NCBI GenBank assembly: GCA_017476005.1
Contig: JAFVEM010000048.1
Span: 1-64,000, forward strand
Length of the DNA: 64,000 nt
Source: Selenomonadaceae bacterium
GTDB taxonomy: Bacteria; Bacillota; Negativicutes; Selenomonadales; Selenomonadaceae
Direction of reading: 5' to 3'
Shown here one piece after another: positions 1 to 64,000 of the stretch. Under the pieces are notes generated by a model that saw only the letters and a list, made by a program, of their open reading frames with translations, was not told the origin of the DNA and made no database searches. Made by a program: the position numbers and the translations under genes. Numbering within the stretch: position 1 is the stretch's first letter; each line of letters opens with the position of its first letter.

Positions 1-25
1 CTCTGCTCTGCTCTGCTCTGCTCTG
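1..25. repeat. CTCTG pentanucleotide tandem repeat at window edge
   Basis: Five perfect head-to-tail copies of CTCTG begin at the first base, so the array may extend further to the left. It lies just past the 3' end of the minus-strand DUF4160 gene. A 5-nt unit changes reading frame when a copy is gained or lost, so it could switch a neighbouring gene if it lies inside or just before one; that gene is outside the window. Confidence 0.8.
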
Positions 26-66
26 AGCGATTGTACTGGTCATTTCCGTTTTGTCAACCCCTTTTT

Positions 67-330
67 TTAGTTGTCACGCTCTTTGGCAAAATGTTTATCC
101 CATTTATGCCGAACATATTTTCTATTAGCCGCAAGCCATTGCATAATCATATTTAGATCTTTAGGCGGTATTTGACTTTTATTATGTGCAAGGTGTGGCC
201 ATTTATCCATCCATATTTTCGTAGCGTCTTTGGTTGGCACTCCCTCGCAAACGTGAATATGTATTGGTTCAAATCCTTCGTTTGACCCAAAATATATAAT
301 ATATTTACCTATGCGACATACCTTAGGCAA
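67..330 (-). CDS. DUF4160 family small protein
   Basis: An 87-residue basic protein with the DUF4160 pattern: a start of the MPKVCRIGKYIIYFGSNE type followed by PIHIHV near residue 24. The start is a TTG that overlaps the last codons of the upstream gene by 8 bp. It is supported by a GGGGAGG Shine-Dalgarno site about 9 bases before it, inside that gene, so the two are probably translationally coupled. DUF4160 proteins are usually encoded beside a second small protein; the function is not established, and a toxin-antitoxin-like role is only a guess. A second copy of this family lies at 12207. Confidence 0.7.
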   Translation of the reverse strand: MPKVCRIGKYIIYFGSNEGFEPIHIHVCEGVPTKDATKIWMDKWPHLAHNKSQIPPKDLNMIMQWLAANRKYVRHKWDKHFAKERDN

Positions 331-592
331 CTTTCGCTTCCTCCCCTAGTGCTAACTGCCATATGATAAACGCATTAGTCTTAGCATAATCTAGGAGTTC
401 CTGCTCCTCTTTTGTCGAAAAGCCCTCGGTTTCGACAATATCTAAGGTAGGAAGTGACGACTCCAAAAAGGCAAAGCCACCTTCTATCGGCTTCTCAAAG
501 TATATGCGAATGTAGTCCATACCATCCGGAGTGTGAGCAACATCACCGTAAGTCATGGTAACGTCATCGACTTCAGTAAAAAAATTTTTCAT
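323..592 (-). CDS. Small acidic protein paired with DUF4160
   Basis: An 89-residue acidic protein of no family I recognise. It has no signal peptide or membrane segment and ends in an Ala/Glu-rich tail. It overlaps the following DUF4160 gene by 8 bp, which is the main reason to believe it is real and functionally linked. The Shine-Dalgarno site is weak (GGAAG about 12 bases upstream). Only 48 bp separate it from the aminotransferase, so it probably rides on that transcript. It could play the part that DUF2442-type proteins play beside other DUF4160 genes, but the sequences do not look alike. Confidence 0.6.
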   Translation of the reverse strand: MKNFFTEVDDVTMTYGDVAHTPDGMDYIRIYFEKPIEGGFAFLESSLPTLDIVETEGFSTKEEQELLDYAKTNAFIIWQLALGEEAKVA

Positions 593-640
593 ATTCTAAC
601 CATCTTCCATTTTACCCACGGAATAGTGCGAAGGGAAGCC

Positions 641-1828
641 TCACCCTCTATACTCTGCCGCGAGTTCCTTGAAACGCGGCAAAGACTTCTCGATGGTCTC
701 CGTTTTAATACAGTAGGCGGCGCGGAAATAGCCGGGACAGCCGAAATCTGTGCCGGGGACTAGGAGCAAGTCGTATTTTTTGGCTCGTTCACAAAAAGCG
801 TTATCATCTTCTTCCAAAGCCTTGGGGAAGAGATAAAAAGCGCCTTGAGGTCTTACGCACTCAAATCCAGCCGCTTTCAATCCTTCGTAGAGTAGCTTTC
901 CGTTGCGCTTGTACGTTTCTATATCCGATGGTTTGCCGGCACAATGAGCTACCACGAGCTGCCACAAGGAGGGGGCATTAACATGGGTGAGAACTCTGGC
1001 GGCTCCGGCTACGGCGCCGAAAATTTTGCCGAAATCTGCCACTTCGTCAGGCACCACGATATACCCAATGCGCTCACCGGGAAGGGAGAATGATTTGCTG
1101 TAGGAATAGCATACCAACGTGTTTTCATAGTATTTGGTAACATAAGGCACAGTGTAACCTTCAAAAGCTATCTCTCGATAAGGCTCGTCGGAAATAATAA
1201 AAATCGGATGACCGTATTCTTTTTCCTTGGCTCGGAGCAGGGAGGCGAGTTGCCTAATGGTATCCTCCGAATAGACTGCGCCGCTGGGATTGTTAGGGGA
1301 GTTGACGATAACCGCCTTGGTTTGGCCGGTAATAAGTTTTTCAAAAGCAGTGAAGTCAATCTGAAAATCGTCCGTTTTAGCCGGCACTACCACCAGTTTA
1401 CCGCCGACAGATTCTACAAAGCAACGATATTCCGGGAAGAAAGGAGCGAAAGCAATAAATTCGTTATTTTCTTCGCACAGCGCCTTAAAACAGATGGTAA
1501 TAGCCGCTGCCGCGCCACTGGTCATAAAGAGATTACGTCCGGCGAAATTGGTGCCGAAACGTTCATTGATGCTGGCGGCGAGCTTCTCTCGCACCTCGGG
1601 ATTTCCCGGCGCAATCGTGTAGCCATGTACGGCGGTAGGAGACATAGTGGACATAATATCTATTACCGCCTGCTTTACAAAATCCGGTGTGGGAACATTG
1701 GGGTTGCCCAAACTGAAATCGTAAATATTTTCCTCGCCCACTTCGGCGGCGCGTTGGCGACCGTATTCAAAAATGGTGCGAATGGTAGATTTTTTTGTTC
1801 CCAATTCGTACATTTTCTGCGCTACCAT
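641..1828 (-). CDS. Class I/II pyridoxal-phosphate aminotransferase
   Basis: A 395-residue fold-type I aminotransferase of the aspartate-aminotransferase superfamily, expected to be cytosolic. The motif SPNNPSG lies near residue 177, an ISDEPYREI segment supplies the cofactor-binding Asp, and SYSKSFSLPGERIGY contains the Schiff-base lysine. The amino-acid substrate cannot be fixed from sequence. The start ATG has AGGTGG 7 bases upstream. It lies 27 bp after the AhbB-like gene in the same direction, so it may be co-transcribed with the siroheme decarboxylase-like pair and ysxC; the metabolic link, if any, is unclear. Confidence 0.88.
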   Translation of the reverse strand: MVAQKMYELGTKKSTIRTIFEYGRQRAAEVGEENIYDFSLGNPNVPTPDFVKQAVIDIMSTMSPTAVHGYTIAPGNPEVREKLAASINERFGTNFAGRNLFMTSGAAAAITICFKALCEENNEFIAFAPFFPEYRCFVESVGGKLVVVPAKTDDFQIDFTAFEKLITGQTKAVIVNSPNNPSGAVYSEDTIRQLASLLRAKEKEYGHPIFIISDEPYREIAFEGYTVPYVTKYYENTLVCYSYSKSFSLPGERIGYIVVPDEVADFGKIFGAVAGAARVLTHVNAPSLWQLVVAHCAGKPSDIETYKRNGKLLYEGLKAAGFECVRPQGAFYLFPKALEEDDNAFCERAKKYDLLLVPGTDFGCPGYFRAAYCIKTETIEKSLPRFKELAAEYRG

Positions 1829-1855
1829 ATTTTAGCCACCTTTCTTGCCATCTGT

Positions 1856-2347
1856 TTAGTCTTCACAAAAGTATTTCATGCTGGTTTTTTTCCATTCCTT
1901 GCGCGTGTACAGCATTACTCTATTGGTTACGCCGCACTCTCGTTCCAATTCGGCGGCGATTTTTTCACATTCGTTGCGGCTTTTGGCATGAATCATGGTA
2001 TATAAATTGTACGGCCAACCGGGCGCCGTGTATCTGTCGTAGCAATGCGAAACCGCCGGATGCCTACTCATGCGACGGGCGATTTTCGCGAGCTTTTCTT
2101 CAGCTACCTCCCACACACACAGGACATTAGCCACATAACCAACCTCGCGATGCCTAAGCACTGCCCCCATTTTACGAATAATTCCCTTGTCAAGCAAACG
2201 CTGCATCCGGCGCAAAAATTCATCTTCCGTAATACCAATATCTTCGGCCATCTGCTTATAAGGGGCAGAAACCAAGGGCAAATCCCTTTGCAGGGCGCAG
2301 ATGATTTTTATATCGGCTTCGTCCAACGGACAAACAGTAGCGTTCAC
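1856..2347 (-). CDS. ahbB: Siroheme decarboxylase beta-like subunit (AhbB/NirL family)
   Basis: A 163-residue protein with an AsnC/Lrp-like winged helix at the N-terminus and a RAM-like domain at the C-terminus. The segment GWPYNLYTMIH near residue 117 and the ending LYTRKEWKKTSMKYF are hallmarks of the NirL/AhbB siroheme decarboxylases rather than of true Lrp regulators. With AhbA such proteins remove two acetate carboxyls from siroheme to give 12,18-didecarboxysiroheme, on the way to heme b (AhbC/AhbD route). A GTG start at 2347 is preferred because AGGAG lies 8 bases upstream; an in-frame GTG at 2356 has no spacing for a ribosome site. It is often annotated as an AsnC family regulator. Confidence 0.72.
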   Translation of the reverse strand: MNATVCPLDEADIKIICALQRDLPLVSAPYKQMAEDIGITEDEFLRRMQRLLDKGIIRKMGAVLRHREVGYVANVLCVWEVAEEKLAKIARRMSRHPAVSHCYDRYTAPGWPYNLYTMIHAKSRNECEKIAAELERECGVTNRVMLYTRKEWKKTSMKYFCED

Positions 2348-2358
2348 CAAACACACTC

Positions 2359-2826
2359 CTATTTTAAGGCAAATTGAACATTGATTTTATATTTCTTCTT
2401 GGCCTTCAAGTTAAGTTGCGCCTCTACACCCGGCAGAGAGGCTATCTCGCTTAGTATATTCCGCTCGGTCTCTTCGTTTGGTGACATCAGCGTAAACCAA
2501 AGGTTATACTCGCCCTCGCGTTCATAGTTATGGGTTACTCCGGGATAATGATTTACGGCTTGCGCTACCGCAGACAAATACTCATCATTTACACGCAAGG
2601 CTATGAGCGTGCCGACATAGCCCAACTTATTGGAATCAAAAAACGTACCGATTCGCCTTAAATAACCTACCTCTTTTAGGTAACGCAAGCGATTTAACAC
2701 GGTTTCCTCATCGGTATTCAACTTGTCCGCCAAAAAGGCAAACGGGCGAGGGCAAACGGGCAGACTTTCTTGCAACATATTGAGTAGCGATTTATCAAAT
2801 GCAGTCAGTTCGGCTATTACTTTCAC
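2359..2826 (-). CDS. ahbA: Siroheme decarboxylase alpha-like subunit (AhbA family)
   Basis: A 155-residue partner of the next gene, from the same AsnC/Lrp-like superfamily. The helix-turn-helix-like region covers roughly residues 8-60. The C-terminal half has the AhbA/NirD-type pattern EYNLWFTLMSP followed by KKKYKINVQFAL. The expected role is one subunit of a soluble heterodimer that decarboxylates siroheme. It ends 11 bp before the AhbB-like start. The start is uncertain: the first in-frame codon is a GTG directly touching a GGGGG run. A plain transcription factor of the Lrp family is the alternative, but a tandem pair with these motifs favours the enzyme. Confidence 0.7.
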   Translation of the reverse strand: MKVIAELTAFDKSLLNMLQESLPVCPRPFAFLADKLNTDEETVLNRLRYLKEVGYLRRIGTFFDSNKLGYVGTLIALRVNDEYLSAVAQAVNHYPGVTHNYEREGEYNLWFTLMSPNEETERNILSEIASLPGVEAQLNLKAKKKYKINVQFALK

Positions 2827-2844
2827 CCCCTAAGAACGAAACGG

Positions 2845-3486
2845 TCAAGCCTCATATTCTGTCAATGCATCCGCGATAACATTAAGCAAATCGCTACGCC
2901 CACTGTTTTTTAGCGAGGAATAGGGCAAAACCGATAATTCCTTGACTCCCAAGGTGTTTTTTATTTGCGCCAGCTGTTTTGCCACGGCAGTCTTGCCAAT
3001 TTTATCGGCTTTAGTAGCCACCACCAAAACGGGTAGCCTCTTATTTAGCAAATCGGTAAACATCGCCACATCTGCACTGCTCGGCGCGTGGCGTATATCC
3101 AGCAGTTGACAGACAAAAAGCAGACGGCTGTTATCGGTGAAATATGACTCGATAAACTGTCCCCAGCTTTTTCGCTGACTTTTACCCACTTTGGCGTAAC
3201 CGTAGCCCGGCAAATCCACCAAGAAGAAATTTCGTCGCTCCGTTTGTTCCGAAAGTTTCAACCCCACGTCGTAAAAATTTATGGTCTGGGTTTTTCCCGG
3301 CTGTGAGGATACTCTCGCTAGGTTGTTCACCCTGGTTAGAGAATTGATGAGGGAGGATTTTCCTACATTGGAGCGACCGATAAAAGCGATTTCCGGGAGA
3401 TGCGACATAGGATATTGCTCCTTTCGCACCGCCGAAGCAACATAGCGTCCCTGAGTAACTATAACTTTTTCTTGTTTGTCGGCCAT
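2845..3486 (-). CDS. ysxC: Ribosome biogenesis GTPase YsxC/EngB/YihA
   Basis: A 213-residue single-domain GTPase. It has the P-loop GRSNVGKSSLIN near residue 37, a G2 Thr in the SQPGKTQTINFY stretch, DLPGYGYAKVG as G3, and ATKADK as G4. Family members act in 50S subunit assembly and are usually essential. It sits at the end of the tig-clpP-clpX group, the normal Firmicute place, although the lon gene often found between clpX and ysxC is absent. A hairpin terminator separates it from clpX. Start ATG with AAGAAGG upstream. Confidence 0.95.
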   Translation of the reverse strand: MADKQEKVIVTQGRYVASAVRKEQYPMSHLPEIAFIGRSNVGKSSLINSLTRVNNLARVSSQPGKTQTINFYDVGLKLSEQTERRNFFLVDLPGYGYAKVGKSQRKSWGQFIESYFTDNSRLLFVCQLLDIRHAPSSADVAMFTDLLNKRLPVLVVATKADKIGKTAVAKQLAQIKNTLGVKELSVLPYSSLKNSGRSDLLNVIADALTEYEA

Positions 3487-3544
3487 GCTGCCCTTCTTTC
3501 ACACAAAAATTTAAACGAGCGCTTTAAGGATATAGCGCCTCAAC

Positions 3545-3576
3545 AAAAAAGGACACTGCCTTGGAGCAGCGCCCTT
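3545..3576 (-). terminator. Terminator after clpX
   Basis: Read on the minus strand, an 11-bp stem (AAGGGCGCTGC with GCAGTGTCCTT, two G-T pairs) and a 6-base loop end in a run of six T. It lies between the clpX stop and the ysxC start and should limit read-through into ysxC and the ahb-like genes. Confidence 0.8.
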
Positions 3577-3582
3577 TAGTCT

Positions 3583-4854
3583 TTAGGCTATCGCTTGGCT
3601 ACCGATGCTCTTGGCCATTTTCTTGGGATCAAAGGTCAAAATAGGATCCATGTTTTCCGTAATTACTTCCTTGGTCACTCGGCAAGAAGAAACTCCATCT
3701 ACCGAAGGAACTTCGTACATGACGTTGCGCATGATGCGCTCTAGGATAGACCTGAGTCCTCTGGCGCCGGTCTTGCGTTGCATGGCCTCCTTGGCGATAA
3801 GACGCAATGCCCCTTCTTCAAAGGCCAGTCTCACCCCGTCCATTTCGAGGAGCTTTTGATACTGCTTTACCAAAGCGTTTTTAGGCTGTACCAAAATATC
3901 CATCAAGGCGGACTCATCCAAGGCATCAAGGGTCACCACCACCGGCAGACGACCGATAAATTCCGGTATCAGACCGCTCTTCAGCAAATCCTCGGGGCGA
4001 ATCTGACTAAGTATCTCGCCTATGTTTTGTTCTTTGCGCGAGGTTATTTCGGCGCCAAAGCCTAATTGTTTGGCACCCAGCCTAGAGGCAATAATTTTTT
4101 CCAGCCCGTCGAAAGCGCCGCCGCAGATAAACAAGATGTTGGTGGTATCAATCTGAAGCAAGTCTTGGTGTGGGTGTTTCCTGCCGCCCTGAGGGGGAAC
4201 CATAGCCGTGGTACCCTCGATTATTTTTAGTAAGGCCTGTTGCACTCCCTCCCCGGATACATCCCGAGTAATGGAGGGGTTTTCCGTTTTCCGAGCTATC
4301 TTATCGATTTCGTCAATGTAAATAATGCCACGTTCTGCCCGTTCCACGTCGTAATCGGCGGCTTGGATAATCTTCAGGAGAATATTTTCCACGTCTTCCC
4401 CCACATAACCGGCTTCCGTCAAAGAAGTGGCATCGGCAATGGCAAAGGGAACGTCGAGTATCTTGGCTAGAGTTTGCGCCAGCAACGTTTTACCGCAACC
4501 AGTGGGGCCAATCATGAGTATGTTGGATTTTTGTAATTCTACCGCATTGCGTTGCGCCGGCATATTGATTCGTTTGTAGTGGTTATAAACCGCCACCGAC
4601 AGCGTTTTCTTGGCCTCTTCCTGCCCGATTACATACTGGTCAAGGATGGATTTTATTTCTTTGGGCTTGGGTAAATCATTAACACCGAAATCATAATCGT
4701 CGCTGAACTCTTCCTCAATGATGGTATTGCAGAGTTCAATGCACTCGTCGCAGATATATACACCCGGGCCGGCCACCAACTTCTTAACTTGTTCTTGGGG
4801 TTTGCCGCAAAAGGAACATTTCATTTGCCCCTTGTCCTCCCCAAATCTTAACAT
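3583..4854 (-). CDS. clpX: ATP-dependent Clp protease ATP-binding subunit ClpX
   Basis: A 423-residue AAA+ unfoldase that feeds ClpP. The N-terminal zinc-binding domain has Cys 13, 16, 35 and 38. Walker A is GPTGCGKT near residue 118, Walker B lies in [11 protein letters not shown], and the GYVGEDVE and RKHPHQD regions are typical. The start at 4854 gives the usual N-terminus ([16 protein letters not shown]) with AAGGGG 7 bases upstream; a second Met at residue 11 also has a purine-rich site but would be shorter than the family. The gene starts 11 bp after clpP and is followed by a terminator. Confidence 0.97.
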
Positions 4855-4865
4855 GACCTCACCCC

Positions 4866-5477
4866 TTAATCTTCGGGATCCGCCTTTTCTGTCTTGACGG
4901 GACGGGTAATAACCTCGTCAATAAGACCGTAGGCTTTAGCCTCCACGGCGGTCATGAAATTATCGCGTTCCGTGTCGGACATGATTTTCTCTCTGTCTTG
5001 ACCGGTGTGTTTTACCAAAATATCGTTGCCGACCTCGCGCAGACGCAGAATTTCCTTGGCCTGTATTTGAATATCGGTGGATTGCCCTTGAGCGCCCCCC
5101 AAAGGCTGATGGATCATGATTCTGGCTTGGGGCAGGGCAAAGCGCTTGCCCTTGGCTCCGGCGGTCAGAAGCAACGAACCCATGCTGGCCGCTTGCCCGA
5201 TGCAAATCGTGGAAACATCGGGCTTTATGTACTGCATGGTATCGTAGATGGCCAGTCCCGCCGTAACAACTCCTCCGGGGCTGTTGATATAAAGGTGAAT
5301 GTCCTTGTCGGGATCCTCGGATTCCAAAAAGAGCAACTGTGCCACCACGGAGTTAGCGGCGTTGTCATCAATGGGACCGCCGAGGAAAATAATGCGATCT
5401 TTCAGCAGACGAGAATATATATCGTAGGCGCGTTCGCCTCGGCTCGACTGCTCTACCACCATAGGTACATAGTTCAT
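4866..5477 (-). CDS. clpP: ATP-dependent Clp protease proteolytic subunit ClpP
   Basis: A 203-residue serine protease that forms the double heptamer partnered by ClpX. The catalytic triad is visible: Ser98 in GQAASMGS, His123 in MIHQPLGG, and Asp172. The N-terminus ([19 protein letters not shown]) matches the usual propeptide-type start, with a GAGGTG site 4-5 bases before the ATG. It lies 21 bp after tig and 11 bp before clpX, so the three form one unit that couples nascent-chain folding to quality control. Confidence 0.97.
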
Positions 5478-5498
5478 AAAATCACCTCATGGATTACT

Positions 5499-6788
5499 TC
5501 AGCCGGCAATGTGGTCAAAGATGAACTGCGCCGTCTTTTTGTGCAGAGCCTGTCGCCCCAAATCGCCGATTTGACCGTTATCTTTGATTATTTTTTGAAT
5601 CTGTTTCGGCGTAGTGCCGTAAGCCGCCGCCAATTCCAGCACCTCGGCATCCAGATCCTTGGCGTCCACTTTTAGCTCCTCGGCCTTGGCTATTGCATCC
5701 AGCACCAAGTCCGTCTTGACGTTCTTCGCCGCCGTCTCATGGTAATCGGCGCGAAGTCTGGCAATATCAAGACCGGCATACTGGAGGTATTGGTCTAACT
5801 TCATGCCCCGTTGCTCGGCGCGTAGCGCTAATTCCTGTATCATGTGGGTCACGCGGTTATCTATCATGACTTCGGGAATATCTACGGTGGCATTTTCCGT
5901 AGCCTTGTCTATGACCGCCGTCCGTTGCTCGTTTTCGGCTTTAAGCTGGGCGCCAGACTCTAAATTCTTGCGTACGTCGGCGCGAAGCTCCTCCATAGTC
6001 CCGAAGGTGCTGACGGCTTTGGCCAGTTCATCGTCCAGCGGCGGCAGAATCCGTTTCTTGATGCTACGCACCGTTGAATTAAACAGCGCCGCTTTGCCGG
6101 ACAAGCTCTCGGTATGATAGTTTTCGGGAAAGGTTACATGTAGCTCTCTGGCTTCGCCGACCTTGGCGCCGATGAGTTGGTCTTCAAAACCGGGAATGAA
6201 AGCCTTAGACCCTATTTGCAGGGGATAATCAACGCCTTCGCCGCCTTCAAAAGCCTCCCCATCTACATAGCCCTTGAAATCCAAGGTGATAAGGTCGCCG
6301 TCCTCCACCACAGCATCCTCCGGCGCATCTTTGATTTCGGCTTTCCGCTCTTGGAAAGTCTTTATTTGCTTTTCCACGTCCTCATCGGTAACCGGCTTTA
6401 CCTCTTTCGGTACGTTCAACCCCTTGTATTCGCCCAAGGTGACCTCTGGGCTACGGGTGAACTCCACCTTAAACACCAAATCCTGACCGCTCTTTAGCGT
6501 GACTATATCTACTTGGGGGCGCGTCACCGGCGCAAGATTCTCCTGTTCCAAAGCCTCTTGAAACACTTTAGGGTAAATGATTTCAAAAGCCTCTTGCATG
6601 ATGTAGTCAATGCCCACATGATTTTCTAGGAGCTTGCGCGGAGCCTTCCCCTTGCGGAAACCCGGCACGGATACTTTAGCTCCGACTCGCTTGCACGCTT
6701 GCACCGCGGCCTTCTCTACTTCGGCTGCCTCAACTTCGATGGTGAGAGCGACTTGATGTTTATCTTTGTTCTCTGCCGAAACCTTCAT
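5499..6788 (-). CDS. tig: Trigger factor
   Basis: A 429-residue ribosome-bound chaperone and peptidyl-prolyl isomerase. The ribosome-docking signature GFRKGKAPRK lies near residue 42. A FKBP-type PPIase domain spans about residues 150-240 (DLITLDFKGYVDGEAFEGG), and a long helical C-terminal domain follows. It is the first gene of the tig-clpP-clpX unit and has a clear SigA-type promoter upstream. GGGAGG is the ribosome site, with somewhat long spacing (12 bases). Confidence 0.96.
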   Translation of the reverse strand: MKVSAENKDKHQVALTIEVEAAEVEKAAVQACKRVGAKVSVPGFRKGKAPRKLLENHVGIDYIMQEAFEIIYPKVFQEALEQENLAPVTRPQVDIVTLKSGQDLVFKVEFTRSPEVTLGEYKGLNVPKEVKPVTDEDVEKQIKTFQERKAEIKDAPEDAVVEDGDLITLDFKGYVDGEAFEGGEGVDYPLQIGSKAFIPGFEDQLIGAKVGEARELHVTFPENYHTESLSGKAALFNSTVRSIKKRILPPLDDELAKAVSTFGTMEELRADVRKNLESGAQLKAENEQRTAVIDKATENATVDIPEVMIDNRVTHMIQELALRAEQRGMKLDQYLQYAGLDIARLRADYHETAAKNVKTDLVLDAIAKAEELKVDAKDLDAEVLELAAAYGTTPKQIQKIIKDNGQIGDLGRQALHKKTAQFIFDHIAG

Positions 6789-6857
6789 TGTATGAAATGA
6801 CCTCCCATTTTATCCAGCATAAACGCGCGAGCGTCTTTCGCCCACCGCATTTTGTCC

Positions 6858-6887
6858 ATTATAACATAACTGTTTAATAAAATACAA
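6858..6887 (-). promoter_or_regulatory. SigA-type promoter of tig-clpP-clpX
   Basis: On the minus strand, TTGTAT (-35) and a perfect TATAAT (-10) are separated by 18 bp. The -10 ends about 70 bp before the tig start. Confidence 0.65.
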
Positions 6888-6917
6888 GCCCTCCGGCGTA
6901 GGTTTTCCCTCTCACGC

Positions 6918-7508
6918 TCAGGGAATCAACTGTTGCATCCGCTCCAAGGGAAGAGATAAATCCATGTGACCGGCAATGGTTTCCACCGGTTCGCCGCCAA
7001 CCAAAATTTTTACTTGGGTTACTTCAGGGAATTGGGTGAGGGTGTTCACGATGGAACCTACCATCATTTCTTCGCCGGTGGATCCCCCCACAAAGTTTTT
7101 CACTATTTCCCGAGAAAAATCCACCGTAGCCGTCGCGTCTTTGATTGTCACGCCGTTTAGTCTGGCCTGTTTGGGAATGATGGTGCTTTGCCCCTTATCT
7201 TTGGCTCCCTGCATCAAGGCTCTGATGGCGGCGGTGTATTTATCCTGTTTGTCATCCACTTTAACCTTGCGTGTGGAGGCTGTGAGCTTGGTGCCTTGGT
7301 TATTAGGATAATAGACCTTTACCTCTATTTCTTGGGGTTGCACGGTCTTGGGAACGGTGGGCTGGCTACTGGGCGCCGTTGATTGCTCCGTAGAGGTGGC
7401 GGTATTCGTCGAAGGAGCCGCTTTGTTTTCCTCTTTGGAATCACAACCGGCTGTCAACAATATTGCCAAGATCGCCACTAGGCACAGGGCGAATCTCATT
7501 ATCTTCAT
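6918..7508 (-). CDS. GerMN-domain lipoprotein
   Basis: A 196-residue lipoprotein. A signal sequence with lipobox LTAGC ends at Cys22 and is followed by a Ser/Thr/Pro-rich linker (about residues 28-60). A GerMN domain fills the rest (VKVYYPNNQGTKL, then ARLNGVTIKDATATVDFS and EVTQVKILVGGEPVET). GerMN proteins are named after the sporulation protein GerM, but they also occur in non-sporulating diderm Firmicutes. It is the last gene of an envelope operon behind an AMIN/amidase protein, so a role near peptidoglycan remodelling is likely but unproven. Confidence 0.85.
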   Translation of the reverse strand: MKIMRFALCLVAILAILLTAGCDSKEENKAAPSTNTATSTEQSTAPSSQPTVPKTVQPQEIEVKVYYPNNQGTKLTASTRKVKVDDKQDKYTAAIRALMQGAKDKGQSTIIPKQARLNGVTIKDATATVDFSREIVKNFVGGSTGEEMMVGSIVNTLTQFPEVTQVKILVGGEPVETIAGHMDLSLPLERMQQLIP

Positions 7509-7546
7509 AGCTGCTTCACAACTCCTATGTTCTCAGAAAAAAATTC

Positions 7547-8605
7547 TTATTGGCCGAAATAACGGCTAATGGCGCGAGCAATGGCCGTCGCCAAACGATC
7601 CTGATACTGAGGGTCACTCAAGAGTCGTTCTTCTTCGTAATTGGTAACAAAGGCCAATTCCACCAAAGATGCCGGCATGGGTGAATGACGAATGACATAG
7701 AAATTAGCGGTTTTCACACCACGATTTGTCCGGCCGCCGGCTTTTATCAGTTCCTCATTCAATAGGGTGGCCAGCTTCTTGCCTTGGGCGCTGGAGGCGT
7801 AATAATAGGTTTCGGTGCCGCTGGCTTCCGAATTACTGAAAGCGTTGCAGTGTATGCTGACAAAGATTTCCACCCCCGGCTCTCTCGTCCCCACATCGAC
7901 CCGGGCTTGCAGCTCCTGCTTATCGGTGGCGTTCACCCCGTACACATCTCGGTCGGTATCTCGCGTCATAATGACTCTGGCGCCGCTACCTTCTAAAATG
8001 GAACGTACTTTTTGGGATACCGCCAAGGTAACGGATTTTTCGGTGACGCCCCTAGGCCCTACGGCGCCGCTGTCACTGCCGCCATGACCGGGGTCTATGG
8101 CGATTTTATGCCCTTTGACGCTGCCTACTCCACTTGTCGAGACGGAAGGAGCAGCTTCTTTCATTATGTCTATCACGATTCTGGTGGGAGTTCCTTGTTT
8201 GCGATCCGCCGGCAGGGTATATACCTTGTAGCTCCCCTCTTCCACGTCCTGATTGCAAGTTATGCGTATTTGCGCGTGTCCATCCGGCATATCTTGGATG
8301 TTGACTCGCCTAGCCAGTTCGCTCTTGAGGTTAATGCTACTGCGCAGTTTCCCTTGACGGGCATTATTTATATCCACGATTATTTGTCTGGCGAAGTACG
8401 GCTTGGTACTTACCGCATATTTTAGCTCATCTGCTTTGGCGCCTATTTCTATGCGAAACACATCTTGACCGGCAACTTTGGTCTCTTTAGTTTGAAAATA
8501 ACTGAGTTCGGCGAGATTATTAGCTCGCGCCGCCGTGGCAAGCGAGCTTACAGATAGCACAACTAGCGCCGTGAGCAAAAAACACCGCACCAAAAAACTT
8601 TTCAA
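7547..8605 (-). CDS. N-acetylmuramoyl-L-alanine amidase (AMIN + Amidase_3)
   Basis: A 352-residue exported cell-wall hydrolase. The signal peptide ends near AARA. An AMIN domain (about residues 40-145) follows, then an Amidase_3 catalytic domain from KGHKIAIDPGHGGSDSGA. Zinc-binding His and Glu are visible in that segment and in TEKSV, VSIHCNAF and LVELAFVTN. AMIN domains target amidases to the division site or envelope. A TTG start at 8605 is chosen because AGGGG lies 9 bases upstream; an in-frame TTG at 8614 has no usable spacing. Confidence 0.92.
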   Translation of the reverse strand: MKSFLVRCFLLTALVVLSVSSLATAARANNLAELSYFQTKETKVAGQDVFRIEIGAKADELKYAVSTKPYFARQIIVDINNARQGKLRSSINLKSELARRVNIQDMPDGHAQIRITCNQDVEEGSYKVYTLPADRKQGTPTRIVIDIMKEAAPSVSTSGVGSVKGHKIAIDPGHGGSDSGAVGPRGVTEKSVTLAVSQKVRSILEGSGARVIMTRDTDRDVYGVNATDKQELQARVDVGTREPGVEIFVSIHCNAFSNSEASGTETYYYASSAQGKKLATLLNEELIKAGGRTNRGVKTANFYVIRHSPMPASLVELAFVTNYEEERLLSDPQYQDRLATAIARAISRYFGQ

Positions 8606-8628
8606 AACACACAACCCCTATCAAAAAC

Positions 8629-8850
8629 TCACCGGGTAAATTTCCCTTGGCTGCCCTTTAACAAATCCAGCGCTTCGTCTTCCGCCTCCTCCGTCGCTTC
8701 AGCATCGCGTTCCATGGTAATCTTTACATAATCGCCGGGAGAAATTCCCGGCGGTAAGTAGTCTTGGGGGAAATTAACCTTGGTTAACTCCTCGCCCACC
8801 AGCAAGACGGCCTTATTCCCTTCCAGACGGTCAAAATACGCGCTAATCAT
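8629..8850 (-). CDS. DUF3006 domain protein
   Basis: A 73-residue acidic protein of the DUF3006 type (YFDRLEGNKAVLLVGEE at the start, then LPPGISPGDYVKI). The ATG overlaps the TGA of the preceding metallo-beta-lactamase gene (ATGA), so translation is coupled. In Firmicutes DUF3006 genes are typically found next to such ComEC-like hydrolases, as here. Its biochemical function is unknown. Confidence 0.85.
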   Translation of the reverse strand: MISAYFDRLEGNKAVLLVGEELTKVNFPQDYLPPGISPGDYVKITMERDAEATEEAEDEALDLLKGSQGKFTR

Positions 8851-9773
8851 GTTTTTTCCCCCTGCACCTCATACTTATGGCCGTCGGTAGTTATGGTCAC
8901 GGTACCGTTTAAGTCGGTTCTATACACCTGACAATTGTGTTTGGCGTAAGTATTCAGAGTAACGTCGTGAGGATGTCCGTAGTCGTTACCCACCCCCGAC
9001 GATATAATGACCGCCTCAGGCCGCACCGCTTGCATGAACCTGTTGCCGGAGGAGGTTTTGCTACCATGATGAGGAGCTTTCAGCACTCGGCTTTTCAACT
9101 CGCCGCCCTTGCTTTGCAACAGTTGTTGCTCCTCGCTCTTCTCTCCGTCGCCGGTGAACAGCATGGAAAAATCTTTATAAATCAGTTTACCGGCCACCGA
9201 TTCATTGTTCGGATCGTGCTTGTAGCCTTTTTGTTGTCCCTGCGCCACCAGCTCCTTGGTTGGGTAATAGATTTCAAAGGCTACCCCGTCGCCCAAATCC
9301 AAACTGTCTCCGGCGGTCAGCTCCTGACGCGCTATCCCTTGTTTTTTCAATAGCTTCATGTATGACCTGTATATGGGCGAAGTGGAGGGCATACCGTTGT
9401 CATAAACTTCCTTGACGGTATAATCCTTGAGCAGTACCTCCATGCCGCCGATATGATCCGCATGGGGATGAGTTAAGATTACCTTGTCGATGACTTTTAC
9501 TTTGGCCTTATCGAGTTCGCGACGCAGTTTATCTCGTTCATCTACATCGCTGGTGTCAATCAGCGCGGTTTGCGTAGCGGTTTGAATAAGAATGGCATCT
9601 CCCTGCCCCACGTCTAAAACTTTAACGGTCAGTGACGGGGACGCGCCACTCGCGGTTGTTGGCGGCGATGCCGATTGCGCCTCGTCGCCGCCCACATTTG
9701 CACCGGCGCAACCCGTTATCCACAGGGATAATAACAGAACCAACGCCATTAGGCTACTTTTTTTCTTAAACAC
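8847..9773 (-). CDS. ComEC/Rec2-like metallo-beta-lactamase-fold lipoprotein
   Basis: A 308-residue protein with lipobox WITGC (Cys22) and a linker. The metallo-beta-lactamase domain is like that of ComEC: VLDVGQGDAILIQT, HPHADHIGG, LFTGDGE and KAPHHGSKTSS carry the metal ligands. It is a stand-alone extracytoplasmic hydrolase without the ComEC membrane channel. Related proteins are proposed to be exported nucleases or phosphodiesterases; the substrate is not known. GTG start with a GAGGTGGGG purine run just upstream. Coupled to DUF3006. Confidence 0.88.
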   Translation of the reverse strand: MFKKKSSLMALVLLLSLWITGCAGANVGGDEAQSASPPTTASGASPSLTVKVLDVGQGDAILIQTATQTALIDTSDVDERDKLRRELDKAKVKVIDKVILTHPHADHIGGMEVLLKDYTVKEVYDNGMPSTSPIYRSYMKLLKKQGIARQELTAGDSLDLGDGVAFEIYYPTKELVAQGQQKGYKHDPNNESVAGKLIYKDFSMLFTGDGEKSEEQQLLQSKGGELKSRVLKAPHHGSKTSSGNRFMQAVRPEAVIISSGVGNDYGHPHDVTLNTYAKHNCQVYRTDLNGTVTITTDGHKYEVQGEKT

Positions 9774-9782
9774 AGCCCCACC

Positions 9783-9974
9783 TCATTTCAACCGTTCCCG
9801 GCGATACACCAGCGCCAAACGCACCGCCAGCATAACCATCCACATGATGCCGGCCGACAGATATACCACATTGACCATCGTCATGTTGGCATAATCAATA
9901 CCGTAAAACACATAGCTCAGGAACAGAAAAATCAACAGGTCGATGGGCGTTATCGCTTTGAGGACGCTACTCAG
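9783..9974 (-). CDS. Small two-helix membrane protein, unknown
   Basis: About 63 residues with two hydrophobic helices (LLIFLFLSYVFYGI and YLSAGIMWMVMLAVRLALV) and a basic tail RRERLK. No family is recognised. The start is unclear: CTG at 9974 would overlap the stop of the upstream gene, and an in-frame TTG lies 12 codons further in. The longer open frame that runs back to 10112 is only the shadow of the upstream gene. Position between two envelope genes and the clean hydrophobic pattern suggest a real translationally coupled membrane peptide. Confidence 0.55.
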   Translation of the reverse strand: MSSVLKAITPIDLLIFLFLSYVFYGIDYANMTMVNVVYLSAGIMWMVMLAVRLALVYRRERLK

Positions 9975-10446
9975 CGTCGTTCTTTTTTTCGTCTTTGTCA
10001 CTATCCGGCACCTCCCAGCCGCTGGACAGCACTTCATCCAGCGCCGCCGCCCGAATGAACTCCAAGTGCTGCGCCACATCCTCCTTGGCGGCTTCCATGT
10101 CGGCCGTCTCAAAGGAATAATCGGCGCGCTGGTTATATTCTCGCACCATCTCGTTAAAAGCCGCTTGCCCCTCGCTGTTGCCCGGCGAAATGGCCTCGTG
10201 GAACACCTTCAGCCGCTCATTTTGAATCAGGAGCCAGCGAATCTGGGCGCGGTTTAGCATTTGCGTGGGTACAGGCTCAGGCTTCACCACCGCAAAAGGC
10301 AATCCGTAGGATGCCTCGCTGTCCGCTTCGGTAAAGGTAAGACGCTCCCATAAATCAAAGGCATCCAGCGCCAGCGGACGCGTCAACACCGCAAAAAATG
10401 ATATGCACAGCGTCACCAGCAAACCGTGTGTTATAAGTTTCTCCAT
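9967..10446 (-). CDS. Membrane-anchored protein of unknown function
   Basis: A 159-residue protein with one N-terminal hydrophobic segment (residues about 5-24, signal anchor or uncleaved signal). A mostly helical, acidic soluble domain follows and ends in a charged DSDKDEKKNDAE tail. I do not recognise the family. It is the first gene of the minus-strand envelope operon and has a good promoter 56-84 bp upstream. ATG at 10446 follows AGGAG closely; an in-frame TTG directly precedes it. Confidence 0.65.
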   Translation of the reverse strand: MEKLITHGLLVTLCISFFAVLTRPLALDAFDLWERLTFTEADSEASYGLPFAVVKPEPVPTQMLNRAQIRWLLIQNERLKVFHEAISPGNSEGQAAFNEMVREYNQRADYSFETADMEAAKEDVAQHLEFIRAAALDEVLSSGWEVPDSDKDEKKNDAE

Positions 10447-10501
10447 CAACTCCTCACCATTTCTTCGCCTCTCTCTTTCATCTCACTAAAAATTCACCGC
10501 C

Positions 10502-10530
10502 ATTATACATAACCGTTTTTCATTCTGCAA
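10502..10530 (-). promoter_or_regulatory. SigA-type promoter of the envelope operon
   Basis: Minus strand: TTGCAG (-35), 17-bp spacer, perfect TATAAT (-10), about 56 bp before the first gene of the operon (10446). Confidence 0.65.
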
Positions 10531-10652
10531 CCATTAAAATCGGTCTTTGGCCAAGTCTAGCTTGATTTTTCAGCAGGAACAGGACAATTAACGTCGAATA
10601 GAAACAGCTGGCGGCGCAACCAAAAATTAACAAGCGAAAAAGGAGCTATATT

Positions 10653-12131
10653 ATGACGCACAATATAACGATTATAAATACCTTTGTCCTGTACATCGGC
10701 CTGATGATGGCCATTGGCATTTATTACTACCGTCGTACCAAAAATATGAGCGATTACTTTCTGGGCAATCGCAAACTGGGAGCGTGGGTTACTTCTCTTT
10801 CCGCCGAAGCCTCGGACATGAGCGGCTGGATGCTCATGGGCTTGCCGGGATTCGCTTACCTAGCGGGGCTTAACGCCGGTTGGATTGCCGTGGGACTGGC
10901 TATCGGCACTTGGGCAAACTGGCAATTTGTGGCGGCGCGGCTTCGCAAATACACGGAACTGGCCAAAAATTCGCTGACCCTGCCGGAGTTTTTGGAAAAT
11001 CGCTATGAAGACAAAAGTGGTTTGCTACGAATTGTCCCCGCAGTCTTTATCCTCATTTTCTTCATCATCTACGCCTCCTCGGGGTTCGTGTCCGCCGGAC
11101 GTCTCTTTGAATCAGTCTTTGGCATTCCCTATGCTTACGCCATTTTTATCGGCGCCGGGTCGGTGGTTTTTTATACCTTGGTGGGAGGTTTTCTCGCCGT
11201 TTCCCGCACGGATTTCATTCAAGGAGTGATGATGTTTTTCGCCATCCTCGTCGTACCGATCTGCGGCGCGATGGAGCTGGGGGGCTTTAGCGCCACCGTC
11301 GCCGCCTTGGAAGAGATGCAAAGTTCCATGTTTCAGCCGCTGACAAAACCCGACGGCTCCACCATGGAGGCTTTGGAACTAATCTCCCTCCTCGCATGGG
11401 GACTGGGCTACTTCGGACAACCGCACATTTTGGTGCGGTTTATGGCCATTAACAGCTCCGGAGAAATAAAGCAAGCCGTTCGCATTGCCATGACTTGGGT
11501 GATACTCTCCCTTTCCGCAGCCGTAGCCGTGGGTATGGTAGGAAGCGTTTATCTGGCGGATAAACTCACCGGGACGGACACCGAAACGGTTTTTCTCGTG
11601 CTGACCAACGAACTTTTCCCACCCATTGTGGCCGGTTTGGTCTTGTCGGCGGTGCTGGCGGCCATTATGAGTACTGCCTCTTCGCAACTTTTGGTGGCGG
11701 CCTCGGCCTTTGCCCAAGATTTTTACCGCACGCTACTGCGTAAGGATGCGAATCAAACGGAACTGGTGTGGATAAGCAGAGCCTCCGTCCTCGTTATCGC
11801 CTCTCTTTCCGTGTTTCTCGGTCTTAATCCCGACAATTTTATTTTGGAGATAGTGGCCTATGCTTGGGCTGGCTTTGGCGCGGCCTTTGGCCCGGCGATT
11901 TTGTTAAGCCTGTTCTGGCGTCGCTCCACCCGTAACGGCATTATCGCCGGTATCGTGGTAGGAGGACTGACTGTCCTGCTTTGGAAAAATTTTGCCCCCT
12001 TCGCTCTGTACGAAATAGTTCCGGGCTTCCTATTCTCCCTAGTGGCCATTTGGGGAGTAAGCCTTATGGACAAAGAGCCGGCCGCCTCCATAACCGCTAC
12101 CTTTGATGCCGTAGGCAAAAGCCGCATTTAG
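10653..12131 (+). CDS. putP: Sodium/proline symporter PutP
   Basis: A 492-residue member of the sodium:solute symporter (SSS, LeuT-fold) family with about 13 membrane helices. Typical PutP segments are YFLGNRKLGAWVTSLSAEASDMSGWMLMG, which holds the sodium site, and FLAVSRTDFIQGVMMF, followed by GYFGQPHILVRFMAI. Family members take up proline with sodium across the inner membrane. AAGGAG lies 8 bases before the ATG. It is a single gene, divergent from the envelope operon. Substrate other than proline cannot be excluded. Confidence 0.93.
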   Translation: MTHNITIINTFVLYIGLMMAIGIYYYRRTKNMSDYFLGNRKLGAWVTSLSAEASDMSGWMLMGLPGFAYLAGLNAGWIAVGLAIGTWANWQFVAARLRKYTELAKNSLTLPEFLENRYEDKSGLLRIVPAVFILIFFIIYASSGFVSAGRLFESVFGIPYAYAIFIGAGSVVFYTLVGGFLAVSRTDFIQGVMMFFAILVVPICGAMELGGFSATVAALEEMQSSMFQPLTKPDGSTMEALELISLLAWGLGYFGQPHILVRFMAINSSGEIKQAVRIAMTWVILSLSAAVAVGMVGSVYLADKLTGTDTETVFLVLTNELFPPIVAGLVLSAVLAAIMSTASSQLLVAASAFAQDFYRTLLRKDANQTELVWISRASVLVIASLSVFLGLNPDNFILEIVAYAWAGFGAAFGPAILLSLFWRRSTRNGIIAGIVVGGLTVLLWKNFAPFALYEIVPGFLFSLVAIWGVSLMDKEPAASITATFDAVGKSRI

Positions 12132-12158
12132 AACAACACAGACAATAGCTAAAAGTTC

Positions 12159-12187
12159 TTGACAGAAGCGTCCATATATAATTTAAT
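12159..12187 (+). promoter_or_regulatory. SigA-type promoter of the DUF4160 pair
   Basis: Perfect TTGACA (-35), 17-bp spacer, TTTAAT (-10), starting 28 bp after the putP stop and ending 20 bp before the DUF4160 start. The leader is therefore very short (about 10-15 nt). Confidence 0.75.
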
Positions 12188-12206
12188 GTGACTGGCAGGT
12201 GTACTC

Positions 12207-12440
12207 ATGCCGACATATTATCGCAACGGTTCTCTGTGGATAGAGCTACGCACGCGAGAGGGGGGACACCCCATGGCTCATGTCCATGCGCATTGCGACG
12301 GACAAAGCGTATCCATGGCGCTTGACGGAACAGTCCTAGATGGGCGTATTCGTAGCGACAGACTAAATGAAGTTAAGGCGTGGGTGAACAAAAATAAAAC
12401 CTTGTTGGAAAGCGAATGGAGGCGAATCCACGGTGTGTAA
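12207..12440 (+). CDS. DUF4160 family small protein (second copy)
   Basis: A 77-residue protein with the DUF4160 pattern: MPTYYRNGSLWIELRTREG at the start, then PMAHVHAHCDG, where the His-x-His motif sits near residue 26. It has its own strong promoter and shares an 8-bp overlap with the next small gene; a terminator follows both. The pair is thus a self-contained expression cassette between putP and the threonine exporter gene. The function is not established; compare the pair at 67-592. Confidence 0.72.
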   Translation: MPTYYRNGSLWIELRTREGGHPMAHVHAHCDGQSVSMALDGTVLDGRIRSDRLNEVKAWVNKNKTLLESEWRRIHGV

Positions 12441-12663
12441 GATTATCAGTACCAGAAAAACTCCGTCTGTTGTTTTTTTGGAGGTCGATGACGGAGAGTT
12501 TTGGGGGGTAAAAAAACTCTCCGTCCGCAATTTTGACTTTGCCAAGTCATTTCATAACAGCGAATTTCTTGGGGAGGTTAGTCGCTGGACGACCGACAGG
12601 GATTTCAACGCCTCGGCCACCGCTACGACTTTTGTCGATCCCATGGTGAACTACGCCACCTAA
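12433..12663 (+). CDS. Small partner of DUF4160, possibly DUF2442-like
   Basis: A 76-residue protein beginning at a GTG that overlaps the DUF4160 stop by 8 bp, with GGAGG 10 bases upstream. The first half looks like a small beta domain (VFLEVDDGEFWGVKKLSV). The second half holds EFLGEVSRW and ends in FVDPMVNYAT. Its place beside DUF4160 and its general pattern resemble DUF2442 proteins, but the match is weak. No membrane or export signal. Confidence 0.6.
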   Translation: MCKIISTRKTPSVVFLEVDDGEFWGVKKLSVRNFDFAKSFHNSEFLGEVSRWTTDRDFNASATATTFVDPMVNYAT

Positions 12664-12672
12664 TTTATGTTT

Positions 12673-12694
12673 GCCCGCAACAGCGGGCTTTTTT
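12673..12694 (+). terminator. Terminator after the DUF4160 cassette
   Basis: Six-base-pair GC-rich stem (GCCCGC with GCGGGC), AACA loop, then a six-T run. It closes the two-gene cassette and lies just upstream of the exporter gene. Confidence 0.8.
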
Positions 12695-12723
12695 ATACAC
12701 TGAAGAAAGGAGGAGCAAATACT

Positions 12724-14064
12724 TTGAGTACGAATTTTTCTACCGATGAAACCGGCGAAACGCCCATCTCCTATCCCTTCCAAAATATTGACTACAAATT
12801 GCAAATACTGTTGCTCACGGCTACGGCCTTGCTGGAAAACGGCGCATCCACCGCTCAGACCAAACGTCACCTTTATCGCACGGCGCTGTTTTTGGAGTTG
12901 CCGGAGGGGTGTATGCACTCCCACATTGATTATTCCACGGTTATGATCAACATTTTGGATGATAAACATGTGGCTCACGCGGCTTTTTCCCACTCGGTAG
13001 CGCGAGGAGTTCACCTCACGAAAATTTCCGCCGTCAGTCGCCTCATTTGGCGAGCTACCAAACGAGATTATTCCCTAGAGAAATACGAAGCGGAGTTAAA
13101 ACGCATTATGGAACTCCCCACCGGTTATTCGCCCAAAATGCAAGGGTTGGGCGCCGGTCTAACCTGCGGCGGCATTTGCCACCTCTTCGGCGGCGACTTG
13201 GGGGCGGCGGTGTTTATTGTCTTTTGCGCCTTGGCCGCTTTCTTGGTGCGCCGCCGGTGCAACGAACATCATTTCAACGGGTACGCCGGTATCGTTATGT
13301 CCACTTTTGTAGGTACGGCGCTGGCTTGCCTACTTCCCTACCTCCATCTCTCAGCCACCCCGATACACGCCATTCTGGCAGCTTCGATTTTTTTAATACC
13401 GGGCATTCCCCTCATAAACAGCATGGAAGACATTTTAGAAGGCTACATCCTCTCCGGTATAACTCGCTTGGCCAATACCCTATTTATCATTGCCAGCATT
13501 GCTTTCGGTATCATTCTAGCATTGTACCTTGCCGGGTCGGAGGATATTACCGCCGTGTCCATTAGGCCGGAGGGACTCTATTTCACCCACGCCCTAGCCG
13601 CCGCTGTCAATGCCATCGGACTTTCCCTCATCTTTGATTTGCCGAAGAAACTTTTGGCGGTGGTAGCTCTGGGAGCTATTATTTCCGTGGAACTGCGAAA
13701 TATCATGCTCATTCATTTTTCCCTAAACATCATCGCCGCGACTTTCATCGGCGCCGCCACTGTAGGGATATTGGGGCAACTCATCAACCACCGTTTAAAA
13801 GCGCCGGAGGGTCTGTTAACGCTTCCTTCCGTCATTCCCCTAATTCCCGGCGTGTTGCTGTATCGGGTTCTCTATGCGCTCTTGAACATTTCCACCATTG
13901 AACTCACCAGCCTGTTTGCCATCATCAGAAACGGCATCGAGGCCGTCACTATCATCACGGTAATCGCCATCGGCATCACCATTCCCATGATTTTTTTCCG
14001 GCCGTACATCGAGGCCGAGCAACGCAAACGTTTAGAAAAAGTTATCGTGGAACGCTATACCTAG
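12724..14064 (+). CDS. Threonine/serine exporter, one-piece ThrE type
   Basis: About 446 residues. The N-terminal cytosolic part (residues about 20-125) has the ThrE_1/DUF1212 character, and two membrane halves follow with roughly ten helices in total (DUF1212 and DUF3815 fused, as in Corynebacterium ThrE). In many Firmicutes the halves are two separate genes, so the fusion is a distinguishing point. The start is TTG at 12724, with AAAGGAGG about 10 bases upstream. The longer open frame beginning at 12667 would start inside the terminator hairpin and is rejected. It exports small hydroxylated amino acids or related compounds, inferred from family. Confidence 0.85.
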   Translation: MSTNFSTDETGETPISYPFQNIDYKLQILLLTATALLENGASTAQTKRHLYRTALFLELPEGCMHSHIDYSTVMINILDDKHVAHAAFSHSVARGVHLTKISAVSRLIWRATKRDYSLEKYEAELKRIMELPTGYSPKMQGLGAGLTCGGICHLFGGDLGAAVFIVFCALAAFLVRRRCNEHHFNGYAGIVMSTFVGTALACLLPYLHLSATPIHAILAASIFLIPGIPLINSMEDILEGYILSGITRLANTLFIIASIAFGIILALYLAGSEDITAVSIRPEGLYFTHALAAAVNAIGLSLIFDLPKKLLAVVALGAIISVELRNIMLIHFSLNIIAATFIGAATVGILGQLINHRLKAPEGLLTLPSVIPLIPGVLLYRVLYALLNISTIELTSLFAIIRNGIEAVTIITVIAIGITIPMIFFRPYIEAEQRKRLEKVIVERYT

Positions 14065-14077
14065 GAGGATGATTGCA

Positions 14078-15820
14078 ATGGGGTTGGAAGGTTTTTCCAT
14101 GAGCGCTTTGGCGCGCGAATTAAATCAAGCCTTGGAAGGTGGACGCATCGACAAGATAAATCAGCCCACCAAAACGGCGGTGATCTTGGGGGTAAGACAA
14201 CCGGGAAAAAATCTCTGGCTCTACATTTCGGTGAACTCGCAAAATCCCGGATTGTACCTGCTGGACACGCCCCGAGAGAATCCGCCGGAGCCGCCGGTGT
14301 TTTGCATGGTACTGCGCAAACAACTGGAGACAGGGCGCATTGCCGGTTTGCGCCAGCACGGGTTAGACCGCTTGCTCATGCTGGATATAGATACCCTCGC
14401 CGCCGGAGGCAAGATCGTTACCAAAACTTTAGTCCTAGAACTTATGGGCAAATACAGCAACATCATTTTGACGGAAGATGGCCGCATTATCGACGCTCTG
14501 CGGAAAATCGGTCAGGGGAGCAGTCGCGTGCGAACGGTACTCCCGGGACAGGCTTATGAACTCCCTCCGGGGCAGGACAAGCTGAATCTTTTCACGGATT
14601 CCTCGGGAGAAATAACAACTAGGATAGCAGGACACAGCGGTGAAAAACTGGCCAAAGCCGTGCTGGCCACCTGCCTAGGTTTTGGTCCCGTCACAGCCAA
14701 GGAGGCAGTGCATCGCGCCGGACTGTCGCCGGAAATCAGGGTTGACAAGCTCACCGACGCAAATTGGCAAGCACTGCGGCAGTCGCTCACGACAATGGCC
14801 GACCTGTGCCGCCGTGAAGATGAGGAGGCTATCCCCACCCTTGTTACCGACGAACACGGGAAAATTTTGGCCATGTCCGCTTTCCCACTAAAACATTTGA
14901 CCGACAAAAAAGTTCACTCCTTCGCCGCTCTCAGTCCCATGCTCCGCCAAGCCGACGAGTGGTTGGGGAGCTACACGCCGCCGGACAAGGAACGCTTGCG
15001 GAAACTCGTCCGCAACGAAATAAAACGCGCCGCCACCAAACTCGCCAAAATTCGGGAGGAGCTTATGGCCGCCGAAAATGCTGCTCGCTATAAAGTATAT
15101 GGCGACAACCTGATGACCTATCAGTATCAGCTAACAGACCATGCCGACGAAGCCGTAACCGTAGCCGATATATACAGCGAAACGGGGGAGACTATTACCA
15201 TTCCCCTAGAACGCAAAATGACCGTCATTCAAAACATGCAGGCCTGTTACAAAAAATACGATAAACTAAAGCGCGCCCAGAGCCGTCTCCAAGAACAAAT
15301 CGAATTGGGGGAGGCGGAACTGCGTTATTTAGAGAGCATCGACACCTCCTTGTCGGCCTCCGAAACTTTGGCGGAAATCAACGAAATACACGATGAGCTG
15401 GCATCCGGCGGCTATCTCAAAGAAAAAACCAAAAGAAAAAAAGGGGATAAACCGGCCGTCCCCTTTAAATTTCAAGCGGCCGACGGCGCGGAAATTTTGG
15501 TAGGGAAGAACAACAGCCAAAACGATCGCCTGACTTTTAAGGTAGCCGCCCCTCATGATTTATGGCTACACGCCAAGGACATTCCCGGCTCCCACGTTAT
15601 CTTGCGTACCGAAGGTCAAGACCCCACCCCGGAAACCTTGCTTTTTGCCGCAGAGCTGGCCGCCTACTTCAGCAAAGCGCAAGGCTCGTCCAATGTCCCC
15701 GTCGATTACACTCGCTGCCGTTACGTCAAAAAACCTTCGGGAGCCAAGCCCGGCTTTGTGATTTTCACCAACCAGCGTACTTTGTACGTTACGCCAAAGG
15801 CGGAATATAGGTCCGATTAG
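14078..15820 (+). CDS. rqcH: Ribosome quality control protein RqcH (NFACT family)
   Basis: A 580-residue Rqc2/NEMF homologue. It has an NFACT-N domain (about 1-180), a helix-hairpin-helix region, a long coiled coil (about 280-430), and an NFACT-R domain with the signature DLWLHAKDIPGSHVILR near residue 495. In bacteria it binds stalled 50S-peptidyl-tRNA complexes and adds C-terminal alanine tails for degradation; ClpXP, encoded in this window, is a known destroyer of such tagged chains. It is formerly annotated as a fibronectin-binding protein. ATG at 14078 is chosen because AGGAGG lies 10 bases upstream; the ATG at 14069 touches that site. Confidence 0.93.
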   Translation: MGLEGFSMSALARELNQALEGGRIDKINQPTKTAVILGVRQPGKNLWLYISVNSQNPGLYLLDTPRENPPEPPVFCMVLRKQLETGRIAGLRQHGLDRLLMLDIDTLAAGGKIVTKTLVLELMGKYSNIILTEDGRIIDALRKIGQGSSRVRTVLPGQAYELPPGQDKLNLFTDSSGEITTRIAGHSGEKLAKAVLATCLGFGPVTAKEAVHRAGLSPEIRVDKLTDANWQALRQSLTTMADLCRREDEEAIPTLVTDEHGKILAMSAFPLKHLTDKKVHSFAALSPMLRQADEWLGSYTPPDKERLRKLVRNEIKRAATKLAKIREELMAAENAARYKVYGDNLMTYQYQLTDHADEAVTVADIYSETGETITIPLERKMTVIQNMQACYKKYDKLKRAQSRLQEQIELGEAELRYLESIDTSLSASETLAEINEIHDELASGGYLKEKTKRKKGDKPAVPFKFQAADGAEILVGKNNSQNDRLTFKVAAPHDLWLHAKDIPGSHVILRTEGQDPTPETLLFAAELAAYFSKAQGSSNVPVDYTRCRYVKKPSGAKPGFVIFTNQRTLYVTPKAEYRSD

Positions 15821-15863
15821 CAGGGCGCGGTTTGCACATTCTTCCCTGCCGCTAGATAACTTC

Positions 15864-15887
15864 CCCCCTTCTTAGAATGGGGCTTTT
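15864..15887 (+). terminator. Probable terminator after rqcH
   Basis: CCCC...GGGG stem around a TTCTTAGAA centre, followed by CTTTTTC. The flanking bases (CCCTGCCGCTA upstream, GGGGCTTTTT downstream) recur at the terminator after the FliD-C-like gene (46173-46222), so both may come from one repeat family. Confidence 0.6.
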
Positions 15888-15914
15888 TCGTTCCCAACAA
15901 TTCTGTAAGACAGC

Positions 15915-15957
15915 CAAAAAAGAGCATCCCACAAAACCCAATGGGATGCTCTTTTTT
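15915..15957. terminator. Bidirectional terminator between rqcH and GGGtGRT gene
   Basis: An 11-bp perfect stem (AGAGCATCCCA with TGGGATGCTCT) flanked by an A-run on the left and a six-T run on the right. It can therefore stop transcription from rqcH and from the converging GGGtGRT gene. Confidence 0.85.
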
Positions 15958-15972
15958 ACGCTTGCTATAAAC

Positions 15973-16974
15973 TTACTTCGTCATGGCTTCTTGCACCGCC
16001 ACGGCTACAGCCACGCTCATGCCCACCATGGGGTTGTTGCCGGCGCCGATTAAGCCCATCATGTCAACGTGAGCCGGTACAGAGGAAGAACCGGCGAATT
16101 GCGCGTCACCGTGCATACGGCCAAGGGTATCGGTCATACCGTAGGAAGCGGGGCCGGCCGCCATGTTGTCGGGATGCAGGGTACGTCCGGTGCCGCCGCC
16201 GGAGGCCACGGAGAAATATTTCTTGCCTTCCTCGAGGCGCTCTTTCTTGTAGCAACCGGCTACCGGATGTTGGAAGCGCGTGGGGTTCGTGGAGTTACCG
16301 GTGATGGAAATATCCACATCCTCTTTGTGCATGATGGCCACGCCCTCTTGCACGGAGTCTGCGCCGTAGCATTTCACCTTGGCGCGAGGGCCGTCGGAAT
16401 AGGCCACTTCCTTCACCACATCAACTTTATTGGTCTTGTAGTCGTACTTGGTCTGCACATAGGTGAAGCCATTGATACGGGAGATAATCTGCGCCGCGTC
16501 CTTGCCCAGACCGTTCAAGATAACCCGGAGCGGATTCTTGCGGACTTTATTGGCGGTTTGGGCGATACCGATGGCGCCTTCCGCCGCCGCAAAGGACTCG
16601 TGACCGGCGAGGAACGCAAAGCAACCGGCATCTTCGGAAAGGAGCATGGCCGCCAGATTTCCGTGACCCAGGCCCACCTTGCGATGATCGGCCACCGAGC
16701 CGGGAACGCAGAAAGCTTGGAGGCCTTCGCCGATGGATTTAGCCGCATCCACCGCCGTCTTGTCACCCTTCTTGATGGCGATAGCCGCCCCCAAGGTGTA
16801 AGCCCAAGCCGCGTTCTCAAAGGCAATGGGCTGCAAATCTTTTACGATTGCTCCCGGGTCAATGCCCTTCTCCGCGCAAATGGTCTTGGCATCCTCGATC
16901 TTGCCGATACCGTACTTCTCGCAAACCTTGTTAATCTGGTCGATACGACGCTCATAGCCTTCAAACAATGACAT
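15973..16974 (-). CDS. GGGtGRT protein
   Basis: A 333-residue protein of the family named for its GGGTGRT motif, here at about residues 259-265 within SVASGGGTGRTLHPDNMA. It is soluble and rich in glycine and alanine, with scattered conserved-looking Cys and His (VADHRKVGLGHGN, LAGHESF). The function is unknown. It follows by 57 bp a NifU/IscU-like gene, which is the usual partner of this family. The ATG at 16974 has GGAAGGA about 8-9 bases upstream; the ATG at 16983 touches the site. A linked role in a metal- or sulfur-dependent process is inference. Confidence 0.85.
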   Translation of the reverse strand: MSLFEGYERRIDQINKVCEKYGIGKIEDAKTICAEKGIDPGAIVKDLQPIAFENAAWAYTLGAAIAIKKGDKTAVDAAKSIGEGLQAFCVPGSVADHRKVGLGHGNLAAMLLSEDAGCFAFLAGHESFAAAEGAIGIAQTANKVRKNPLRVILNGLGKDAAQIISRINGFTYVQTKYDYKTNKVDVVKEVAYSDGPRAKVKCYGADSVQEGVAIMHKEDVDISITGNSTNPTRFQHPVAGCYKKERLEEGKKYFSVASGGGTGRTLHPDNMAAGPASYGMTDTLGRMHGDAQFAGSSSVPAHVDMMGLIGAGNNPMVGMSVAVAVAVQEAMTK

Positions 16975-17031
16975 TATATTCATTCCTTCCTGTTATTTAC
17001 AAATTGTGGAAAGCAAGCAACCTTAGCGCTA

Positions 17032-17724
17032 CTACTCCTTGCGAGGATCAATGTATTTCGCGGCTTCGGCAAAGCGTCCCTTGGTGCTGGTGTTCTTCTT
17101 GATGGCCTCGTTGGCATCGACACCGTTCTTGATGGCTTCCATAGCCTTGCCAAGTTGCACCACTTCGTAACCGATAATGCGATCCTCTTTGTCAAGAGCC
17201 AGTTTCGTTACATAGCCTTCCGCCAATTCCAGATAACGGGGGCCTTTGCTCAAAGTGCTGTAAGTGGTACCCGTCTGGCTCCTGAGTCCCTTGCCGAGAT
17301 CGTCCATACCGGCGCCAATGGGGAGACCATCATCGGAGAAAGCGGTCTGAGTACGGCCATAAACGATTTGCAGGAAGAGTTCGCGCATGGCGGTATTGAT
17401 AGCGTCGCAGACAAGGTCGGTGTTCAGAGCCTCCAAGATGGTCTTGCCGGAGAGGATTTCAGCGGCCATAGCGGCGGAATGGGTCATGCCGGAGCAACCG
17501 ACGGTCTCCAATAAGGCTTCCTGAATGATGCCTTCCTTCACATTCAAGGTGAGCTTGCAAGCGCCCTGCTGAGGAGCGCACCAGCCAATGCCGTGGGTGA
17601 GGCCGCTGATGTCCTTCACTTCCTTAGCCGCTACCCACTTGCCTTCTTCGGGAATAGGAGCCGGACCGTGGTTTACTTCCTTGGCCACACAGGCCATGTC
17701 TTCCACTTGCTTTGAATAAGTCAT
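17032..17724 (-). CDS. NifU/IscU-like iron-sulfur scaffold protein, GGGtGRT partner
   Basis: A 230-residue protein whose middle resembles the NifU/IscU N-terminal fold: Cys49 in HGIGWCAPQ, Cys56, Cys77 in ETVGCSGMTHSAAM, and Cys106 in LVCDAIN. The C-terminal third (GYVTKLALDKEDRIIGYEVV and onward) is an extension beyond the normal scaffold length. ATG at 17724 has GAGAGGAA upstream; the longer frame reaching 17784 is not supported. The region before it holds a potentially highly folded leader. Cluster assembly itself is inferred from the cysteine pattern. Confidence 0.75.
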   Translation of the reverse strand: MTYSKQVEDMACVAKEVNHGPAPIPEEGKWVAAKEVKDISGLTHGIGWCAPQQGACKLTLNVKEGIIQEALLETVGCSGMTHSAAMAAEILSGKTILEALNTDLVCDAINTAMRELFLQIVYGRTQTAFSDDGLPIGAGMDDLGKGLRSQTGTTYSTLSKGPRYLELAEGYVTKLALDKEDRIIGYEVVQLGKAMEAIKNGVDANEAIKKNTSTKGRFAEAAKYIDPRKE

Positions 17725-17762
17725 TGTTCGTATTCCTCTCTTTAGTTCTAAAATATAATACA

Positions 17763-17852
17763 CAAGGACGGCTCGCCCCACCAAACGCGAATGCTAGCGC
17801 GGAAGAGTTTGCAGGCTCTCTCCCATTCACGCCGGTGGGGAAAACTGCCTTG
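17763..17852 (-). promoter_or_regulatory. Potential structured leader RNA upstream of the scaffold gene
   Basis: On the minus strand four stems nest inside each other: CAAGG/CCTTG outermost, CCCCACC/GGTGGGG, CGTGAATG/CATTCGCG (one G-U pair), and GGAGAG/CTCTTCC (one bulge) closing on a loop of about ten bases. The hairpin ends 39 bp before the start codon. I could not match it to a known riboswitch. It might be a leader, a small RNA, or a repeat. A weak promoter-like pair (TTGGTG and TATTAT, 18 bp apart) overlaps its 3' side. Confidence 0.45.
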
Positions 17853-17868
17853 CCCTGCAACTAGTTTA

Positions 17869-17925
17869 GTTTTTCTTTTTTGCCTCCGGCGGCCAAAGGG
17901 TACAGCCCTTTGGAATCCCGGTTGA
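17869..17925. repeat. Dispersed hairpin repeat, copy A1
   Basis: TTTTTTGCCTCCGGC leads into a hairpin with stem CCAAAGGG/CCCTTTGG and loop TACAG, then AATCCCGGTTGA, directly after the gpmI stop. A 38-bp core (17888-17925) matches the inverted copy A3 (20411-20448) at 35 positions. Two of the three differences form one base pair of the stem (A-T against T-A) and the third is in the loop. It may also act as the end signal for gpmI. Confidence 0.75.
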
Positions 17926-17926
17926 T

Positions 17927-19477
17927 TTATTTTAGCGTCACCAAATTCTTTCCGGTCATTTCGGCAGGAATTTCCATACCGGCCAAAGTCAGCAAAGTGG
18001 GAGCTACGTCGCAGAGAGCGCCGGATTCGATGCTCTTTGCTCGGTCGGATACGCAAATAACGGGAACCGGATTGGTGGTGTGGGCGGTGAAAGGTTCGTG
18101 GGAGGTGGGGTCAACCATGACATCCGCATTGCCGTGGTCGGCGATAATAACCACTTCGCCGCCAACGGATTTCAGCGCCTCTACGAAACGCCCGACGCAG
18201 GTATCTACCGTTTCTACGGCTTTAATGGCCGCCGGCAACACGCCGGTGTGACCCACCATGTCGCCGTTAGCGTAGTTCAAAATGATGAAATCATATTTCT
18301 CGGACTTAATGGCTTCCACCACTTTGTCCGTTACCTCGATAGCGCTCATTTCCGGTTGCAGATCGTAGGTGGCTACCTTCGGCGAAGGCACCAAGATGCG
18401 ATCCTCGCCCTCATATTCTTTTTCCACGCCGCCGTTGAAGAAGAAGGTGACGTGGGCGTATTTTTCCGTTTCGGCAATGCGCAGTTGCTTGAGGCCGGCC
18501 TTGGAAACCACTTCGCCCAAGGTGTTATTGATAGATTCCGGCGGATAGGCAATGTTTACATTCATGCCCTTTTCGTATTGGGTCATGGTGGTAAAGGAAA
18601 GATTCAGGCCTTCCACCCGAGGGAACCCATCAAATTCTTTATCGGTAAAGGCGTGAGTAAGCTCTCTGGCGCGGTCGGGGCGGAAGTTGAAGAAGATAAC
18701 GCCGTCGCCGGGTTTCATGCCTTTGTAGCCGTCTATGACCACCGGCAACACAAATTCGTCGGTGACACCCTCCGGCTTTTCGGACTTATCATTATAGGAA
18801 GCCTGTATGGCCTCCGCCGAAGTTTTAGCGGTTTTGCCCTCGCCCTTGGCGATAGCGTCATAGGCTTTGACCACGCGCTCCCAACGCTTATCGCGATCCA
18901 TGGCGTAGTAGCGGCCGGAAATAACGGCTACCTTGCCCACGCCAATCTCTTTGATTTTTGCTTCAAGTTCGGCCAAATACTCCGCCGCGCTGGCCGGCGG
19001 CACGTCGCGCCCATCGAGGAAAGCGTGGACATAGACTTCGCTAAGGCCGTTGCGTTTGGCCATTTCCAAAAGTCCGTAAAGATGCTTGCTGTGGCTGTGC
19101 ACGCCTCCGGGGGAAACCAGACCCATGAGATGAAGCGCGCCGCCGTTCTTTTTCGCATCGTTCATGGCCGTGAGTAGCGCTTTATTCTCAAAAAAGTCCC
19201 CGTCTTTTATGGCTTTGGTAATGCGCGTGAGTTCCTGATAGATGATGCGTCCGGCGCCGATGTTGGTATGTCCCACCTCGGAATTGCCCATCTGTCCGTC
19301 AGGCAGTCCCACATACTCGCCGGAAGCCTGAAGCTCAGCATGAGGGTATTTGGCGGTCAAGCCGTCCAAAACGGGAGTTTTGCCCACGGCAATGGCGTTG
19401 TTGGGATCCTTGGGATCGCCGATGCCCCAACCGTCCATAATGATAAGGGCGATAGGAGCCGGTTTTAATTTTGCCAT
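17927..19477 (-). CDS. gpmI: 2,3-bisphosphoglycerate-independent phosphoglycerate mutase
   Basis: A 516-residue member of the alkaline-phosphatase superfamily that interconverts 3- and 2-phosphoglycerate with two metal ions. The phosphorylated Ser lies in GQMGNSEVGHTNIGAGR near residue 62. Other metal-binding parts are DGWGIGD at the start and ADHGNADVM near residue 445. It starts 17 bp after tpiA. It is the last glycolytic gene of the cluster; enolase, often next, is not in this window. Confidence 0.97.
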   Translation of the reverse strand: MAKLKPAPIALIIMDGWGIGDPKDPNNAIAVGKTPVLDGLTAKYPHAELQASGEYVGLPDGQMGNSEVGHTNIGAGRIIYQELTRITKAIKDGDFFENKALLTAMNDAKKNGGALHLMGLVSPGGVHSHSKHLYGLLEMAKRNGLSEVYVHAFLDGRDVPPASAAEYLAELEAKIKEIGVGKVAVISGRYYAMDRDKRWERVVKAYDAIAKGEGKTAKTSAEAIQASYNDKSEKPEGVTDEFVLPVVIDGYKGMKPGDGVIFFNFRPDRARELTHAFTDKEFDGFPRVEGLNLSFTTMTQYEKGMNVNIAYPPESINNTLGEVVSKAGLKQLRIAETEKYAHVTFFFNGGVEKEYEGEDRILVPSPKVATYDLQPEMSAIEVTDKVVEAIKSEKYDFIILNYANGDMVGHTGVLPAAIKAVETVDTCVGRFVEALKSVGGEVVIIADHGNADVMVDPTSHEPFTAHTTNPVPVICVSDRAKSIESGALCDVAPTLLTLAGMEIPAEMTGKNLVTLK

Positions 19478-19493
19478 ATTCTAAATCCTCTTA

Positions 19494-20246
19494 TCAGAAA
19501 TTCACGATAGCGGAGAAGTCTTTGGCTTTGAGGGATGCGCCGCCTACCAAAGCGCCATCAACATTGGGTTGCTGCATAAGGTCTTTGATGGTGGCCGGTT
19601 TCACACTTCCGCCGTATTGAATGCGGATAGCGTCAGCCGCCGCTTGGTCAAACTTCTTGGCCACGGCCTCGCGGATAGCCTTGCAAACCTCCTCGGCTTG
19701 CTCGAAAGTAGCGGTCTTACCGGTGCCGATAGCCCAAATGGGTTCGTAGGCGATGACGAGTTTCGCCACATCAGCGGCGGCAAAGCCTTCCAACGCGGCG
19801 TTAATCTGCTTCACCACATGGTCGATATAGTTCCCGGCCTCGCGCACCTCTAGCGACTCGCCGCAGCAGATAATCGGCGTAATCCCGGCGGCAAAAGCGG
19901 CTTTGGCACGCTTGTTCACGCCTTCATCCGTTTCGCCAAAATAATCCCGGCGCTCGCTATGCCCAAGGACGCAATACTCTACGCCAATCTCGGTCAGCAT
20001 CTCCGTGGAAATTTCGCCGGTATAGGCGCCGCTCTTTTCCCAATGCACGTTCTGCGCACCCACATGAATGTTCGTCCCCTTCACGGCTTCGCATACCGCC
20101 GCCAAAGCCGTCGCCGTGGGGCAAACCACCACATCAACCTCTTTATTATCCTTTACGAGCGGCGCTAGCTCCTGCACCAAAGCCTTACCGGCCGCGATGG
20201 TGTTATTCATCTTCCAGTTACCTGCAATAATGGGTTTTCTAGCCAT
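19494..20246 (-). CDS. tpiA: Triosephosphate isomerase
   Basis: A 250-residue TIM barrel that interconverts dihydroxyacetone phosphate and glyceraldehyde 3-phosphate. It has GNWKMN at the start, catalytic His in VLGHSERR, and catalytic Glu in AYEPIWAIGTG, with the closing GGSVKP and VGGASL phosphate loops. AAGGAG lies 9 bases before the ATG. A 265-bp intergenic block of repeats separates it from pgk, so read-through may be reduced or processed there. Confidence 0.97.
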   Translation of the reverse strand: MARKPIIAGNWKMNNTIAAGKALVQELAPLVKDNKEVDVVVCPTATALAAVCEAVKGTNIHVGAQNVHWEKSGAYTGEISTEMLTEIGVEYCVLGHSERRDYFGETDEGVNKRAKAAFAAGITPIICCGESLEVREAGNYIDHVVKQINAALEGFAAADVAKLVIAYEPIWAIGTGKTATFEQAEEVCKAIREAVAKKFDQAAADAIRIQYGGSVKPATIKDLMQQPNVDGALVGGASLKAKDFSAIVNF

Positions 20247-20292
20247 ATCTTTTTTCTCCTTTTTTATCTTTTATTTTTATTTTTGTTTTTGT

Positions 20293-20511
20293 TTTTTTGC
20301 CTCCGGCGGGCAAAGGGGATAATCCCCTTTGCAATCCTGTAATAGACTTTTCACGGTAACGTTCGTCGTTGAATGTTAGAACGACTGTCACGGAAGAGTT
20401 TTCCCTAAAATCAACCGGGATTCCTAAGGGCTGTGCCCTTAGGCCGCCGTAAGCAGACTCTAGGCGCTTTAGCGCCGTAGAGGTCGCTTATGCGTTAGCT
20501 GAGGCAAAAAA
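20293..20511. mobile_element. MITE-like composite hairpin element
   Basis: A 219-bp block between pgk and tpiA whose ends are inverted copies of TTTTTTGCCTC. Inside, in plus order, are hairpin A2 (10-bp stem GCAAAGGGGA/TCCCCTTTGC, 20310-20332), about 70 bp of unique sequence with a small GTCGTT/AACGAC hairpin, hairpin A3 (20411-20448, inverted relative to A1), and module B2 (20450-20490) framed by TAAGCAGA and TCGCTTA. It has no coding capacity. The structure resembles a non-autonomous mobile repeat; no target duplication was established. Confidence 0.55.
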
Positions 20512-21705
20512 TTATTTATCAGCGATAGCCGCAATGCCCGGCATTTCTTTGCCTTCAAGGAATTCGAGGGTAGCGCCGCCGCCGGTGGAGACGTGGGAGA
20601 TTTTGTCGGTGAGACCGGTCTTTTTGAGCGCCGCCACGGAGTCGCCGCCGCCCACGATGGAGATAGCGCCTTCTTCGGTGGCTTTGGCCACGGCTTTAGC
20701 TACGGCGAGAGTGCCTTTGGCGAAGTTGTCGAACTCAAATACACCCATGGGGCCGTTCCAGATAACAGTTTTTGCGCCTTCGAGGGCTTTTACGTATTCT
20801 TGGGAGGTCTTTTCGCCGGAATCCAGTCCCTGCCAATCGTCGGGAACTTGGTCAACGGGAACGGTCTTGAAGTTCGCGTCTTTGTCAAATTTGTCGGCGA
20901 TAACGAGGTCAACGGGGAGAACTACTTTTACGCCTTTGTCCTCGGCTTTTTTGAGAAGCTGGCGAGCGAGGTCGTACTTGTCCGGCTCGCAGAGGGATTT
21001 GCCGATGGGAAGTCCCTTGGCCGCGTCGAAGGTGTGCGCCATGCCGCCGCCGATGATGATGGTATCGACCTTGTCAATCATGTTGCTGATGACGCCGATT
21101 TTATCAGAGACTTTAGCGCCGCCGATGATGGCCACGAAGGGTCGTTGGGGATTTTCGAGGGTCTTGCCTATGTAGTTGATTTCTTTCTCCATGAGGAAAC
21201 CGGCTACGACTTCCACATATTTGGCGATACCGTTGTTGGAGGCGTGGCCGCGATGGGATACGCCAAAGGCATCATCGACGGCAATGTCGGCCAGAGAAGC
21301 CAACTGTTTGGCAAACTCGGGGTCGTTTTTCTTTTCGGCTTTGTGATAACGGAGGTTTTCGAGGAGCAGGACTTCGCCGGGCTTAAGGTCGGCGGCGGCT
21401 TTCTCCGCCTCGGCGCCAACACAATCGGCCGCCCATTTTACGTCTTTCTTCAAAAGTTCGGATAGGTGCTTGACCAAATGCTTGGTGGAGAATTTCGGCT
21501 CGCGAGCTTCGGTGGGGCGACCGATATGGCAAGCAAGGATGACGGCAGCGCCGCCGTCCAAGAGGTAGTTAATGGTGGGGAGGGTACGCACCATACGCGT
21601 GTCGTTGGTGATGTTCTGGTTCTCGTCGAAGGGTACGTTGTAGTCAACCCGGACAAAAACCTTCTTGCCCTTCACGTCAATATCTTTTATGGTTTTCTTA
21701 TTCAT
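20512..21705 (-). CDS. pgk: Phosphoglycerate kinase
   Basis: A 397-residue two-domain kinase that transfers phosphate from 1,3-bisphosphoglycerate to ADP. Substrate-binding VRVDYNVPFDENQNI and HIGRP lie at the N-terminus. The nucleotide part includes GGAKVSDKIG, the NGPMGVFEF segment and GGGDSVAALKK. It is read from the gap promoter; a hairpin terminator between gap and pgk may make gap more abundant. Confidence 0.97.
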   Translation of the reverse strand: MNKKTIKDIDVKGKKVFVRVDYNVPFDENQNITNDTRMVRTLPTINYLLDGGAAVILACHIGRPTEAREPKFSTKHLVKHLSELLKKDVKWAADCVGAEAEKAAADLKPGEVLLLENLRYHKAEKKNDPEFAKQLASLADIAVDDAFGVSHRGHASNNGIAKYVEVVAGFLMEKEINYIGKTLENPQRPFVAIIGGAKVSDKIGVISNMIDKVDTIIIGGGMAHTFDAAKGLPIGKSLCEPDKYDLARQLLKKAEDKGVKVVLPVDLVIADKFDKDANFKTVPVDQVPDDWQGLDSGEKTSQEYVKALEGAKTVIWNGPMGVFEFDNFAKGTLAVAKAVAKATEEGAISIVGGGDSVAALKKTGLTDKISHVSTGGGATLEFLEGKEMPGIAAIADK

Positions 21706-21723
21706 AAAGCCGCTCCGTTCTAT

Positions 21724-21758
21724 AAAAACGAGACCCGACCCTCGCGAGTCGGGCCTCT
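21724..21758 (-). terminator. Hairpin terminator between gap and pgk
   Basis: Minus strand: stem CCCGAC/GTCGGG with an inner CTCGCGAG palindrome, followed by TCTCGTTTTTA. It is probably partial, because pgk has no other clear promoter. Confidence 0.65.
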
Positions 21759-21780
21759 CTTAAGACCTTAATTAACTCAA

Positions 21781-22794
21781 TCAGCCGAGTTCAGCGAAGT
21801 ACTTGATGGTGCGAACCATCTGGCTGGTGTAGCTGTTCTCGTTGTCGTACCAAGAAACCACTTGCACGAGGGAGTTGCCGTCGCCAATCAGGCTTACCAT
21901 GGTCTGAGTAGCGTCGAAGAGGGAGCCGTAACGCATACCTACGATGTCGCTGGAAACGATTTCGTCGGTGTTATAGCCAAAGGACTCGGTGGCTTGCTTC
22001 TTCATGGCTTCGTTGACGCCTTCAACGGTGACTTCGCCCTTAACCACGGCATAGAGGAGGGTGGTGGAGCCGGTGGGGGTAGGAACGCGCTGGGCGGCGC
22101 CGATGAGTTTTCCGTTGAGTTCGGGGATAACGAGACCGATGGCCTTGGCAGCGCCGGTGGAGTTCGGCACGATGTTGCAAGCGGCGGCGCGGCTACGACG
22201 GAGATCGCCTTTGCGCTGCGGGCCGTCGAGGGTCATCTGGTCGCCGGTGTAAGCGTGGATGGTGGCCATGATACCGCTTTGAATGGGGGCAAAATCGTTG
22301 AGGGCTTTCGCCATGGGGGCTAAGCAGTTGGTGGTGCAGGAAGCGGCAGAAATAACTTTGTCCTCCTTGGTGAGGGTCTTGTGGTTGACGTTATAAACGA
22401 TGGTGGGCAGATCCTTGCCGGCAGGCGCGGAGATAACGACTTTCTTGGCGCCGGCGGCGAGATGCGCCGAAGCCTTCTCTTTGGAGGTGTAGAAACCGGT
22501 ACACTCAAGCACTACATCCACATCATGCTTGCCCCAAGGAATGTCTTTGGCATCCTTCTCGGCGTAGATCTTGATTTCCTTGCCGTTGACCTTGATGGAG
22601 TCCTCGCCGGCCTCAACTTTGTCGGCATACTTGTACTTGCCCTGAGTGGAGTCGTACTTCAGGAGATGAGCGAGCATCTTCGGGCTGGTGAGATCGTTGA
22701 TAGCCACAACCTCGTAACCCTCGGCATCAAACATCTGACGGAAGGCAAGACGACCGATACGACCGAAACCGTTGATAGCAACTTTTACTGCCAT
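21781..22794 (-). CDS. gap: Glyceraldehyde-3-phosphate dehydrogenase, type I
   Basis: A 337-residue NAD-dependent glycolytic dehydrogenase. It has the Rossmann start [16 protein letters not shown], catalytic Cys in [12 protein letters not shown] near residue 155, and phosphate-binding regions GAAKAIGLV and [12 protein letters not shown] at 22794 is chosen from the family N-terminus (MAVKVAING) and the GGGGG site upstream; the longer frame to 22860 crosses the probable 5' leader. First gene of the gap-pgk-tpiA-gpmI cluster. No CggR-type repressor gene is beside it. Confidence 0.97.
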
Positions 22795-22867
22795 GGAAAA
22801 ATACCCCCTATTAAATTTGAAAGTTCCGCTCTGTCCTACTAACTTAGCAACAAAGCTCATAACATAT

Positions 22868-22897
22868 ATGATACACCCAGGTGGGGCGAATTGTCAA
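22868..22897 (-). promoter_or_regulatory. SigA-type promoter of the glycolytic cluster
   Basis: Minus strand: perfect TTGACA (-35), 18-bp spacer, TATCAT (-10), about 75 bp upstream of the gap start. It gives a leader of roughly 65 nt. Confidence 0.75.
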
Positions 22898-22991
22898 TCT
22901 TATTTATGCATTTAAAAAAAATAAAATTTTACCGAGGGGTGAGAACTTTCCCACGGATTTGTCTCTCCCCCATAGGAAAAGGCTCCGGCGG

Positions 22992-23432
22992 TCATTTCCT
23001 TTTCTTGAGGGTGCTGTCCACGCCCTCGGCGCGTAAAAATTCCAAGTGCCGCCGCCGTTCCTTTTCGCGCATCTCATTGGCTTCTATGGCCGCTTTGACT
23101 TTGGTGAGAGCTTTGTGGAGGGAGGCTTTACATTCCGGACAAATCTTACCGCGCAAAATGGGCTTGCCGCAACGAGAGCAGGGGTAGGCTATTTTCAAGC
23201 CCACTTCCTCCAAGCGTCCTTCTTTGATAAGCTGTTGAATTACCTCGAGTTCGATTTCCGTAGCTTCAACGATTTCTTCCACAGTGGCTTTCGGATGATC
23301 CTTGACGTAGCGAATCACCACTCGGGCTTTTTCTTCGCGCAGAGCGTAGCATTCGCGGCACATGTGTTGCCCGGTCTCGATATACAGCTGATTGCAACCC
23401 GGGCAGTTTTTGATTTTCGGTAAATTTGCCAT
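22992..23432 (-). CDS. YvyF-like flagellar-operon-family protein
   Basis: A 146-residue protein of the TIGR03826/YvyF type. It has an N-terminal Cys cluster (CPGCNQLYIETGQHMCREC), a helix-turn-helix-like middle (ATVEEIVEATEIELEVIQQLIKEG), and a second zinc-ribbon pair (CSRCGKPILRGKICPEC). It ends in a basic coiled tail. In Bacillus relatives the gene lies with flagellar regulators such as flgM. Here it follows a DUF362 ferredoxin gene by 30 bp, with no flagellar genes next to it. A regulatory role is inferred from the helix-turn-helix-like core. Confidence 0.78.
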   Translation of the reverse strand: MANLPKIKNCPGCNQLYIETGQHMCRECYALREEKARVVIRYVKDHPKATVEEIVEATEIELEVIQQLIKEGRLEEVGLKIAYPCSRCGKPILRGKICPECKASLHKALTKVKAAIEANEMREKERRRHLEFLRAEGVDSTLKKRK

Positions 23433-23462
23433 TATACCTCACCTCCCTTTTGGCCAAAGAAA

Positions 23463-24587
23463 TTATTTTAGTTTCACCAGCTCGTACTCTCGGCTACCCA
23501 TGCCGATTTTGGCGGCGTGTTCCAAGGTTTCCTTCCAGTGAACATTGGGATTGCTGTCCATAAAATGATCATGGTGATGTTGCCAATCCGGTTTGGCAAG
23601 GTTATCGGCCAGCTGGCTGTTAGGCAGGGGAGTCATCTTCTGGGCTGCATCCACACAGGCCTGATCGATGGCCACCGGGTCGAAGGAAGCAAACATACCG
23701 ATATTGGGCAGGATGGGCGCGTCATTTTCGCCGTGACAATCGCAGTTCGGGGAAATGTCCACAGCAAGACTTACATGGAAACAGGGGCGATCTTGACAAA
23801 TGGCTTGAGCGTATTCGGCCATTTTCCGATCCAAGAGGTCGCCGGCATCCCACTGGTCGTTGCTAATGGCGTCAAAGGCGCAAGCCCCGATGCAACGGCC
23901 GCATCCCTTACAGATGTCGTGATTGATATGGGCTTTGTTGTTCTCGTAGGTGATGGCGTTCGAGCCGCACTCTTTGGCGCAACGGCGACAGCCCCGGCAT
24001 AGCTCCTCATTGACGCTGACTTTGCCGGAGGAATGTTGCTCCATTTTCCCGGCGCGACTGCCGCCGCCCATACCGATATTTTTAATGGCGCCCCCAAATC
24101 CCGTCATTTCGTGGCCTTTGAAGTGAGTGAGACTGATGACAATATCCGCATCCATCAGAGCGCGACCAACTTTGGCCGATTTTACATACTCCCCGTTCTT
24201 CACCGGCACTTCCACCTCGTCGGTACCTCGAAGTCCGTCGGCGATGACTATCTGGCAACCGGTGGTAGTAGGATTAAAGCCGTTCAAATTGGCGCAATCC
24301 ATATGTTCCAAGGCGTGTTTGCGGCTACCGGGGTAAAGGGTGTTGCAGTCCGTCAGGAACGGGTAGCCTCCCTGCTCTTTTACCAGATCGGCGATGACCT
24401 TCGCGTATTGCGGCCGCAAGAAAGCAAGATTCCCCAGCTCGCCGAAATGCATCTTGATGGCGACAAACTTGCCCTCCATGTCGATTTTCTTGATGCCCGC
24501 CGCCACGCACAAAGTCTTTAACTTCTGCAAGAGGCTGGTGCCAACCTGCACGCGAAAATCCGTGAAATAAACCTTGGACTTCTCCAT
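23463..24587 (-). CDS. DUF362 protein with two 4Fe-4S ferredoxin motifs
   Basis: A 374-residue protein with an N-terminal DUF362 domain (KVYFTDFRVQ... HFGELGN... LTDCNTLYPGSRK). Within it, at about residues 190-240, lie two complete CxxCxxCxxxC motifs (CRGCRRCAKEC and CKGCGRCIGAC) that should bind two 4Fe-4S clusters. A C-terminal DUF362 part resumes after that. The protein is likely cytosolic and redox active; its partner and substrate are unknown. GGAGG lies before the ATG. YvyF-like follows in the same direction. Confidence 0.9.
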   Translation of the reverse strand: MEKSKVYFTDFRVQVGTSLLQKLKTLCVAAGIKKIDMEGKFVAIKMHFGELGNLAFLRPQYAKVIADLVKEQGGYPFLTDCNTLYPGSRKHALEHMDCANLNGFNPTTTGCQIVIADGLRGTDEVEVPVKNGEYVKSAKVGRALMDADIVISLTHFKGHEMTGFGGAIKNIGMGGGSRAGKMEQHSSGKVSVNEELCRGCRRCAKECGSNAITYENNKAHINHDICKGCGRCIGACAFDAISNDQWDAGDLLDRKMAEYAQAICQDRPCFHVSLAVDISPNCDCHGENDAPILPNIGMFASFDPVAIDQACVDAAQKMTPLPNSQLADNLAKPDWQHHHDHFMDSNPNVHWKETLEHAAKIGMGSREYELVKLK

Positions 24588-24679
24588 GGCAGTTCCTCCC
24601 TAAAATTTTTACACAGAAATGTCAGGTAGCGCCTCCAATATTTATGTTTTCTTGGCGGCTCATACTCGCTGACAGTTCC

Positions 24680-24714
24680 TTTATTTCGCCGTTAATATTT
24701 CGCCGTTAATTTTC
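24680..24714. repeat. Short direct repeat upstream of the DUF362 gene
   Basis: ATTTCGCCGTTAAT occurs twice, back to back. Nothing else is recognised between the DUF362 start (24587) and the terminator at 24755. Confidence 0.6.
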
Positions 24715-24752
24715 TTTTTCCTGCCTCGTGGAAAAAATATTGCGCACGAAAA

Positions 24753-24795
24753 GAGCCTCCTCCATGGAATTTTATATCCACGGAGGAGGCTTATC
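24753..24795 (-). terminator. Terminator after the CRP-NrfA chimera
   Basis: A nine-base-pair stem GCCTCCTCC/GGAGGAGGC extended by TGGA/TCCA, followed on the minus strand by CTTTTCG. Confidence 0.7.
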
Positions 24796-24811
24796 GTCGT
24801 TATGTCGGCTT

Positions 24812-25318
24812 TTACAAGGCGCCCTTAATCACCGCGTTGGCATCCTCGATGACCTGATGCGCCAAATCAATGGCCTCGCCGCTAATGCGCATGCACTTGT
24901 CGGCATTGTGGAAGCCGTTGCCGTTCTCGGCGGCTACCCAATCCCAGTACCACTGCGCTTCTCTCAGCTTCAAGCGAATACCTGCGAGTTGTTCCGGCGT
25001 AGCTCCGGCCTCGGCGGAGCTGTCGTTGTATTCCGCCGACAGTATGGCCGACGTAACGCCTAGGAGACTGCCTCTCTCGAGGCTTTCCCCCACGGTTTCG
25101 TTGCCCAACCAATCTTCGGCAATGGTCTGGGCTTTGCCGCGTAACAAGATGCCTATATGGGAATTTTCCCGGTAGGCGTGCAGTATGCGCTCCCTCTTGG
25201 CGTAGGTTTTCACGGTGGCCGCAGTCTGTTGCACGAATTTTTCTGTTTTGGGGATTTGTAGGCCGGCAAAAACCTCCATCCCGGCCATATCAAAGGCGGA
25301 TACATCAATTTTCTGCAT
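24812..25318 (-). CDS. Chimera of CRP-like sensor half and NrfA C-terminal helices
   Basis: A 168-residue protein joining two unrelated pieces. Residues about 15-98 resemble the effector domain of CRP/FNR regulators (RERILHAYRENSHIGILLRG, then EDWLGNETVGESLERGSLLG). Residues about 108-160 resemble the last helices of pentaheme nitrite reductase NrfA (LREAQWYWDWVAAENGNGFHN, then AIDLAHQVIEDA). There is no CxxCH heme motif, no helix-turn-helix and no signal peptide, so it can be neither a working reductase nor a normal DNA-binding regulator. It may be a deletion scar or a recruited small protein. It has a plausible start (ATG with TAGGT upstream) and a terminator, and it precedes nothing obvious in nitrogen metabolism. 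Confidence 0.65.
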   Translation of the reverse strand: MQKIDVSAFDMAGMEVFAGLQIPKTEKFVQQTAATVKTYAKRERILHAYRENSHIGILLRGKAQTIAEDWLGNETVGESLERGSLLGVTSAILSAEYNDSSAEAGATPEQLAGIRLKLREAQWYWDWVAAENGNGFHNADKCMRISGEAIDLAHQVIEDANAVIKGAL

Positions 25319-25328
25319 AGATATGTAC

Positions 25329-26117
25329 CTACAAAAATTCCTCGTGGGCGGCGAAAGCGTTGTGATGGTGAATAGACTCGAAGTTTTCGCATTCCAAGGA
25401 AAACCACGCTAGTCCCTCCAGCTTACGCAAGGCCAACACGCTGTCGCGCAAAACATCCTCCACAAATTTAGGATTTTGGTAGGCCGCCTCGGTCACATAT
25501 TTTTCGTCCTCGCGCTTTAATATGCCGTACAGGGGGGAAGATGCTTGCGCCTCCAGCAGCGCGGCCAAGTCCTCGATGTAGATGCAGGGCACCTCCGGGC
25601 GAAAGCGCACCACGGCGCGAGTAACGGAGCGCTGATTATGGGCGCCGCAGACGGAAATTTCCTTACTGCAAGGGCAAAGGGTGGTAAAGGGAACCGTGAC
25701 CCCCAAGGAGAACACCATGGCCTCCCCACGCCGTTTCTCGCCCAAAAAGAAGCAGTCAAAATCCAAGCAGGAGGAAAGTTGACTGACGGGCGCTCTTTTG
25801 TTCACGAAATATTTGAAGGAGAGTCTAAGCGCGGCTGATTCTGCTTGCAACCGCTCCAAAGCCTCGCCGAGCATGGCCTCCATCTCTTCCTCAGCCAAAG
25901 GCTTGCGGCTCCACGGGGCGAGGATTTCGATAAAGCGGCTCATGTGGGTGCCTTTATATTCTTTCGGCAAGGCCACGGTAAAGCGAATGTTGGCCAGTAC
26001 CGGCTGAAAATCCCCTTCTTTGGTTTTTATCAGGAAGGGCAGGTGTACGTCGCTTACCCCCACGCGCTGAATGGCAATCCCCCGTTCATCGAGGCTGCTC
26101 TGCACATCGCGCATCAT
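25329..26117 (-). CDS. folE2: GTP cyclohydrolase FolE2 (type IB)
   Basis: A 262-residue tunnelling-fold enzyme that makes dihydroneopterin triphosphate from GTP. The metal-binding Cys lies in TTLCPCSKEIS, and the N-terminus (DVQSSLDERGIAIQRVGVSDVHLP) fits the family. ATG at 26117 overlaps the queC stop (ATGA), so the two are coupled. The open frame continues to 26222 inside queC but is not used. Next to queC its product most likely feeds queuosine precursor synthesis, and perhaps folate too. Type IB enzymes work with metals other than zinc. Confidence 0.93.
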   Translation of the reverse strand: MMRDVQSSLDERGIAIQRVGVSDVHLPFLIKTKEGDFQPVLANIRFTVALPKEYKGTHMSRFIEILAPWSRKPLAEEEMEAMLGEALERLQAESAALRLSFKYFVNKRAPVSQLSSCLDFDCFFLGEKRRGEAMVFSLGVTVPFTTLCPCSKEISVCGAHNQRSVTRAVVRFRPEVPCIYIEDLAALLEAQASSPLYGILKREDEKYVTEAAYQNPKFVEDVLRDSVLALRKLEGLAWFSLECENFESIHHHNAFAAHEEFL

Positions 26118-26794
26118 GCTTCGTATTCCACCGGGTCGGTAAGTCCTGCCTCGGCAAAACCGCGTTTGCGCAAAAGGCAACTTTCGCAGACGCCGCAAGC
26201 CTTCTCGCCGCCGCGATAGCAACTGTGGGTCAGCGCAAAGGGAACATTCAATTCCTGCCCCTTGAGAATGATTTCCTTTTTGGAAAGATGCTGCAAAGGC
26301 GCTTCCACGGTGATTTTTTTATTTTCTGCCGCCGTGGCCTTGGTGGCGTAGTCGCTGAGCGCCTGAAAACGCCGGATAAACTCCGGCCGACAATCAGGGT
26401 AGCCGGAATAATCAACCGTGTTGACCCCGATATAAACATGGGTCGCTCCCACTACCTCCGCATAACCTAAGGCGTAGCTGAGAAAAATCAAATTTCGCGC
26501 CGGAACATAGGTAACGGGAACCTCATTTTCGTCATGGTGTTCTATCCCCGGCGGCAAGTCGATGTTATTGTCGGTAAGCGCCGAGCCGCCGATAGCTTCC
26601 ATGTTGGTTTCGATGATAATATGCCGCTTCGCGCCAAAGAAAGCGGCTATTTTTTTTGCCCCCTCCAGTTCGCTAGCGTGGCGTTGATGGTAATTGAAGC
26701 TGATGGGATAAAGCTCGTAGCCTTGGGCGGCGGCTATGGCCATGCAGGTGGTGGAATCTAGCCCTCCCGACAGCAGTATCACTGCTTTTTCCAA
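26114..26794 (-). CDS. queC: 7-cyano-7-deazaguanine synthase QueC
   Basis: A 226-residue PP-loop ATPase that converts 7-carboxy-7-deazaguanine to preQ0 for tRNA queuosine. The PP-loop is LSGGLDSTTCMA at residues 8-19. The C-terminal zinc Cys set lies in CYRGGEKACGVCESC. The start is TTG at 26794 with AAGGAG 9 bases upstream. It overlaps folE2 by 4 bp. QueD and QueE are not in the window. Confidence 0.95.
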   Translation of the reverse strand: MEKAVILLSGGLDSTTCMAIAAAQGYELYPISFNYHQRHASELEGAKKIAAFFGAKRHIIIETNMEAIGGSALTDNNIDLPPGIEHHDENEVPVTYVPARNLIFLSYALGYAEVVGATHVYIGVNTVDYSGYPDCRPEFIRRFQALSDYATKATAAENKKITVEAPLQHLSKKEIILKGQELNVPFALTHSCYRGGEKACGVCESCLLRKRGFAEAGLTDPVEYEA

Positions 26795-26824
26795 ATGCTA
26801 TCTCTCCTTTTCATAAATACGCAA

Positions 26825-26864
26825 GAAGCCCCCGACAGAGATAGCAGCTCTTGCCGGGGGCTTC
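26825..26864 (-). terminator. Terminator after ychF
   Basis: Stem GAAGCCCCCG/CGGGGGCTTC, read as a minus-strand signal between ychF and queC. The T-run is poor, so it might also be a regulatory hairpin in the queC leader. Confidence 0.65.
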
Positions 26865-26958
26865 GTTTGCACTTCGATGTTCTTCCTGACACCTGAAGTG
26901 TAGCACATGAATCTCCACTTTGCAAGACCTTATTGAATTTTCATCACCATGAGCCACT

Positions 26959-28065
26959 TCATACGTTAAATCGAAAATTCACCACATCGCCGTCCTGCAT
27001 GATGTAGTCCTTGCCCTCCAAGCGCACCTGTCCCTTTTCGCGAGCGGCGGCCACACTGCCGGCGGCAATAAGGTCGTCATAGCCGACGATTTCGGCGCGA
27101 ATGAAGCCCCGTTCAAAATCCGTGTGGATTTTTCCGGCGGCCTTGGGCGCCGTGGTTCCTTTGGCGATAGTCCAAGCCCGGCACTCGTCGGCGCCTGCCG
27201 TAAGGAAAGTCATCAGCCCCAATAAATCAAAAGCCGCCTTAATGAGTTTATCCAAACCCGACTCGGTAAGCCCCATTTCCTGCAAAAATTCCTTGGCTTC
27301 CGCCTCGTCCAGTTCGGCTATCTCCGCCTCGACCTTAGCGGCAATCACCACCGTCTGCGCCCTTTCTTTGGCGGCATAATCCTTCACTTGCCGGACAAAT
27401 TGATTTTCCGTTTCCGCCGTGGCCACTTCCTCCTCGGCCACGTTGGCGATATAGAGCGTAGGTTTCAAGGTAAGGAGGTTCATTTCTTTTATGAGGCTGA
27501 GTTCCTCGGGGGACAAGGTTACGCTGCGCGCCGGGTGAGCCTCGTCCAACGCCGCTTTTATTTGCGCGAGTACGGCTTCCTCCGCCTTGGCCTCTTTACT
27601 GCCGCTCTTGGCCACCTTCAAGAGTTTCTGTAGGCGTCTTTCTACGATTTCCAAATCCGCCAAGCAAAGCTCGGTTTCAATTATCTCTATATCTCTTAGT
27701 GGATCGATGCTACCGGCCACATGGGTAATATTGCCGTCCTGAAAACAGCGCACCACATGCGCCACCGCATCCACTTGCCGAATATGCTCCAAAAATTTAT
27801 TGCCCAGTCCCTCGCCCTGCGACGCGCCCTTAACCAGACCGGCAATATCTACAAAACTCACCGTGGCCGGGGTGGTTTTTTTTGATTTATACAGCTCGTG
27901 CAAAACCGGCAGACGGCTGTCCGGCACCGGCACCACGCCTACGTTAGGCTCGATGGTGCAGAAGGGATAATTGGCCGCTTCGGCTCCGGCCTTGGTAATG
28001 GCGTTAAACAGGGTACTCTTCCCCACGTTGGGGAGTCCCACGATGCCCACGGCTAAATTGCTCAA
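26959..28065 (-). CDS. ychF: Redox-regulated ATPase/GTPase YchF
   Basis: A 368-residue Obg-family protein. P-loop [14 protein letters not shown] is near residue 10 and switch region [20 protein letters not shown] near residue 72. The NVAEEE segment lies in place of the usual G4, which explains the ATP preference of this family. A C-terminal TGS domain ends the protein ([16 protein letters not shown]). The start is TTG with GAGGTG 6 bases upstream. Hairpin repeat B1 lies immediately before its ribosome site. Confidence 0.95.
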
Positions 28066-28087
28066 TATTTACACCTCGTATTTACTT

Positions 28088-28208
28088 GGGGCTTTGCCCC
28101 AAACCCCACAAGAGGCTCTACTTTGTATAAGCGATCTCTAAGGGCTAAATCCCTAAGAGTCTGCTTATGCCTCTTGACTCCGGCAGGGAGCATTGCCCCC
28201 TGCACCCC
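28088..28208 (-). repeat. Dispersed hairpin element B1, upstream of ychF
   Basis: A 121-bp element in the trpS-ychF gap. Minus order: hairpin with GCAGGG/CCCTGC arms; CGGAGTCAAGAGG; a module from TAAGCAGA to TCGCTTA whose hairpin has CTCT/AGAG and AGGG/CCCT arms; CCTCTTG closing the outer stem; then GGGGCAAAGCCCC ending 10 bases before the ychF Shine-Dalgarno site. It matches B3 at 62362-62483 closely outside the central hairpin. Confidence 0.75.
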
Positions 28209-28220
28209 ATTTGGATTTCT

Positions 28221-29359
<1,139 letters not shown>

Positions 29360-29363
29360 TTTA

Positions 29364-29399
29364 TAAAAAAGGCCGTCGTACTTTGCGACGGTCTTTTTT
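29364..29399 (-). terminator. Terminator after rplT
   Basis: An 8-bp stem (GGCCGTCG/CGACGGTC, one G-T pair) with an A-run on one side and a T-run on the other. It can serve both directions and closes the infC-rpmI-rplT operon. Confidence 0.85.
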
Positions 29400-29416
29400 T
29401 GCTTACTAAGGCGATT

Positions 29417-29770
29417 TTATAAATTTTCCTTGGCCACGGCCACCAATTTGGCGAAGGCCTCGGCATCGCTAACGGCGAGATCCGCCAGCATCTTGCGGTT
29501 CACGGCGACTCCGGCCTTGGTAAGCCCACACACCATGCGGCTGTAGGAAATGCCGTTCAATCTGGCGGCGGCGTTAATGCGAGCAATCCACAGACGGCGG
29601 AACTCGCCCTTTTTGGCGCGACGGTCGCGACGGGCGTAGTAAAGCGCCTTCATCACCGTTTCGTTGGCTTTTTTGAACTGCTTGCTCTTGGCGCCGCGGT
29701 AGCCCTTGGCCAGTTTCAGTATTTTTTTATGACGGCGATGGGCTGTCACGCCGCTTTTTACTCTTGCCAT
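29417..29770 (-). CDS. rplT: 50S ribosomal protein L20
   Basis: A 117-residue, very basic ribosomal protein that binds 23S rRNA early in 50S assembly ([18 protein letters not shown] at the start, then [20 protein letters not shown]). In Firmicutes L20 also represses its own operon by binding the infC leader; a candidate leader is present here at 30565-30707. GGAGG lies before the ATG. Confidence 0.98.
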
Positions 29771-29807
29771 AGTTCTTTCCTCCCGTTTTCAATTTCAGCG
29801 AGCGCGA

Positions 29808-30008
29808 TCACGAAGCATAGGGAAGCATCCGCTTAACGCGACCGTAATCGGATTCGGAAGCCAGCGCTGCCTTGCGCAGGTTGCGCTTGCGCTTGGGACT
29901 CTTCTTCTCTAAAATGTGGCTTTTGTAAGCCTTGTTGCGCTTAAACTGGCCGCTACCCGTGGGGGTAAAACGCTTAGCGGCGGCGCGGCGCGTTTTAATC
30001 TTTGGCAT
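29808..30008 (-). CDS. rpmI: 50S ribosomal protein L35
   Basis: A 66-residue basic protein with the L35 pattern ([20 protein letters not shown], then [16 protein letters not shown]). Its start lies 14 bp inside the end of infC, with GGAGG upstream, giving coupled translation with infC; rplT follows. Confidence 0.97.
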
Positions 30009-30564
30009 CGTTTATTCCTCCTTTGGGATTCGTCTGTTTGCCGGACGACCGCTGAACCTTAGGGGCGACGATCATGGTCATATTCTTCCCCTCCAGCTTA
30101 GCCGTGCGCTCCACGACCACCCCGGCACCAAGTTGCGCGGCCACGCGATCCAAAAGCTCCTTGCCCAGTTCCGGATGCGAAAGCTCCCGACCGCGAAACA
30201 TGATGGTCACCTTGACCTTGTTGCCCTCGCCCAAAAATTTGGTTACGTTCTTGAATTTAACCTCAAAATCGTGTTGCTCGATGTTGGGGCGAAGTTTGAC
30301 TTCCTTGATGGTAATGACCTTTTGTTTCTTGCGCGCTTCCTTCTCACGTTTTTGTTGCTCATAACGGAATTTGCCGTAATCCATAATGCGGCAAACCGGC
30401 GGTCTGGCCTTGGGCGCTACCTCCACCAAGTCAAGGTGTTGCTCCTCGGCCATGTTCAAGGCATCTCGCGTGGCCATTATGCCCAGTTGCTCGCCGTTCG
30501 CGCCGGTGACCCGCACCTCCCGGATACGGATCTCGTCATTGATTCTCAAGGTTTCCCTGCTTAT
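29995..30564 (-). CDS. infC: Translation initiation factor IF-3
   Basis: A 189-residue two-domain factor that binds the 30S subunit and rejects wrong initiator pairing. N-terminus [17 protein letters not shown] and the C-terminal domain ([17 protein letters not shown]) are typical. The only Shine-Dalgarno site (GGAGG, 30575-30579) lies 10 bases before an ATA codon, which begins the normal IF-3 sequence. The ATG at 30582 lies before that site and has none of its own. A rare start on which IF-3 itself discriminates, as with the AUU of other infC genes, would give autoregulation. Confidence 0.93.
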
Positions 30565-30707
30565 GGTAAAAACACCTCCCATAAATAAAAATGTCTATGA
30601 CAGACACAAAAAAAGAGATAGCACGACGCCACCTCTGTCTTGTAAAAATTTATGAACCCGCGCGACTTTTTGCCGACAGGTGAGAAGCGGTGGCCTCTGC
30701 TTCGTAA
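30565..30707 (-). promoter_or_regulatory. infC leader with attenuator, L20-leader-like
   Basis: A leader of about 140 nt. An early segment (GCCACC then CTGTC, minus strand, about 30665-30693) can pair with GACAG and GGTGGC further down, which also form the left side of a terminator stem. The two folds exclude each other. This is the logic of the Firmicute L20 leader; identity with the Rfam L20 family is inferred from position and pairing only. Confidence 0.7.
30608..30636 (-). terminator. Attenuator terminator in the infC leader
   Basis: Minus strand: 9-bp stem AGAGGTGGC/GCTATCTCT (two G-T pairs), loop GTCGT, then a six-T run, 44 bases before the infC start codon. Confidence 0.8.
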
Positions 30708-30714
30708 CCCCTGC

Positions 30715-30744
30715 ATAATAGCACAACCGCTGTCGCCCCGTCAA
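30715..30744 (-). promoter_or_regulatory. SigA-type promoter of infC-rpmI-rplT
   Basis: Minus strand: TTGACG (-35), 18-bp spacer, TATTAT (-10). The predicted start is about 145 bases before the infC start codon. Confidence 0.7.
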
Positions 30745-30772
30745 TACCTTAATTTTTATTAACCCATATTTT

Positions 30773-32137
30773 TTAGGAATAAGAAAATTTGACGGCAATA
30801 AATGGCTCGTCGTAAAATTTATAAAGAGAACGTATCTGCTCTTCACTGATCCCCTCGGATATAGCAAAACAGTCAATCCGTCTCTCTCTGAACAGGAATT
30901 TGGCATCCTCTTGACCAATAACTTCAATACAGTGACCGTCGATAAGTTCCAAGTAACTGCCGTGGTGATACCTTTTCAGGTGTACGCCAGTAATTTCTCC
31001 TTCGCCGCCGGGGGCGGTAACAATAAATGTCGGTTTGTATTCGCAACGTGCCAATGCAAGAGCTTGTGCGAGGGTTGCGCCATCTTGAGTGGGAGTTTGT
31101 AAGATGGCTACATGCCTCCGGGGTTGAACGGCGGTTAGACCGACAACGGCGGCCACCTCCTGCCGGAAACGCCTCTCATCATCCATTATACGGGCGCGAT
31201 ATTCTTCTTGCCTAGCATAGGCCGAAGGATAATCGGCCAAGATCTCTCTTATTTTGGCAATAACTTCTTCTCCCTTGCTTTGCCTTTCATCAAACTTGAA
31301 GTCCGAGGGGATATTGACATCCATGTCATTAGCTGCAGCACCTTGCCGTCCGGTAACAACTACACACCCGGAAATAGCCGCCTCACGAGGGATGCGATCA
31401 CGCCCGGGATGGAACCCAAAATCAATGTAGATTTTGGCACTCGCCAACAGCGTCTGCACTTCATCGGGAGTCATGTTCTGAATCGGCCGCCAATCAATAT
31501 CAGGAGCGATACCAATTAACCTCTCGGTAATCTCTCTACCCTTTTTGGGGTTATAGACAACGATATTCTCTTTACGGCTTAAGGGAGCCTTGGCGGCTTT
31601 GTCAATAAACACATGGTTTAGGTAATCCCCCACAAAATGAATTTTTTCGGACGGTACGCCGTTCATGGAAACAAATTGCCTAGCATACTCCGACTGTACC
31701 CAGTGTTCGAGGTTGGGGGGAGAGTTTTGAAAATAGAAAATTTTAGGCAATGGACTCTTCGTAATGAGCCTACGGTATTCCTCCAAATGAGAGGATAGGC
31801 AGATTAGGAAATTGTCAGCACTGAGCCACCATAACACTGGCTGTATGTGACGGCAAAAATATAGATGTTCCGTCATACCCTCCCCAGCAATGAGGACATT
31901 ATGGGCGTAATCTTCAATCGCCTCGCCGCTCGTCAAATATTCCACATGATATTTTCGATAAAAATCGTCCACTGGGTTGTCAAAGTTAAAGTTGTTGGTA
32001 TTGGGAAAGTAAAACATATAGGCTTCTATATCCATAGAGCGCAGACAGGAACCCAATTGGTGCAGAAGCTCCACTCCTCCGGTGTGAGCGTTGCCGGCGC
32101 AGGCGATATAGACCTTGGTATCGGGATAAATTTTCAT
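30773..32137 (-). CDS. Putative GT-B-type glycosyltransferase
   Basis: A 454-residue soluble protein. The first 340 residues look like a GT-B glycosyltransferase: an N-terminal Rossmann-like start (VYIACAGNAHTGGVELLHQLG) and a C-terminal half with IYIDFGFHPGRDRIPREAAISGCVVVTGRQGAA. The last ~110 residues are an extra domain I do not recognise. ATG at 32137 has GGAGG 9 bases upstream. It overlaps nothing but follows the radical SAM gene by 22 bp, so they form a two-gene cassette, perhaps for surface glycan. Sugar and acceptor are unknown. Confidence 0.72.
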   Translation of the reverse strand: MKIYPDTKVYIACAGNAHTGGVELLHQLGSCLRSMDIEAYMFYFPNTNNFNFDNPVDDFYRKYHVEYLTSGEAIEDYAHNVLIAGEGMTEHLYFCRHIQPVLWWLSADNFLICLSSHLEEYRRLITKSPLPKIFYFQNSPPNLEHWVQSEYARQFVSMNGVPSEKIHFVGDYLNHVFIDKAAKAPLSRKENIVVYNPKKGREITERLIGIAPDIDWRPIQNMTPDEVQTLLASAKIYIDFGFHPGRDRIPREAAISGCVVVTGRQGAAANDMDVNIPSDFKFDERQSKGEEVIAKIREILADYPSAYARQEEYRARIMDDERRFRQEVAAVVGLTAVQPRRHVAILQTPTQDGATLAQALALARCEYKPTFIVTAPGGEGEITGVHLKRYHHGSYLELIDGHCIEVIGQEDAKFLFRERRIDCFAISEGISEEQIRSLYKFYDEPFIAVKFSYS

Positions 32138-32159
32138 TAGGCGGTTCCTCCGGTAAAAT

Positions 32160-33314
32160 TTATTGGTCGGCAATCCAATCCGACAAAATACTGGGTCGAT
32201 GCATTTGTTCCCAAGCGACCTCCACCGGAGCCTGACAGTAGCGACACCGTTCTATGGGCGTGAGGAGCCTTTCTTTCAAAATTTCCGTCGTCAGACCTTG
32301 GTCATATAGGTCGATGGCACCGTCCTCCGGTAGATGCTTACCAAAATATTCATTGAAGTATTTGGTGGTAAAGGGGAGGAAACAGACGGCCAGTTTGCCA
32401 TCATACAGGTTGTGACACTGGGCTTGAAAGCAATGTAGAAACCAGTCGGGAGTAGGTGCCCTGCGTAGAGTTTGCTTCATAGTGAATGTGTTGGCCAGAT
32501 TCCCTATATAATGCGGTATGCCTTGCTCTGCCAACAATTTTTTTATCGTCGGCAGTTTACTGGACATAGGGGGATACAGAGAAAGAGCAAGATAAATGTT
32601 TTGCTCTCGCATGGTTTTATAAAAGTCCTCCGGCATTTGGGGCAACAATATGCCATTGGTGACGACGAAAATCTGGGTACTTGGATATAACTTTCGCGTC
32701 AAAACCATGTAGCGATTTATCTCTGGATTTAGGAGGGGTTCGCCTCCCAATATCCTTATGGTGCCAATATCGTCGATGAACTTATGCAGAACTCGGAGAT
32801 CTTGGGAGAATTTTTCAAAGTTGGGAAAACGCGGCGTTTTAACCAAACCCGAGTAGTGTTCGCAGGCCTTGCAATTTAAATTGCAGTGGTCGGCTATATG
32901 ATATTCCATATAGGACAAGTATTTGGCGCTGAGCCAAGGTTGCACCAGCGACAATATTTCTTGCTCGCTATAAGTATGGTTTTGCGGTTGCAAAGACGGA
33001 GTTATGTAAATATCGCGGACATCCACGCCTAGTAAACGCAAGCTGTTTATCAGGGTGGAGTGATTACGAAAAGAATTGCGAGGGATTATAAAGCCTTGCA
33101 ATATTTTTTTCTTGTAGAGGGCGCAGACTTGGTATATATCCAATATCGGAACATCATCTATCACCGACGTTTCCGCATCCGTACTGCCTAAAAAAGCTGC
33201 AATCTGCAAGCCTTCGCCCCCCTGTGACGTCACAATGGGGTTATAGGCTTTTTCTATCAATTGTTTTAACAGCAAGCCGGGCTGTCGCGCACTATAAATT
33301 GCTACCTGAAACAT
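32160..33314 (-). CDS. Radical SAM protein with N-terminal Rossmann-like region
   Basis: A 384-residue protein. Residues 1-120 look like a nucleotide-binding alpha/beta region (VAIYSARQPGLLLKQLI, IAAFLGSTDAE). The radical SAM core begins at CNLNCKACEHYS, whose CxxxCxxC holds the 4Fe-4S cluster, followed by IRILGGEPLLNPEI. C-terminal Cys (FLHCFQAQCHNLYDGKLAVC and CRYCQAP) may bind an auxiliary cluster, as in SPASM-type enzymes. Partnered with the glycosyltransferase. It probably modifies a sugar or peptide linked to the surface, by inference only. Confidence 0.82.
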   Translation of the reverse strand: MFQVAIYSARQPGLLLKQLIEKAYNPIVTSQGGEGLQIAAFLGSTDAETSVIDDVPILDIYQVCALYKKKILQGFIIPRNSFRNHSTLINSLRLLGVDVRDIYITPSLQPQNHTYSEQEILSLVQPWLSAKYLSYMEYHIADHCNLNCKACEHYSGLVKTPRFPNFEKFSQDLRVLHKFIDDIGTIRILGGEPLLNPEINRYMVLTRKLYPSTQIFVVTNGILLPQMPEDFYKTMREQNIYLALSLYPPMSSKLPTIKKLLAEQGIPHYIGNLANTFTMKQTLRRAPTPDWFLHCFQAQCHNLYDGKLAVCFLPFTTKYFNEYFGKHLPEDGAIDLYDQGLTTEILKERLLTPIERCRYCQAPVEVAWEQMHRPSILSDWIADQ

Positions 33315-33331
33315 TTTTCACCGCTCCTTCT

Positions 33332-34405
33332 TCAAAATATCTGTCCATCCACCTTTATAACGCGAAACCCGGCAGCCTTGCGTAATCTGTTCATAATGGC
33401 CAGTCCCAGCCCCGTGTCCGCAGTGCCTTCGGCCAGAAGTTGCTCCACCGCCTTGTCGTCAAAATAACGCAACGAGGCGTAGAGATTAGCGGCGATGGCA
33501 GTGAGATTTTCCCGTTGGCCGTAGCTGACGATTAAATCCGGCGGCACCAGTTCGCTTTCTTGCAAAAAATTGGCCAATTCGTCGCTGACGATGACACCTA
33601 TCACTTTTGTTTCTTTTTGCAGTCGGCGCAGTTCGCGGCGAAATATGCCCTTCATTTTTTCCGGCGAAGCTTCCACCAGCGTCAAAGGAGCTTTGGGCGC
33701 GTAATGGGTGTATTTCATCCCGGGAGCCTTGGGGACATTTTTTTTACCTACCAATCCCGGGTCAAGTCTTACTTCTCCCACGACTTCCGCTATCATCTCA
33801 CGAGTGACAGCTCCGGGACGCAAAATAACGGCGGTAGCCTCCGTACAATCTACGATGGTTGACTCCAGCCCAAAACGGCATGAGCCGCCGTCAAGTATCA
33901 GAGGAATCCGCCCCTCTAAATCTCGCCGCACTGCTTCGGCGGTGGTAGGACTGGGACGACCGGAAAGATTGGCGCTGGGGGCGGCGATGGGAACCCCGGC
34001 GGCCTTGATGAACGCCTGCGCTATTTCGTTATCCGGCCAGCGCACCCCCACCGTCTTTAATCCACCGGTGATACAATCCGGCACCGTTGATTTTCGTTTC
34101 ATTACCAAAGTCAGGGGGCCGGGGCAGAAAGCGGTCAAAAGTTTTTGCGCCAACGGCGTAACCTCCGCCACACTTGCCACCATATCAAACTCGGCTACAT
34201 GGAGAATCAAGGGATTATCGGAAGGACGACCCTTCACGCGATAAATTTCCGTTGTCGCCCCCTCGTCAAACCCACTGGCGCCAAGACCATATACCGTTTC
34301 CGTGGGAAAGGCCACCAAACCGCCGCCTTTTATGATGTCGCCGGCCTTTTGCAAATCTTTTGTTTGGCCGTTTATGTCTGTTATCTTAATTATCTGCGTG
34401 TACAT
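33332..34405 (-). CDS. tsaC: Threonylcarbamoyl-AMP synthase (Sua5/YwlC type)
   Basis: A 357-residue Sua5-type enzyme that makes threonylcarbamoyl-AMP for tRNA t6A. It has a YrdC domain (GGLVAFPTETVYGLGASG, then RPSDNPLILHV and PSANLSGRPSPTTAE) and a C-terminal Sua5 domain (KAPGMKYTHYAPKAPL onward). It lies downstream of prmC and prfA, as in many Firmicutes. Start ATG with only a modest AGTAGG site. Confidence 0.94.
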   Translation of the reverse strand: MYTQIIKITDINGQTKDLQKAGDIIKGGGLVAFPTETVYGLGASGFDEGATTEIYRVKGRPSDNPLILHVAEFDMVASVAEVTPLAQKLLTAFCPGPLTLVMKRKSTVPDCITGGLKTVGVRWPDNEIAQAFIKAAGVPIAAPSANLSGRPSPTTAEAVRRDLEGRIPLILDGGSCRFGLESTIVDCTEATAVILRPGAVTREMIAEVVGEVRLDPGLVGKKNVPKAPGMKYTHYAPKAPLTLVEASPEKMKGIFRRELRRLQKETKVIGVIVSDELANFLQESELVPPDLIVSYGQRENLTAIAANLYASLRYFDDKAVEQLLAEGTADTGLGLAIMNRLRKAAGFRVIKVDGQIF

Positions 34406-34420
34406 TATGAGCCTACTTCT

Positions 34421-35290
34421 CTAATATTGTAGCACCACGACTCGCGGAATCCCGGCGTAGTCCGGCAAAATTTGGCTGTCCCTTAATCCCCCGGCTTGCG
34501 TAGCCAATCCCCTTACTTTTTCTGCCTGTCCGAGTCCCACCTCGAAGGCCATGAAGCCTCCGGGCAGGAGATTTTTTTGTCCCTCCGCCACTAAACGGCG
34601 ATAAAAATCAAGCCCGTCTTGGCCGCCGGCTAAGGCGAGGCGCGGGTCATAATTTTTTACCTCCGGCGAAAGCCCCTCAATTTCATGTTCGGGAATATAG
34701 GGAGGATTGGCCAGAATGGCGGCAAACCTACGACTTCCGAGGGGGGCGGTAAGATCCCCCGGCAAAAACTCAACGCGCTCACTTAGCCCTAAATTCTCTG
34801 CATTTTCCTTGGCCACAGCCAAGGCCGTCGGCGATATGTCCACGGCTACGGCTCGCGCTTCCGACAACAAATTTAGCAGTGACAAGGCAATGGCTCCCGT
34901 GCCGGTGCCGATGTCGGCAAAAATTACCGGTTCCGTCGCGGCGATTTCGTTTTTCAGCCGGTTTTTGGCAGCCTCCACCAAAATCTCCGTCTCCGGTCTG
35001 GGGGACAAGGTGTCTGTCGTAACTTTGAAGGTCAACCCCATAAACTCTCGCCTACCCAATATATGAGAAACCGGCATTCTGGCGGCGCGTTTTTTTATCA
35101 ACTCTCGCAAGACCGCCAGTTCCCCTTTTTGTAGAGGCTCATCAAAATGAACATACAGGTATATGCGCGGCTTTTGCAAAACATGGGACAGGAGAACCTC
35201 GGTATCAAGCCGCGCTGTCTCTACGCCTTTACTGGCTAAGTACTCCGTCGTCCATTTTAGCACCCTACCGATAGTCCAAATTTCCTTCAT
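34421..35290 (-). CDS. prmC: Release factor glutamine methyltransferase PrmC
   Basis: A 289-residue SAM-dependent enzyme that methylates the GGQ glutamine of release factors. It has an N-terminal helical domain, a SAM site in VIFADIGTGTGAIALSL, and the NPPY motif in ILANPPYIPEHE. Its target gene prfA is directly upstream (9 bp apart). Confidence 0.95.
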   Translation of the reverse strand: MKEIWTIGRVLKWTTEYLASKGVETARLDTEVLLSHVLQKPRIYLYVHFDEPLQKGELAVLRELIKKRAARMPVSHILGRREFMGLTFKVTTDTLSPRPETEILVEAAKNRLKNEIAATEPVIFADIGTGTGAIALSLLNLLSEARAVAVDISPTALAVAKENAENLGLSERVEFLPGDLTAPLGSRRFAAILANPPYIPEHEIEGLSPEVKNYDPRLALAGGQDGLDFYRRLVAEGQKNLLPGGFMAFEVGLGQAEKVRGLATQAGGLRDSQILPDYAGIPRVVVLQY

Positions 35291-35299
35291 GCTCTGTCC

Positions 35300-36367
35300 T
35301 CAAGTTTGTTGCCGTAGCCGCTCCGCTTGATCAGCGGTAATGAGGGCGGACAAAAGCTCCTCTAAGTCGCCGTTCAGCACAGAATCCAGTTTGTGCAGGG
35401 TAAGGCCGATGCGATGATCGGTCACTCTGCCTTGGGGAAAGTTATAGGTGCGAATACGCTCACTGCGATCCCCGGAGCCTACTTGACTTTTTCGATCGGC
35501 CGCTACTGCCGCCGCTTGCTCAGTCTGCGCTTTGTCTAGGATCCTAGCTCTTAGCACCTTCATGGCCTTTTCTTTGTTTTTTAACTGGGATTTTTCGTCC
35601 TGACACTGCACCACGATGCCCGTGGGAATATGGGTAATGCGGATGGCTGTTTCGGTACGGTTTACATACTGTCCCCCGGCGCCGCTGGCGCAATAGGTGT
35701 CAATGCGTAGGTCGCTCGGGTTTATGGCAACATCTACCTCTTCGGCCTCCGGCAAAACGGCCACCGTCACCGCAGAGGTGTGAATACGACCGCTGGATTC
35801 CGTTACCGGCACCCGTTGCACCCGATGGGTACCGCTTTCGTATTTTAATTTGCTATAGGCGCCGTAGCCGTCCACGGTGAAGGAAATTTCCTTAAAGCCG
35901 CCGATTTCCGTGGGATTTGCGTCGATTATGTCCGCGCGCCAGTTTTGTTTTTCGGCAAAGCGCGAGTACATGCGGAAGAGATCCCCGGCAAAGAGCGCCG
36001 CTTCTTCGCCGCCCACGCCGCCTCTTATTTCTACGATAACATTCTTGTCATCGTTGGAATCTTTGGGGAGGAGCAAACGCGGCAATTCTTCTTCCAGAGC
36101 GGCCTGCTTGGCTTTCAGCTCAGTGAGCTCCTCCTCCACCAATTTACGCATCTCGTCGTCAATGGCCTCGTTAAACATGGCCTTGTCATCTTCGATGCCT
36201 CGCATCACCCGTTGATACTCGCGAATTTTTTCCACCAAGGGCGTAAGACCGGAGTGCTGCCTATTTAGCTTCTGCCAACGCTCCACATCGGCTAATACCG
36301 TAGGATCGGCTATGAGGGATTCCAGCTCCCGGTATTTTTCCTCTACGGCCTTCAATTTCTCCAGCAA
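35300..36367 (-). CDS. prfA: Peptide chain release factor 1
   Basis: A 355-residue class I release factor for UAA/UAG. The catalytic GGQ is in [13 protein letters not shown]. The codon-recognition tripeptide region reads [13 protein letters not shown], with PVT where PAT is common. TTG at 36367 is preferred: it gives the usual MLEKL start and AGAGG lies 8 bases before it, whereas the GTG at 36376 overlaps that site. A GGGGCAAAGCCCC hairpin lies 7 bases before the ribosome site. Confidence 0.95.
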
Positions 36368-36387
36368 AATTTTCACCTCTTGAAAAT

Positions 36388-36400
36388 GGGGCTTTGCCCC
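36388..36400 (-). repeat. Solo GGGGCAAAGCCCC hairpin before prfA
   Basis: A perfect five-base-pair GC stem around AAA, identical to the last hairpin of elements B1 and B3, in the same orientation, 7 bases before the prfA ribosome site. Confidence 0.7.
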
Positions 36401-36405
36401 AAAAA

Positions 36406-37317
36406 TTAGACGGCAGTACTCACACTATGCCGATACTCGCCTACCCCCGGCAAAATTTCCTCCGGCGGCAATACGGCTTTCAGCGACTCTATGGCTACCT
36501 CTACCATATCATCGTCGGGCGGCCGTGTGGTGAGATATTGGAGCCACAGGCCGGGCAAAATAGCCAAATGCACAATGGCGTTTTCGGAACGTCCGGCAAA
36601 GCGAATTATTTCGTAGGCAATACCGGCCACCACCGGGAGTAAAATTAAGCGGCTGAGGATGCGTAGCCACAGATCCGGCCAGCCTAAGAAGGCGAAAACA
36701 AAGATGGACACCAGCATCACGATCAAGAGAAAGGCGGTGCCGCAACGGGGATGGAGCCGGTCAAATTTTTGTACATTCTCCACGGTCAGGGGCTTACCGG
36801 CTTCGTAGCAGAAAATAGTCTTGTGTTCCGCGCCGTGGTATTGAAAGACCCGACGAATGTCCTTTATCCGGGAAATCCCCCAAATATAAGCCAAAAAAAT
36901 GACCAGTCGCACCAATCCCTCTAAGAGATTCAAAACAATAGGATCCTCCGTAACCCCGTGCAGAAACTTGGCCGCCCCGGTGGGAATGGCAATAAAGAGG
37001 ACAGCGGCCAGTATTAAAGCAAAGACGATAGTCCCGGCCATTTCCTTGTCGGAAAGTTCCTCCCCCTCGTCCCCGGCCATTTTGGCCGAGTAGGACAGGG
37101 ATTTTATGCCCAATACCAAGGATTCTCCCAGAGACACCACCCCTCGCAGGAGGGGCTTCTTTAATATGGGATAACGGTCGCGCAGAGAGTTAACCGGTTT
37201 CGTTTCCAAAACGATAGCGCCGTTCGGTTCTCGCACGGCAGTAGCCACCAGCTTGGGGCCGCGCATCATGACCCCTTCGATAACGGCTTGGCCGCCCACG
37301 GTCAATTTTTCTGTCAA
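36406..37317 (-). CDS. DUF1385 membrane protein (YqhQ-like)
   Basis: A 303-residue protein with the family signature [22 protein letters not shown] at the N-terminus and about four to five membrane helices ([22 protein letters not shown] and others). [12 protein letters not shown] and [11 protein letters not shown] stand between them. The function is not established. In Firmicutes it commonly precedes prfA. TTG start with AAAGGAG upstream and a TATAAT -10 box about 37-42 bp before it. Confidence 0.9.
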
Positions 37318-37457
37318 AACAATTCTCCTTTCTCAAGGCTCAAACATTGCGTCATTATAACATAGTCAGCCGAAAAAGATACAAAAATTGTGGTTGAAAT
37401 TTAGGGGCAATGGGGTTAATCTATAATTGTGTAAATAAATTGAGAGGTGTTTGTTTT
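37318..37457. promoter_or_regulatory. Divergent promoter region between DUF1385 and thrS
   Basis: A perfect minus-strand TATAAT (37354-37359) faces DUF1385, with TTGTAT 19 bp upstream of it. A plus-strand TATAAT (37422-37427) faces thrS without a convincing -35. The space is too short for a T-box on the thrS side. Confidence 0.55.
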
Positions 37458-39377
37458 ATGGTGAAAATTACGTTAAAGGACGGCGCCATACGCGAAGTGA
37501 GCGAGGGCAGTCTTATTATTGACATAGTAAAGAGCATAAGCGGCAGTTTGGCCAAAACCGTATTGGCGGCTAAGCTGGACGACAAGACCGTTGATTTAAG
37601 CACCCCGGTGGAAAGAGATTCCCGGCTGGAATTTTTGACCTTTGAGGACGCCGACGGGCGTTGGGCGCTACGTCATACGGCTTCCCACATTTTAGCCCAA
37701 GCGGTAAAGAGGCTCTACAGCGAGCATAATGTAAAACTGGCCATCGGACCTGCCATCGAAAACGGTTTTTATTATGACATCGACATGGACAAACAGCTCA
37801 CCGAAGCGGATCTTCTTGACATCGAAAAAGAAATGACAAAGATTGTCAAAGAGAATCTAAAATTGGTGCGCAGCGAAGTGAGCCGCGAGGAGGCGCTGAA
37901 ACTTTTCGCCGATAAGGGCGAGAGCTATAAGGTGGAGCTGATTAACGACCTGCCGGAGGAGGCTAAAATTTCCCTCTATACCCAAGGAGAGTTTGTGGAT
38001 TTGTGCGCCGGGCCTCACGTCATGTCCACTGGCAAGGTCAAGGCGCTGAAGCTCCAAAGTGTCAACGGCGCATACTGGCGCGGTAGCGAAAAAAATAAAA
38101 TGCTCCAACGCATTTACGGCACGGCCTTTGAAAAACAGGCTGATTTAGATGAGTATCTGCGCCTTTTGGAGGAGGCGGCCAGACGCGATCATCGTAAATT
38201 GGGCAAGGAGCTTGATTTATTCAGCCTCCACGAAGAAGGCCCCGGCTTCCCCTTCTTCCACCCTAACGGCATGATTATCAGAAACGAGCTTATTGACTAC
38301 TGGCGCGAAGTCCATCGCCGTTACGGCTATCAAGAAATAAAGACTCCCATCATATTGAACCGTAAGTTATGGGAGCAGTCAGGCCATTGGGATCATTACA
38401 AGGAAAATATGTATTTCACCAAGATTGACGAGGAAGATTACGCCGTCAAGCCTATGAATTGTCCCGGCGCTATTCTGGTCTATAAAACCCATATACACAG
38501 CTATCGGGAATTTCCTTTGCGCTTTGGCGAACTGGGGCTGGTGCACCGCCACGAGCTTTCCGGGGCGCTCCACGGGCTTTTCCGGGTGCGAAACTTTACC
38601 CAAGACGACGCTCATCTTTTCATGATGCCGCAACAAATTGAAGGCGAGATACAACGCACCATCGACTTGTTTGACGAGGTCTATAGTGTTTTTGGTTTGT
38701 CCTACACGGCAGAACTTTCCACTCGCCCCGAAAATTCCATGGGAGATGATGCCATTTGGGAGCAAGCCACTGCGGCGCTACAGAAGGCTTTGGAAAATCG
38801 CGGCTTAAAATACATTGTCAACGAAGGCGACGGCGCTTTCTACGGGCCAAAGATAGATTTCCATCTTCGTGACTCCATCGGTCGTACTTGGCAGTGCGGC
38901 ACCATTCAGTTAGATATGCTTCTGCCGGAGAAATTCGACCTCACCTATGTGGGAGAAGACGGGGAGAAGCATCGACCCATCATGATTCATCGGGTGGTAT
39001 ATGGCAGTATCGAGCGTTTCATCGGTATTCTCATCGAAAACTACGCCGGCGCTTTCCCGGTGTGGTTGGCGCCCGTGCAAATTCGCCTCCTGCCCATTAC
39101 CCAAAATCACGCTGACTACGCCTACGAATTGCAAAAGGAAATGTTCGCCCAAGGCTTCAGGGTGGAGGTAGATAGCCGCAACGAAAAAACCGGCTACAAG
39201 ATTCGCGAAAGCCAAGTGAAAAAGACCCCCTACACCCTAGTGGTAGGCGACCAAGAGATTCAAGACCGAACGGTGGCAGTGCGTAAATACGGCCACAAGG
39301 AAAGCGCAACCCTAAAGGTTGATGCTTTTATGAATATGGTCAAGGATAAAATAGCAAGGCGCGACGCCGATTACTGA
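37458..39377 (+). CDS. thrS: Threonine-tRNA ligase
   Basis: A 639-residue class II synthetase. It has a TGS domain (about 1-60), an editing domain starting HTASHILAQAVKRLY with zinc-type HxxxH, a catalytic domain with zinc ligands in KPMNCPGAILVY, LVHRHELSG and IMIHRVVYGS, and a C-terminal anticodon-binding domain. ATG at 37458 has GAGAGG about 8 bases upstream; the frame open to 37410 crosses the -10 box. Confidence 0.97.
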   Translation: MVKITLKDGAIREVSEGSLIIDIVKSISGSLAKTVLAAKLDDKTVDLSTPVERDSRLEFLTFEDADGRWALRHTASHILAQAVKRLYSEHNVKLAIGPAIENGFYYDIDMDKQLTEADLLDIEKEMTKIVKENLKLVRSEVSREEALKLFADKGESYKVELINDLPEEAKISLYTQGEFVDLCAGPHVMSTGKVKALKLQSVNGAYWRGSEKNKMLQRIYGTAFEKQADLDEYLRLLEEAARRDHRKLGKELDLFSLHEEGPGFPFFHPNGMIIRNELIDYWREVHRRYGYQEIKTPIILNRKLWEQSGHWDHYKENMYFTKIDEEDYAVKPMNCPGAILVYKTHIHSYREFPLRFGELGLVHRHELSGALHGLFRVRNFTQDDAHLFMMPQQIEGEIQRTIDLFDEVYSVFGLSYTAELSTRPENSMGDDAIWEQATAALQKALENRGLKYIVNEGDGAFYGPKIDFHLRDSIGRTWQCGTIQLDMLLPEKFDLTYVGEDGEKHRPIMIHRVVYGSIERFIGILIENYAGAFPVWLAPVQIRLLPITQNHADYAYELQKEMFAQGFRVEVDSRNEKTGYKIRESQVKKTPYTLVVGDQEIQDRTVAVRKYGHKESATLKVDAFMNMVKDKIARRDADY

Positions 39378-39387
39378 TCGGTCAAAA

Positions 39388-39432
39388 TAACGCCGCCCCA
39401 CGCAGAATTGTTTTTCGCGTGGGGCGGCTACT
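39388..39432. terminator. Hairpin between thrS and dhaL
   Basis: A 12-bp perfect stem GCCGCCCCACGC/GCGTGGGGCGGC between two converging genes. T-runs are weak on both sides, but the position fits a shared terminator. Confidence 0.75.
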
Positions 39433-39435
39433 TTG

Positions 39436-40065
39436 TTAAATTTCCTGTTGTAACACCTGTAATAAATACAGGGAGGAGGTAGCTCCCGGGTCTTGATGCC
39501 CTAGGCTACGTTCGCCCAAATAACTGGCGCGTCCCTTGGTGGCTATAATGGTCTTGGTATATTCCACGCCCTTTTCGGCGGCGTGAACGGCCTCAACTAA
39601 GGCGGCTTTTATGTCTTGGCCGCTATCTAGCCCCGTTTTTAGGGCGTTAAAGGCCGGGCAAAGGGCGTCTAACATGGTTTTTTCGCCCTCGGTGGCTTTA
39701 CCGCGCATTTTTATGCCACCAATGGCCGCCTCCAGTCCTGTGAGCAAATCTGCGGCCTCCAGTTCCCCTTTTCCTTTCAAGGCTACTCCAGCCTTCATGA
39801 AGGCGGTGCCGTACAAGGGGCCGGAGGCTCCCCCCACCGTCGATACCAGTTGCATACCCGTGGTCTTTAGAATCTCGCCGCAATCTTGGGCTTCGACACC
39901 GGCCAGTTTTCCCTCCACCGCCTTAAAACCTCGCGCCAAATTGATGCCGTGATCCCCGTCGCCGATGGCGTTATCCAGCTCAGTGAGAAAATCCTTCTCC
40001 TGCTCAATACGCTTAGCCATGGCCAGAATGATGTCCTTCAGTTTTGCCGCCGTTAAAATCGCCAT
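39436..40065 (-). CDS. dhaL: Dihydroxyacetone kinase subunit DhaL
   Basis: A 209-residue ADP-binding subunit. The metal-binding Asp cluster is in LDNAIGDGDHGINLARG near residue 30, and TVGGASGPLYGTAFM is typical. ATG at 40065 fits the family start (MAILTAAKLKDII). It follows dhaK by 13 bp. In PEP-dependent systems DhaL is rephosphorylated by DhaM, for which no gene is seen here. Confidence 0.93.
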   Translation of the reverse strand: MAILTAAKLKDIILAMAKRIEQEKDFLTELDNAIGDGDHGINLARGFKAVEGKLAGVEAQDCGEILKTTGMQLVSTVGGASGPLYGTAFMKAGVALKGKGELEAADLLTGLEAAIGGIKMRGKATEGEKTMLDALCPAFNALKTGLDSGQDIKAALVEAVHAAEKGVEYTKTIIATKGRASYLGERSLGHQDPGATSSLYLLQVLQQEI

Positions 40066-40078
40066 AGTGAAGCCTCCC

Positions 40079-41068
40079 TTACCGTACCAAAGCCGGGGTA
40101 TCGGCCTTGGCATCGTAAAGGCGCTTTAACTCGTCGTCGAGCTTCAGCAACGTAACGGAGAAACCGGCCATTTCGATGGAGGTCATATAGTTCCCCACCA
40201 TGGTGTCATAGACCTTGATACCGGCCTCCTTTAGGTAATCCTGCACATAATTATTGACGATGTACAGTTCCATGAGAGGAGTAGCCCCCATGCCGTTGAC
40301 CATAACCACCACTTCCGCGCCCTGATAGTCAAGGTCGGCAGTCACTTTGTCGAGGAGCATCTTGGCAATATCGTCGGCCTTGGCGATTTTTTCCCGATGG
40401 GTACCCGGCTCGCCATGGATACCGATGCCGATTTCCATTTCATCCTCTTTGAGTTCAAAACCGGGTTTGCCGGCCGCCGGCACGGTGCAGGGCGATATGG
40501 CCATGCCCATAGTGCGAACATTCGCTATAACTTTTTCGGCGGTTTCTTTGACGGCGGCGAGTGCTGCACCCTCTTCGGCTTTAGCTCCGGCGATCTTATG
40601 CACGAGAATTGTCCCGGCCACCCCACGCCGACCGGTGGTATAAAGGCTGTCTTTCACTGCCACATCGTCGTTTACCACCACATAATCAACCTTAATGTCC
40701 TCGTCTTTCGCCATGTCCATGGCCATTTCAAAATTCATTACGTCCCCGGTGTAGTTTTTCACCACACAGAGAACCCCCGCTTCCGTGGCCACCGCCTTAA
40801 TGCCTTCGTAAATTTGATCCGGCGTGGGGGAGGTGAAAACGGCTCCGGCCACCGCCGCATCCAACATTCCTTCCCCTACAAAGCCGCCGTGCGCCGGCTC
40901 GTGACCGCTACCGCCGCCGCTTACCAAGGCTACCTTGCCCACTTTCTTCCGGGCGCGTACTACCACGTTGCCGCAGTCCAGTTTCTTGAGTTTCGTGGGC
41001 GCCGACTTCACCAGCCCCAAGATCATTTGCTCTTCCACCGACTCAATGCCGTTAATGATTTTCTTCAT
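40079..41068 (-). CDS. dhaK: Dihydroxyacetone kinase subunit DhaK
   Basis: A 329-residue substrate-binding subunit that holds dihydroxyacetone as a hemiaminal on a His, here in GIGIHGEPGTHRE. Other typical parts are LVSGGGSGHEPAHGGFVGEGML and KNYTGDVMNFEMA. ATG at 41068 matches the usual MKKIING start; the open frame reaching 41305 overlaps truA. It produces dihydroxyacetone phosphate that can enter glycolysis through TpiA. Confidence 0.94.
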   Translation of the reverse strand: MKKIINGIESVEEQMILGLVKSAPTKLKKLDCGNVVVRARKKVGKVALVSGGGSGHEPAHGGFVGEGMLDAAVAGAVFTSPTPDQIYEGIKAVATEAGVLCVVKNYTGDVMNFEMAMDMAKDEDIKVDYVVVNDDVAVKDSLYTTGRRGVAGTILVHKIAGAKAEEGAALAAVKETAEKVIANVRTMGMAISPCTVPAAGKPGFELKEDEMEIGIGIHGEPGTHREKIAKADDIAKMLLDKVTADLDYQGAEVVVMVNGMGATPLMELYIVNNYVQDYLKEAGIKVYDTMVGNYMTSIEMAGFSVTLLKLDDELKRLYDAKADTPALVR

Positions 41069-41088
41069 GGTTTTAACCTCCCGTGAAA

Positions 41089-41862
41089 TCAATAAAATAC
41101 CTCGGCCAAATAAAGGCCACAAGCAGGTGCCGTGGGACTGGCCAGCTGTCGATTTTTGGCCTCTAGGATGGCGCGAAATTCCGGCGGCGAAATTTTTTTT
41201 AGTCCCACGTTCACCAAAGTGCCGACGATGTTGCGTACCATGTGATATAAAAAGCCGTTGCCATGAATGCGCAGTTCCAGTATGTCGTTGGGCTGTTTTT
41301 CCCAAGCGACCTCATACATGACCCGCACCGGACTCATGGGTGCGCCGCCGGTAGCCCGAAAGCTGGAAAAATCGTGTTCTCCTAAAAGAAAAGCCCCGGC
41401 CTCTTCCATAGCTGTTTGGTCAAGAGGCCGCGCTATATGCCAAGCGTAACGAGCGGTGAAGGGGTTGGCCTTGCCCAGTTGGAGTTTGTACAAGTAACGT
41501 TTGCTCTTGGCGCTGTGCCTAGCGCTGAAATCCCTAGAGGCTTCTGTGGCTTCTAAGACCACTATATCCGGCGGCAACAGGCCGTTCACGGCCTTAACAA
41601 TGCGTTCCGTGGGTATAGCGCCGTCGGTGAAAAAATTCACCGTCTGTTTTAAGGCGTGAACCCCGGCATCGGTGCGTCCGGCAGCGGCCAGCTCGATGGT
41701 GTCGGGGAAAATTTGCGCAAGGCGCGACTCCAGCACGTTTTGCACCGCCACCACCGGAGGATTCTGCCGCTGAAAGCCGTGGTAGTTTGCGCCGTCGTAA
41801 GCGAGGGTCAACTTGATATTGCGACGGCGTTGTTTCATTAACTCCTTATGCTCCGGTCTCAT
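41089..41862 (-). CDS. truA: tRNA pseudouridine(38-40) synthase TruA
   Basis: A 257-residue pseudouridine synthase for the tRNA anticodon arm. The catalytic Asp is in AAAGRTDAGVHALKQ, and LAYDGANYHGFQRQ is the N-terminal signature. The ATG at 41862 overlaps the ecfT stop (ATGA); a second Met eight codons on has AAGGAG just before it and is an alternative. The ecfT-truA link is standard in Firmicutes. Confidence 0.95.
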   Translation of the reverse strand: MRPEHKELMKQRRRNIKLTLAYDGANYHGFQRQNPPVVAVQNVLESRLAQIFPDTIELAAAGRTDAGVHALKQTVNFFTDGAIPTERIVKAVNGLLPPDIVVLEATEASRDFSARHSAKSKRYLYKLQLGKANPFTARYAWHIARPLDQTAMEEAGAFLLGEHDFSSFRATGGAPMSPVRVMYEVAWEKQPNDILELRIHGNGFLYHMVRNIVGTLVNVGLKKISPPEFRAILEAKNRQLASPTAPACGLYLAEVFY

Positions 41863-42665
41863 ATAATCCCCCACTGCGTAAGGAGAAAAATCCCCCCCAC
41901 GATTAGCGCCGATACGCCGCAGGCCGTATAATCCAGCCGCCCTAATTGTAAGCGGCGCAACCGCGTGCGTCCTTCGCCCCCCCGATAACATCTGGCCTCC
42001 ATGGCGGTGGCCAAATCGTCGGCGCGACGAAAGGCGGCAATGAACAGGGGAACCAGTATCGGCACAAAATTTTTCACCCGGGTCAAAATATTGCCGGTAG
42101 TAAAATCTGCGCCCCGGGATTCCTGCGCCTTGATGATACGATCCGTTTCCTCGATGATGGTGGGAATAAAACGTAGCGCGATGGTCATCATCATGGCCAG
42201 TTCATGCGCCGGTACCCCAAATCGTTTCAAAGGCGACAAGAGGCTTTCGATGGCGTCGGTCAGCGCCAAAGGATCCGTGGTGAAGGTGAGGAGCGCCGAC
42301 AAAATTATGAGGAGCGCCAAGCGAAAGGTTATAAGCCCTCCCTGCTTTAAACCTTCCCAAGTGGCGGTAAGGGAGCCTAACTGAAAAATCCCCTCTCCCT
42401 CCGTCCCGAAAAAATGCAACAAGAAGGTAAAGAGGATAATCCACCACAAAGGCTTGAGAGAGGTCGCCACCATCCTTAAAGGTATTTTGGCCGTAAAAAT
42501 CAGCGCGGCCGTCATGCTCCCCAAGGCCAGATAGACGAGGCTATTCACCCACAAAAAAATAATCGCCAAAAAAAGAAACAGTAAAACGATTTTTATCCGA
42601 GGATCGAGGCGATGCAACAAGGAGTTTCCCGGAAAATAACGCCCTAGGGCGATGTCATTTAACAC
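41859..42665 (-). CDS. ecfT: Energy-coupling factor transporter membrane protein EcfT
   Basis: A 268-residue membrane scaffold with about five to six helices and the coupling motif pair in the C-terminal half (AQESRGADF and AMEARCYRGG, the ARG-type boxes that contact the ATPases). GTG start with GGAGAGAGG 7 bases upstream. It works with EcfA1 and EcfA2 and with vitamin-specific S components that are encoded elsewhere. Confidence 0.94.
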   Translation of the reverse strand: MLNDIALGRYFPGNSLLHRLDPRIKIVLLFLFLAIIFLWVNSLVYLALGSMTAALIFTAKIPLRMVATSLKPLWWIILFTFLLHFFGTEGEGIFQLGSLTATWEGLKQGGLITFRLALLIILSALLTFTTDPLALTDAIESLLSPLKRFGVPAHELAMMMTIALRFIPTIIEETDRIIKAQESRGADFTTGNILTRVKNFVPILVPLFIAAFRRADDLATAMEARCYRGGEGRTRLRRLQLGRLDYTACGVSALIVGGIFLLTQWGII

Positions 42666-43548
42666 GTTGTTGCCTCTCTCCTTGCCTAGGCGATAGGCTT
42701 TGATAAATGGCCTCCGCCGCCTCCTCCACCGTTAAAACGCCCCGAGGAATTTTAAGCCCGGCCTCGCTCAGTCTATTGATTAGCGCCACTGTCCTCGGCG
42801 GCTTCAGCCCGGCCTCTTTCAGCGCCTCCCTTTGTAAAAAGGCGCGACGGGGCGCATCGTCTAAGATAATCTCTCCCCGGCGCAGGAAAACAACTCGCTT
42901 TGCCAAGGCGACAATGTCCTCCATATAATGTGTTACCAGCACTACCGCCATGCCTTGCTTTAGACTCAATTCCTTTATTTTCCCCAAAAGTTCTTTTCGT
43001 CCTCGGGGATCCAGTCCGGCGGTTGGTTCGTCCAATACCAAATACTTGGGACGCAAGGCCAAAATCCCGGCGATAGCCACCCTTCTACCTTCGCCACCGC
43101 TGAGTTCCAAGGGCGAGCGGCGCCGGTAGCTCTCGTAGTCAAGCCCCACTTGGCTCATGGCCTCGCGCACCCTTAGTGCCGCTTCTTTGGCAGTAAGTCC
43201 GTGCGCCAATGGCCCAAAGGCAATATCTTCGTAAACCGTTTCGGCAAAAAGCTGTCTTTCCGGATACTGAAAGACCATGCCTACTTTACGGGCGGCCTCT
43301 TTAGCGGCCGCTTTGCTCTTTTTATCTCGTCCCAGAAGATCCACGCCATCCACCGTCACCTGCCCCGTGGTGGGCTGGATAAGTCCGTTAAAATGTTGTA
43401 TGAGGGTTGACTTGCCCGAGCCTGTATGTCCGGCAATGGCTACGATGGCTCCTTCCTCTACGGTAAAGGAAACGCCGCGCAGGGCTTGGTGTTCATAGGG
43501 AGTACCCGGCATATAAGTGAAGGTAATATTTTTTACTTCTATGGGCAT
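42655..43548 (-). CDS. ecfA2: Energy-coupling factor ATPase EcfA2
   Basis: A 297-residue ABC ATPase. Walker A is GHTGSGKSTLIQ, the signature LSGGEGRRVAIAG and Walker B YLVLDEPTAGLDP. The C-terminal extension contacts EcfT. ATG at 43548 (MPIEVKNITFTY) overlaps the end of ecfA1 by 10 bp; ecfT overlaps its end by 11 bp. Confidence 0.94.
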   Translation of the reverse strand: MPIEVKNITFTYMPGTPYEHQALRGVSFTVEEGAIVAIAGHTGSGKSTLIQHFNGLIQPTTGQVTVDGVDLLGRDKKSKAAAKEAARKVGMVFQYPERQLFAETVYEDIAFGPLAHGLTAKEAALRVREAMSQVGLDYESYRRRSPLELSGGEGRRVAIAGILALRPKYLVLDEPTAGLDPRGRKELLGKIKELSLKQGMAVVLVTHYMEDIVALAKRVVFLRRGEIILDDAPRRAFLQREALKEAGLKPPRTVALINRLSEAGLKIPRGVLTVEEAAEAIYQSLSPRQGERQQRVK

Positions 43549-44360
43549 AGCGTCGCCACCAGCTCGTCCTCCCTGCAAATCCCCCTAGGTAAATTTAAGC
43601 CCCGTCGCCTGAGTCGGTCGGCAATCTCGGTCGCCAAGGGCGGCTCCAGCCCCCATTTTGCCAAATCGGTCGCGGCTAAAATTTCCTTAGGCGTCCCTTG
43701 GGCAACTATTTTTCCTTGGTGCATTACGACAACTCGATCTGCCAAAGCCGCCTCTTCCATGAAGTGAGTTATGCAAATTAGCGTGAGGCCTTGCTCTCGC
43801 AAGTCCCTCGCCACCTGCATGACTTCCTCGCGCCCTTGCGGGTCGAGCATAGCCGTGGCCTCGTCCAAGACTAAGCACTTAGGCTCCATAGCCAGCGCCC
43901 CGGCAATGGCCAATCGTTGTTTCTGACCGCCACTGAGAAGGTGTGGGGCAAAATGAAGCTGCTCCGTCAGGCCAACCGCTTGCAAGGCTTTATCCACGCG
44001 AAGGCGAATCTCCGCCGGGGGCAAGCCTAAATTTTCGGGGCCAAAGGCCACCTCATCCTCGACGATGGCCGCTACCAGCTGATTGTCGGGATTCTGAAAC
44101 ACCAGCCCCACTTGTCGCCTAATATCCCACAGATTTTCCGGCCTAGCGGTGTCCAGCCCCATTACTTTACAAGTCCCCTCCGTAGGCAGGAGCAGGGCGT
44201 TTAGATGCCGCGCCAAGGTGGATTTGCCGGAGCCGTTGGCGCCCACAATGGCCACAAACTCCCCTTCGCCGATGTTAAGATTGATGCCGTTTAGCGCCGG
44301 GGTATTTTCCTTGGCGGCAGCATAAACGTAGGTAAGACGGGAAATTTCGATGATGTTCAC
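43539..44360 (-). CDS. ecfA1: Energy-coupling factor ATPase EcfA1
   Basis: A 273-residue ABC ATPase. Walker A is GANGSGKSTLAR, the signature LSGGQKQRLAIAG and Walker B CLVLDEATAMLDP. The GTG start overlaps the stop of the response-regulator gene (4 bp) and lacks its own ribosome site, so it is probably translated by coupling. First of the ecfA1-ecfA2-ecfT-truA run. Confidence 0.94.
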   Translation of the reverse strand: MNIIEISRLTYVYAAAKENTPALNGINLNIGEGEFVAIVGANGSGKSTLARHLNALLLPTEGTCKVMGLDTARPENLWDIRRQVGLVFQNPDNQLVAAIVEDEVAFGPENLGLPPAEIRLRVDKALQAVGLTEQLHFAPHLLSGGQKQRLAIAGALAMEPKCLVLDEATAMLDPQGREEVMQVARDLREQGLTLICITHFMEEAALADRVVVMHQGKIVAQGTPKEILAATDLAKWGLEPPLATEIADRLRRRGLNLPRGICREDELVATLCP

Positions 44361-45142
44361 TGGATATTACGCTCGTGCAGGTCTTGGTATTTCTTTTTTT
44401 CAAAGAAGTCGTCCACCGCCGCCACCAATTTTTCTCGCGGCATGGATTTTAAGAAGTACCCGTCGGGTTTCAGGGCGATGACGCTCTTAACGCTCTCCCT
44501 ATCCCCCTTCCCCGTGAGGAAAATAACCGGTATGGAATCCACCTTGCTTTCGCTGCGAATCATTTCCAGTACCTGTGGGCCGCTGGTCACCGGCATCTCG
44601 TAGTCGAGAAGTATAAGATCCGGAGTGTTGTCGGCAATGTACATCAGGGCTTGCATCCCCGAGGTGACAATGGTGACTCGGTATTTTACCGACAGCCAGT
44701 CCTTCATCATTTTCAGGAAAGTGCCGTCATCATCCACCAAGAGAATGCTTTTGCGTCGCGCTAAGTCGTCGTTGGCCTCGAGTAGCCAATCTAATTGCGC
44801 CGTCAGTTTCTTCATGTCAAAGGGACGCTCAAAGGTAGAGGCAATAAGCGCCGCCGGGATATGCTCTTGCGCCGATTTCAGCTCTGTGGCTGTTCCCACT
44901 AAGACGAGCAGTTTATCCTGCTCCGTGCAAATATCTTTGATATAGACGAGGACACTAGCCACCTCATCCACATAAGGCCCAAGGTAGAACACAAAGAGAT
45001 CCGAAGCCGCCCGATAAGCGGCCAGCTCGGAAATATCAGGCTCGGCCATGATGACCTCATACTTTGCATCCGTTAAATTTTTTACAATGGTATTTATCAT
45101 AAAGGACTTGCCTTTGCTGATTAGCAACACTCGCTTCTTCAT
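44357..45142 (-). CDS. Double-receiver response regulator without output domain
   Basis: A 261-residue protein. Residues 1-120 form a degenerate receiver-like domain lacking the phospho-acceptor Asp. Residues about 131-255 are an intact receiver: acidic cluster 137-139 (LLVDDDG), acceptor Asp180 (LILLDYEMP), Thr210 and Lys232. No DNA-binding or enzymatic output domain follows. It may pass a signal by protein contact, as single-domain regulators do. It is coupled to ecfA1 but functionally unlike it. GGAGG lies before the ATG. Confidence 0.82.
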   Translation of the reverse strand: MKKRVLLISKGKSFMINTIVKNLTDAKYEVIMAEPDISELAAYRAASDLFVFYLGPYVDEVASVLVYIKDICTEQDKLLVLVGTATELKSAQEHIPAALIASTFERPFDMKKLTAQLDWLLEANDDLARRKSILLVDDDGTFLKMMKDWLSVKYRVTIVTSGMQALMYIADNTPDLILLDYEMPVTSGPQVLEMIRSESKVDSIPVIFLTGKGDRESVKSVIALKPDGYFLKSMPREKLVAAVDDFFEKKKYQDLHERNIQ

Positions 45143-45253
45143 GGTCTGTACCTCCAGTGAGTTCTCGATTTTTACCCGCGAAAGACAATCCCCACGCAGA
45201 TTTCTTCTAGGCTACCCTTTCGACGTCTCCCGGAAAATCCCTGCAAAGGTGTT

Positions 45254-45280
45254 TAAGAAAACTGAAGAAAATCTCGATAT
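45254..45280 (+). promoter_or_regulatory. Candidate SigD/FliA-type promoter
   Basis: TAAG, 15-bp spacer, CTCGATAT, compared with the SigD consensus TAAA-N14-16-GCCGATAT (three of four and six of eight matches). It lies 67 bp before the FliD-C-like start, where a flagellar-class gene would need it. Confidence 0.5.
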
Positions 45281-45346
45281 ACGATGCAGAAGGCAGATTG
45301 CCTTCCGGCAGAAGTTTTGCTATTTCCAAGGAAAGGAGGATTTACC

Positions 45347-46165
45347 ATGTCTAACATTGTGTCTATGGCCACCAATTCCAACCTGATAAACTCCATGTTC
45401 TCCACACGAAACACCGGCAAGCAAAATAGCGTGACGAGCCTCTGGAATAACTACTCCGCCACCAATGGCTTCACCTCAGCTTCCGGCATGAGCGCCGCCA
45501 ATTTGTACGGCGTGAAGGAAAGCTACGCAGAGCTTGTTTCCAGCTACAACACGGCCAAGGACAGCTTCTACGCCGATTTGGACAGCGATATGGCCGATCT
45601 CAAGGACGCGGCTGCCGCCATTAAGAACACGAATTTTAACGTGGGCGAAAATGCGGTGACCACCACCACTTCGGTAAACGACGAAGGCGAAACCGTCACC
45701 ACCAAGAAGTACAACGAAAATCTCCAAAACGCCTTGGATGCCGTGAACAAGCTGGTGGATTCCTACAACAGCACCAACACGCTGCTCAGCGACAGCGCCG
45801 AGCTCTCCCCACGCCTCAAAAATGCCGCCAAGATGTTCTCCGACACCACGGCCAGAGCCGATCTCTATGAGAGCATTGGCATTTCGGTAGGTTCCGGCGG
45901 CAAGCTTACGGTGGATGAGGACAAATTGGTGAGCGCCATCACCGACGATCCGAATCGGGTGACGCGCATCCTAGGCGAAGGCGGACTGGCTGACAAAGCG
46001 GAAAGTCACGTTTCCCGGCTGGAGAGCCAGCAGGGTCAGCTCTTCCCCACTCTTTCCAGCATGTACGGCAGTCAGGTAAAAGCCGCCGAGGCTTACACCG
46101 GTAGCGCCGCCGCCAGTATGCTGGGCTATGCCAACGTAGGGAACCTCATGAATATGTTCTTCTGA
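45347..46165 (+). CDS. FliD C-terminal-domain-like protein
   Basis: A 272-residue protein without a signal peptide, rich in Ser, Asn and Ala. Residues about 95-245 resemble the C-terminal domain of the flagellar cap FliD: ALDAVNKLVDSYNSTNTLL, then LYESIGISVGSGGKLTVDEDKLVSAI. True FliD is much longer (about 450 residues or more), so the N-terminal part is missing here. AGGAGG lies 8 bases before the ATG. No other flagellar structural gene is nearby, but a SigD-like promoter precedes it. It may be a minor filament or cap-related protein, or an adhesin exported by the flagellar system. Confidence 0.7.
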   Translation: MSNIVSMATNSNLINSMFSTRNTGKQNSVTSLWNNYSATNGFTSASGMSAANLYGVKESYAELVSSYNTAKDSFYADLDSDMADLKDAAAAIKNTNFNVGENAVTTTTSVNDEGETVTTKKYNENLQNALDAVNKLVDSYNSTNTLLSDSAELSPRLKNAAKMFSDTTARADLYESIGISVGSGGKLTVDEDKLVSAITDDPNRVTRILGEGGLADKAESHVSRLESQQGQLFPTLSSMYGSQVKAAEAYTGSAAASMLGYANVGNLMNMFF

Positions 46166-46193
46166 GGACTACCCCCTGCCGCTACGCGGCTGT

Positions 46194-46221
46194 CCCCCCT
46201 CTTAGAGGGGGGCTTTTTTTT
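46194..46221 (+). terminator. Terminator after the FliD-C-like gene
   Basis: An 8-bp stem CCCCCCTC/GAGGGGGG with a TTA loop and a long T-run. The flanking CCCTGCCGCTA also precedes the rqcH terminator. Confidence 0.88.
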
Positions 46222-46332
46222 TCGCTACAAAACTAAAAATTTTTTATCAAGCTGTGACGTTTTCTCAATTCCGACGTATAACAATTGTGTACTAGTAAGA
46301 TAAAATTTTGACGAAAGGAGTCAATCTCTATC

Positions 46333-49300
46333 ATGAAAGGAACACGAAAGAAAACTAAGCTGCTGGCGCAACTGGTTTCTTTGACCCTTTTGTGCGGCGG
46401 CGTTTGGACAATGGATGCAAATCTTACGGATGCGGCCACTATCGGCGATACCACCGACGGGGTGAAGGTAACACCCCAAAGCGGCAATATTTATAAGGCG
46501 TGGCCGATACAGGACAACATTCTCAATATTACTGCCATTCCTACCGCTTGGCGGAATTTGTCCGGCGTGTTGATTTACGGAGGCTATACTACTTCCCGTA
46601 GCGTCGGTATCACCGGCAATACCGTAAATTTAAGCGGCGGCCTTTGGCGCGATTTCAAATGGGATACTATTATTTACGGCGGCGCTACCATGGGGGCAGG
46701 CTCGTCGGGATCTTCTGCTACAGTCTCCGACAATACCGTGAACATGACGGGCGGCTCCGTCAAGTACCTCGTCGGCGGTTACTCCGTCACTTCCAATCAT
46801 GCCGTGAAGAACAACCATGTAAATATTTCCGCCGGTACCGTCAACGATGTCTATGGCGGCTGGTTCAATATGCAAACATTTAGTGGCAAAAGCGTTGTCG
46901 GCAACACGGTAATCATAACGGGTGGCAACGTCAACGGCCATGTTTACGGCGGCTATCAATCTGGGACAAACGGTACCGGCGTAAATGCCGTTCGTGGGAA
47001 CACGGTCACAATCAATGGCAACATCACAAAAGGCTCGCGTATAGCCGGCGGTTGGGCGGAAGCCGGCTTGGCCGTTATCGAAAACATCGTGAACATTGTC
47101 AAAGGCACGCTAATCGACCCTAGTATTTTCGGCGGCTACCGGGGTTCCGACGGCCAGTCGAACTATGCCCCCAGCGAAAATCAGGTCAACATCAGCGGCG
47201 GCACCATTAAAGGCGGCGGTATTTACGGCGGTTTCAGCAATAATAATGGCTACCTTGAGAACAATGCCGTCAACATCACCGGCGGTATCTTTGAAGCCTA
47301 CGACGGCACCTACGGCCGTATTTACGGCGGCTACAATAACAAAAATGGCGGCACCGTGCAAAACAATACGGTCAGTATCACGAACGCAAAAGGCACCGGT
47401 TTTAGTTTGGGCAGTAGCACGGTTTACGGCGGCTACGGCAATTCGGGCAGCGTAACAGGAAATTCCGTAACGGTGACGGGCAGCACCTTGAACGTGAACG
47501 TCAGCAGCAACTATGCGACTTTGTATGGCGGCTACGGTCAGACTGGTGAAGTGACGAAAAACGCTGTAACCATAACGAACAGCAGGATGCGAGGTAGCGT
47601 TACCGGCGGCCGTAGTGACAGTTCCGGCTCGGCGACGGGCAACAGCGTAACCATATCGAACAGCACTATATATGGCAGTGGTACTGAGTCCACCGATCAC
47701 ACCATATATGGCGGTTATTCCGGTGGCGCGGCTACGGGGAACACTGTAACCATAACCGGCAGTCTGGTGGATCCATCGGTAAGGGGCGGCTATTCCGGTA
47801 ACGGTTCGGCTACGGGGAACACCGTCAACATAACCAATAGCACTCTTCAAGGATATATATACGGCGGCTATTCCGATAACGGTTCGGCTACGGGGAATAC
47901 CGTCAACATAACAAGTAGCACTCTTTACTGTCCTGTATATGGCGGTTATGCCCAATACGGAACAGAAACAGGCAACACGGTTAATCTCAACAATGCCGTC
48001 ATAACGAGTCTCTATGGCGGCAACAAAACTGCCACCGGGAATATCCTTAATCTGACCGGGATAAATAAAGTTAACTCAACAAATGGATTTAGCGCAGTGG
48101 TGGAAAACTTTGCCACCATCAATTTCTTAGACACCGTGACTTGGCAAACAGAGAGCCCAGTGCTGACGGCAAATACATTTACCAATATCGGCGGCATCGA
48201 TATATCGAACGCATCCCATCTATACGAAGAGGAAAATACCGGCGGCATGACCCTAATCACCTCCGGCAACAGCAATTTGGCCGGCATCACCGTGACCTAC
48301 AAGGGCGGCTCGTGGAAAACCGTGGCCGGTGACAGTAAAGACATGATAAATACAAATGCCACCAACGAGGCAAAATCCGGCCTAACCATTGGCTATACCC
48401 ACAAAAATACCCTTAGCCTTACCAGCTCTGGCCAAAATCTCAAAGTCACCAACAGCACCACTTACAACAGCGCGAAATTCGACCTAGCCAAAATTGACCG
48501 CTACGGCGACGACTGGATAGAGGGCGGCTATACTTTCTCGTCGGGGGCTAATATCAAAGCCGGCGGTCTCGACGTGAATTTTACCGACCTCACCACCCCC
48601 ATAACCAACGCCGAACCGGGTGAAACCTTTACTTTGCTTTCCCTCGATGGCAATTCCGGCTCCATTGGTACAGCCTCCCAATTAACCAAAACCATCTCGG
48701 TGAACGGGGAAGAGTTCCCGGTGTATGGCAGTATGTATTTTGATGCGGATCGTCAAGATACCCTCAGCGTCACCGCCAAAAAAGTAGATTACACGGTGGG
48801 GGCATCCTCGCAGGTGGAGAAAGTTTTCTTTAATACCGACAAGATTACCTATAATCCCGGTGGAACCTATTTTGATGCCAAGGATAATTTTACTTTCGCC
48901 GGCTCCCTTCCCTTTGACGCTACGAATTTAACTTTTGATACCTACAACGCCAACCCCTACGGCACCTCCATGACCCTCCTAAAAGCCAACAGCCTGAACG
49001 TGGGAACCGTTACCAATTCCGACGGCGTAACTATCCCGGTGAGCCTCACCGACGGCAACAATATAACTTTTGGCGGCACCGCCAGCGGCACTATCACGGC
49101 GGCAAATAATGCTGTAACTTATAAGGTGGGGGATGTGGCCGCGAGTAGTATTAAATTAGGCAGTATGGCTTGGGGTAGCGCGGCCAGTTCCCTGCCGACG
49201 GGCTGGACGGTGACAGCGGGCACCGCCGTTGATGCATCCGAATTTGCCTTCACCGGGGCGACTGCCGCCATCACTCCTAACACCACCGCCGCTATTTTAA

Positions 49301-51723
49301 CGGGCAGCGGCCTCGGTAACAGCACCGTTAGCGGCGGCGCAAATCGTCCCACCGCCATTAACTACACCGACAGTGTAAGCAATATAACCTACGACGCAAC
49401 GGCTCTGGGTACCGTGGCGGCCGCCGACAATGCCCTGAACTACACCGTAAACAGCGTAGGGGTAAATTCGCTTACTTTGGGCGAAATGGCTTGGGGCAGT
49501 ACCGCCGACGCGCCCACGGGCTGGCAGGCATCGGCGGCTACTACCATTGACGGGACAAATTTTGTCTTTGCGGGCATGGCGGACACGGCGGTAAAGGCCG
49601 GGGACAGCGCTCGCCTGCTGAATCTTTCCGGCCTAACCACGGCTAATGCCGTTACCGAAGGTACGGAGAAGGAATTGTCGGTGATTTACACCGCCGACAA
49701 CGGGGTGGTCTTTGGGGCCACCGCCACCGGGGAAATTGCCGCCACCACGGATGCCCTGAATTACACCGTGGAAAAAGTGAATGTACCCAACGCCAGTTTG
49801 CTCAATTGGGACAAGAAAACCAGCGCGGCTGTCCCCGATGGGTGGGAACCTGCCGCCGCCACGGAAGTTATAAACGTCAACACCGATATGAATGGCATAC
49901 TTCCCAACGAAACAACGACCATTCTTACCTCCAACGATACCTTTGACCTGTCTTCCGACACGGTGACGTTCACCGGCGGCCATGTTAAGGATGAAACCAA
50001 TGATGAGCCGGATCCCTTTATCGAGTACGACGAGTTTGCCAATGTTTTGATAGACGGCCAAACCTCAGGTGGGGTAGAGGTAAACAATACCGCTAAAACC
50101 GTGATTTATACCGCCGGGGATAAAGAAGTAGCGAACATTTATGTGATAGCTCCCACCTTCACCAACGGGGCGACTTTGTTTGACGGCAGCAACACTGGTT
50201 ATAAATACGAGGATGCCACTCTCAATACGGATTTCTTTGATGAAATTGTGGTAGCGGACGACAACCCCCTGCAGGCCGAAAGCATGACTCTCCTCAAGGG
50301 CAACGACAGCCTCAAAAATAACGGCGACTTTTGGGAAGCGGTGGAAGCCACTGAGGAGCAAACGGGAGATTATGAGGATAAGGAAGCGGCTCCCGGTGTC
50401 ACCATCAGCGGCCAGCTGGCCGGCAAGCTCGCCCAAAGCGCCGGTGGCACCGATCTCGTCTTAAACGTCACCAGCGATCAAGTGAGCAGCCTGACCTTTA
50501 AAGACGTGGAGTGGCAAAACAGCGGCGCCCTTATCGACAAAGCAACCTTGCCCTCGGTAGTCAGCTTTGAGGGAGCTACCGTAGATACCAGTAATATCAA
50601 CTTCACCAACCTCCATGACCAAGGAGATGGAGAGGCCATGACCTTGGCGGCTAATTTAGGCGAGGACACCACTCTTGGCACCATCAACGGCGAAACTTCC
50701 ACCAGCGTAGAAGGGGAATACAAGGTAGGTTCCGGCCTCAAGGGTAAAGGGCGCACCGAGTTTACGGGGGGCAACCTCACCTACACCACGCTAACGGGTA
50801 CGGGAGCCAGCGAAGAGTCCCACAATACCCTGATGGGAGCGGCGGCCTCGATGACGGCTCTGTCCGGCGGCAACGATTTCATTTTGGAAGCCGGGGTGGG
50901 GCTGGCTGATAAGGCCAATACCGGCTCCGACGGGCTGGCGACTTTTGCCAAAGTCGGCGGCGGCAGTATGAGTCAAGAGACGGGCAGTCATGTGGATGTC
51001 AGTATGTGGAACTCGGTTATTGCCGTAGGCCGCAACATTGAGACGGAGAAAGACTCTAGGGAGTACGGCGTTTTCTTCGAGTACGGCCAAGGAAATTACA
51101 CCACTCACAACGGCAACCAACGGGGCGACGGCAGTATGTACTACACCGGCGGCGGCGTCCTCGGCAAATGGCAGAATAACAAGGGCTTTTATGTAGATGG
51201 CAGTCTGCGACTGGGGACTATACACGACGATGCCCATAGCGTCATGTACGATATTTACGGCAACCCTTCCAGCTACAAAACCGATTCCGGCTACTGGGGA
51301 TTCCATCTGGGCGTAGGTCGGGAAATTAAGGTAAATGACAAAGACAGCGTGGATTTCTACGGGCGGTATTTCTTTAACCGGGTAGATGGGTCGAGTTTCG
51401 ACGCGGCAAACAACCACTATGATTTGGATGCCGTGACGAGTCAAATCCTGCGCCTCGGCACGCGCTACACCTTGAAGGGCAACAAGTGGCATTTCTACAG
51501 CGGCCTAGCCTATCAGCACGAATTTGACGGTAAAGGTACGGGCAGAGTTGACGGCAACGCCATCAGAGGAGCCGATACCAGCGGCGGCAGTATCTTCGGC
51601 GAAATCGGCGCGAAAATGGTACCCACGGCCACTAATCCTTGGAGCATCGACTTTTACCTGAACGCCTTCGGCGGCAAGAAAAACGGCGTCACCGGCGGCG
51701 TGGCCATAGCCTTTATGTTTTGA
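46333..51723 (+). CDS. Large autotransporter with beta-helix repeats
   Basis: A 1796-residue type Va autotransporter. A signal peptide (about 1-37) is followed by a beta-helix passenger of ~26-residue units, roughly residues 70-570. Typical units read GGYSGNGSATGNTVNITNST, with GGY and N-x-V at fixed spacing. A second repeat region (about 900-1400) has longer units with A(D/N)NALNYTV and a MAWGS or similar segment. The C-terminal ~270 residues are an outer-membrane barrel (SREYGVFFEYGQGNY onward) ending in Phe. AAAGGAG precedes the ATG. Adjacent DNA repeats near 47800-47950 are nearly identical, so copy number may vary. The target of the passenger is unknown. Confidence 0.88.
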   Translation: MKGTRKKTKLLAQLVSLTLLCGGVWTMDANLTDAATIGDTTDGVKVTPQSGNIYKAWPIQDNILNITAIPTAWRNLSGVLIYGGYTTSRSVGITGNTVNLSGGLWRDFKWDTIIYGGATMGAGSSGSSATVSDNTVNMTGGSVKYLVGGYSVTSNHAVKNNHVNISAGTVNDVYGGWFNMQTFSGKSVVGNTVIITGGNVNGHVYGGYQSGTNGTGVNAVRGNTVTINGNITKGSRIAGGWAEAGLAVIENIVNIVKGTLIDPSIFGGYRGSDGQSNYAPSENQVNISGGTIKGGGIYGGFSNNNGYLENNAVNITGGIFEAYDGTYGRIYGGYNNKNGGTVQNNTVSITNAKGTGFSLGSSTVYGGYGNSGSVTGNSVTVTGSTLNVNVSSNYATLYGGYGQTGEVTKNAVTITNSRMRGSVTGGRSDSSGSATGNSVTISNSTIYGSGTESTDHTIYGGYSGGAATGNTVTITGSLVDPSVRGGYSGNGSATGNTVNITNSTLQGYIYGGYSDNGSATGNTVNITSSTLYCPVYGGYAQYGTETGNTVNLNNAVITSLYGGNKTATGNILNLTGINKVNSTNGFSAVVENFATINFLDTVTWQTESPVLTANTFTNIGGIDISNASHLYEEENTGGMTLITSGNSNLAGITVTYKGGSWKTVAGDSKDMINTNATNEAKSGLTIGYTHKNTLSLTSSGQNLKVTNSTTYNSAKFDLAKIDRYGDDWIEGGYTFSSGANIKAGGLDVNFTDLTTPITNAEPGETFTLLSLDGNSGSIGTASQLTKTISVNGEEFPVYGSMYFDADRQDTLSVTAKKVDYTVGASSQVEKVFFNTDKITYNPGGTYFDAKDNFTFAGSLPFDATNLTFDTYNANPYGTSMTLLKANSLNVGTVTNSDGVTIPVSLTDGNNITFGGTASGTITAANNAVTYKVGDVAASSIKLGSMAWGSAASSLPTGWTVTAGTAVDASEFAFTGATAAITPNTTAAILTGSGLGNSTVSGGANRPTAINYTDSVSNITYDATALGTVAAADNALNYTVNSVGVNSLTLGEMAWGSTADAPTGWQASAATTIDGTNFVFAGMADTAVKAGDSARLLNLSGLTTANAVTEGTEKELSVIYTADNGVVFGATATGEIAATTDALNYTVEKVNVPNASLLNWDKKTSAAVPDGWEPAAATEVINVNTDMNGILPNETTTILTSNDTFDLSSDTVTFTGGHVKDETNDEPDPFIEYDEFANVLIDGQTSGGVEVNNTAKTVIYTAGDKEVANIYVIAPTFTNGATLFDGSNTGYKYEDATLNTDFFDEIVVADDNPLQAESMTLLKGNDSLKNNGDFWEAVEATEEQTGDYEDKEAAPGVTISGQLAGKLAQSAGGTDLVLNVTSDQVSSLTFKDVEWQNSGALIDKATLPSVVSFEGATVDTSNINFTNLHDQGDGEAMTLAANLGEDTTLGTINGETSTSVEGEYKVGSGLKGKGRTEFTGGNLTYTTLTGTGASEESHNTLMGAAASMTALSGGNDFILEAGVGLADKANTGSDGLATFAKVGGGSMSQETGSHVDVSMWNSVIAVGRNIETEKDSREYGVFFEYGQGNYTTHNGNQRGDGSMYYTGGGVLGKWQNNKGFYVDGSLRLGTIHDDAHSVMYDIYGNPSSYKTDSGYWGFHLGVGREIKVNDKDSVDFYGRYFFNRVDGSSFDAANNHYDLDAVTSQILRLGTRYTLKGNKWHFYSGLAYQHEFDGKGTGRVDGNAIRGADTSGGSIFGEIGAKMVPTATNPWSIDFYLNAFGGKKNGVTGGVAIAFMF

Positions 51724-51742
51724 GTAACATTCGTCGCTACTC

Positions 51743-51782
51743 CGCAAAAAATCCCCCCTCGCAAGAGGGGGATTTTTTGCGG
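51743..51782. terminator. Bidirectional terminator after the autotransporter
   Basis: An almost perfect palindrome: CCGCAAAAAATCCCCC and CTC face GAG and GGGGGATTTTTTGCGG around GCAA. A-run and T-run on opposite sides allow use in both directions. Confidence 0.85.
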
Positions 51783-51903
51783 AACGCTAAAGCGGCTTAC
51801 AAAATGAAACATCAGGGGTTTCCATTATCAGCTTTTTCATATATACTGGTGAGGATTATTCATCTTGCCATTAACCATAACTGAGGATGTGATATGAAAA
51901 TAT

Positions 51904-52695
51904 ATGGAGAAGGTTTTAAATCCAAGTGCCTTGCGACCCAAGCGACTTTTTATCGGTATGTTGTTGCTATCGGCAATATTTCTGACCTTAGTCTTTTTTG
52001 CCCTTTGGCGCATCAGTTACTTGGGACTCCGGGAGATTAACGAGTATTTGCCGCTACTGCTGGGAATTGCGCTGGCGACGGCGGTGGCTTTAACCTTTTT
52101 GGGGCTGGGAAACCTCCTTTTGGCGGTAAAAGGCTGGCCGTACTTTAGCGCCGGACAGAAGCAAATATATAAGCTTATCAACTTGCTGTTTCCCCTGTCC
52201 GTAAAAATCGGGAAACTCTTTGGCCATACGCGCCGGGAACTGGAAGGTTCTTTTATCACCGTGAGCAATCTCCTGTTTCGCCGTCGCAAAATTCGCGTCC
52301 CGGCAGAGCGCTTGTTGGTGTTGACCCCGCACTGTCTGCAACTGGCCACCTGTCCACACAAGATAACGCGAGACCCTAACAACTGCAAGCGATGCGGCGG
52401 TTGCAACATTGGAGATCTCGTTAAGCTGTCGGAGGAGCTAGGGTTTAAGTTCTTTGTGGCTACGGGGGGAACTTTGGCGCGGCAAGTGGCGCGTGAATGG
52501 CGGCCGCAAGCGGTACTGGCCATTGCTTGCGAACGGGATTTAATGAGCGGCATCCAAGATGTCTATCCCTTGCCGGCGGTGGGAGTGCTGAATATCAGAC
52601 CCAACGGCCCTTGTTTCAACACCAAAGTGGATATGGCCGAAGTCCGCGCCACCGTTGAGAGTGTGATTATTCCCAAGGAGCAGGATAATGGATAA
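51904..52695 (+). CDS. DUF116 membrane protein
   Basis: A 263-residue protein with two N-terminal membrane helices (about residues 15-40 and 45-72). A cytosolic DUF116 domain follows, with the Cys cluster HCLQLATCPHKITRDPNNCKRCGGCNIGDL, which could bind an Fe-S cluster or zinc. The function is unknown. It is commonly next to rsmB in Firmicutes; here it overlaps rsmB by 8 bp. The ribosome site for ATG 51904 is weak. Confidence 0.88.
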   Translation: MEKVLNPSALRPKRLFIGMLLLSAIFLTLVFFALWRISYLGLREINEYLPLLLGIALATAVALTFLGLGNLLLAVKGWPYFSAGQKQIYKLINLLFPLSVKIGKLFGHTRRELEGSFITVSNLLFRRRKIRVPAERLLVLTPHCLQLATCPHKITRDPNNCKRCGGCNIGDLVKLSEELGFKFFVATGGTLARQVAREWRPQAVLAIACERDLMSGIQDVYPLPAVGVLNIRPNGPCFNTKVDMAEVRATVESVIIPKEQDNG

Positions 52696-54013
52696 AGTAC
52701 GCGCTGTGGGGCTGAAGATTTTGTCAGAGGTTTGGGATAAGGGGGCTTACGCTAATGTGGCCTTGGTGCAGGAAATGCGCCGCGCCGAAATTTCCGGCCT
52801 TGATCGCCGTTTTTTGACGGAACTCACCTATGGCGCGATAAAGGCCGGAGCTACTTTAGATTGGCTGATAGGCCGTTACGTCAAGCGCCCTTTAGCAAAG
52901 GTTGATCCCCTTTTGCGCCATATTTTGCGGCAGGGCTTTTATCAGCTCTTTTTCATGGATAAGGTGCCGCCCTCCGCCGCTGTCAACGAAGCGGTGAATT
53001 TAGCCAAGCGGTACAGTCACCAAGGCGGCGCCGGCTTCGTCAACGGCGTGATGCGCACGGCGGTGCGCGAACCGGGGCGCGCCGCGCTTCCCACCAAACA
53101 AGACGCCAAAAGCCTCGCGCTTCGGGAATGTCATCCCGAATGGCTAGTTAAGCGTTGGCTCAAGGAATTTGGCTATGAAACCGCGGAAGCTCTCTGCCGC
53201 TTTGATAACGCTCCGCCGCCCCTGTCGCTACGTGTCAACACCTTAAAAACTTCGCGAGCTGCCCTGCTGCAAGATTTGGCAGCGGCAGGTATCGCGGCCA
53301 AAGCATCAAGCCTTGCGCCGGAAGGAATTTTGGTAGAAACGCCGGGGGCTTTGGAGGATTGGCCGCCCTTGCAACAAGGGCTGTGTCAGGCGCAAGATGA
53401 AAGCTCCATGCTGGTGGCGCAGGTGGTACATCCCAAGCCCGGCGCCTTTGTCATCGACGCTTGCAGTGCGCCGGGGGGCAAGGCTACGCATTTGGCCGCA
53501 TTGATGGAAAACCGGGGAAAAATTTTGGCCGTGGACATTCACGCACACAAGTTGCAACGGGTGGCGGAAAACGCCGCGCGGTTAGGCATTGACATCATTA
53601 CCACCGAACTGCTCGACGCGCGAGAAATAGGCGAAAAATACGCCGAGAGCGCCGATTTTTTGTTGGTGGACGCCCCCTGTTCCGGCCTCGGAGTTTTACG
53701 GCGTCGCGCCGACGCTCGTTGGCGCAAAAGCGCGGCGCAAATAAAGGAACTGGCCGCCCTGCAACGTGCCATCTTGGAGGGAAGCGTCAAGGCGCTTCGT
53801 CCCGGCGGCGTGCTTGTATATAGCACCTGCACCGTTACTCCCGAAGAGAATAGAGATTTGGTGGCAGTTTTTTTGGAGAGCCACCCGGAGTTTATTTCGG
53901 AGGATACGGGAGAATTTTTGCCGCAAAAACGTCCCGGAGAGAAGCTGGTGCAACTCCTGCCGCCAAAAGACGGCACCGATGGTTTTTTCATCGCTAGGAT
54001 GCGACGACGGTAA
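52688..54013 (+). CDS. rsmB: 16S rRNA (cytosine-967-C5)-methyltransferase RsmB
   Basis: A 441-residue enzyme with an N-terminal NusB-like RNA-binding domain (about 1-140) and a Rossmann methyltransferase domain. It has the SAM motif DACSAPGGKATHLA, DAPCSGLGVL and the catalytic Cys in VYSTCTVTPEEN. AAGGAG precedes the ATG inside the DUF116 gene. Confidence 0.95.
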   Translation: MDKVRAVGLKILSEVWDKGAYANVALVQEMRRAEISGLDRRFLTELTYGAIKAGATLDWLIGRYVKRPLAKVDPLLRHILRQGFYQLFFMDKVPPSAAVNEAVNLAKRYSHQGGAGFVNGVMRTAVREPGRAALPTKQDAKSLALRECHPEWLVKRWLKEFGYETAEALCRFDNAPPPLSLRVNTLKTSRAALLQDLAAAGIAAKASSLAPEGILVETPGALEDWPPLQQGLCQAQDESSMLVAQVVHPKPGAFVIDACSAPGGKATHLAALMENRGKILAVDIHAHKLQRVAENAARLGIDIITTELLDAREIGEKYAESADFLLVDAPCSGLGVLRRRADARWRKSAAQIKELAALQRAILEGSVKALRPGGVLVYSTCTVTPEENRDLVAVFLESHPEFISEDTGEFLPQKRPGEKLVQLLPPKDGTDGFFIARMRRR

Positions 54014-54043
54014 TTTGAAAAAATTTCATCAAGGGGGAATCAG

Positions 54044-55102
54044 ATGCAGGAACGCAAAAATATTTTCGGCATGTCACTAGCGGAATTGACAGCTGTGACG
54101 CAAGAATTAAATTGGCCGGATTACCGCGCCAAGCAACTGGCTAGGTGGCTTTACCTGCGAGGCGTTTCCTCCTTTAGGGACATGACGGATTTGTCGCTAA
54201 AGATGCGCGAGGAACTGACCGCCAAATACCTTATCGCTCGACCAAAACTTAAAGTGAGGCAGGAGGCTAAGAACGGCAAGACCGCGAAATTTCTCTTGGA
54301 AATGACGGACGGCGTGAGCGTGGAGTCGGTACTCATGCGGCAACCTTACGGCAACAGTCTCTGCGTTTCCACTCAAGCCGGGTGCAATATGGGTTGCGCT
54401 TTCTGCGCTTCCACCTTGCCCGGACTTATGCGGAATCTTACCGCCGGGGAGATTTTGGCGCAGGTCATGTACGTCAACGATATGCTTTCAGGCGAGGGGC
54501 AAAAGGTTGACACCATCGTTATCATGGGTTCCGGCGAACCGCTGATGAACTACGACAATGTGCTAGCCTTTATTAAACTCTGTCATGCCGATTACGGGCT
54601 GAACATGGGCTATCGGCACATTACCTTGTCCACCTCCGGCATCGTGCCTAACATTTATCGTTTGGCCGACGAAAACTTGCCCGTGGGACTGTCCATTTCT
54701 TTGCACGCGCCCACAGATGAACTGCGTTCGCGGCTTATGCCAGTGAATCGCCGCTATCCCTTAAGCGAACTTGTGAAGGCCGCCGCCCACTACGCCGCTA
54801 CCACCGGTAGGCGCGTTACTTATGAGTATATCCTAATCGCCGGGATTAACGACACAGAAAGCGAAGCAAAGAAGCTGTTGGGTCTCCTCAAGGGGCAGGG
54901 AGCGATTGTCAATCTAATTCCCTTCAATCCCGTGGCGGAACGGGATTTTAAGCGGTCGTCGCCCCAGAACCAAAGAAAATTTCAAGATTTTTTGGCGGCC
55001 AAGGGGCTAAATGTAACCTTGCGTCGGGAAATGGGCGGCGATATTGATGCCGCTTGTGGGCAACTGCGAAATAAGTTTTTGGGATCAACAGAAAGGAAGT
55101 GA
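54044..55102 (+). CDS. rlmN: Dual-specificity 23S rRNA/tRNA A-2 methyltransferase RlmN
   Basis: A 352-residue radical SAM enzyme that methylates A2503 of 23S rRNA and A37 of tRNAs. The cluster motif is CNMGCAFC near residue 111. The methyl-carrying Cys is in GGDIDAACGQL near the C-terminus. AAGGGGG precedes the ATG. It lies between rsmB and cydA in one direction. Confidence 0.96.
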   Translation: MQERKNIFGMSLAELTAVTQELNWPDYRAKQLARWLYLRGVSSFRDMTDLSLKMREELTAKYLIARPKLKVRQEAKNGKTAKFLLEMTDGVSVESVLMRQPYGNSLCVSTQAGCNMGCAFCASTLPGLMRNLTAGEILAQVMYVNDMLSGEGQKVDTIVIMGSGEPLMNYDNVLAFIKLCHADYGLNMGYRHITLSTSGIVPNIYRLADENLPVGLSISLHAPTDELRSRLMPVNRRYPLSELVKAAAHYAATTGRRVTYEYILIAGINDTESEAKKLLGLLKGQGAIVNLIPFNPVAERDFKRSSPQNQRKFQDFLAAKGLNVTLRREMGGDIDAACGQLRNKFLGSTERK

Positions 55103-55107
55103 ACAAA

Positions 55108-56472
55108 TTGGAAGCGTTATTACTTTCCCGGTGGCAATTTGCCATCACCACCGTGTATCATTTTCTCTTTGTACCGGTGACCTTGGGGCTGTCCATCTTT
55201 GTGGCTATACTGGAAACCCGTTCGGTCGCGGTGCAAAATGCAAAACGCCGCAGTACTTATCGCAAACTTACTAAATTTTTCGGGACGCTGTTCCTAATTA
55301 ACTTTTCTTTGGGGGTGGTAACGGGTATCGTGCAGGAATTTCATTTCGGCATGAACTGGTCGGAATACTCGCGCTTTATGGGCGACATTTTCGGCGCACC
55401 CTTGGCTTTGGAGGCGCTCACCGCCTTTTTCCTCGAATCCACTTTCCTCGGCATTTGGCTTTTCGGTTGGGACAGACTGTCGCCAAAACTTCATTGCGCT
55501 TGCATTTGGTTAGTGGCTTTGGGCAGCAACCTGTCTGCCTTTTGGATTTTGGTGGCCAATTCCTTTATGCAGCACCCGGTAGGCTATGCCATTAACAATG
55601 GCCGGGCGGAAATGACGGATTTTTTTGCTTTGGTCACCAATCACTATGTTTTGGGGGAATATTCCCACGCGCTAGCGGCGGGGATAACCACCGGCGGCTT
55701 TGTGGTGCTGGCGGTGTCCGCTTGGAAATTCTTGCGCGATGTCCCCTCTCGTCCGGTCTTTGCCAAGACGCTGACTTGGGGCGCTTTGTACATGGCCTTG
55801 GGAATTTTTGCCGTCATGGGCAGCGGCCATCTGCACACCCAATATCTCAGAGAAGCAAATCCCATGAAGCTATCTTCCATGGAGGCGCTTTGGGAAACGG
55901 CCGATCCGGCTCCTTTTGCCGCTGTGGCCAAAATAAATATGTATGAGAGCAAAAACGATATGGAAATCGCCATTCCGGGGCTGTTTTCCTTCATGCTCTA
56001 CAATCGACCGGAGGGGGAAGTACGGGGCATTAACGATTTGCAGACGGAGTACGAACGTCAGTACGGCGCCGGAGATTATCGGCCGGATGTGGTGGGACTC
56101 TTTTGGTGTTTCCGCATCATGGTGGGTTTGGGTGGCTTGATGCTTGCCTTGGCGGCGTTGACGGCCATCTTGAGCTTGAAAAAGCAAATTGCCGCCTACC
56201 CCTGTTTGCTAAAAATCATTCCTTGGCTACTGCCCCTTCCCTTTATTGCCAATTCAGCCGGTTGGTATGTGGCCGAAGCCGGCAGACAACCTTGGATCGT
56301 GGTGGGCTTGCAGCGTACCGCCGAGGCGATTTCCCCCAATCTTTCCGCCGGAGAAGTGTGGCTTAGTTTGGTGGGCTTCACTGTCATCTATTTAATCTTG
56401 GCCATAGCGGCGCTGTATGTGGCGTTCCGCTTTATTCGTCACACGGCCGTAACCGGGGAAGGAGGGCTTTGA
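55108..56472 (+). CDS. cydA: Cytochrome bd ubiquinol/menaquinol oxidase subunit I
   Basis: A 454-residue membrane subunit that binds hemes b558, b595 and d. His18 is in VYHFLFVPVTLGLS. The proton-channel Glu lie in LALEALTAFFLESTFLG, HYVLGEYSHALAAG supplies another His, and GRQPWIVVGLQRT is the family signature. The short Q-loop class is suggested by total length. TTG at 55108 has AAAGGAAG at suitable spacing; the GTG at 55099 overlaps it. It reduces oxygen to water at low oxygen tension and protects anaerobes. Confidence 0.95.
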   Translation: MEALLLSRWQFAITTVYHFLFVPVTLGLSIFVAILETRSVAVQNAKRRSTYRKLTKFFGTLFLINFSLGVVTGIVQEFHFGMNWSEYSRFMGDIFGAPLALEALTAFFLESTFLGIWLFGWDRLSPKLHCACIWLVALGSNLSAFWILVANSFMQHPVGYAINNGRAEMTDFFALVTNHYVLGEYSHALAAGITTGGFVVLAVSAWKFLRDVPSRPVFAKTLTWGALYMALGIFAVMGSGHLHTQYLREANPMKLSSMEALWETADPAPFAAVAKINMYESKNDMEIAIPGLFSFMLYNRPEGEVRGINDLQTEYERQYGAGDYRPDVVGLFWCFRIMVGLGGLMLALAALTAILSLKKQIAAYPCLLKIIPWLLPLPFIANSAGWYVAEAGRQPWIVVGLQRTAEAISPNLSAGEVWLSLVGFTVIYLILAIAALYVAFRFIRHTAVTGEGGL

Positions 56473-56473
56473 A

Positions 56474-57481
56474 ATGGAACTGACCCTGTTTTGGTTTATT
56501 CTCATTGCCGTGCTTTTTGTCGGTTTCTTCGTCTTGGAAGGCTTTGATTACGGCGTGGGCATCCTTCTGCCCTTCACGGGCAAAAGCGACCGGGAACGGC
56601 GGCTCATTATCCGTACCATCGGCCCTGTATGGGACGGCAACGAAGTTTGGATGATTACCGCCGGCGGCGCGCTCTTTGCGGCTTTTCCCCATGTTTATGC
56701 CACCATGTTCAGCGGTTTTTATTTGGCGCTCTTCTTAATGCTCATGGCTTTAATCATGCGCGGCGTGGCCTTTGAACTCCGGGATAAACATCAAGCCCTC
56801 GCTTGGCGCAGGACATGGGACGGCGCTATTTTCTTCGGTAGTTTCCTGCCGGCTTTCTTGTGGGGCGTAGCGGTGACTGATTTACTGGCCGGAGTTCCCA
56901 TCGGCCCGGGTAAGACTTATCAGGGAAATTTTTTGGATTTGTTGACGGTTTACAGTATCTTGGGGGGCTTAACCTTCCTCTTGGTTTTTGCCTATCACGG
57001 CGCGGCCTTCTTGGGGTTGCGACTTTCCGACGAGGGACTAAAAAGGCGCGCCAAACTTTTTGGTCAGCGCTTAGGGGGCTTGGCCATTTTGTCCTTTGTT
57101 CTGTTCATGGCCATGACCCATTCCCACACGGATCTTTTTGCCAAGGGAGCAGCGGCTATGGCTCTAATCGCGGCGGCGGCCGTGTTTGTCTTAGGTTACC
57201 TAGCTTTGCAACGCAATTCGTTTAAGGGAGCTTTTGCCTTGAGTAGCGGCGCTATAGCTCTCACCACGGCGGCTGTTTTCTTGGGACTGTTCCCTCGCCT
57301 CATGGTTTCCAGTTTGAATCCGGCTTGGAGTCTCACCGTGGAAAATGCCGCCTCCACGCCCTACACCTTATCCGTCATGACCGTGGCGGCCGTGTGTTTG
57401 GTTCCCGTGGTGCTTATCTATCAAGGTTGGTGTTACTACGTCTTTCGTCGCCGTATTTCCGACGGAGATTTGGGGCATTAA
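56474..57481 (+). CDS. cydB: Cytochrome bd oxidase subunit II
   Basis: A 335-residue membrane subunit with about eight helices. It has the N-terminal signature FFVLEGFDYGVGILLPF and GPVWDGNEVWMITAGGALFAAFP. It pairs with CydA. ATG just after the cydA stop, with GGAGGGCTTTGAA upstream. cydDC for assembly follows. Confidence 0.96.
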   Translation: MELTLFWFILIAVLFVGFFVLEGFDYGVGILLPFTGKSDRERRLIIRTIGPVWDGNEVWMITAGGALFAAFPHVYATMFSGFYLALFLMLMALIMRGVAFELRDKHQALAWRRTWDGAIFFGSFLPAFLWGVAVTDLLAGVPIGPGKTYQGNFLDLLTVYSILGGLTFLLVFAYHGAAFLGLRLSDEGLKRRAKLFGQRLGGLAILSFVLFMAMTHSHTDLFAKGAAAMALIAAAAVFVLGYLALQRNSFKGAFALSSGAIALTTAAVFLGLFPRLMVSSLNPAWSLTVENAASTPYTLSVMTVAAVCLVPVVLIYQGWCYYVFRRRISDGDLGH

Positions 57482-57486
57482 AAACC

Positions 57487-59145
57487 ATGGATTTACTGCT
57501 AAATTCTCTTAAAGGCAAGGCGGCGCGACACAGCCTGTGGCAACTGGCCGGATTGAAAGCGGCCGCCTGCCTTTGTTTTCTGCTCGCCGCTTGGGAGATT
57601 ACCGCCATCATTGATGGCGTTTCGCGGCAAGGCTATCGGTTACAAGAAACAGCGCCGGATTTTCTGGCGCTGTTTTTGAGCTTATCGGGGATAGCGTTGC
57701 TCGATTACGGCGCTAAGATGGTTGCTAGTCGCTTAGCGGCAGCCGTATGTTTGAAAGTGCGCCGTGATTTGCAACAAGTTTGGCTTGGGGGAGATTCCCC
57801 GGAGTTTTGCGGCATTTCCACCGGCAAGCTTTTAACTTTGACGATAGAAACCGTGGACGGTTTGGCGGATTTTTTTGGCAAGGTGGTTCCTCAGCTAGTA
57901 ACTTTGGCGCTGTACACGCCGCTGATTATCGGCGTAGCTTGGGGGATGGAACCTTGGACGGCTTTGCTTATGATCGTTACCCTGCCCATAGCTCCCTTGC
58001 TCTTGTATCTTATCGGGCGGACGGTGGGCGAAAGAAGCGCCGTTGAGTGGCAGAAACTGCAAAAACTCCACGGCGCCATGGCGGATTTATTGCGCGGCAT
58101 GGTGATGCTGAAAATCTTTCGCGTCTCGGCGGCAGATTTTTTGGCGGATTTAAGTCGCGATTTCGCCGCCTCCTCCCTACGGGTGTTAAGGCTAGCCTTT
58201 GTGTCGGCCTTTGCCCTAGAGCTTATCACTACCCTTTCCATCGCCTTGGTGGCCGTTAGTATCGGATTCCGTTTGCTAGCCGGGGAGCTTGATTTCTTCA
58301 CCGCTTTTTTTGTGCTTTTGGCAGTGCCGGAATTTTATCGACATCTTAGGCAGAGCGGTATCGCCTTTCATGCCGGGATAAGCGCGAAAACCGCCGCCGA
58401 AAAAATTTCTCGCTACCTTTCCCCTGCGTCCAAGCCATTGGGAACGACCCTAACTAAGACCCCAATGCCCCCAAAGGTGACGCTGCAAAAGTTGTCCTGT
58501 CGCTATCCCAAACAACTCACGCCCACGCTACAAAATATCAGCGTCGTCTTTCCGGCCGGTGAAGTAACAGTACTGCGAGGAGACAGCGGCAGCGGCAAAT
58601 CTACCCTGCTAAAAATGTTGGCCGGTCTTATAAAACCCAGCGCCGGAGAAATTTATCTGAACGACCTACCCCTAGGGAAGATTCAACCGGAGAATTATTT
58701 TCGCCATGTGGCCTACGTTCCCCAAGAACCCCACCTTTTTAACGCCACCCTGCGCGACAATATTTGTTTGTTTCAACCGGAACGGGCAGGGGAGGAAACG
58801 GCCATAATGGCGGCGCTAGACAAAGCCGGACTTACCCCTTGGTTCCAACAACTGCCCCGGGGGTTAAACACCGAGTTGGGGCAGAGCGGCATCCTTTTAA
58901 GCAACGGCGAACGGCGACGCTTGGGACTGGCTCGCGCCTTTTGGCAGGATAAGCCATTGCTACTTTTGGACGAGGTAACGGCAGGACTGGACGAAAAAAC
59001 GGAGGCGCTGATTCTGACGGCGCTACAAGATTACGCTTACCGGCGCACCGTTATTTTTGCCTCCCATCGTCCGGCGGTGTGGAAAGTTTTTCCGCGATAT
59101 TATGAGCTAATCGCGAGGGAAGGTGATGACGCTGACGACCGCTAA
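57487..59145 (+). CDS. cydD: Thiol reductant ABC exporter subunit CydD
   Basis: A 552-residue half-transporter with an N-terminal six-helix membrane domain and a C-terminal ATPase (Walker A GDSGSGKSTLLK, Walker B LLLLDEVTAGLD). The signature loop reads LSNGERRRLG instead of LSGGE. With CydC it exports cysteine/glutathione needed to assemble cytochrome bd. ATG at 57487 lies 6 bp after cydB, with a poor ribosome site. It overlaps cydC by 20 bp. Confidence 0.92.
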   Translation: MDLLLNSLKGKAARHSLWQLAGLKAAACLCFLLAAWEITAIIDGVSRQGYRLQETAPDFLALFLSLSGIALLDYGAKMVASRLAAAVCLKVRRDLQQVWLGGDSPEFCGISTGKLLTLTIETVDGLADFFGKVVPQLVTLALYTPLIIGVAWGMEPWTALLMIVTLPIAPLLLYLIGRTVGERSAVEWQKLQKLHGAMADLLRGMVMLKIFRVSAADFLADLSRDFAASSLRVLRLAFVSAFALELITTLSIALVAVSIGFRLLAGELDFFTAFFVLLAVPEFYRHLRQSGIAFHAGISAKTAAEKISRYLSPASKPLGTTLTKTPMPPKVTLQKLSCRYPKQLTPTLQNISVVFPAGEVTVLRGDSGSGKSTLLKMLAGLIKPSAGEIYLNDLPLGKIQPENYFRHVAYVPQEPHLFNATLRDNICLFQPERAGEETAIMAALDKAGLTPWFQQLPRGLNTELGQSGILLSNGERRRLGLARAFWQDKPLLLLDEVTAGLDEKTEALILTALQDYAYRRTVIFASHRPAVWKVFPRYYELIAREGDDADDR

Positions 59146-60745
59146 AACATTACGCAAGAGGGTTCCCCTAAAACTCTTGGCCGCCGCTTTGGTGGCAAGT
59201 ATCGGCGCGGCGGTATCCGAAATGGGGCTAATGGGCGGTGCGGCGGCATTGATTGCCATGGCAGCCCTGCATCCTCCCTTATATACTTTGAGCCTGTACG
59301 TCACCTTGGTGCGGAGCGCCGGACTGGGACGCGCCCTATTCCGTTATGGGGAAAGGTATCTGTCCCACCAAGGGGCTTTTCACCTGCTTACTCTGACCCA
59401 TCGCCGCCTTTACGAAGAGGCCGAAAACAAACTTCCCCTGCGAGGGGGACAACTGGCGCAAGGGCAATATTTACAAGCGCTGACCCAACAAGGGGAAGCG
59501 ATGCGCGATTGGTATCTCCGTGGGATCTTGCCCCTCGCCGCGCCGCTGTTTTTGACGGTTGCTTGGGCGGTGTGGCTGTGGCCTACTTCGCCGGCAGCTG
59601 CATTTCTGCCGATACTGGCTTTGACTGGTCATTTGCTTTTGCCTTGGCTAGTTGGCAAAAGCAGAAACGAAACCGAAACAGAGGCGTTGACGGCCTATCG
59701 CAACGCCATTCTGGGCATCATGGCCGGTAGAGATGAATTGACTTTGGCCGGAAGTCTGTCTTTCGCCGAAAATAAACTTTATCTTGTAGCCGCGCAAGTG
59801 CGGCGCAGCCGAGAAATTTTGGCGCGGCAACGCAATCGCCGGGACGGTTTTTTGCACTGGCTACGCGCGCTTACCCTGACGGCTGTTTTTGCCTTGCTGA
59901 TGGGTGAAGTGGCGACAGGACGCCTCGGGAGCGTATCAGCGGCTGTCTTTGTGCTTGTTTTCATGGGGCTTTTAGAAACTATGGCTCCTCTCCCCACCGC
60001 CGTCGATAAATTACGGGCAGGATGGACGGCGGCTAGAAATTTAGCCGAAAAATCATCGACATCGCCGGAAAAGGAAGCAGTTGCAATCTGTAGCCCAAAA
60101 GCGCCGACCCTAGAAGTCAACGACTTAACCTTCTCTTATCGGCAGGGAGGCGTTCCACTGCTAAAAAATCTATCTTTTGCTCTCCAGTCGGGGGAAAAAA
60201 TAATTATTCGCGGTGAAAGCGGTAGCGGCAAAACCACGTTGGCCTATCTTTTGCTAAAGTTATGGGAGGCCGACCAAGGACACATTTATCTTGAGGGTAG
60301 GGAGCTTTCGCCGGGGGCAACGAGGGATTATTGGGCGGCGGCGGTGCAGGGTGGCTATATTTTTAACGCCTCGGTGCGAGAAAATTTTCAACGCCTTTGT
60401 CCCAACGCCGCCGAAAAAGATATGTGGCGAGCTTTGGAGGCGGCGTGTTTGGCCGCCGTCATAAAAAAATTCCCCCAGGGGCTAGACACAGCCTTGGGGG
60501 AAAACGGTGGGCGTTTGTCCGGCGGCGAAAGGGGACGCCTCCTTGTCGCCTTCGCCCTTTGTCGCGAGGCGCCCCTCCTGATTCTCGATGAGCCTACCGT
60601 CGGTTTGGATAGAAAAACGGCAACAAAACTTGTGCAAAATGTCTTGGTCGCCGCCAAGGACAAATCCCTGCTACTGGTTACCCACGATCAGACCGTATTA
60701 AACATAGGAGGAGTTAGTTTTTTCACCCTCGCGTCACAAAAATAA
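59126..60745 (+). CDS. cydC: Thiol reductant ABC exporter subunit CydC
   Basis: A 539-residue half-transporter with a membrane domain from about residue 15 to 300 and an ATPase. Walker A is GESGSGKTTLAYL, the signature a normal LSGGERGRLL and Walker B LLILDEPTVGLD. It begins inside the end of cydD. Completes the cydABDC operon. Confidence 0.92.
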   Translation: MTLTTAKTLRKRVPLKLLAAALVASIGAAVSEMGLMGGAAALIAMAALHPPLYTLSLYVTLVRSAGLGRALFRYGERYLSHQGAFHLLTLTHRRLYEEAENKLPLRGGQLAQGQYLQALTQQGEAMRDWYLRGILPLAAPLFLTVAWAVWLWPTSPAAAFLPILALTGHLLLPWLVGKSRNETETEALTAYRNAILGIMAGRDELTLAGSLSFAENKLYLVAAQVRRSREILARQRNRRDGFLHWLRALTLTAVFALLMGEVATGRLGSVSAAVFVLVFMGLLETMAPLPTAVDKLRAGWTAARNLAEKSSTSPEKEAVAICSPKAPTLEVNDLTFSYRQGGVPLLKNLSFALQSGEKIIIRGESGSGKTTLAYLLLKLWEADQGHIYLEGRELSPGATRDYWAAAVQGGYIFNASVRENFQRLCPNAAEKDMWRALEAACLAAVIKKFPQGLDTALGENGGRLSGGERGRLLVAFALCREAPLLILDEPTVGLDRKTATKLVQNVLVAAKDKSLLLVTHDQTVLNIGGVSFFTLASQK

Positions 60746-60845
60746 AATTCGCTTGCCATAACGTCTATGCAGGAACCAGAAAGAAAAAGGCGAATGAAGA
60801 AAAAGCGAACAAAGTAGGAAGAAAAAAACGAAAGGTGGCAAGCCC

Positions 60846-62303
60846 ATGAATTTACGCGTGGTCTCCTCCATGTTGGGGACGCTTACTTTTGCTACCGGGT
60901 GCGCCATGTTTTTTCCCTTGCTCCTTGCCATGTATTACCGGGAAGCGGACGGCGTGGGTACTTTTTTGGTGGGCTGGCTCATTTGCCTGTGCATTTCCTT
61001 TGAATTGAAACGCTACGGCAAATTCAATCAGGATAGACTATCCGTCAGAGAGGGCGTTGCCATTACGGGGCTGGGCTGGATTTTGGTGTCCGCCCTAGGT
61101 ACTTTTCCCTATCTTTTCGGCGGCTACCTAGGACTTTTGGACAGCGCCGTGGAGTCTGTGGCCGGGTTTTCCGGCGTGGGAGCTACGGTGATTGGCGACA
61201 TGGAATCGCTGCCTAGGAGCGTGCTTTTGTGGCGTTCCCTGTCCAACTGGGTGGGGGGACTCGGCATTATCGTCATCTTTATGGCCATTTTGCCTCAACT
61301 GGGACGAGGCGCCATGTATCTCTTTCGCGCCGAAAGCACCGGCCCCACCAGCGAGCGACAACTGCCGCGCATTCGTGACAACGCCAAAGCCCTCTTTATC
61401 ATCTATGTGGTGCTGTCCGCTCTCTGTACGGTGGTTTATTGTCTGTGCGGCCTCGATTGGTTCGCGGCGGTCAATCACGCTCTCACCACCATCGCCACCG
61501 GCGGCTTTTCCACTTACAACACCGGAGTACTGGCGGTGGATAATTATTGGCTGGAGGCTTGGATGACTTTCTTTATGGTGGTATCCGGCGGCAGTTTTGC
61601 CTTGTATGTAACGGCGTGGCGCTCCGGCCGGGAAAAAATTTGGCAAAGCGACGAGTTTCGCGCCTATTTATTTATTATGCTGGCGGCCGCGCTAATGATT
61701 TTAGCGGATTTGCTCGTCGAAACCGACCTCGACATACTGAGCGCTTTTCGCTATGCGTTTTTTCATGTGGCTTCCATTACTTCTACCACCGGTTTTGTCC
61801 TCCACGATTTTGACACTTGGCCGGGATTTTCCAAGGGGCTACTCATTGTACTCATGTTTTTAGGCGGTTGCGCCGGGTCAACCTCCGGGGGACTCAAAAT
61901 ATCTCGCGTTATTCTGCTCGTCAAGATGGTACGCTCCGTTCTGTGGCAAAAACTTTATCCCCTGCGAATGCATGAAGTCTATATGAACGGCCGGCAAGTC
62001 CACCCCGAAATTCTCTTGGGAGTGGCCAGATTTTTCTTTGCCTACATGCTGGTAGATATTGGTTTTGCCTTGTGGCTGATGCTGGGCGGCCTGTCCATGG
62101 TGGATGGGGTAAGCGTCAGCATCGCCACCATGGGCAGCGTCGGCCAAGGATTTGGCATCGCCGGCGCCATGAGTTCCTACGAACTTCTGCCCACCTTCGG
62201 CAAGATAGGGGCTATTTTTGTCATGTTCCTAGGCCGTTTGGAAATTTTCACGGTGCTGGCCTTGTTCCTGCCGGAATTTTGGAGCAAGAAACGGGGCTGG
62301 TAA
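60846..62303 (+). CDS. trkH: TrkH/KtrB-family potassium uptake membrane protein
   Basis: A 485-residue channel-like protein made of four M-P-M repeats. Pore loops are visible in AGFSGVGATVIGD, IATGGFSTYNTG, SITSTTGFVLHDF and MGSVGQGFGIAG. It needs a cytosolic TrkA/KtrA subunit, which is not in the window. AAAGGTGG precedes the ATG. Confidence 0.93.
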   Translation: MNLRVVSSMLGTLTFATGCAMFFPLLLAMYYREADGVGTFLVGWLICLCISFELKRYGKFNQDRLSVREGVAITGLGWILVSALGTFPYLFGGYLGLLDSAVESVAGFSGVGATVIGDMESLPRSVLLWRSLSNWVGGLGIIVIFMAILPQLGRGAMYLFRAESTGPTSERQLPRIRDNAKALFIIYVVLSALCTVVYCLCGLDWFAAVNHALTTIATGGFSTYNTGVLAVDNYWLEAWMTFFMVVSGGSFALYVTAWRSGREKIWQSDEFRAYLFIMLAAALMILADLLVETDLDILSAFRYAFFHVASITSTTGFVLHDFDTWPGFSKGLLIVLMFLGGCAGSTSGGLKISRVILLVKMVRSVLWQKLYPLRMHEVYMNGRQVHPEILLGVARFFFAYMLVDIGFALWLMLGGLSMVDGVSVSIATMGSVGQGFGIAGAMSSYELLPTFGKIGAIFVMFLGRLEIFTVLALFLPEFWSKKRGW

Positions 62304-62361
62304 GGCAGGAATTTGGGGCGAGGCGTCGAAAAAATATACGGTTGGTACATGGAATATATAT

Positions 62362-62483
62362 GGGGTGCAGGGGCTTTAAGTCCCTGCCAGAGTCCAGAGA
62401 CATAAGCAGAGAGCCGCAGGTTTACCTGCGTGCGAATCGCTTATACAAAGTAGCGTCTCTGGTGGGGTTTGGGGCAAAGCCCC
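62362..62483 (+). repeat. Dispersed hairpin element B3 before the sensor gene
   Basis: Same layout as B1, reading plus: GCAGGG/CCCTGC-type hairpin, TAAGCAGA, a different central hairpin (CGCAGG TTTA CCTGCG), ATCGCTTA, then GGGGCAAAGCCCC ending 5 bases before the GAGGAG ribosome site of the next gene. Confidence 0.75.
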
Positions 62484-62500
62484 AACTAGAGGAGTTAATA

Positions 62501-64000
62501 ATGATGAATTATCGTTCGGTGGCGACGGCGCTGCTGGTTTCCCTAACCTTGGGGCTAAGTTCGGCGACGGCGGCGCCTCAGCATCTGCGGGTGGGTTACA
62601 TACCCGGCACCGGTTTTTGGACGGAAGATATTCCCGGACACGTCAGCGGTTACGGGTATGAGTATATGCAATTTTTGTCGCGCTACGGCGATTGGGAATT
62701 TGAATACGTCCCCAGTCGCACTTGGCAGGAGTCCAACGAAAAATTGCAAAGCGGCGAAATTGACATCTTGCCGGCCATGCCGGGAGATTACAAGACGCTA
62801 AACAACGTGGTACGTACCGATCATGTGGTTGGTCGTTTGCCCATGGAACTCATCTTGGCCGACGGCACGCCCAAAGCTCATCTGCGTCTCGGCAATATTC
62901 CCGCCAATCCGCCGTTGCCTTCTTTACCGCGTATCGCTCAGGGCGAAGGTTTTACCTACGAGCTAATCAATTATCCCCTCTTTTACGACATGGAGGAGGC
63001 GTTTAGGCGCGGCGAAATTGACGGCTACATCGCCCCCAGACTGCATACCGGGGACGATAAATTTGTGTTGGCGCACTTCGACCGACAAAGTTATCGCCTG
63101 TTGGTGCGTCCGGACAGGCAGGATTTGCTCGCCGATCTCAACGAATCCATGGATCAGATGCTCATGGATCAGCCGGGCATTCGCGACAGACTGACCAATA
63201 AATACTACTTAGCCGGTGGCGGCCCTCTCATTTTGAACCACCAAGAAAAAAATTATCTGCAAGAAAAGGGAGAGCTTACCGCCGTCATTTTTGCCCGGGA
63301 ACGTCCCTACTATTACCGAGAAGGCAGTGCCGAACTGGGAGTTTACCCGGAGCTGTCGCGGCAGATTGAAAAGGATTTGGGCGTAAAGATAAACTTGGTG
63401 ACGGCTGATTCCGCCGAAGAGGCAATACAAATGCTGAAAGCCGGAAAAGTAGATTTTGTGGTGGATGCGGTTTGCGATTTCAGTTGGTGCGAGAGCATCC
63501 ATGTGGCGCCTACCCAGTCTTACCTTGGCATCGAGTATGTGCCGGTGATGCGTCGCGGCCATGAACTGACAGAGGCTAGGCGCGTTGCTTGCGATCCCAG
63601 ACTCCTGCATGTAAAGACCTATATTTTTTCGCATTACGATGAAGCCAACCGGCTCTTGGTAAATTCATTGGAAGAAGGGTTCAAGGCGGTGGGGGATGGA
63701 CGAGCCGATGTGGTCTATGTGCCGCGCAGCGCCGTTTCCTATCTCATGGATGCCACGGGAGCTTACAATTTAGAAGTGGTTTCGGAAAGCGCCTTTACCG
63801 ATCCCATCAGCTTGGGCGTGAATTTAGATGCCGACAGTCGTCTGTGGCGTATCCTGAACAAAGAAGTCAATCACTTCGACGCCAATAAAGTCCGGAATAT
63901 GGTAAATATGGGCGCCAAGACGGCTCCCGTGGTATTTAGCCCCAAGTGGCTTGTGTACCACTATCCCCTGCACGCGTTGGGGGTTGCCATTCTCGTTTTG
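62501..64000 (+). CDS. Sensor protein with two periplasmic solute-binding domains (5' part)
   Basis: Five hundred codons are open to the window end with no stop. A signal peptide (about 1-26, ending SSATAA) is followed by two SBP_bac_3-like domains: about residues 28-240 (LRVGYIPGTGFWTEDIPGHVSGYGYEY) and about 250-485 (LTAVIFARERPYYYREG, then LVTADSAEEAIQMLKAGKVDFVVDAV). A hydrophobic segment begins in the last residues (HALGVAILVL), so a membrane helix and a cytosolic output domain (GGDEF or kinase, by inference) probably follow. Two ATGs in a row both suit the GAGGAG site. Confidence 0.82.
   Translation, partial: MMNYRSVATALLVSLTLGLSSATAAPQHLRVGYIPGTGFWTEDIPGHVSGYGYEYMQFLSRYGDWEFEYVPSRTWQESNEKLQSGEIDILPAMPGDYKTLNNVVRTDHVVGRLPMELILADGTPKAHLRLGNIPANPPLPSLPRIAQGEGFTYELINYPLFYDMEEAFRRGEIDGYIAPRLHTGDDKFVLAHFDRQSYRLLVRPDRQDLLADLNESMDQMLMDQPGIRDRLTNKYYLAGGGPLILNHQEKNYLQEKGELTAVIFARERPYYYREGSAELGVYPELSRQIEKDLGVKINLVTADSAEEAIQMLKAGKVDFVVDAVCDFSWCESIHVAPTQSYLGIEYVPVMRRGHELTEARRVACDPRLLHVKTYIFSHYDEANRLLVNSLEEGFKAVGDGRADVVYVPRSAVSYLMDATGAYNLEVVSESAFTDPISLGVNLDADSRLWRILNKEVNHFDANKVRNMVNMGAKTAPVVFSPKWLVYHYPLHALGVAILVL

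Follow-up and report, generated by a model that had tools for sequence, protein, structure and literature searches.

A short, predicted headless relative of the flagellar cap protein FliD in flagellated Selenomonadaceae

Two described systems come closest to the protein considered here. In the structural account of FliD (HAP2) given in PMC7316729, the two termini together make up D0 as a coiled coil, D1 is a four-helix bundle, and D2 and D3 form the head. FlaC of the Campylobacterales is described in PMC4863622 as a relative of flagellin that lacks most of D2 and D3, is secreted and is not needed for motility. The open-access literature searched gave no description of a short FliD-like family, and the excerpted text of a study of Eubacterium and Roseburia motility genes (PMC3720852) names no such protein. 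The full FliD cap protein was already known; a family of predicted headless FliD relatives would be new.

The window is the stretch of DNA analysed, which covers the opening 64 kb of contig C68 (163.7 kb) in a 2.71-Mb Selenomonadaceae genome of 76 contigs. It encodes a protein of 272 residues, and the features of this gene are as follows.

45254..45257, + strand: -35-like TAAG of the proposed SigD promoter; read directly; TAAG-N15-YTCGATAT also stands before the gene run that contains fliD
45273..45280, + strand: -10-like CTCGATAT of the proposed SigD promoter; read directly; CGATA(A/T) upstream in 11/17 genus representatives
45332..45339, + strand: ribosome-binding site AAAGGAGG; read directly
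45347..46165, stop included, + strand: coding sequence of the 272-aa predicted headless FliD-like protein; open reading frame, Pfam FliD_C 34.2 bits, orthologues with conserved starts and ends
45347..45520, + strand: N-terminal tail, residues 1-58; pLDDT <50; the alignment shows conservation over the first ~20 residues, then a linker that varies in length
45491..45628, + strand: long helix, residues 49-94, matching the N-terminal helix of FliD D1; model (49-58 at low confidence) and VIA-align
45656..45712, + strand: β-hairpin, residues 104-122, predicted to replace the FliD D2-D3 head; model and best PDB profile match
45716..46039, + strand: C-terminal half of FliD D1, residues 124-231 (YN helix, IGI/GKLTVDEDKL module); FliD_C, hhalign and model
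46070..46162, + strand: C-terminal tail, residues 242-272, ending NVGNLMNMFF; model pLDDT <50, conserved across orthologues
46194..46222, + strand: terminator-like C-rich/G-rich hairpin followed by T9; by eye

The gene, noted in the preliminary description as that of a short FliD-C-like protein, is real: the ribosome-binding site serves the ATG at 45347, giving the 272-residue reading frame, and the product matches Pfam FliD_C above cut-off (34.2 against 25.4 bits). The ATG of a longer version in the same frame, at 45284, begins just 4 nt beyond the -10 of the proposed promoter, from which it is for that reason an unlikely start. FliD_N gave no Pfam match in the protein at E up to 1, and in the genome it is found only in the full FliD on contig C2. 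All NCBIfam matches of the protein lie far under their cut-offs. A phmmer search of the PDB sequences with the single protein gave nothing useful, nor did a profile search of viral contigs. Comparison with FliD by hhalign (98.2%, E 4.9e-14, 93 columns) covers columns 121-215, and the best PDB profile match places the hairpin stretch immediately ahead of the FliD YN helix.

The fold was predicted by AlphaFold from nine sequences, the window protein and eight short relatives. Confidence is high in the middle of the chain (pLDDT >=90 in 108/272 residues, the confident part spanning ~60-235) and below 50 in the tails (1-58 and 242-272). The best structural match by VIA-align is FliD 5h5v (Z 15.3, rmsd 2.6, 140 residues), residues 72-234 of the model aligning to 44-409 of the 5h5v chain. 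The FliD positions make a jump here: the two halves of D1 are both covered, and the head has no counterpart in the model. Ranks 1-9 are all FliD or cap-complex entries and the first unrelated row has Z 10.2, where for helical bundles a Z under ~13 can reflect a common arrangement; FliD rows with Z >13 number two for the window protein and one for the Lachnospiraceae relative L024. The eight top Foldseek rows are likewise FliD or cap-complex entries, with a lowest E of 5.7e-3, so that no match of the window-protein model reached E 0.001. The L024 model has the same order of elements, a headless D1 topology with a single β-hairpin, and FliD or cap-complex entries at VIA-align ranks 1-10 (best Z 14.9, first unrelated 10.7). 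It was built from the same nine sequences in another order, and the two models are therefore not independent.

The predicted domain plan is thus a four-helix D1 stem with a small β module, from which the D2-D3 cap-plate head and a recognisable D0 are absent; in the model one β-hairpin stands between the D1 helices where the head would be. On this prediction the 272-aa protein is a headless FliD relative with a whole D1. The sequence supports the C-terminal half of the stem, and the sequence profiles give no support to the N-terminal D1 helix (hhalign covers 121-215 and FliD_N is without a match). The statement that only the C-terminal FliD domain is kept accordingly holds for the sequence profiles and fails for the predicted fold, since structural comparison gives the whole of D1.

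Outside the stem, the first ~20 residues are conserved and are followed by a linker that is strongly variable in length and Ser/Thr-rich in some orthologues. The lack of a Sec signal, also noted earlier, was borne out: a Sec-like hydrophobic stretch is absent, and within the first 50 residues the Kyte-Doolittle mean over 15 residues rises no higher than 0.79. Cysteine is absent from 21/21 short proteins. A protein that stays in the cytoplasm could equally well have neither cysteine nor a Sec signal. Conservation of the short protein is below that of FliD in 10/10 comparisons with the window genome and in 53/55 pairs, with a mean identity over the same genomes of 41.3% against 51.8% for FliD.

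The likeness to FliD comprises the predicted D1 fold with its small β module, the GKLxxDExKL stretch, the occurrence with flagella and a SigD-like element. The two differ in that the short protein lacks FliD_N and the D2-D3 head, is 272 rather than 554 aa long and has no recognisable D0, while its gene is not near fliD and a complete FliD is also present. The parallel with FlaC, as the latter is described in PMC4863622, is that both would be relatives of axial proteins that have lost most of the central D2-D3, the short protein being for FliD what FlaC is for flagellin. FlaC differs in being a flagellin relative, to which no relationship of the short protein was found, and its secretion was shown by experiment whereas that of the short protein we infer. 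Short FliD_C-like proteins of Lachnospiraceae and other Clostridia (L024-L030, L034) are similar in size and all come from genomes with FlhA, but have 22-30% identity to the window protein.

Flagellar genes are present elsewhere in the genome. The full FliD (554 aa) is encoded on contig C2, FlhA on C15 and FliA/SigD at C15:54590-55228 (255 bits, cut-off 189.6), so that the search for full fliD and sigD proposed in the preliminary description found both, and a genome without flagellar genes, which would have spoken against its reading, is not what was seen. The gene run on C2 reads flgM, flgN-like, flgK, flgL, fliW, csrA, flaG, fliD, fliS, fliT by eye, with fliD checked against Pfam. The short gene does indeed lie away from these. 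The window has 55 non-overlapping ORFs of at least 100 aa, of which 54 were scanned against Pfam (E 1, 1e-3 and 1e-6 in turn); the one left out, 45048-45383, overlaps the 272-aa ORF and looks spurious. No other flagellar Pfam family was found in these 54/55 ORFs, 8/54 of which matched nothing. With fliD on contig C2, the gene is not encoded with fliS and fliT in a flagellar cluster.

The neighbours are instead an ECF-type transporter (CbiQ with two ABC ATPases), a pseudouridine synthase, Dak1/Dak2 proteins and thrS, together with a response regulator encoded on the opposite strand and an ORF of 1796 aa, autotransporter-like by eye. The divergent response regulator (44360-45142, 261 aa) has a receiver domain only in its C-terminal half (133-243) and no convincing Pfam match in the N-terminal half. 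The 1796-aa ORF (46333-51723) has many 'GNTV..IYGGY' repeats and by eye an outer-membrane-barrel-like end, and was without a Pfam match at E 0.001. A fixed gene neighbourhood was rejected from 20 regions, those of 19 relatives plus the window: no neighbour family occurs in more than 5/20, and no shared flagellar neighbours were noticed. The family seen in 5/20 is a pyruvate-kinase-like gene, assigned by eye (L048, L049, L050, L054, L057). By eye, tpiA-gpmI(-eno)-like genes are also near short FliD-like genes in four genomes (L098, L121, L125, L129); the tpiA and gpmI genes of the window are at 17930-20246, away from the 272-aa gene. A small protein of unknown kind (MSISSISVNPYG...) is encoded directly beside the short gene in two genera, at L043 7120-7572 (G018) and L050 7915-8454 (G025), 31 and 79 nt from it, and in L053 a third member is found at a distance of 6 kb.

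A search with the single sequence matched 34/60 genomes, the window genome and some weak FliD matches included. With a profile, 177 of 189 family genomes matched at E <=0.001, true FliD among these matches. Clear orthologues (E below 1e-28) are present in 157/189, a threshold set after a gap in the match list was seen, no genome having its best match between 4.1e-29 and 8.6e-20. The weakest match counted (G030, 4.1e-29) is in a 598-aa frame and may not be a true short orthologue. FlhA was found in 173/189 genomes. The other 16 divide into 10 that match Flagellin_N and six, from three genera, that do not. The Flagellin_N family also matches FlgL. None of these six carries the short protein, against 157/183 flagellated genomes (Fisher p 1.6e-5, with table entries counted by hand, genomes treated as independent and relatedness uncorrected). 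When genomes are restricted to >=90% completeness and <=5% contamination, the figures are 76/93 and 0/6 (p 9e-5, relatedness uncorrected), and by genus 23/27 flagellated genera have the protein against 0/3, genera not being independent either. Presence without flagella was considered for nine genomes that have the protein and seemingly lack FlhA, and was rejected: all nine match Flagellin_N, so FlhA is probably missing from these assemblies. Across the 189 family genomes every clear orthologue thus comes from a genome that gave FlhA or a match to flagellin, which agrees with the flagellar link put forward in the preliminary description.

The association is not complete in the other direction, as 26/183 flagellated genomes have no clear orthologue, including all sampled members of genera g6, g10, g16 and g25; the short protein is therefore dispensable for having flagella. 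One genome of g25 (G024) has short FliD_C-like ORFs of a divergent kind. Beyond the family, 8/11 related loci are short relatives (five Lachnospiraceae, two Eubacterium, one Clostridia); size and neighbours mark the remaining three (L031-L033) as ordinary FliD. FlhA is present in all 11 genomes. Two further families of the class also have short relatives (G037, G052). In a sample of the phylum 244/398 genomes have some match, a count that does not take in flagella status, and among the matches listed most are in frames of ~430 aa or more and are probably ordinary FliD.

Several further FliD_C-like frames were seen. The window genome has a second short protein of 280 aa (L058 / G000:C45 5556-6395, also L002 970-1809; 31.6 bits), which has no cysteine and ends MDMYY, with similar second copies in G006, G034, G027 and G018. 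Two frames of 424 and 393 aa (G462:C2 157384-158559 and G462:C9 58892-60022) have two matches each and are perhaps tandem headless D1 modules. In another family of the class a 202-aa FliD_C-like ORF (L120 2824-3432, G049:C3) follows fliD and fliS-/fliT-like genes, perhaps the ancestral position.

Upstream of the gene, TAAG-N15-CTCGATAT at 45254-45280 ends 66 nt before the ATG at 45347. The sigma-28 consensus quoted in the excerpt of PMC3720852 is TAAA, N15 to N17, CCGATAT or MCGATAa, from which, in the form quoted there, the element departs by one base in each part. A nearly identical element, TAAG-N15-TTCGATAT, precedes the gene run holding fliD in the same genome. A single match of such a promoter exceeds chance by little: TAA-N18-CGATAW is found at 89 places in the genome and its backward control at 61, and the site at 45254-45280 has p = 0.024 against shuffles of its own upstream region. 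In the orthologue set, from which L071 was left out, CGATA(A/T) stands 12-130 nt upstream in 11/17 genus representatives where shuffles give an expectation of 1.4; one of the 11, in G018, is doubtful, being 24 nt before the start with a same-strand gene 31 nt away. When the -35 and the spacing are included, the full two-hexamer score is <0.05 in 3/17 representatives (combined Fisher p 0.005-0.007). No CGATA(A/T) was found in the stretch examined for genera g7, g22, g27 and g28, or upstream in 6/8 Lachnospiraceae/Clostridia loci examined, while GCCGATAT is upstream in 2/8 of these short relatives; several orthologues without a SigD-like -10 look SigA-driven by eye. The SigD-like promoter at a suitable distance that had been described is therefore present as an element but is weaker than claimed, the full motif being significant in 3/17. 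There is moderate support for the gene being a late one (SigD-class), and SigD would be the factor that transcribes it. A further TAAG-N15-TCCGATAT was seen just before a small gene of unknown kind (4057-4500) at L095 4506-4532 (G000:C25, - strand), possibly another SigD-regulon orphan.

That the gene belongs to the flagellar programme is well supported by its distribution and fold. The best explanation, which we hold with moderate confidence, is that it encodes a late-flagellar, flagellum-exported accessory protein, related to FliD and distinct from the cap, comparable to what FlaC is for flagellin. The protein would be made together with the filament proteins under SigD-type control, its unstructured N-terminus would hand it to the flagellar type III export gate, and it would then pass down the filament and, at or beyond the tip, act in a role other than that of the cap, standing to FliD as FlaC stands to flagellin. 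Both the export and the place of action are what we infer from the analysis. Since FliD is an export substrate and no other signal was seen, passage through the flagellum is the simplest route to suppose. A role other than that of the true cap, already suggested in the preliminary description, follows from the missing head and the separate intact FliD that the genome encodes.

The main rival is a structural accessory of the filament tip or the hook-filament junction, its D1 inserted among FliD or axial subunits, which would stay on the flagellum and modify capping, plugging or filament length. According to PMC7316729, FliD meets the filament through a leg made of D0-D1 and has D2-D3 as its head, and it is D1 that is predicted to be retained here; the N- and C-termini are conserved, and the class-level 202-aa FliD_C-like relative of G049 lies shortly after fliD. 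The very variable N-terminal linker is a misfit with a D0 coiled coil built from both termini, however, and conservation lower than that of FliD, a gene without linkage to flagellar genes in the window and its absence from 26/183 flagellated genomes also weigh against such a part, which we regard as possible but rather unlikely.

The flagellum-exported protein that we prefer may have a companion. A protein of 207-250 aa is encoded beside the short gene on the same strand in 3/20 regions (G002, G031, G011; two genera within the family), and the partner is also beside it in L024 and L025 (2/8 loci, Lachnospiraceae). The order varies, the partner being first in G002 and G031 and second in G011, L024 and L025. 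Where it comes first (G002, G031), CGATAT precedes the partner gene; in genus g3 the short gene follows the partner gene and CGATAT lies upstream of the partner in both genomes looked at. In the window genome the partner is elsewhere (C7:3865-4539), with TTTA-N15-ATCGATAT upstream. Five of the six members were scanned, L025 lying outside the scan, and gave no Pfam match above cut-off; the nearest families, DUF5610 (14.9 bits, cut-off 26.4) and ATP-gua_PtransN (20.0 bits, cut-off 25.7), were rejected as names. Adjacency in either order in two lineages suggests a shared function of partner and short gene, though neighbourhood alone is weak evidence because the pyruvate-kinase-like gene is also near in 5/20 regions. 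That the two form a flagellum-exported two-protein module, as an old filament-tip accessory or a secreted pair, is a tentative and somewhat doubtful proposal.

The protein might alternatively remain in the cytoplasm as a FliD decoy, titrating a FliT-type chaperone or FliD and so tuning late flagellar expression. Its C-terminal tail is conserved and, in the account given in part of PMC5493677, Salmonella FliT binds the C-terminal helix of FliD and thereby links FliD export to gene expression; by eye, two small fliS-/fliT-like genes follow fliD in the window genome. The profile match to FliD ends at column 215, however, so the conserved tail is not shown to correspond to the FliD C-terminus. Salmonella regulation of this kind moreover acts on FlhDC, which to our knowledge is not to be expected in this organism, and a decoy role appears improbable. 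Also improbable is an indirect link, in which an envelope or surface protein, often SigA-driven, is kept by motile species. Several clades do lack a SigD-like -10, partly with SigA-like promoters instead, and the 20 regions revealed no common flagellar neighbours, but the contrast between 0/6 non-flagellated and 157/183 flagellated genomes, the FliD-type fold and the absence of a Sec-like stretch stand against it. A decaying FliD duplicate without function would lack the head and the FliD_N signature and be less conserved than FliD, as is seen, yet is very improbable given that 23 genera have clear orthologues, free of internal stops in the rows listed, and given the conserved starts, ends and D1 motifs, and similar headless proteins in Lachnospiraceae and other Clostridia.

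Clear orthologues are encoded in 157/183 sampled flagellated members of the family, with short relatives in Lachnospiraceae and other Clostridia, and profile searches would label such a headless protein FliD_C. As a natural stem-only FliD it would offer a test of which part of the cap protein is enough for export and for binding at the filament tip. Should it be exported, these bacteria would be sending out an additional FliD-like protein through the flagellum; and if the protein and its partner do form a secreted pair, this would let motile Bacillota use the flagellum for something besides swimming.
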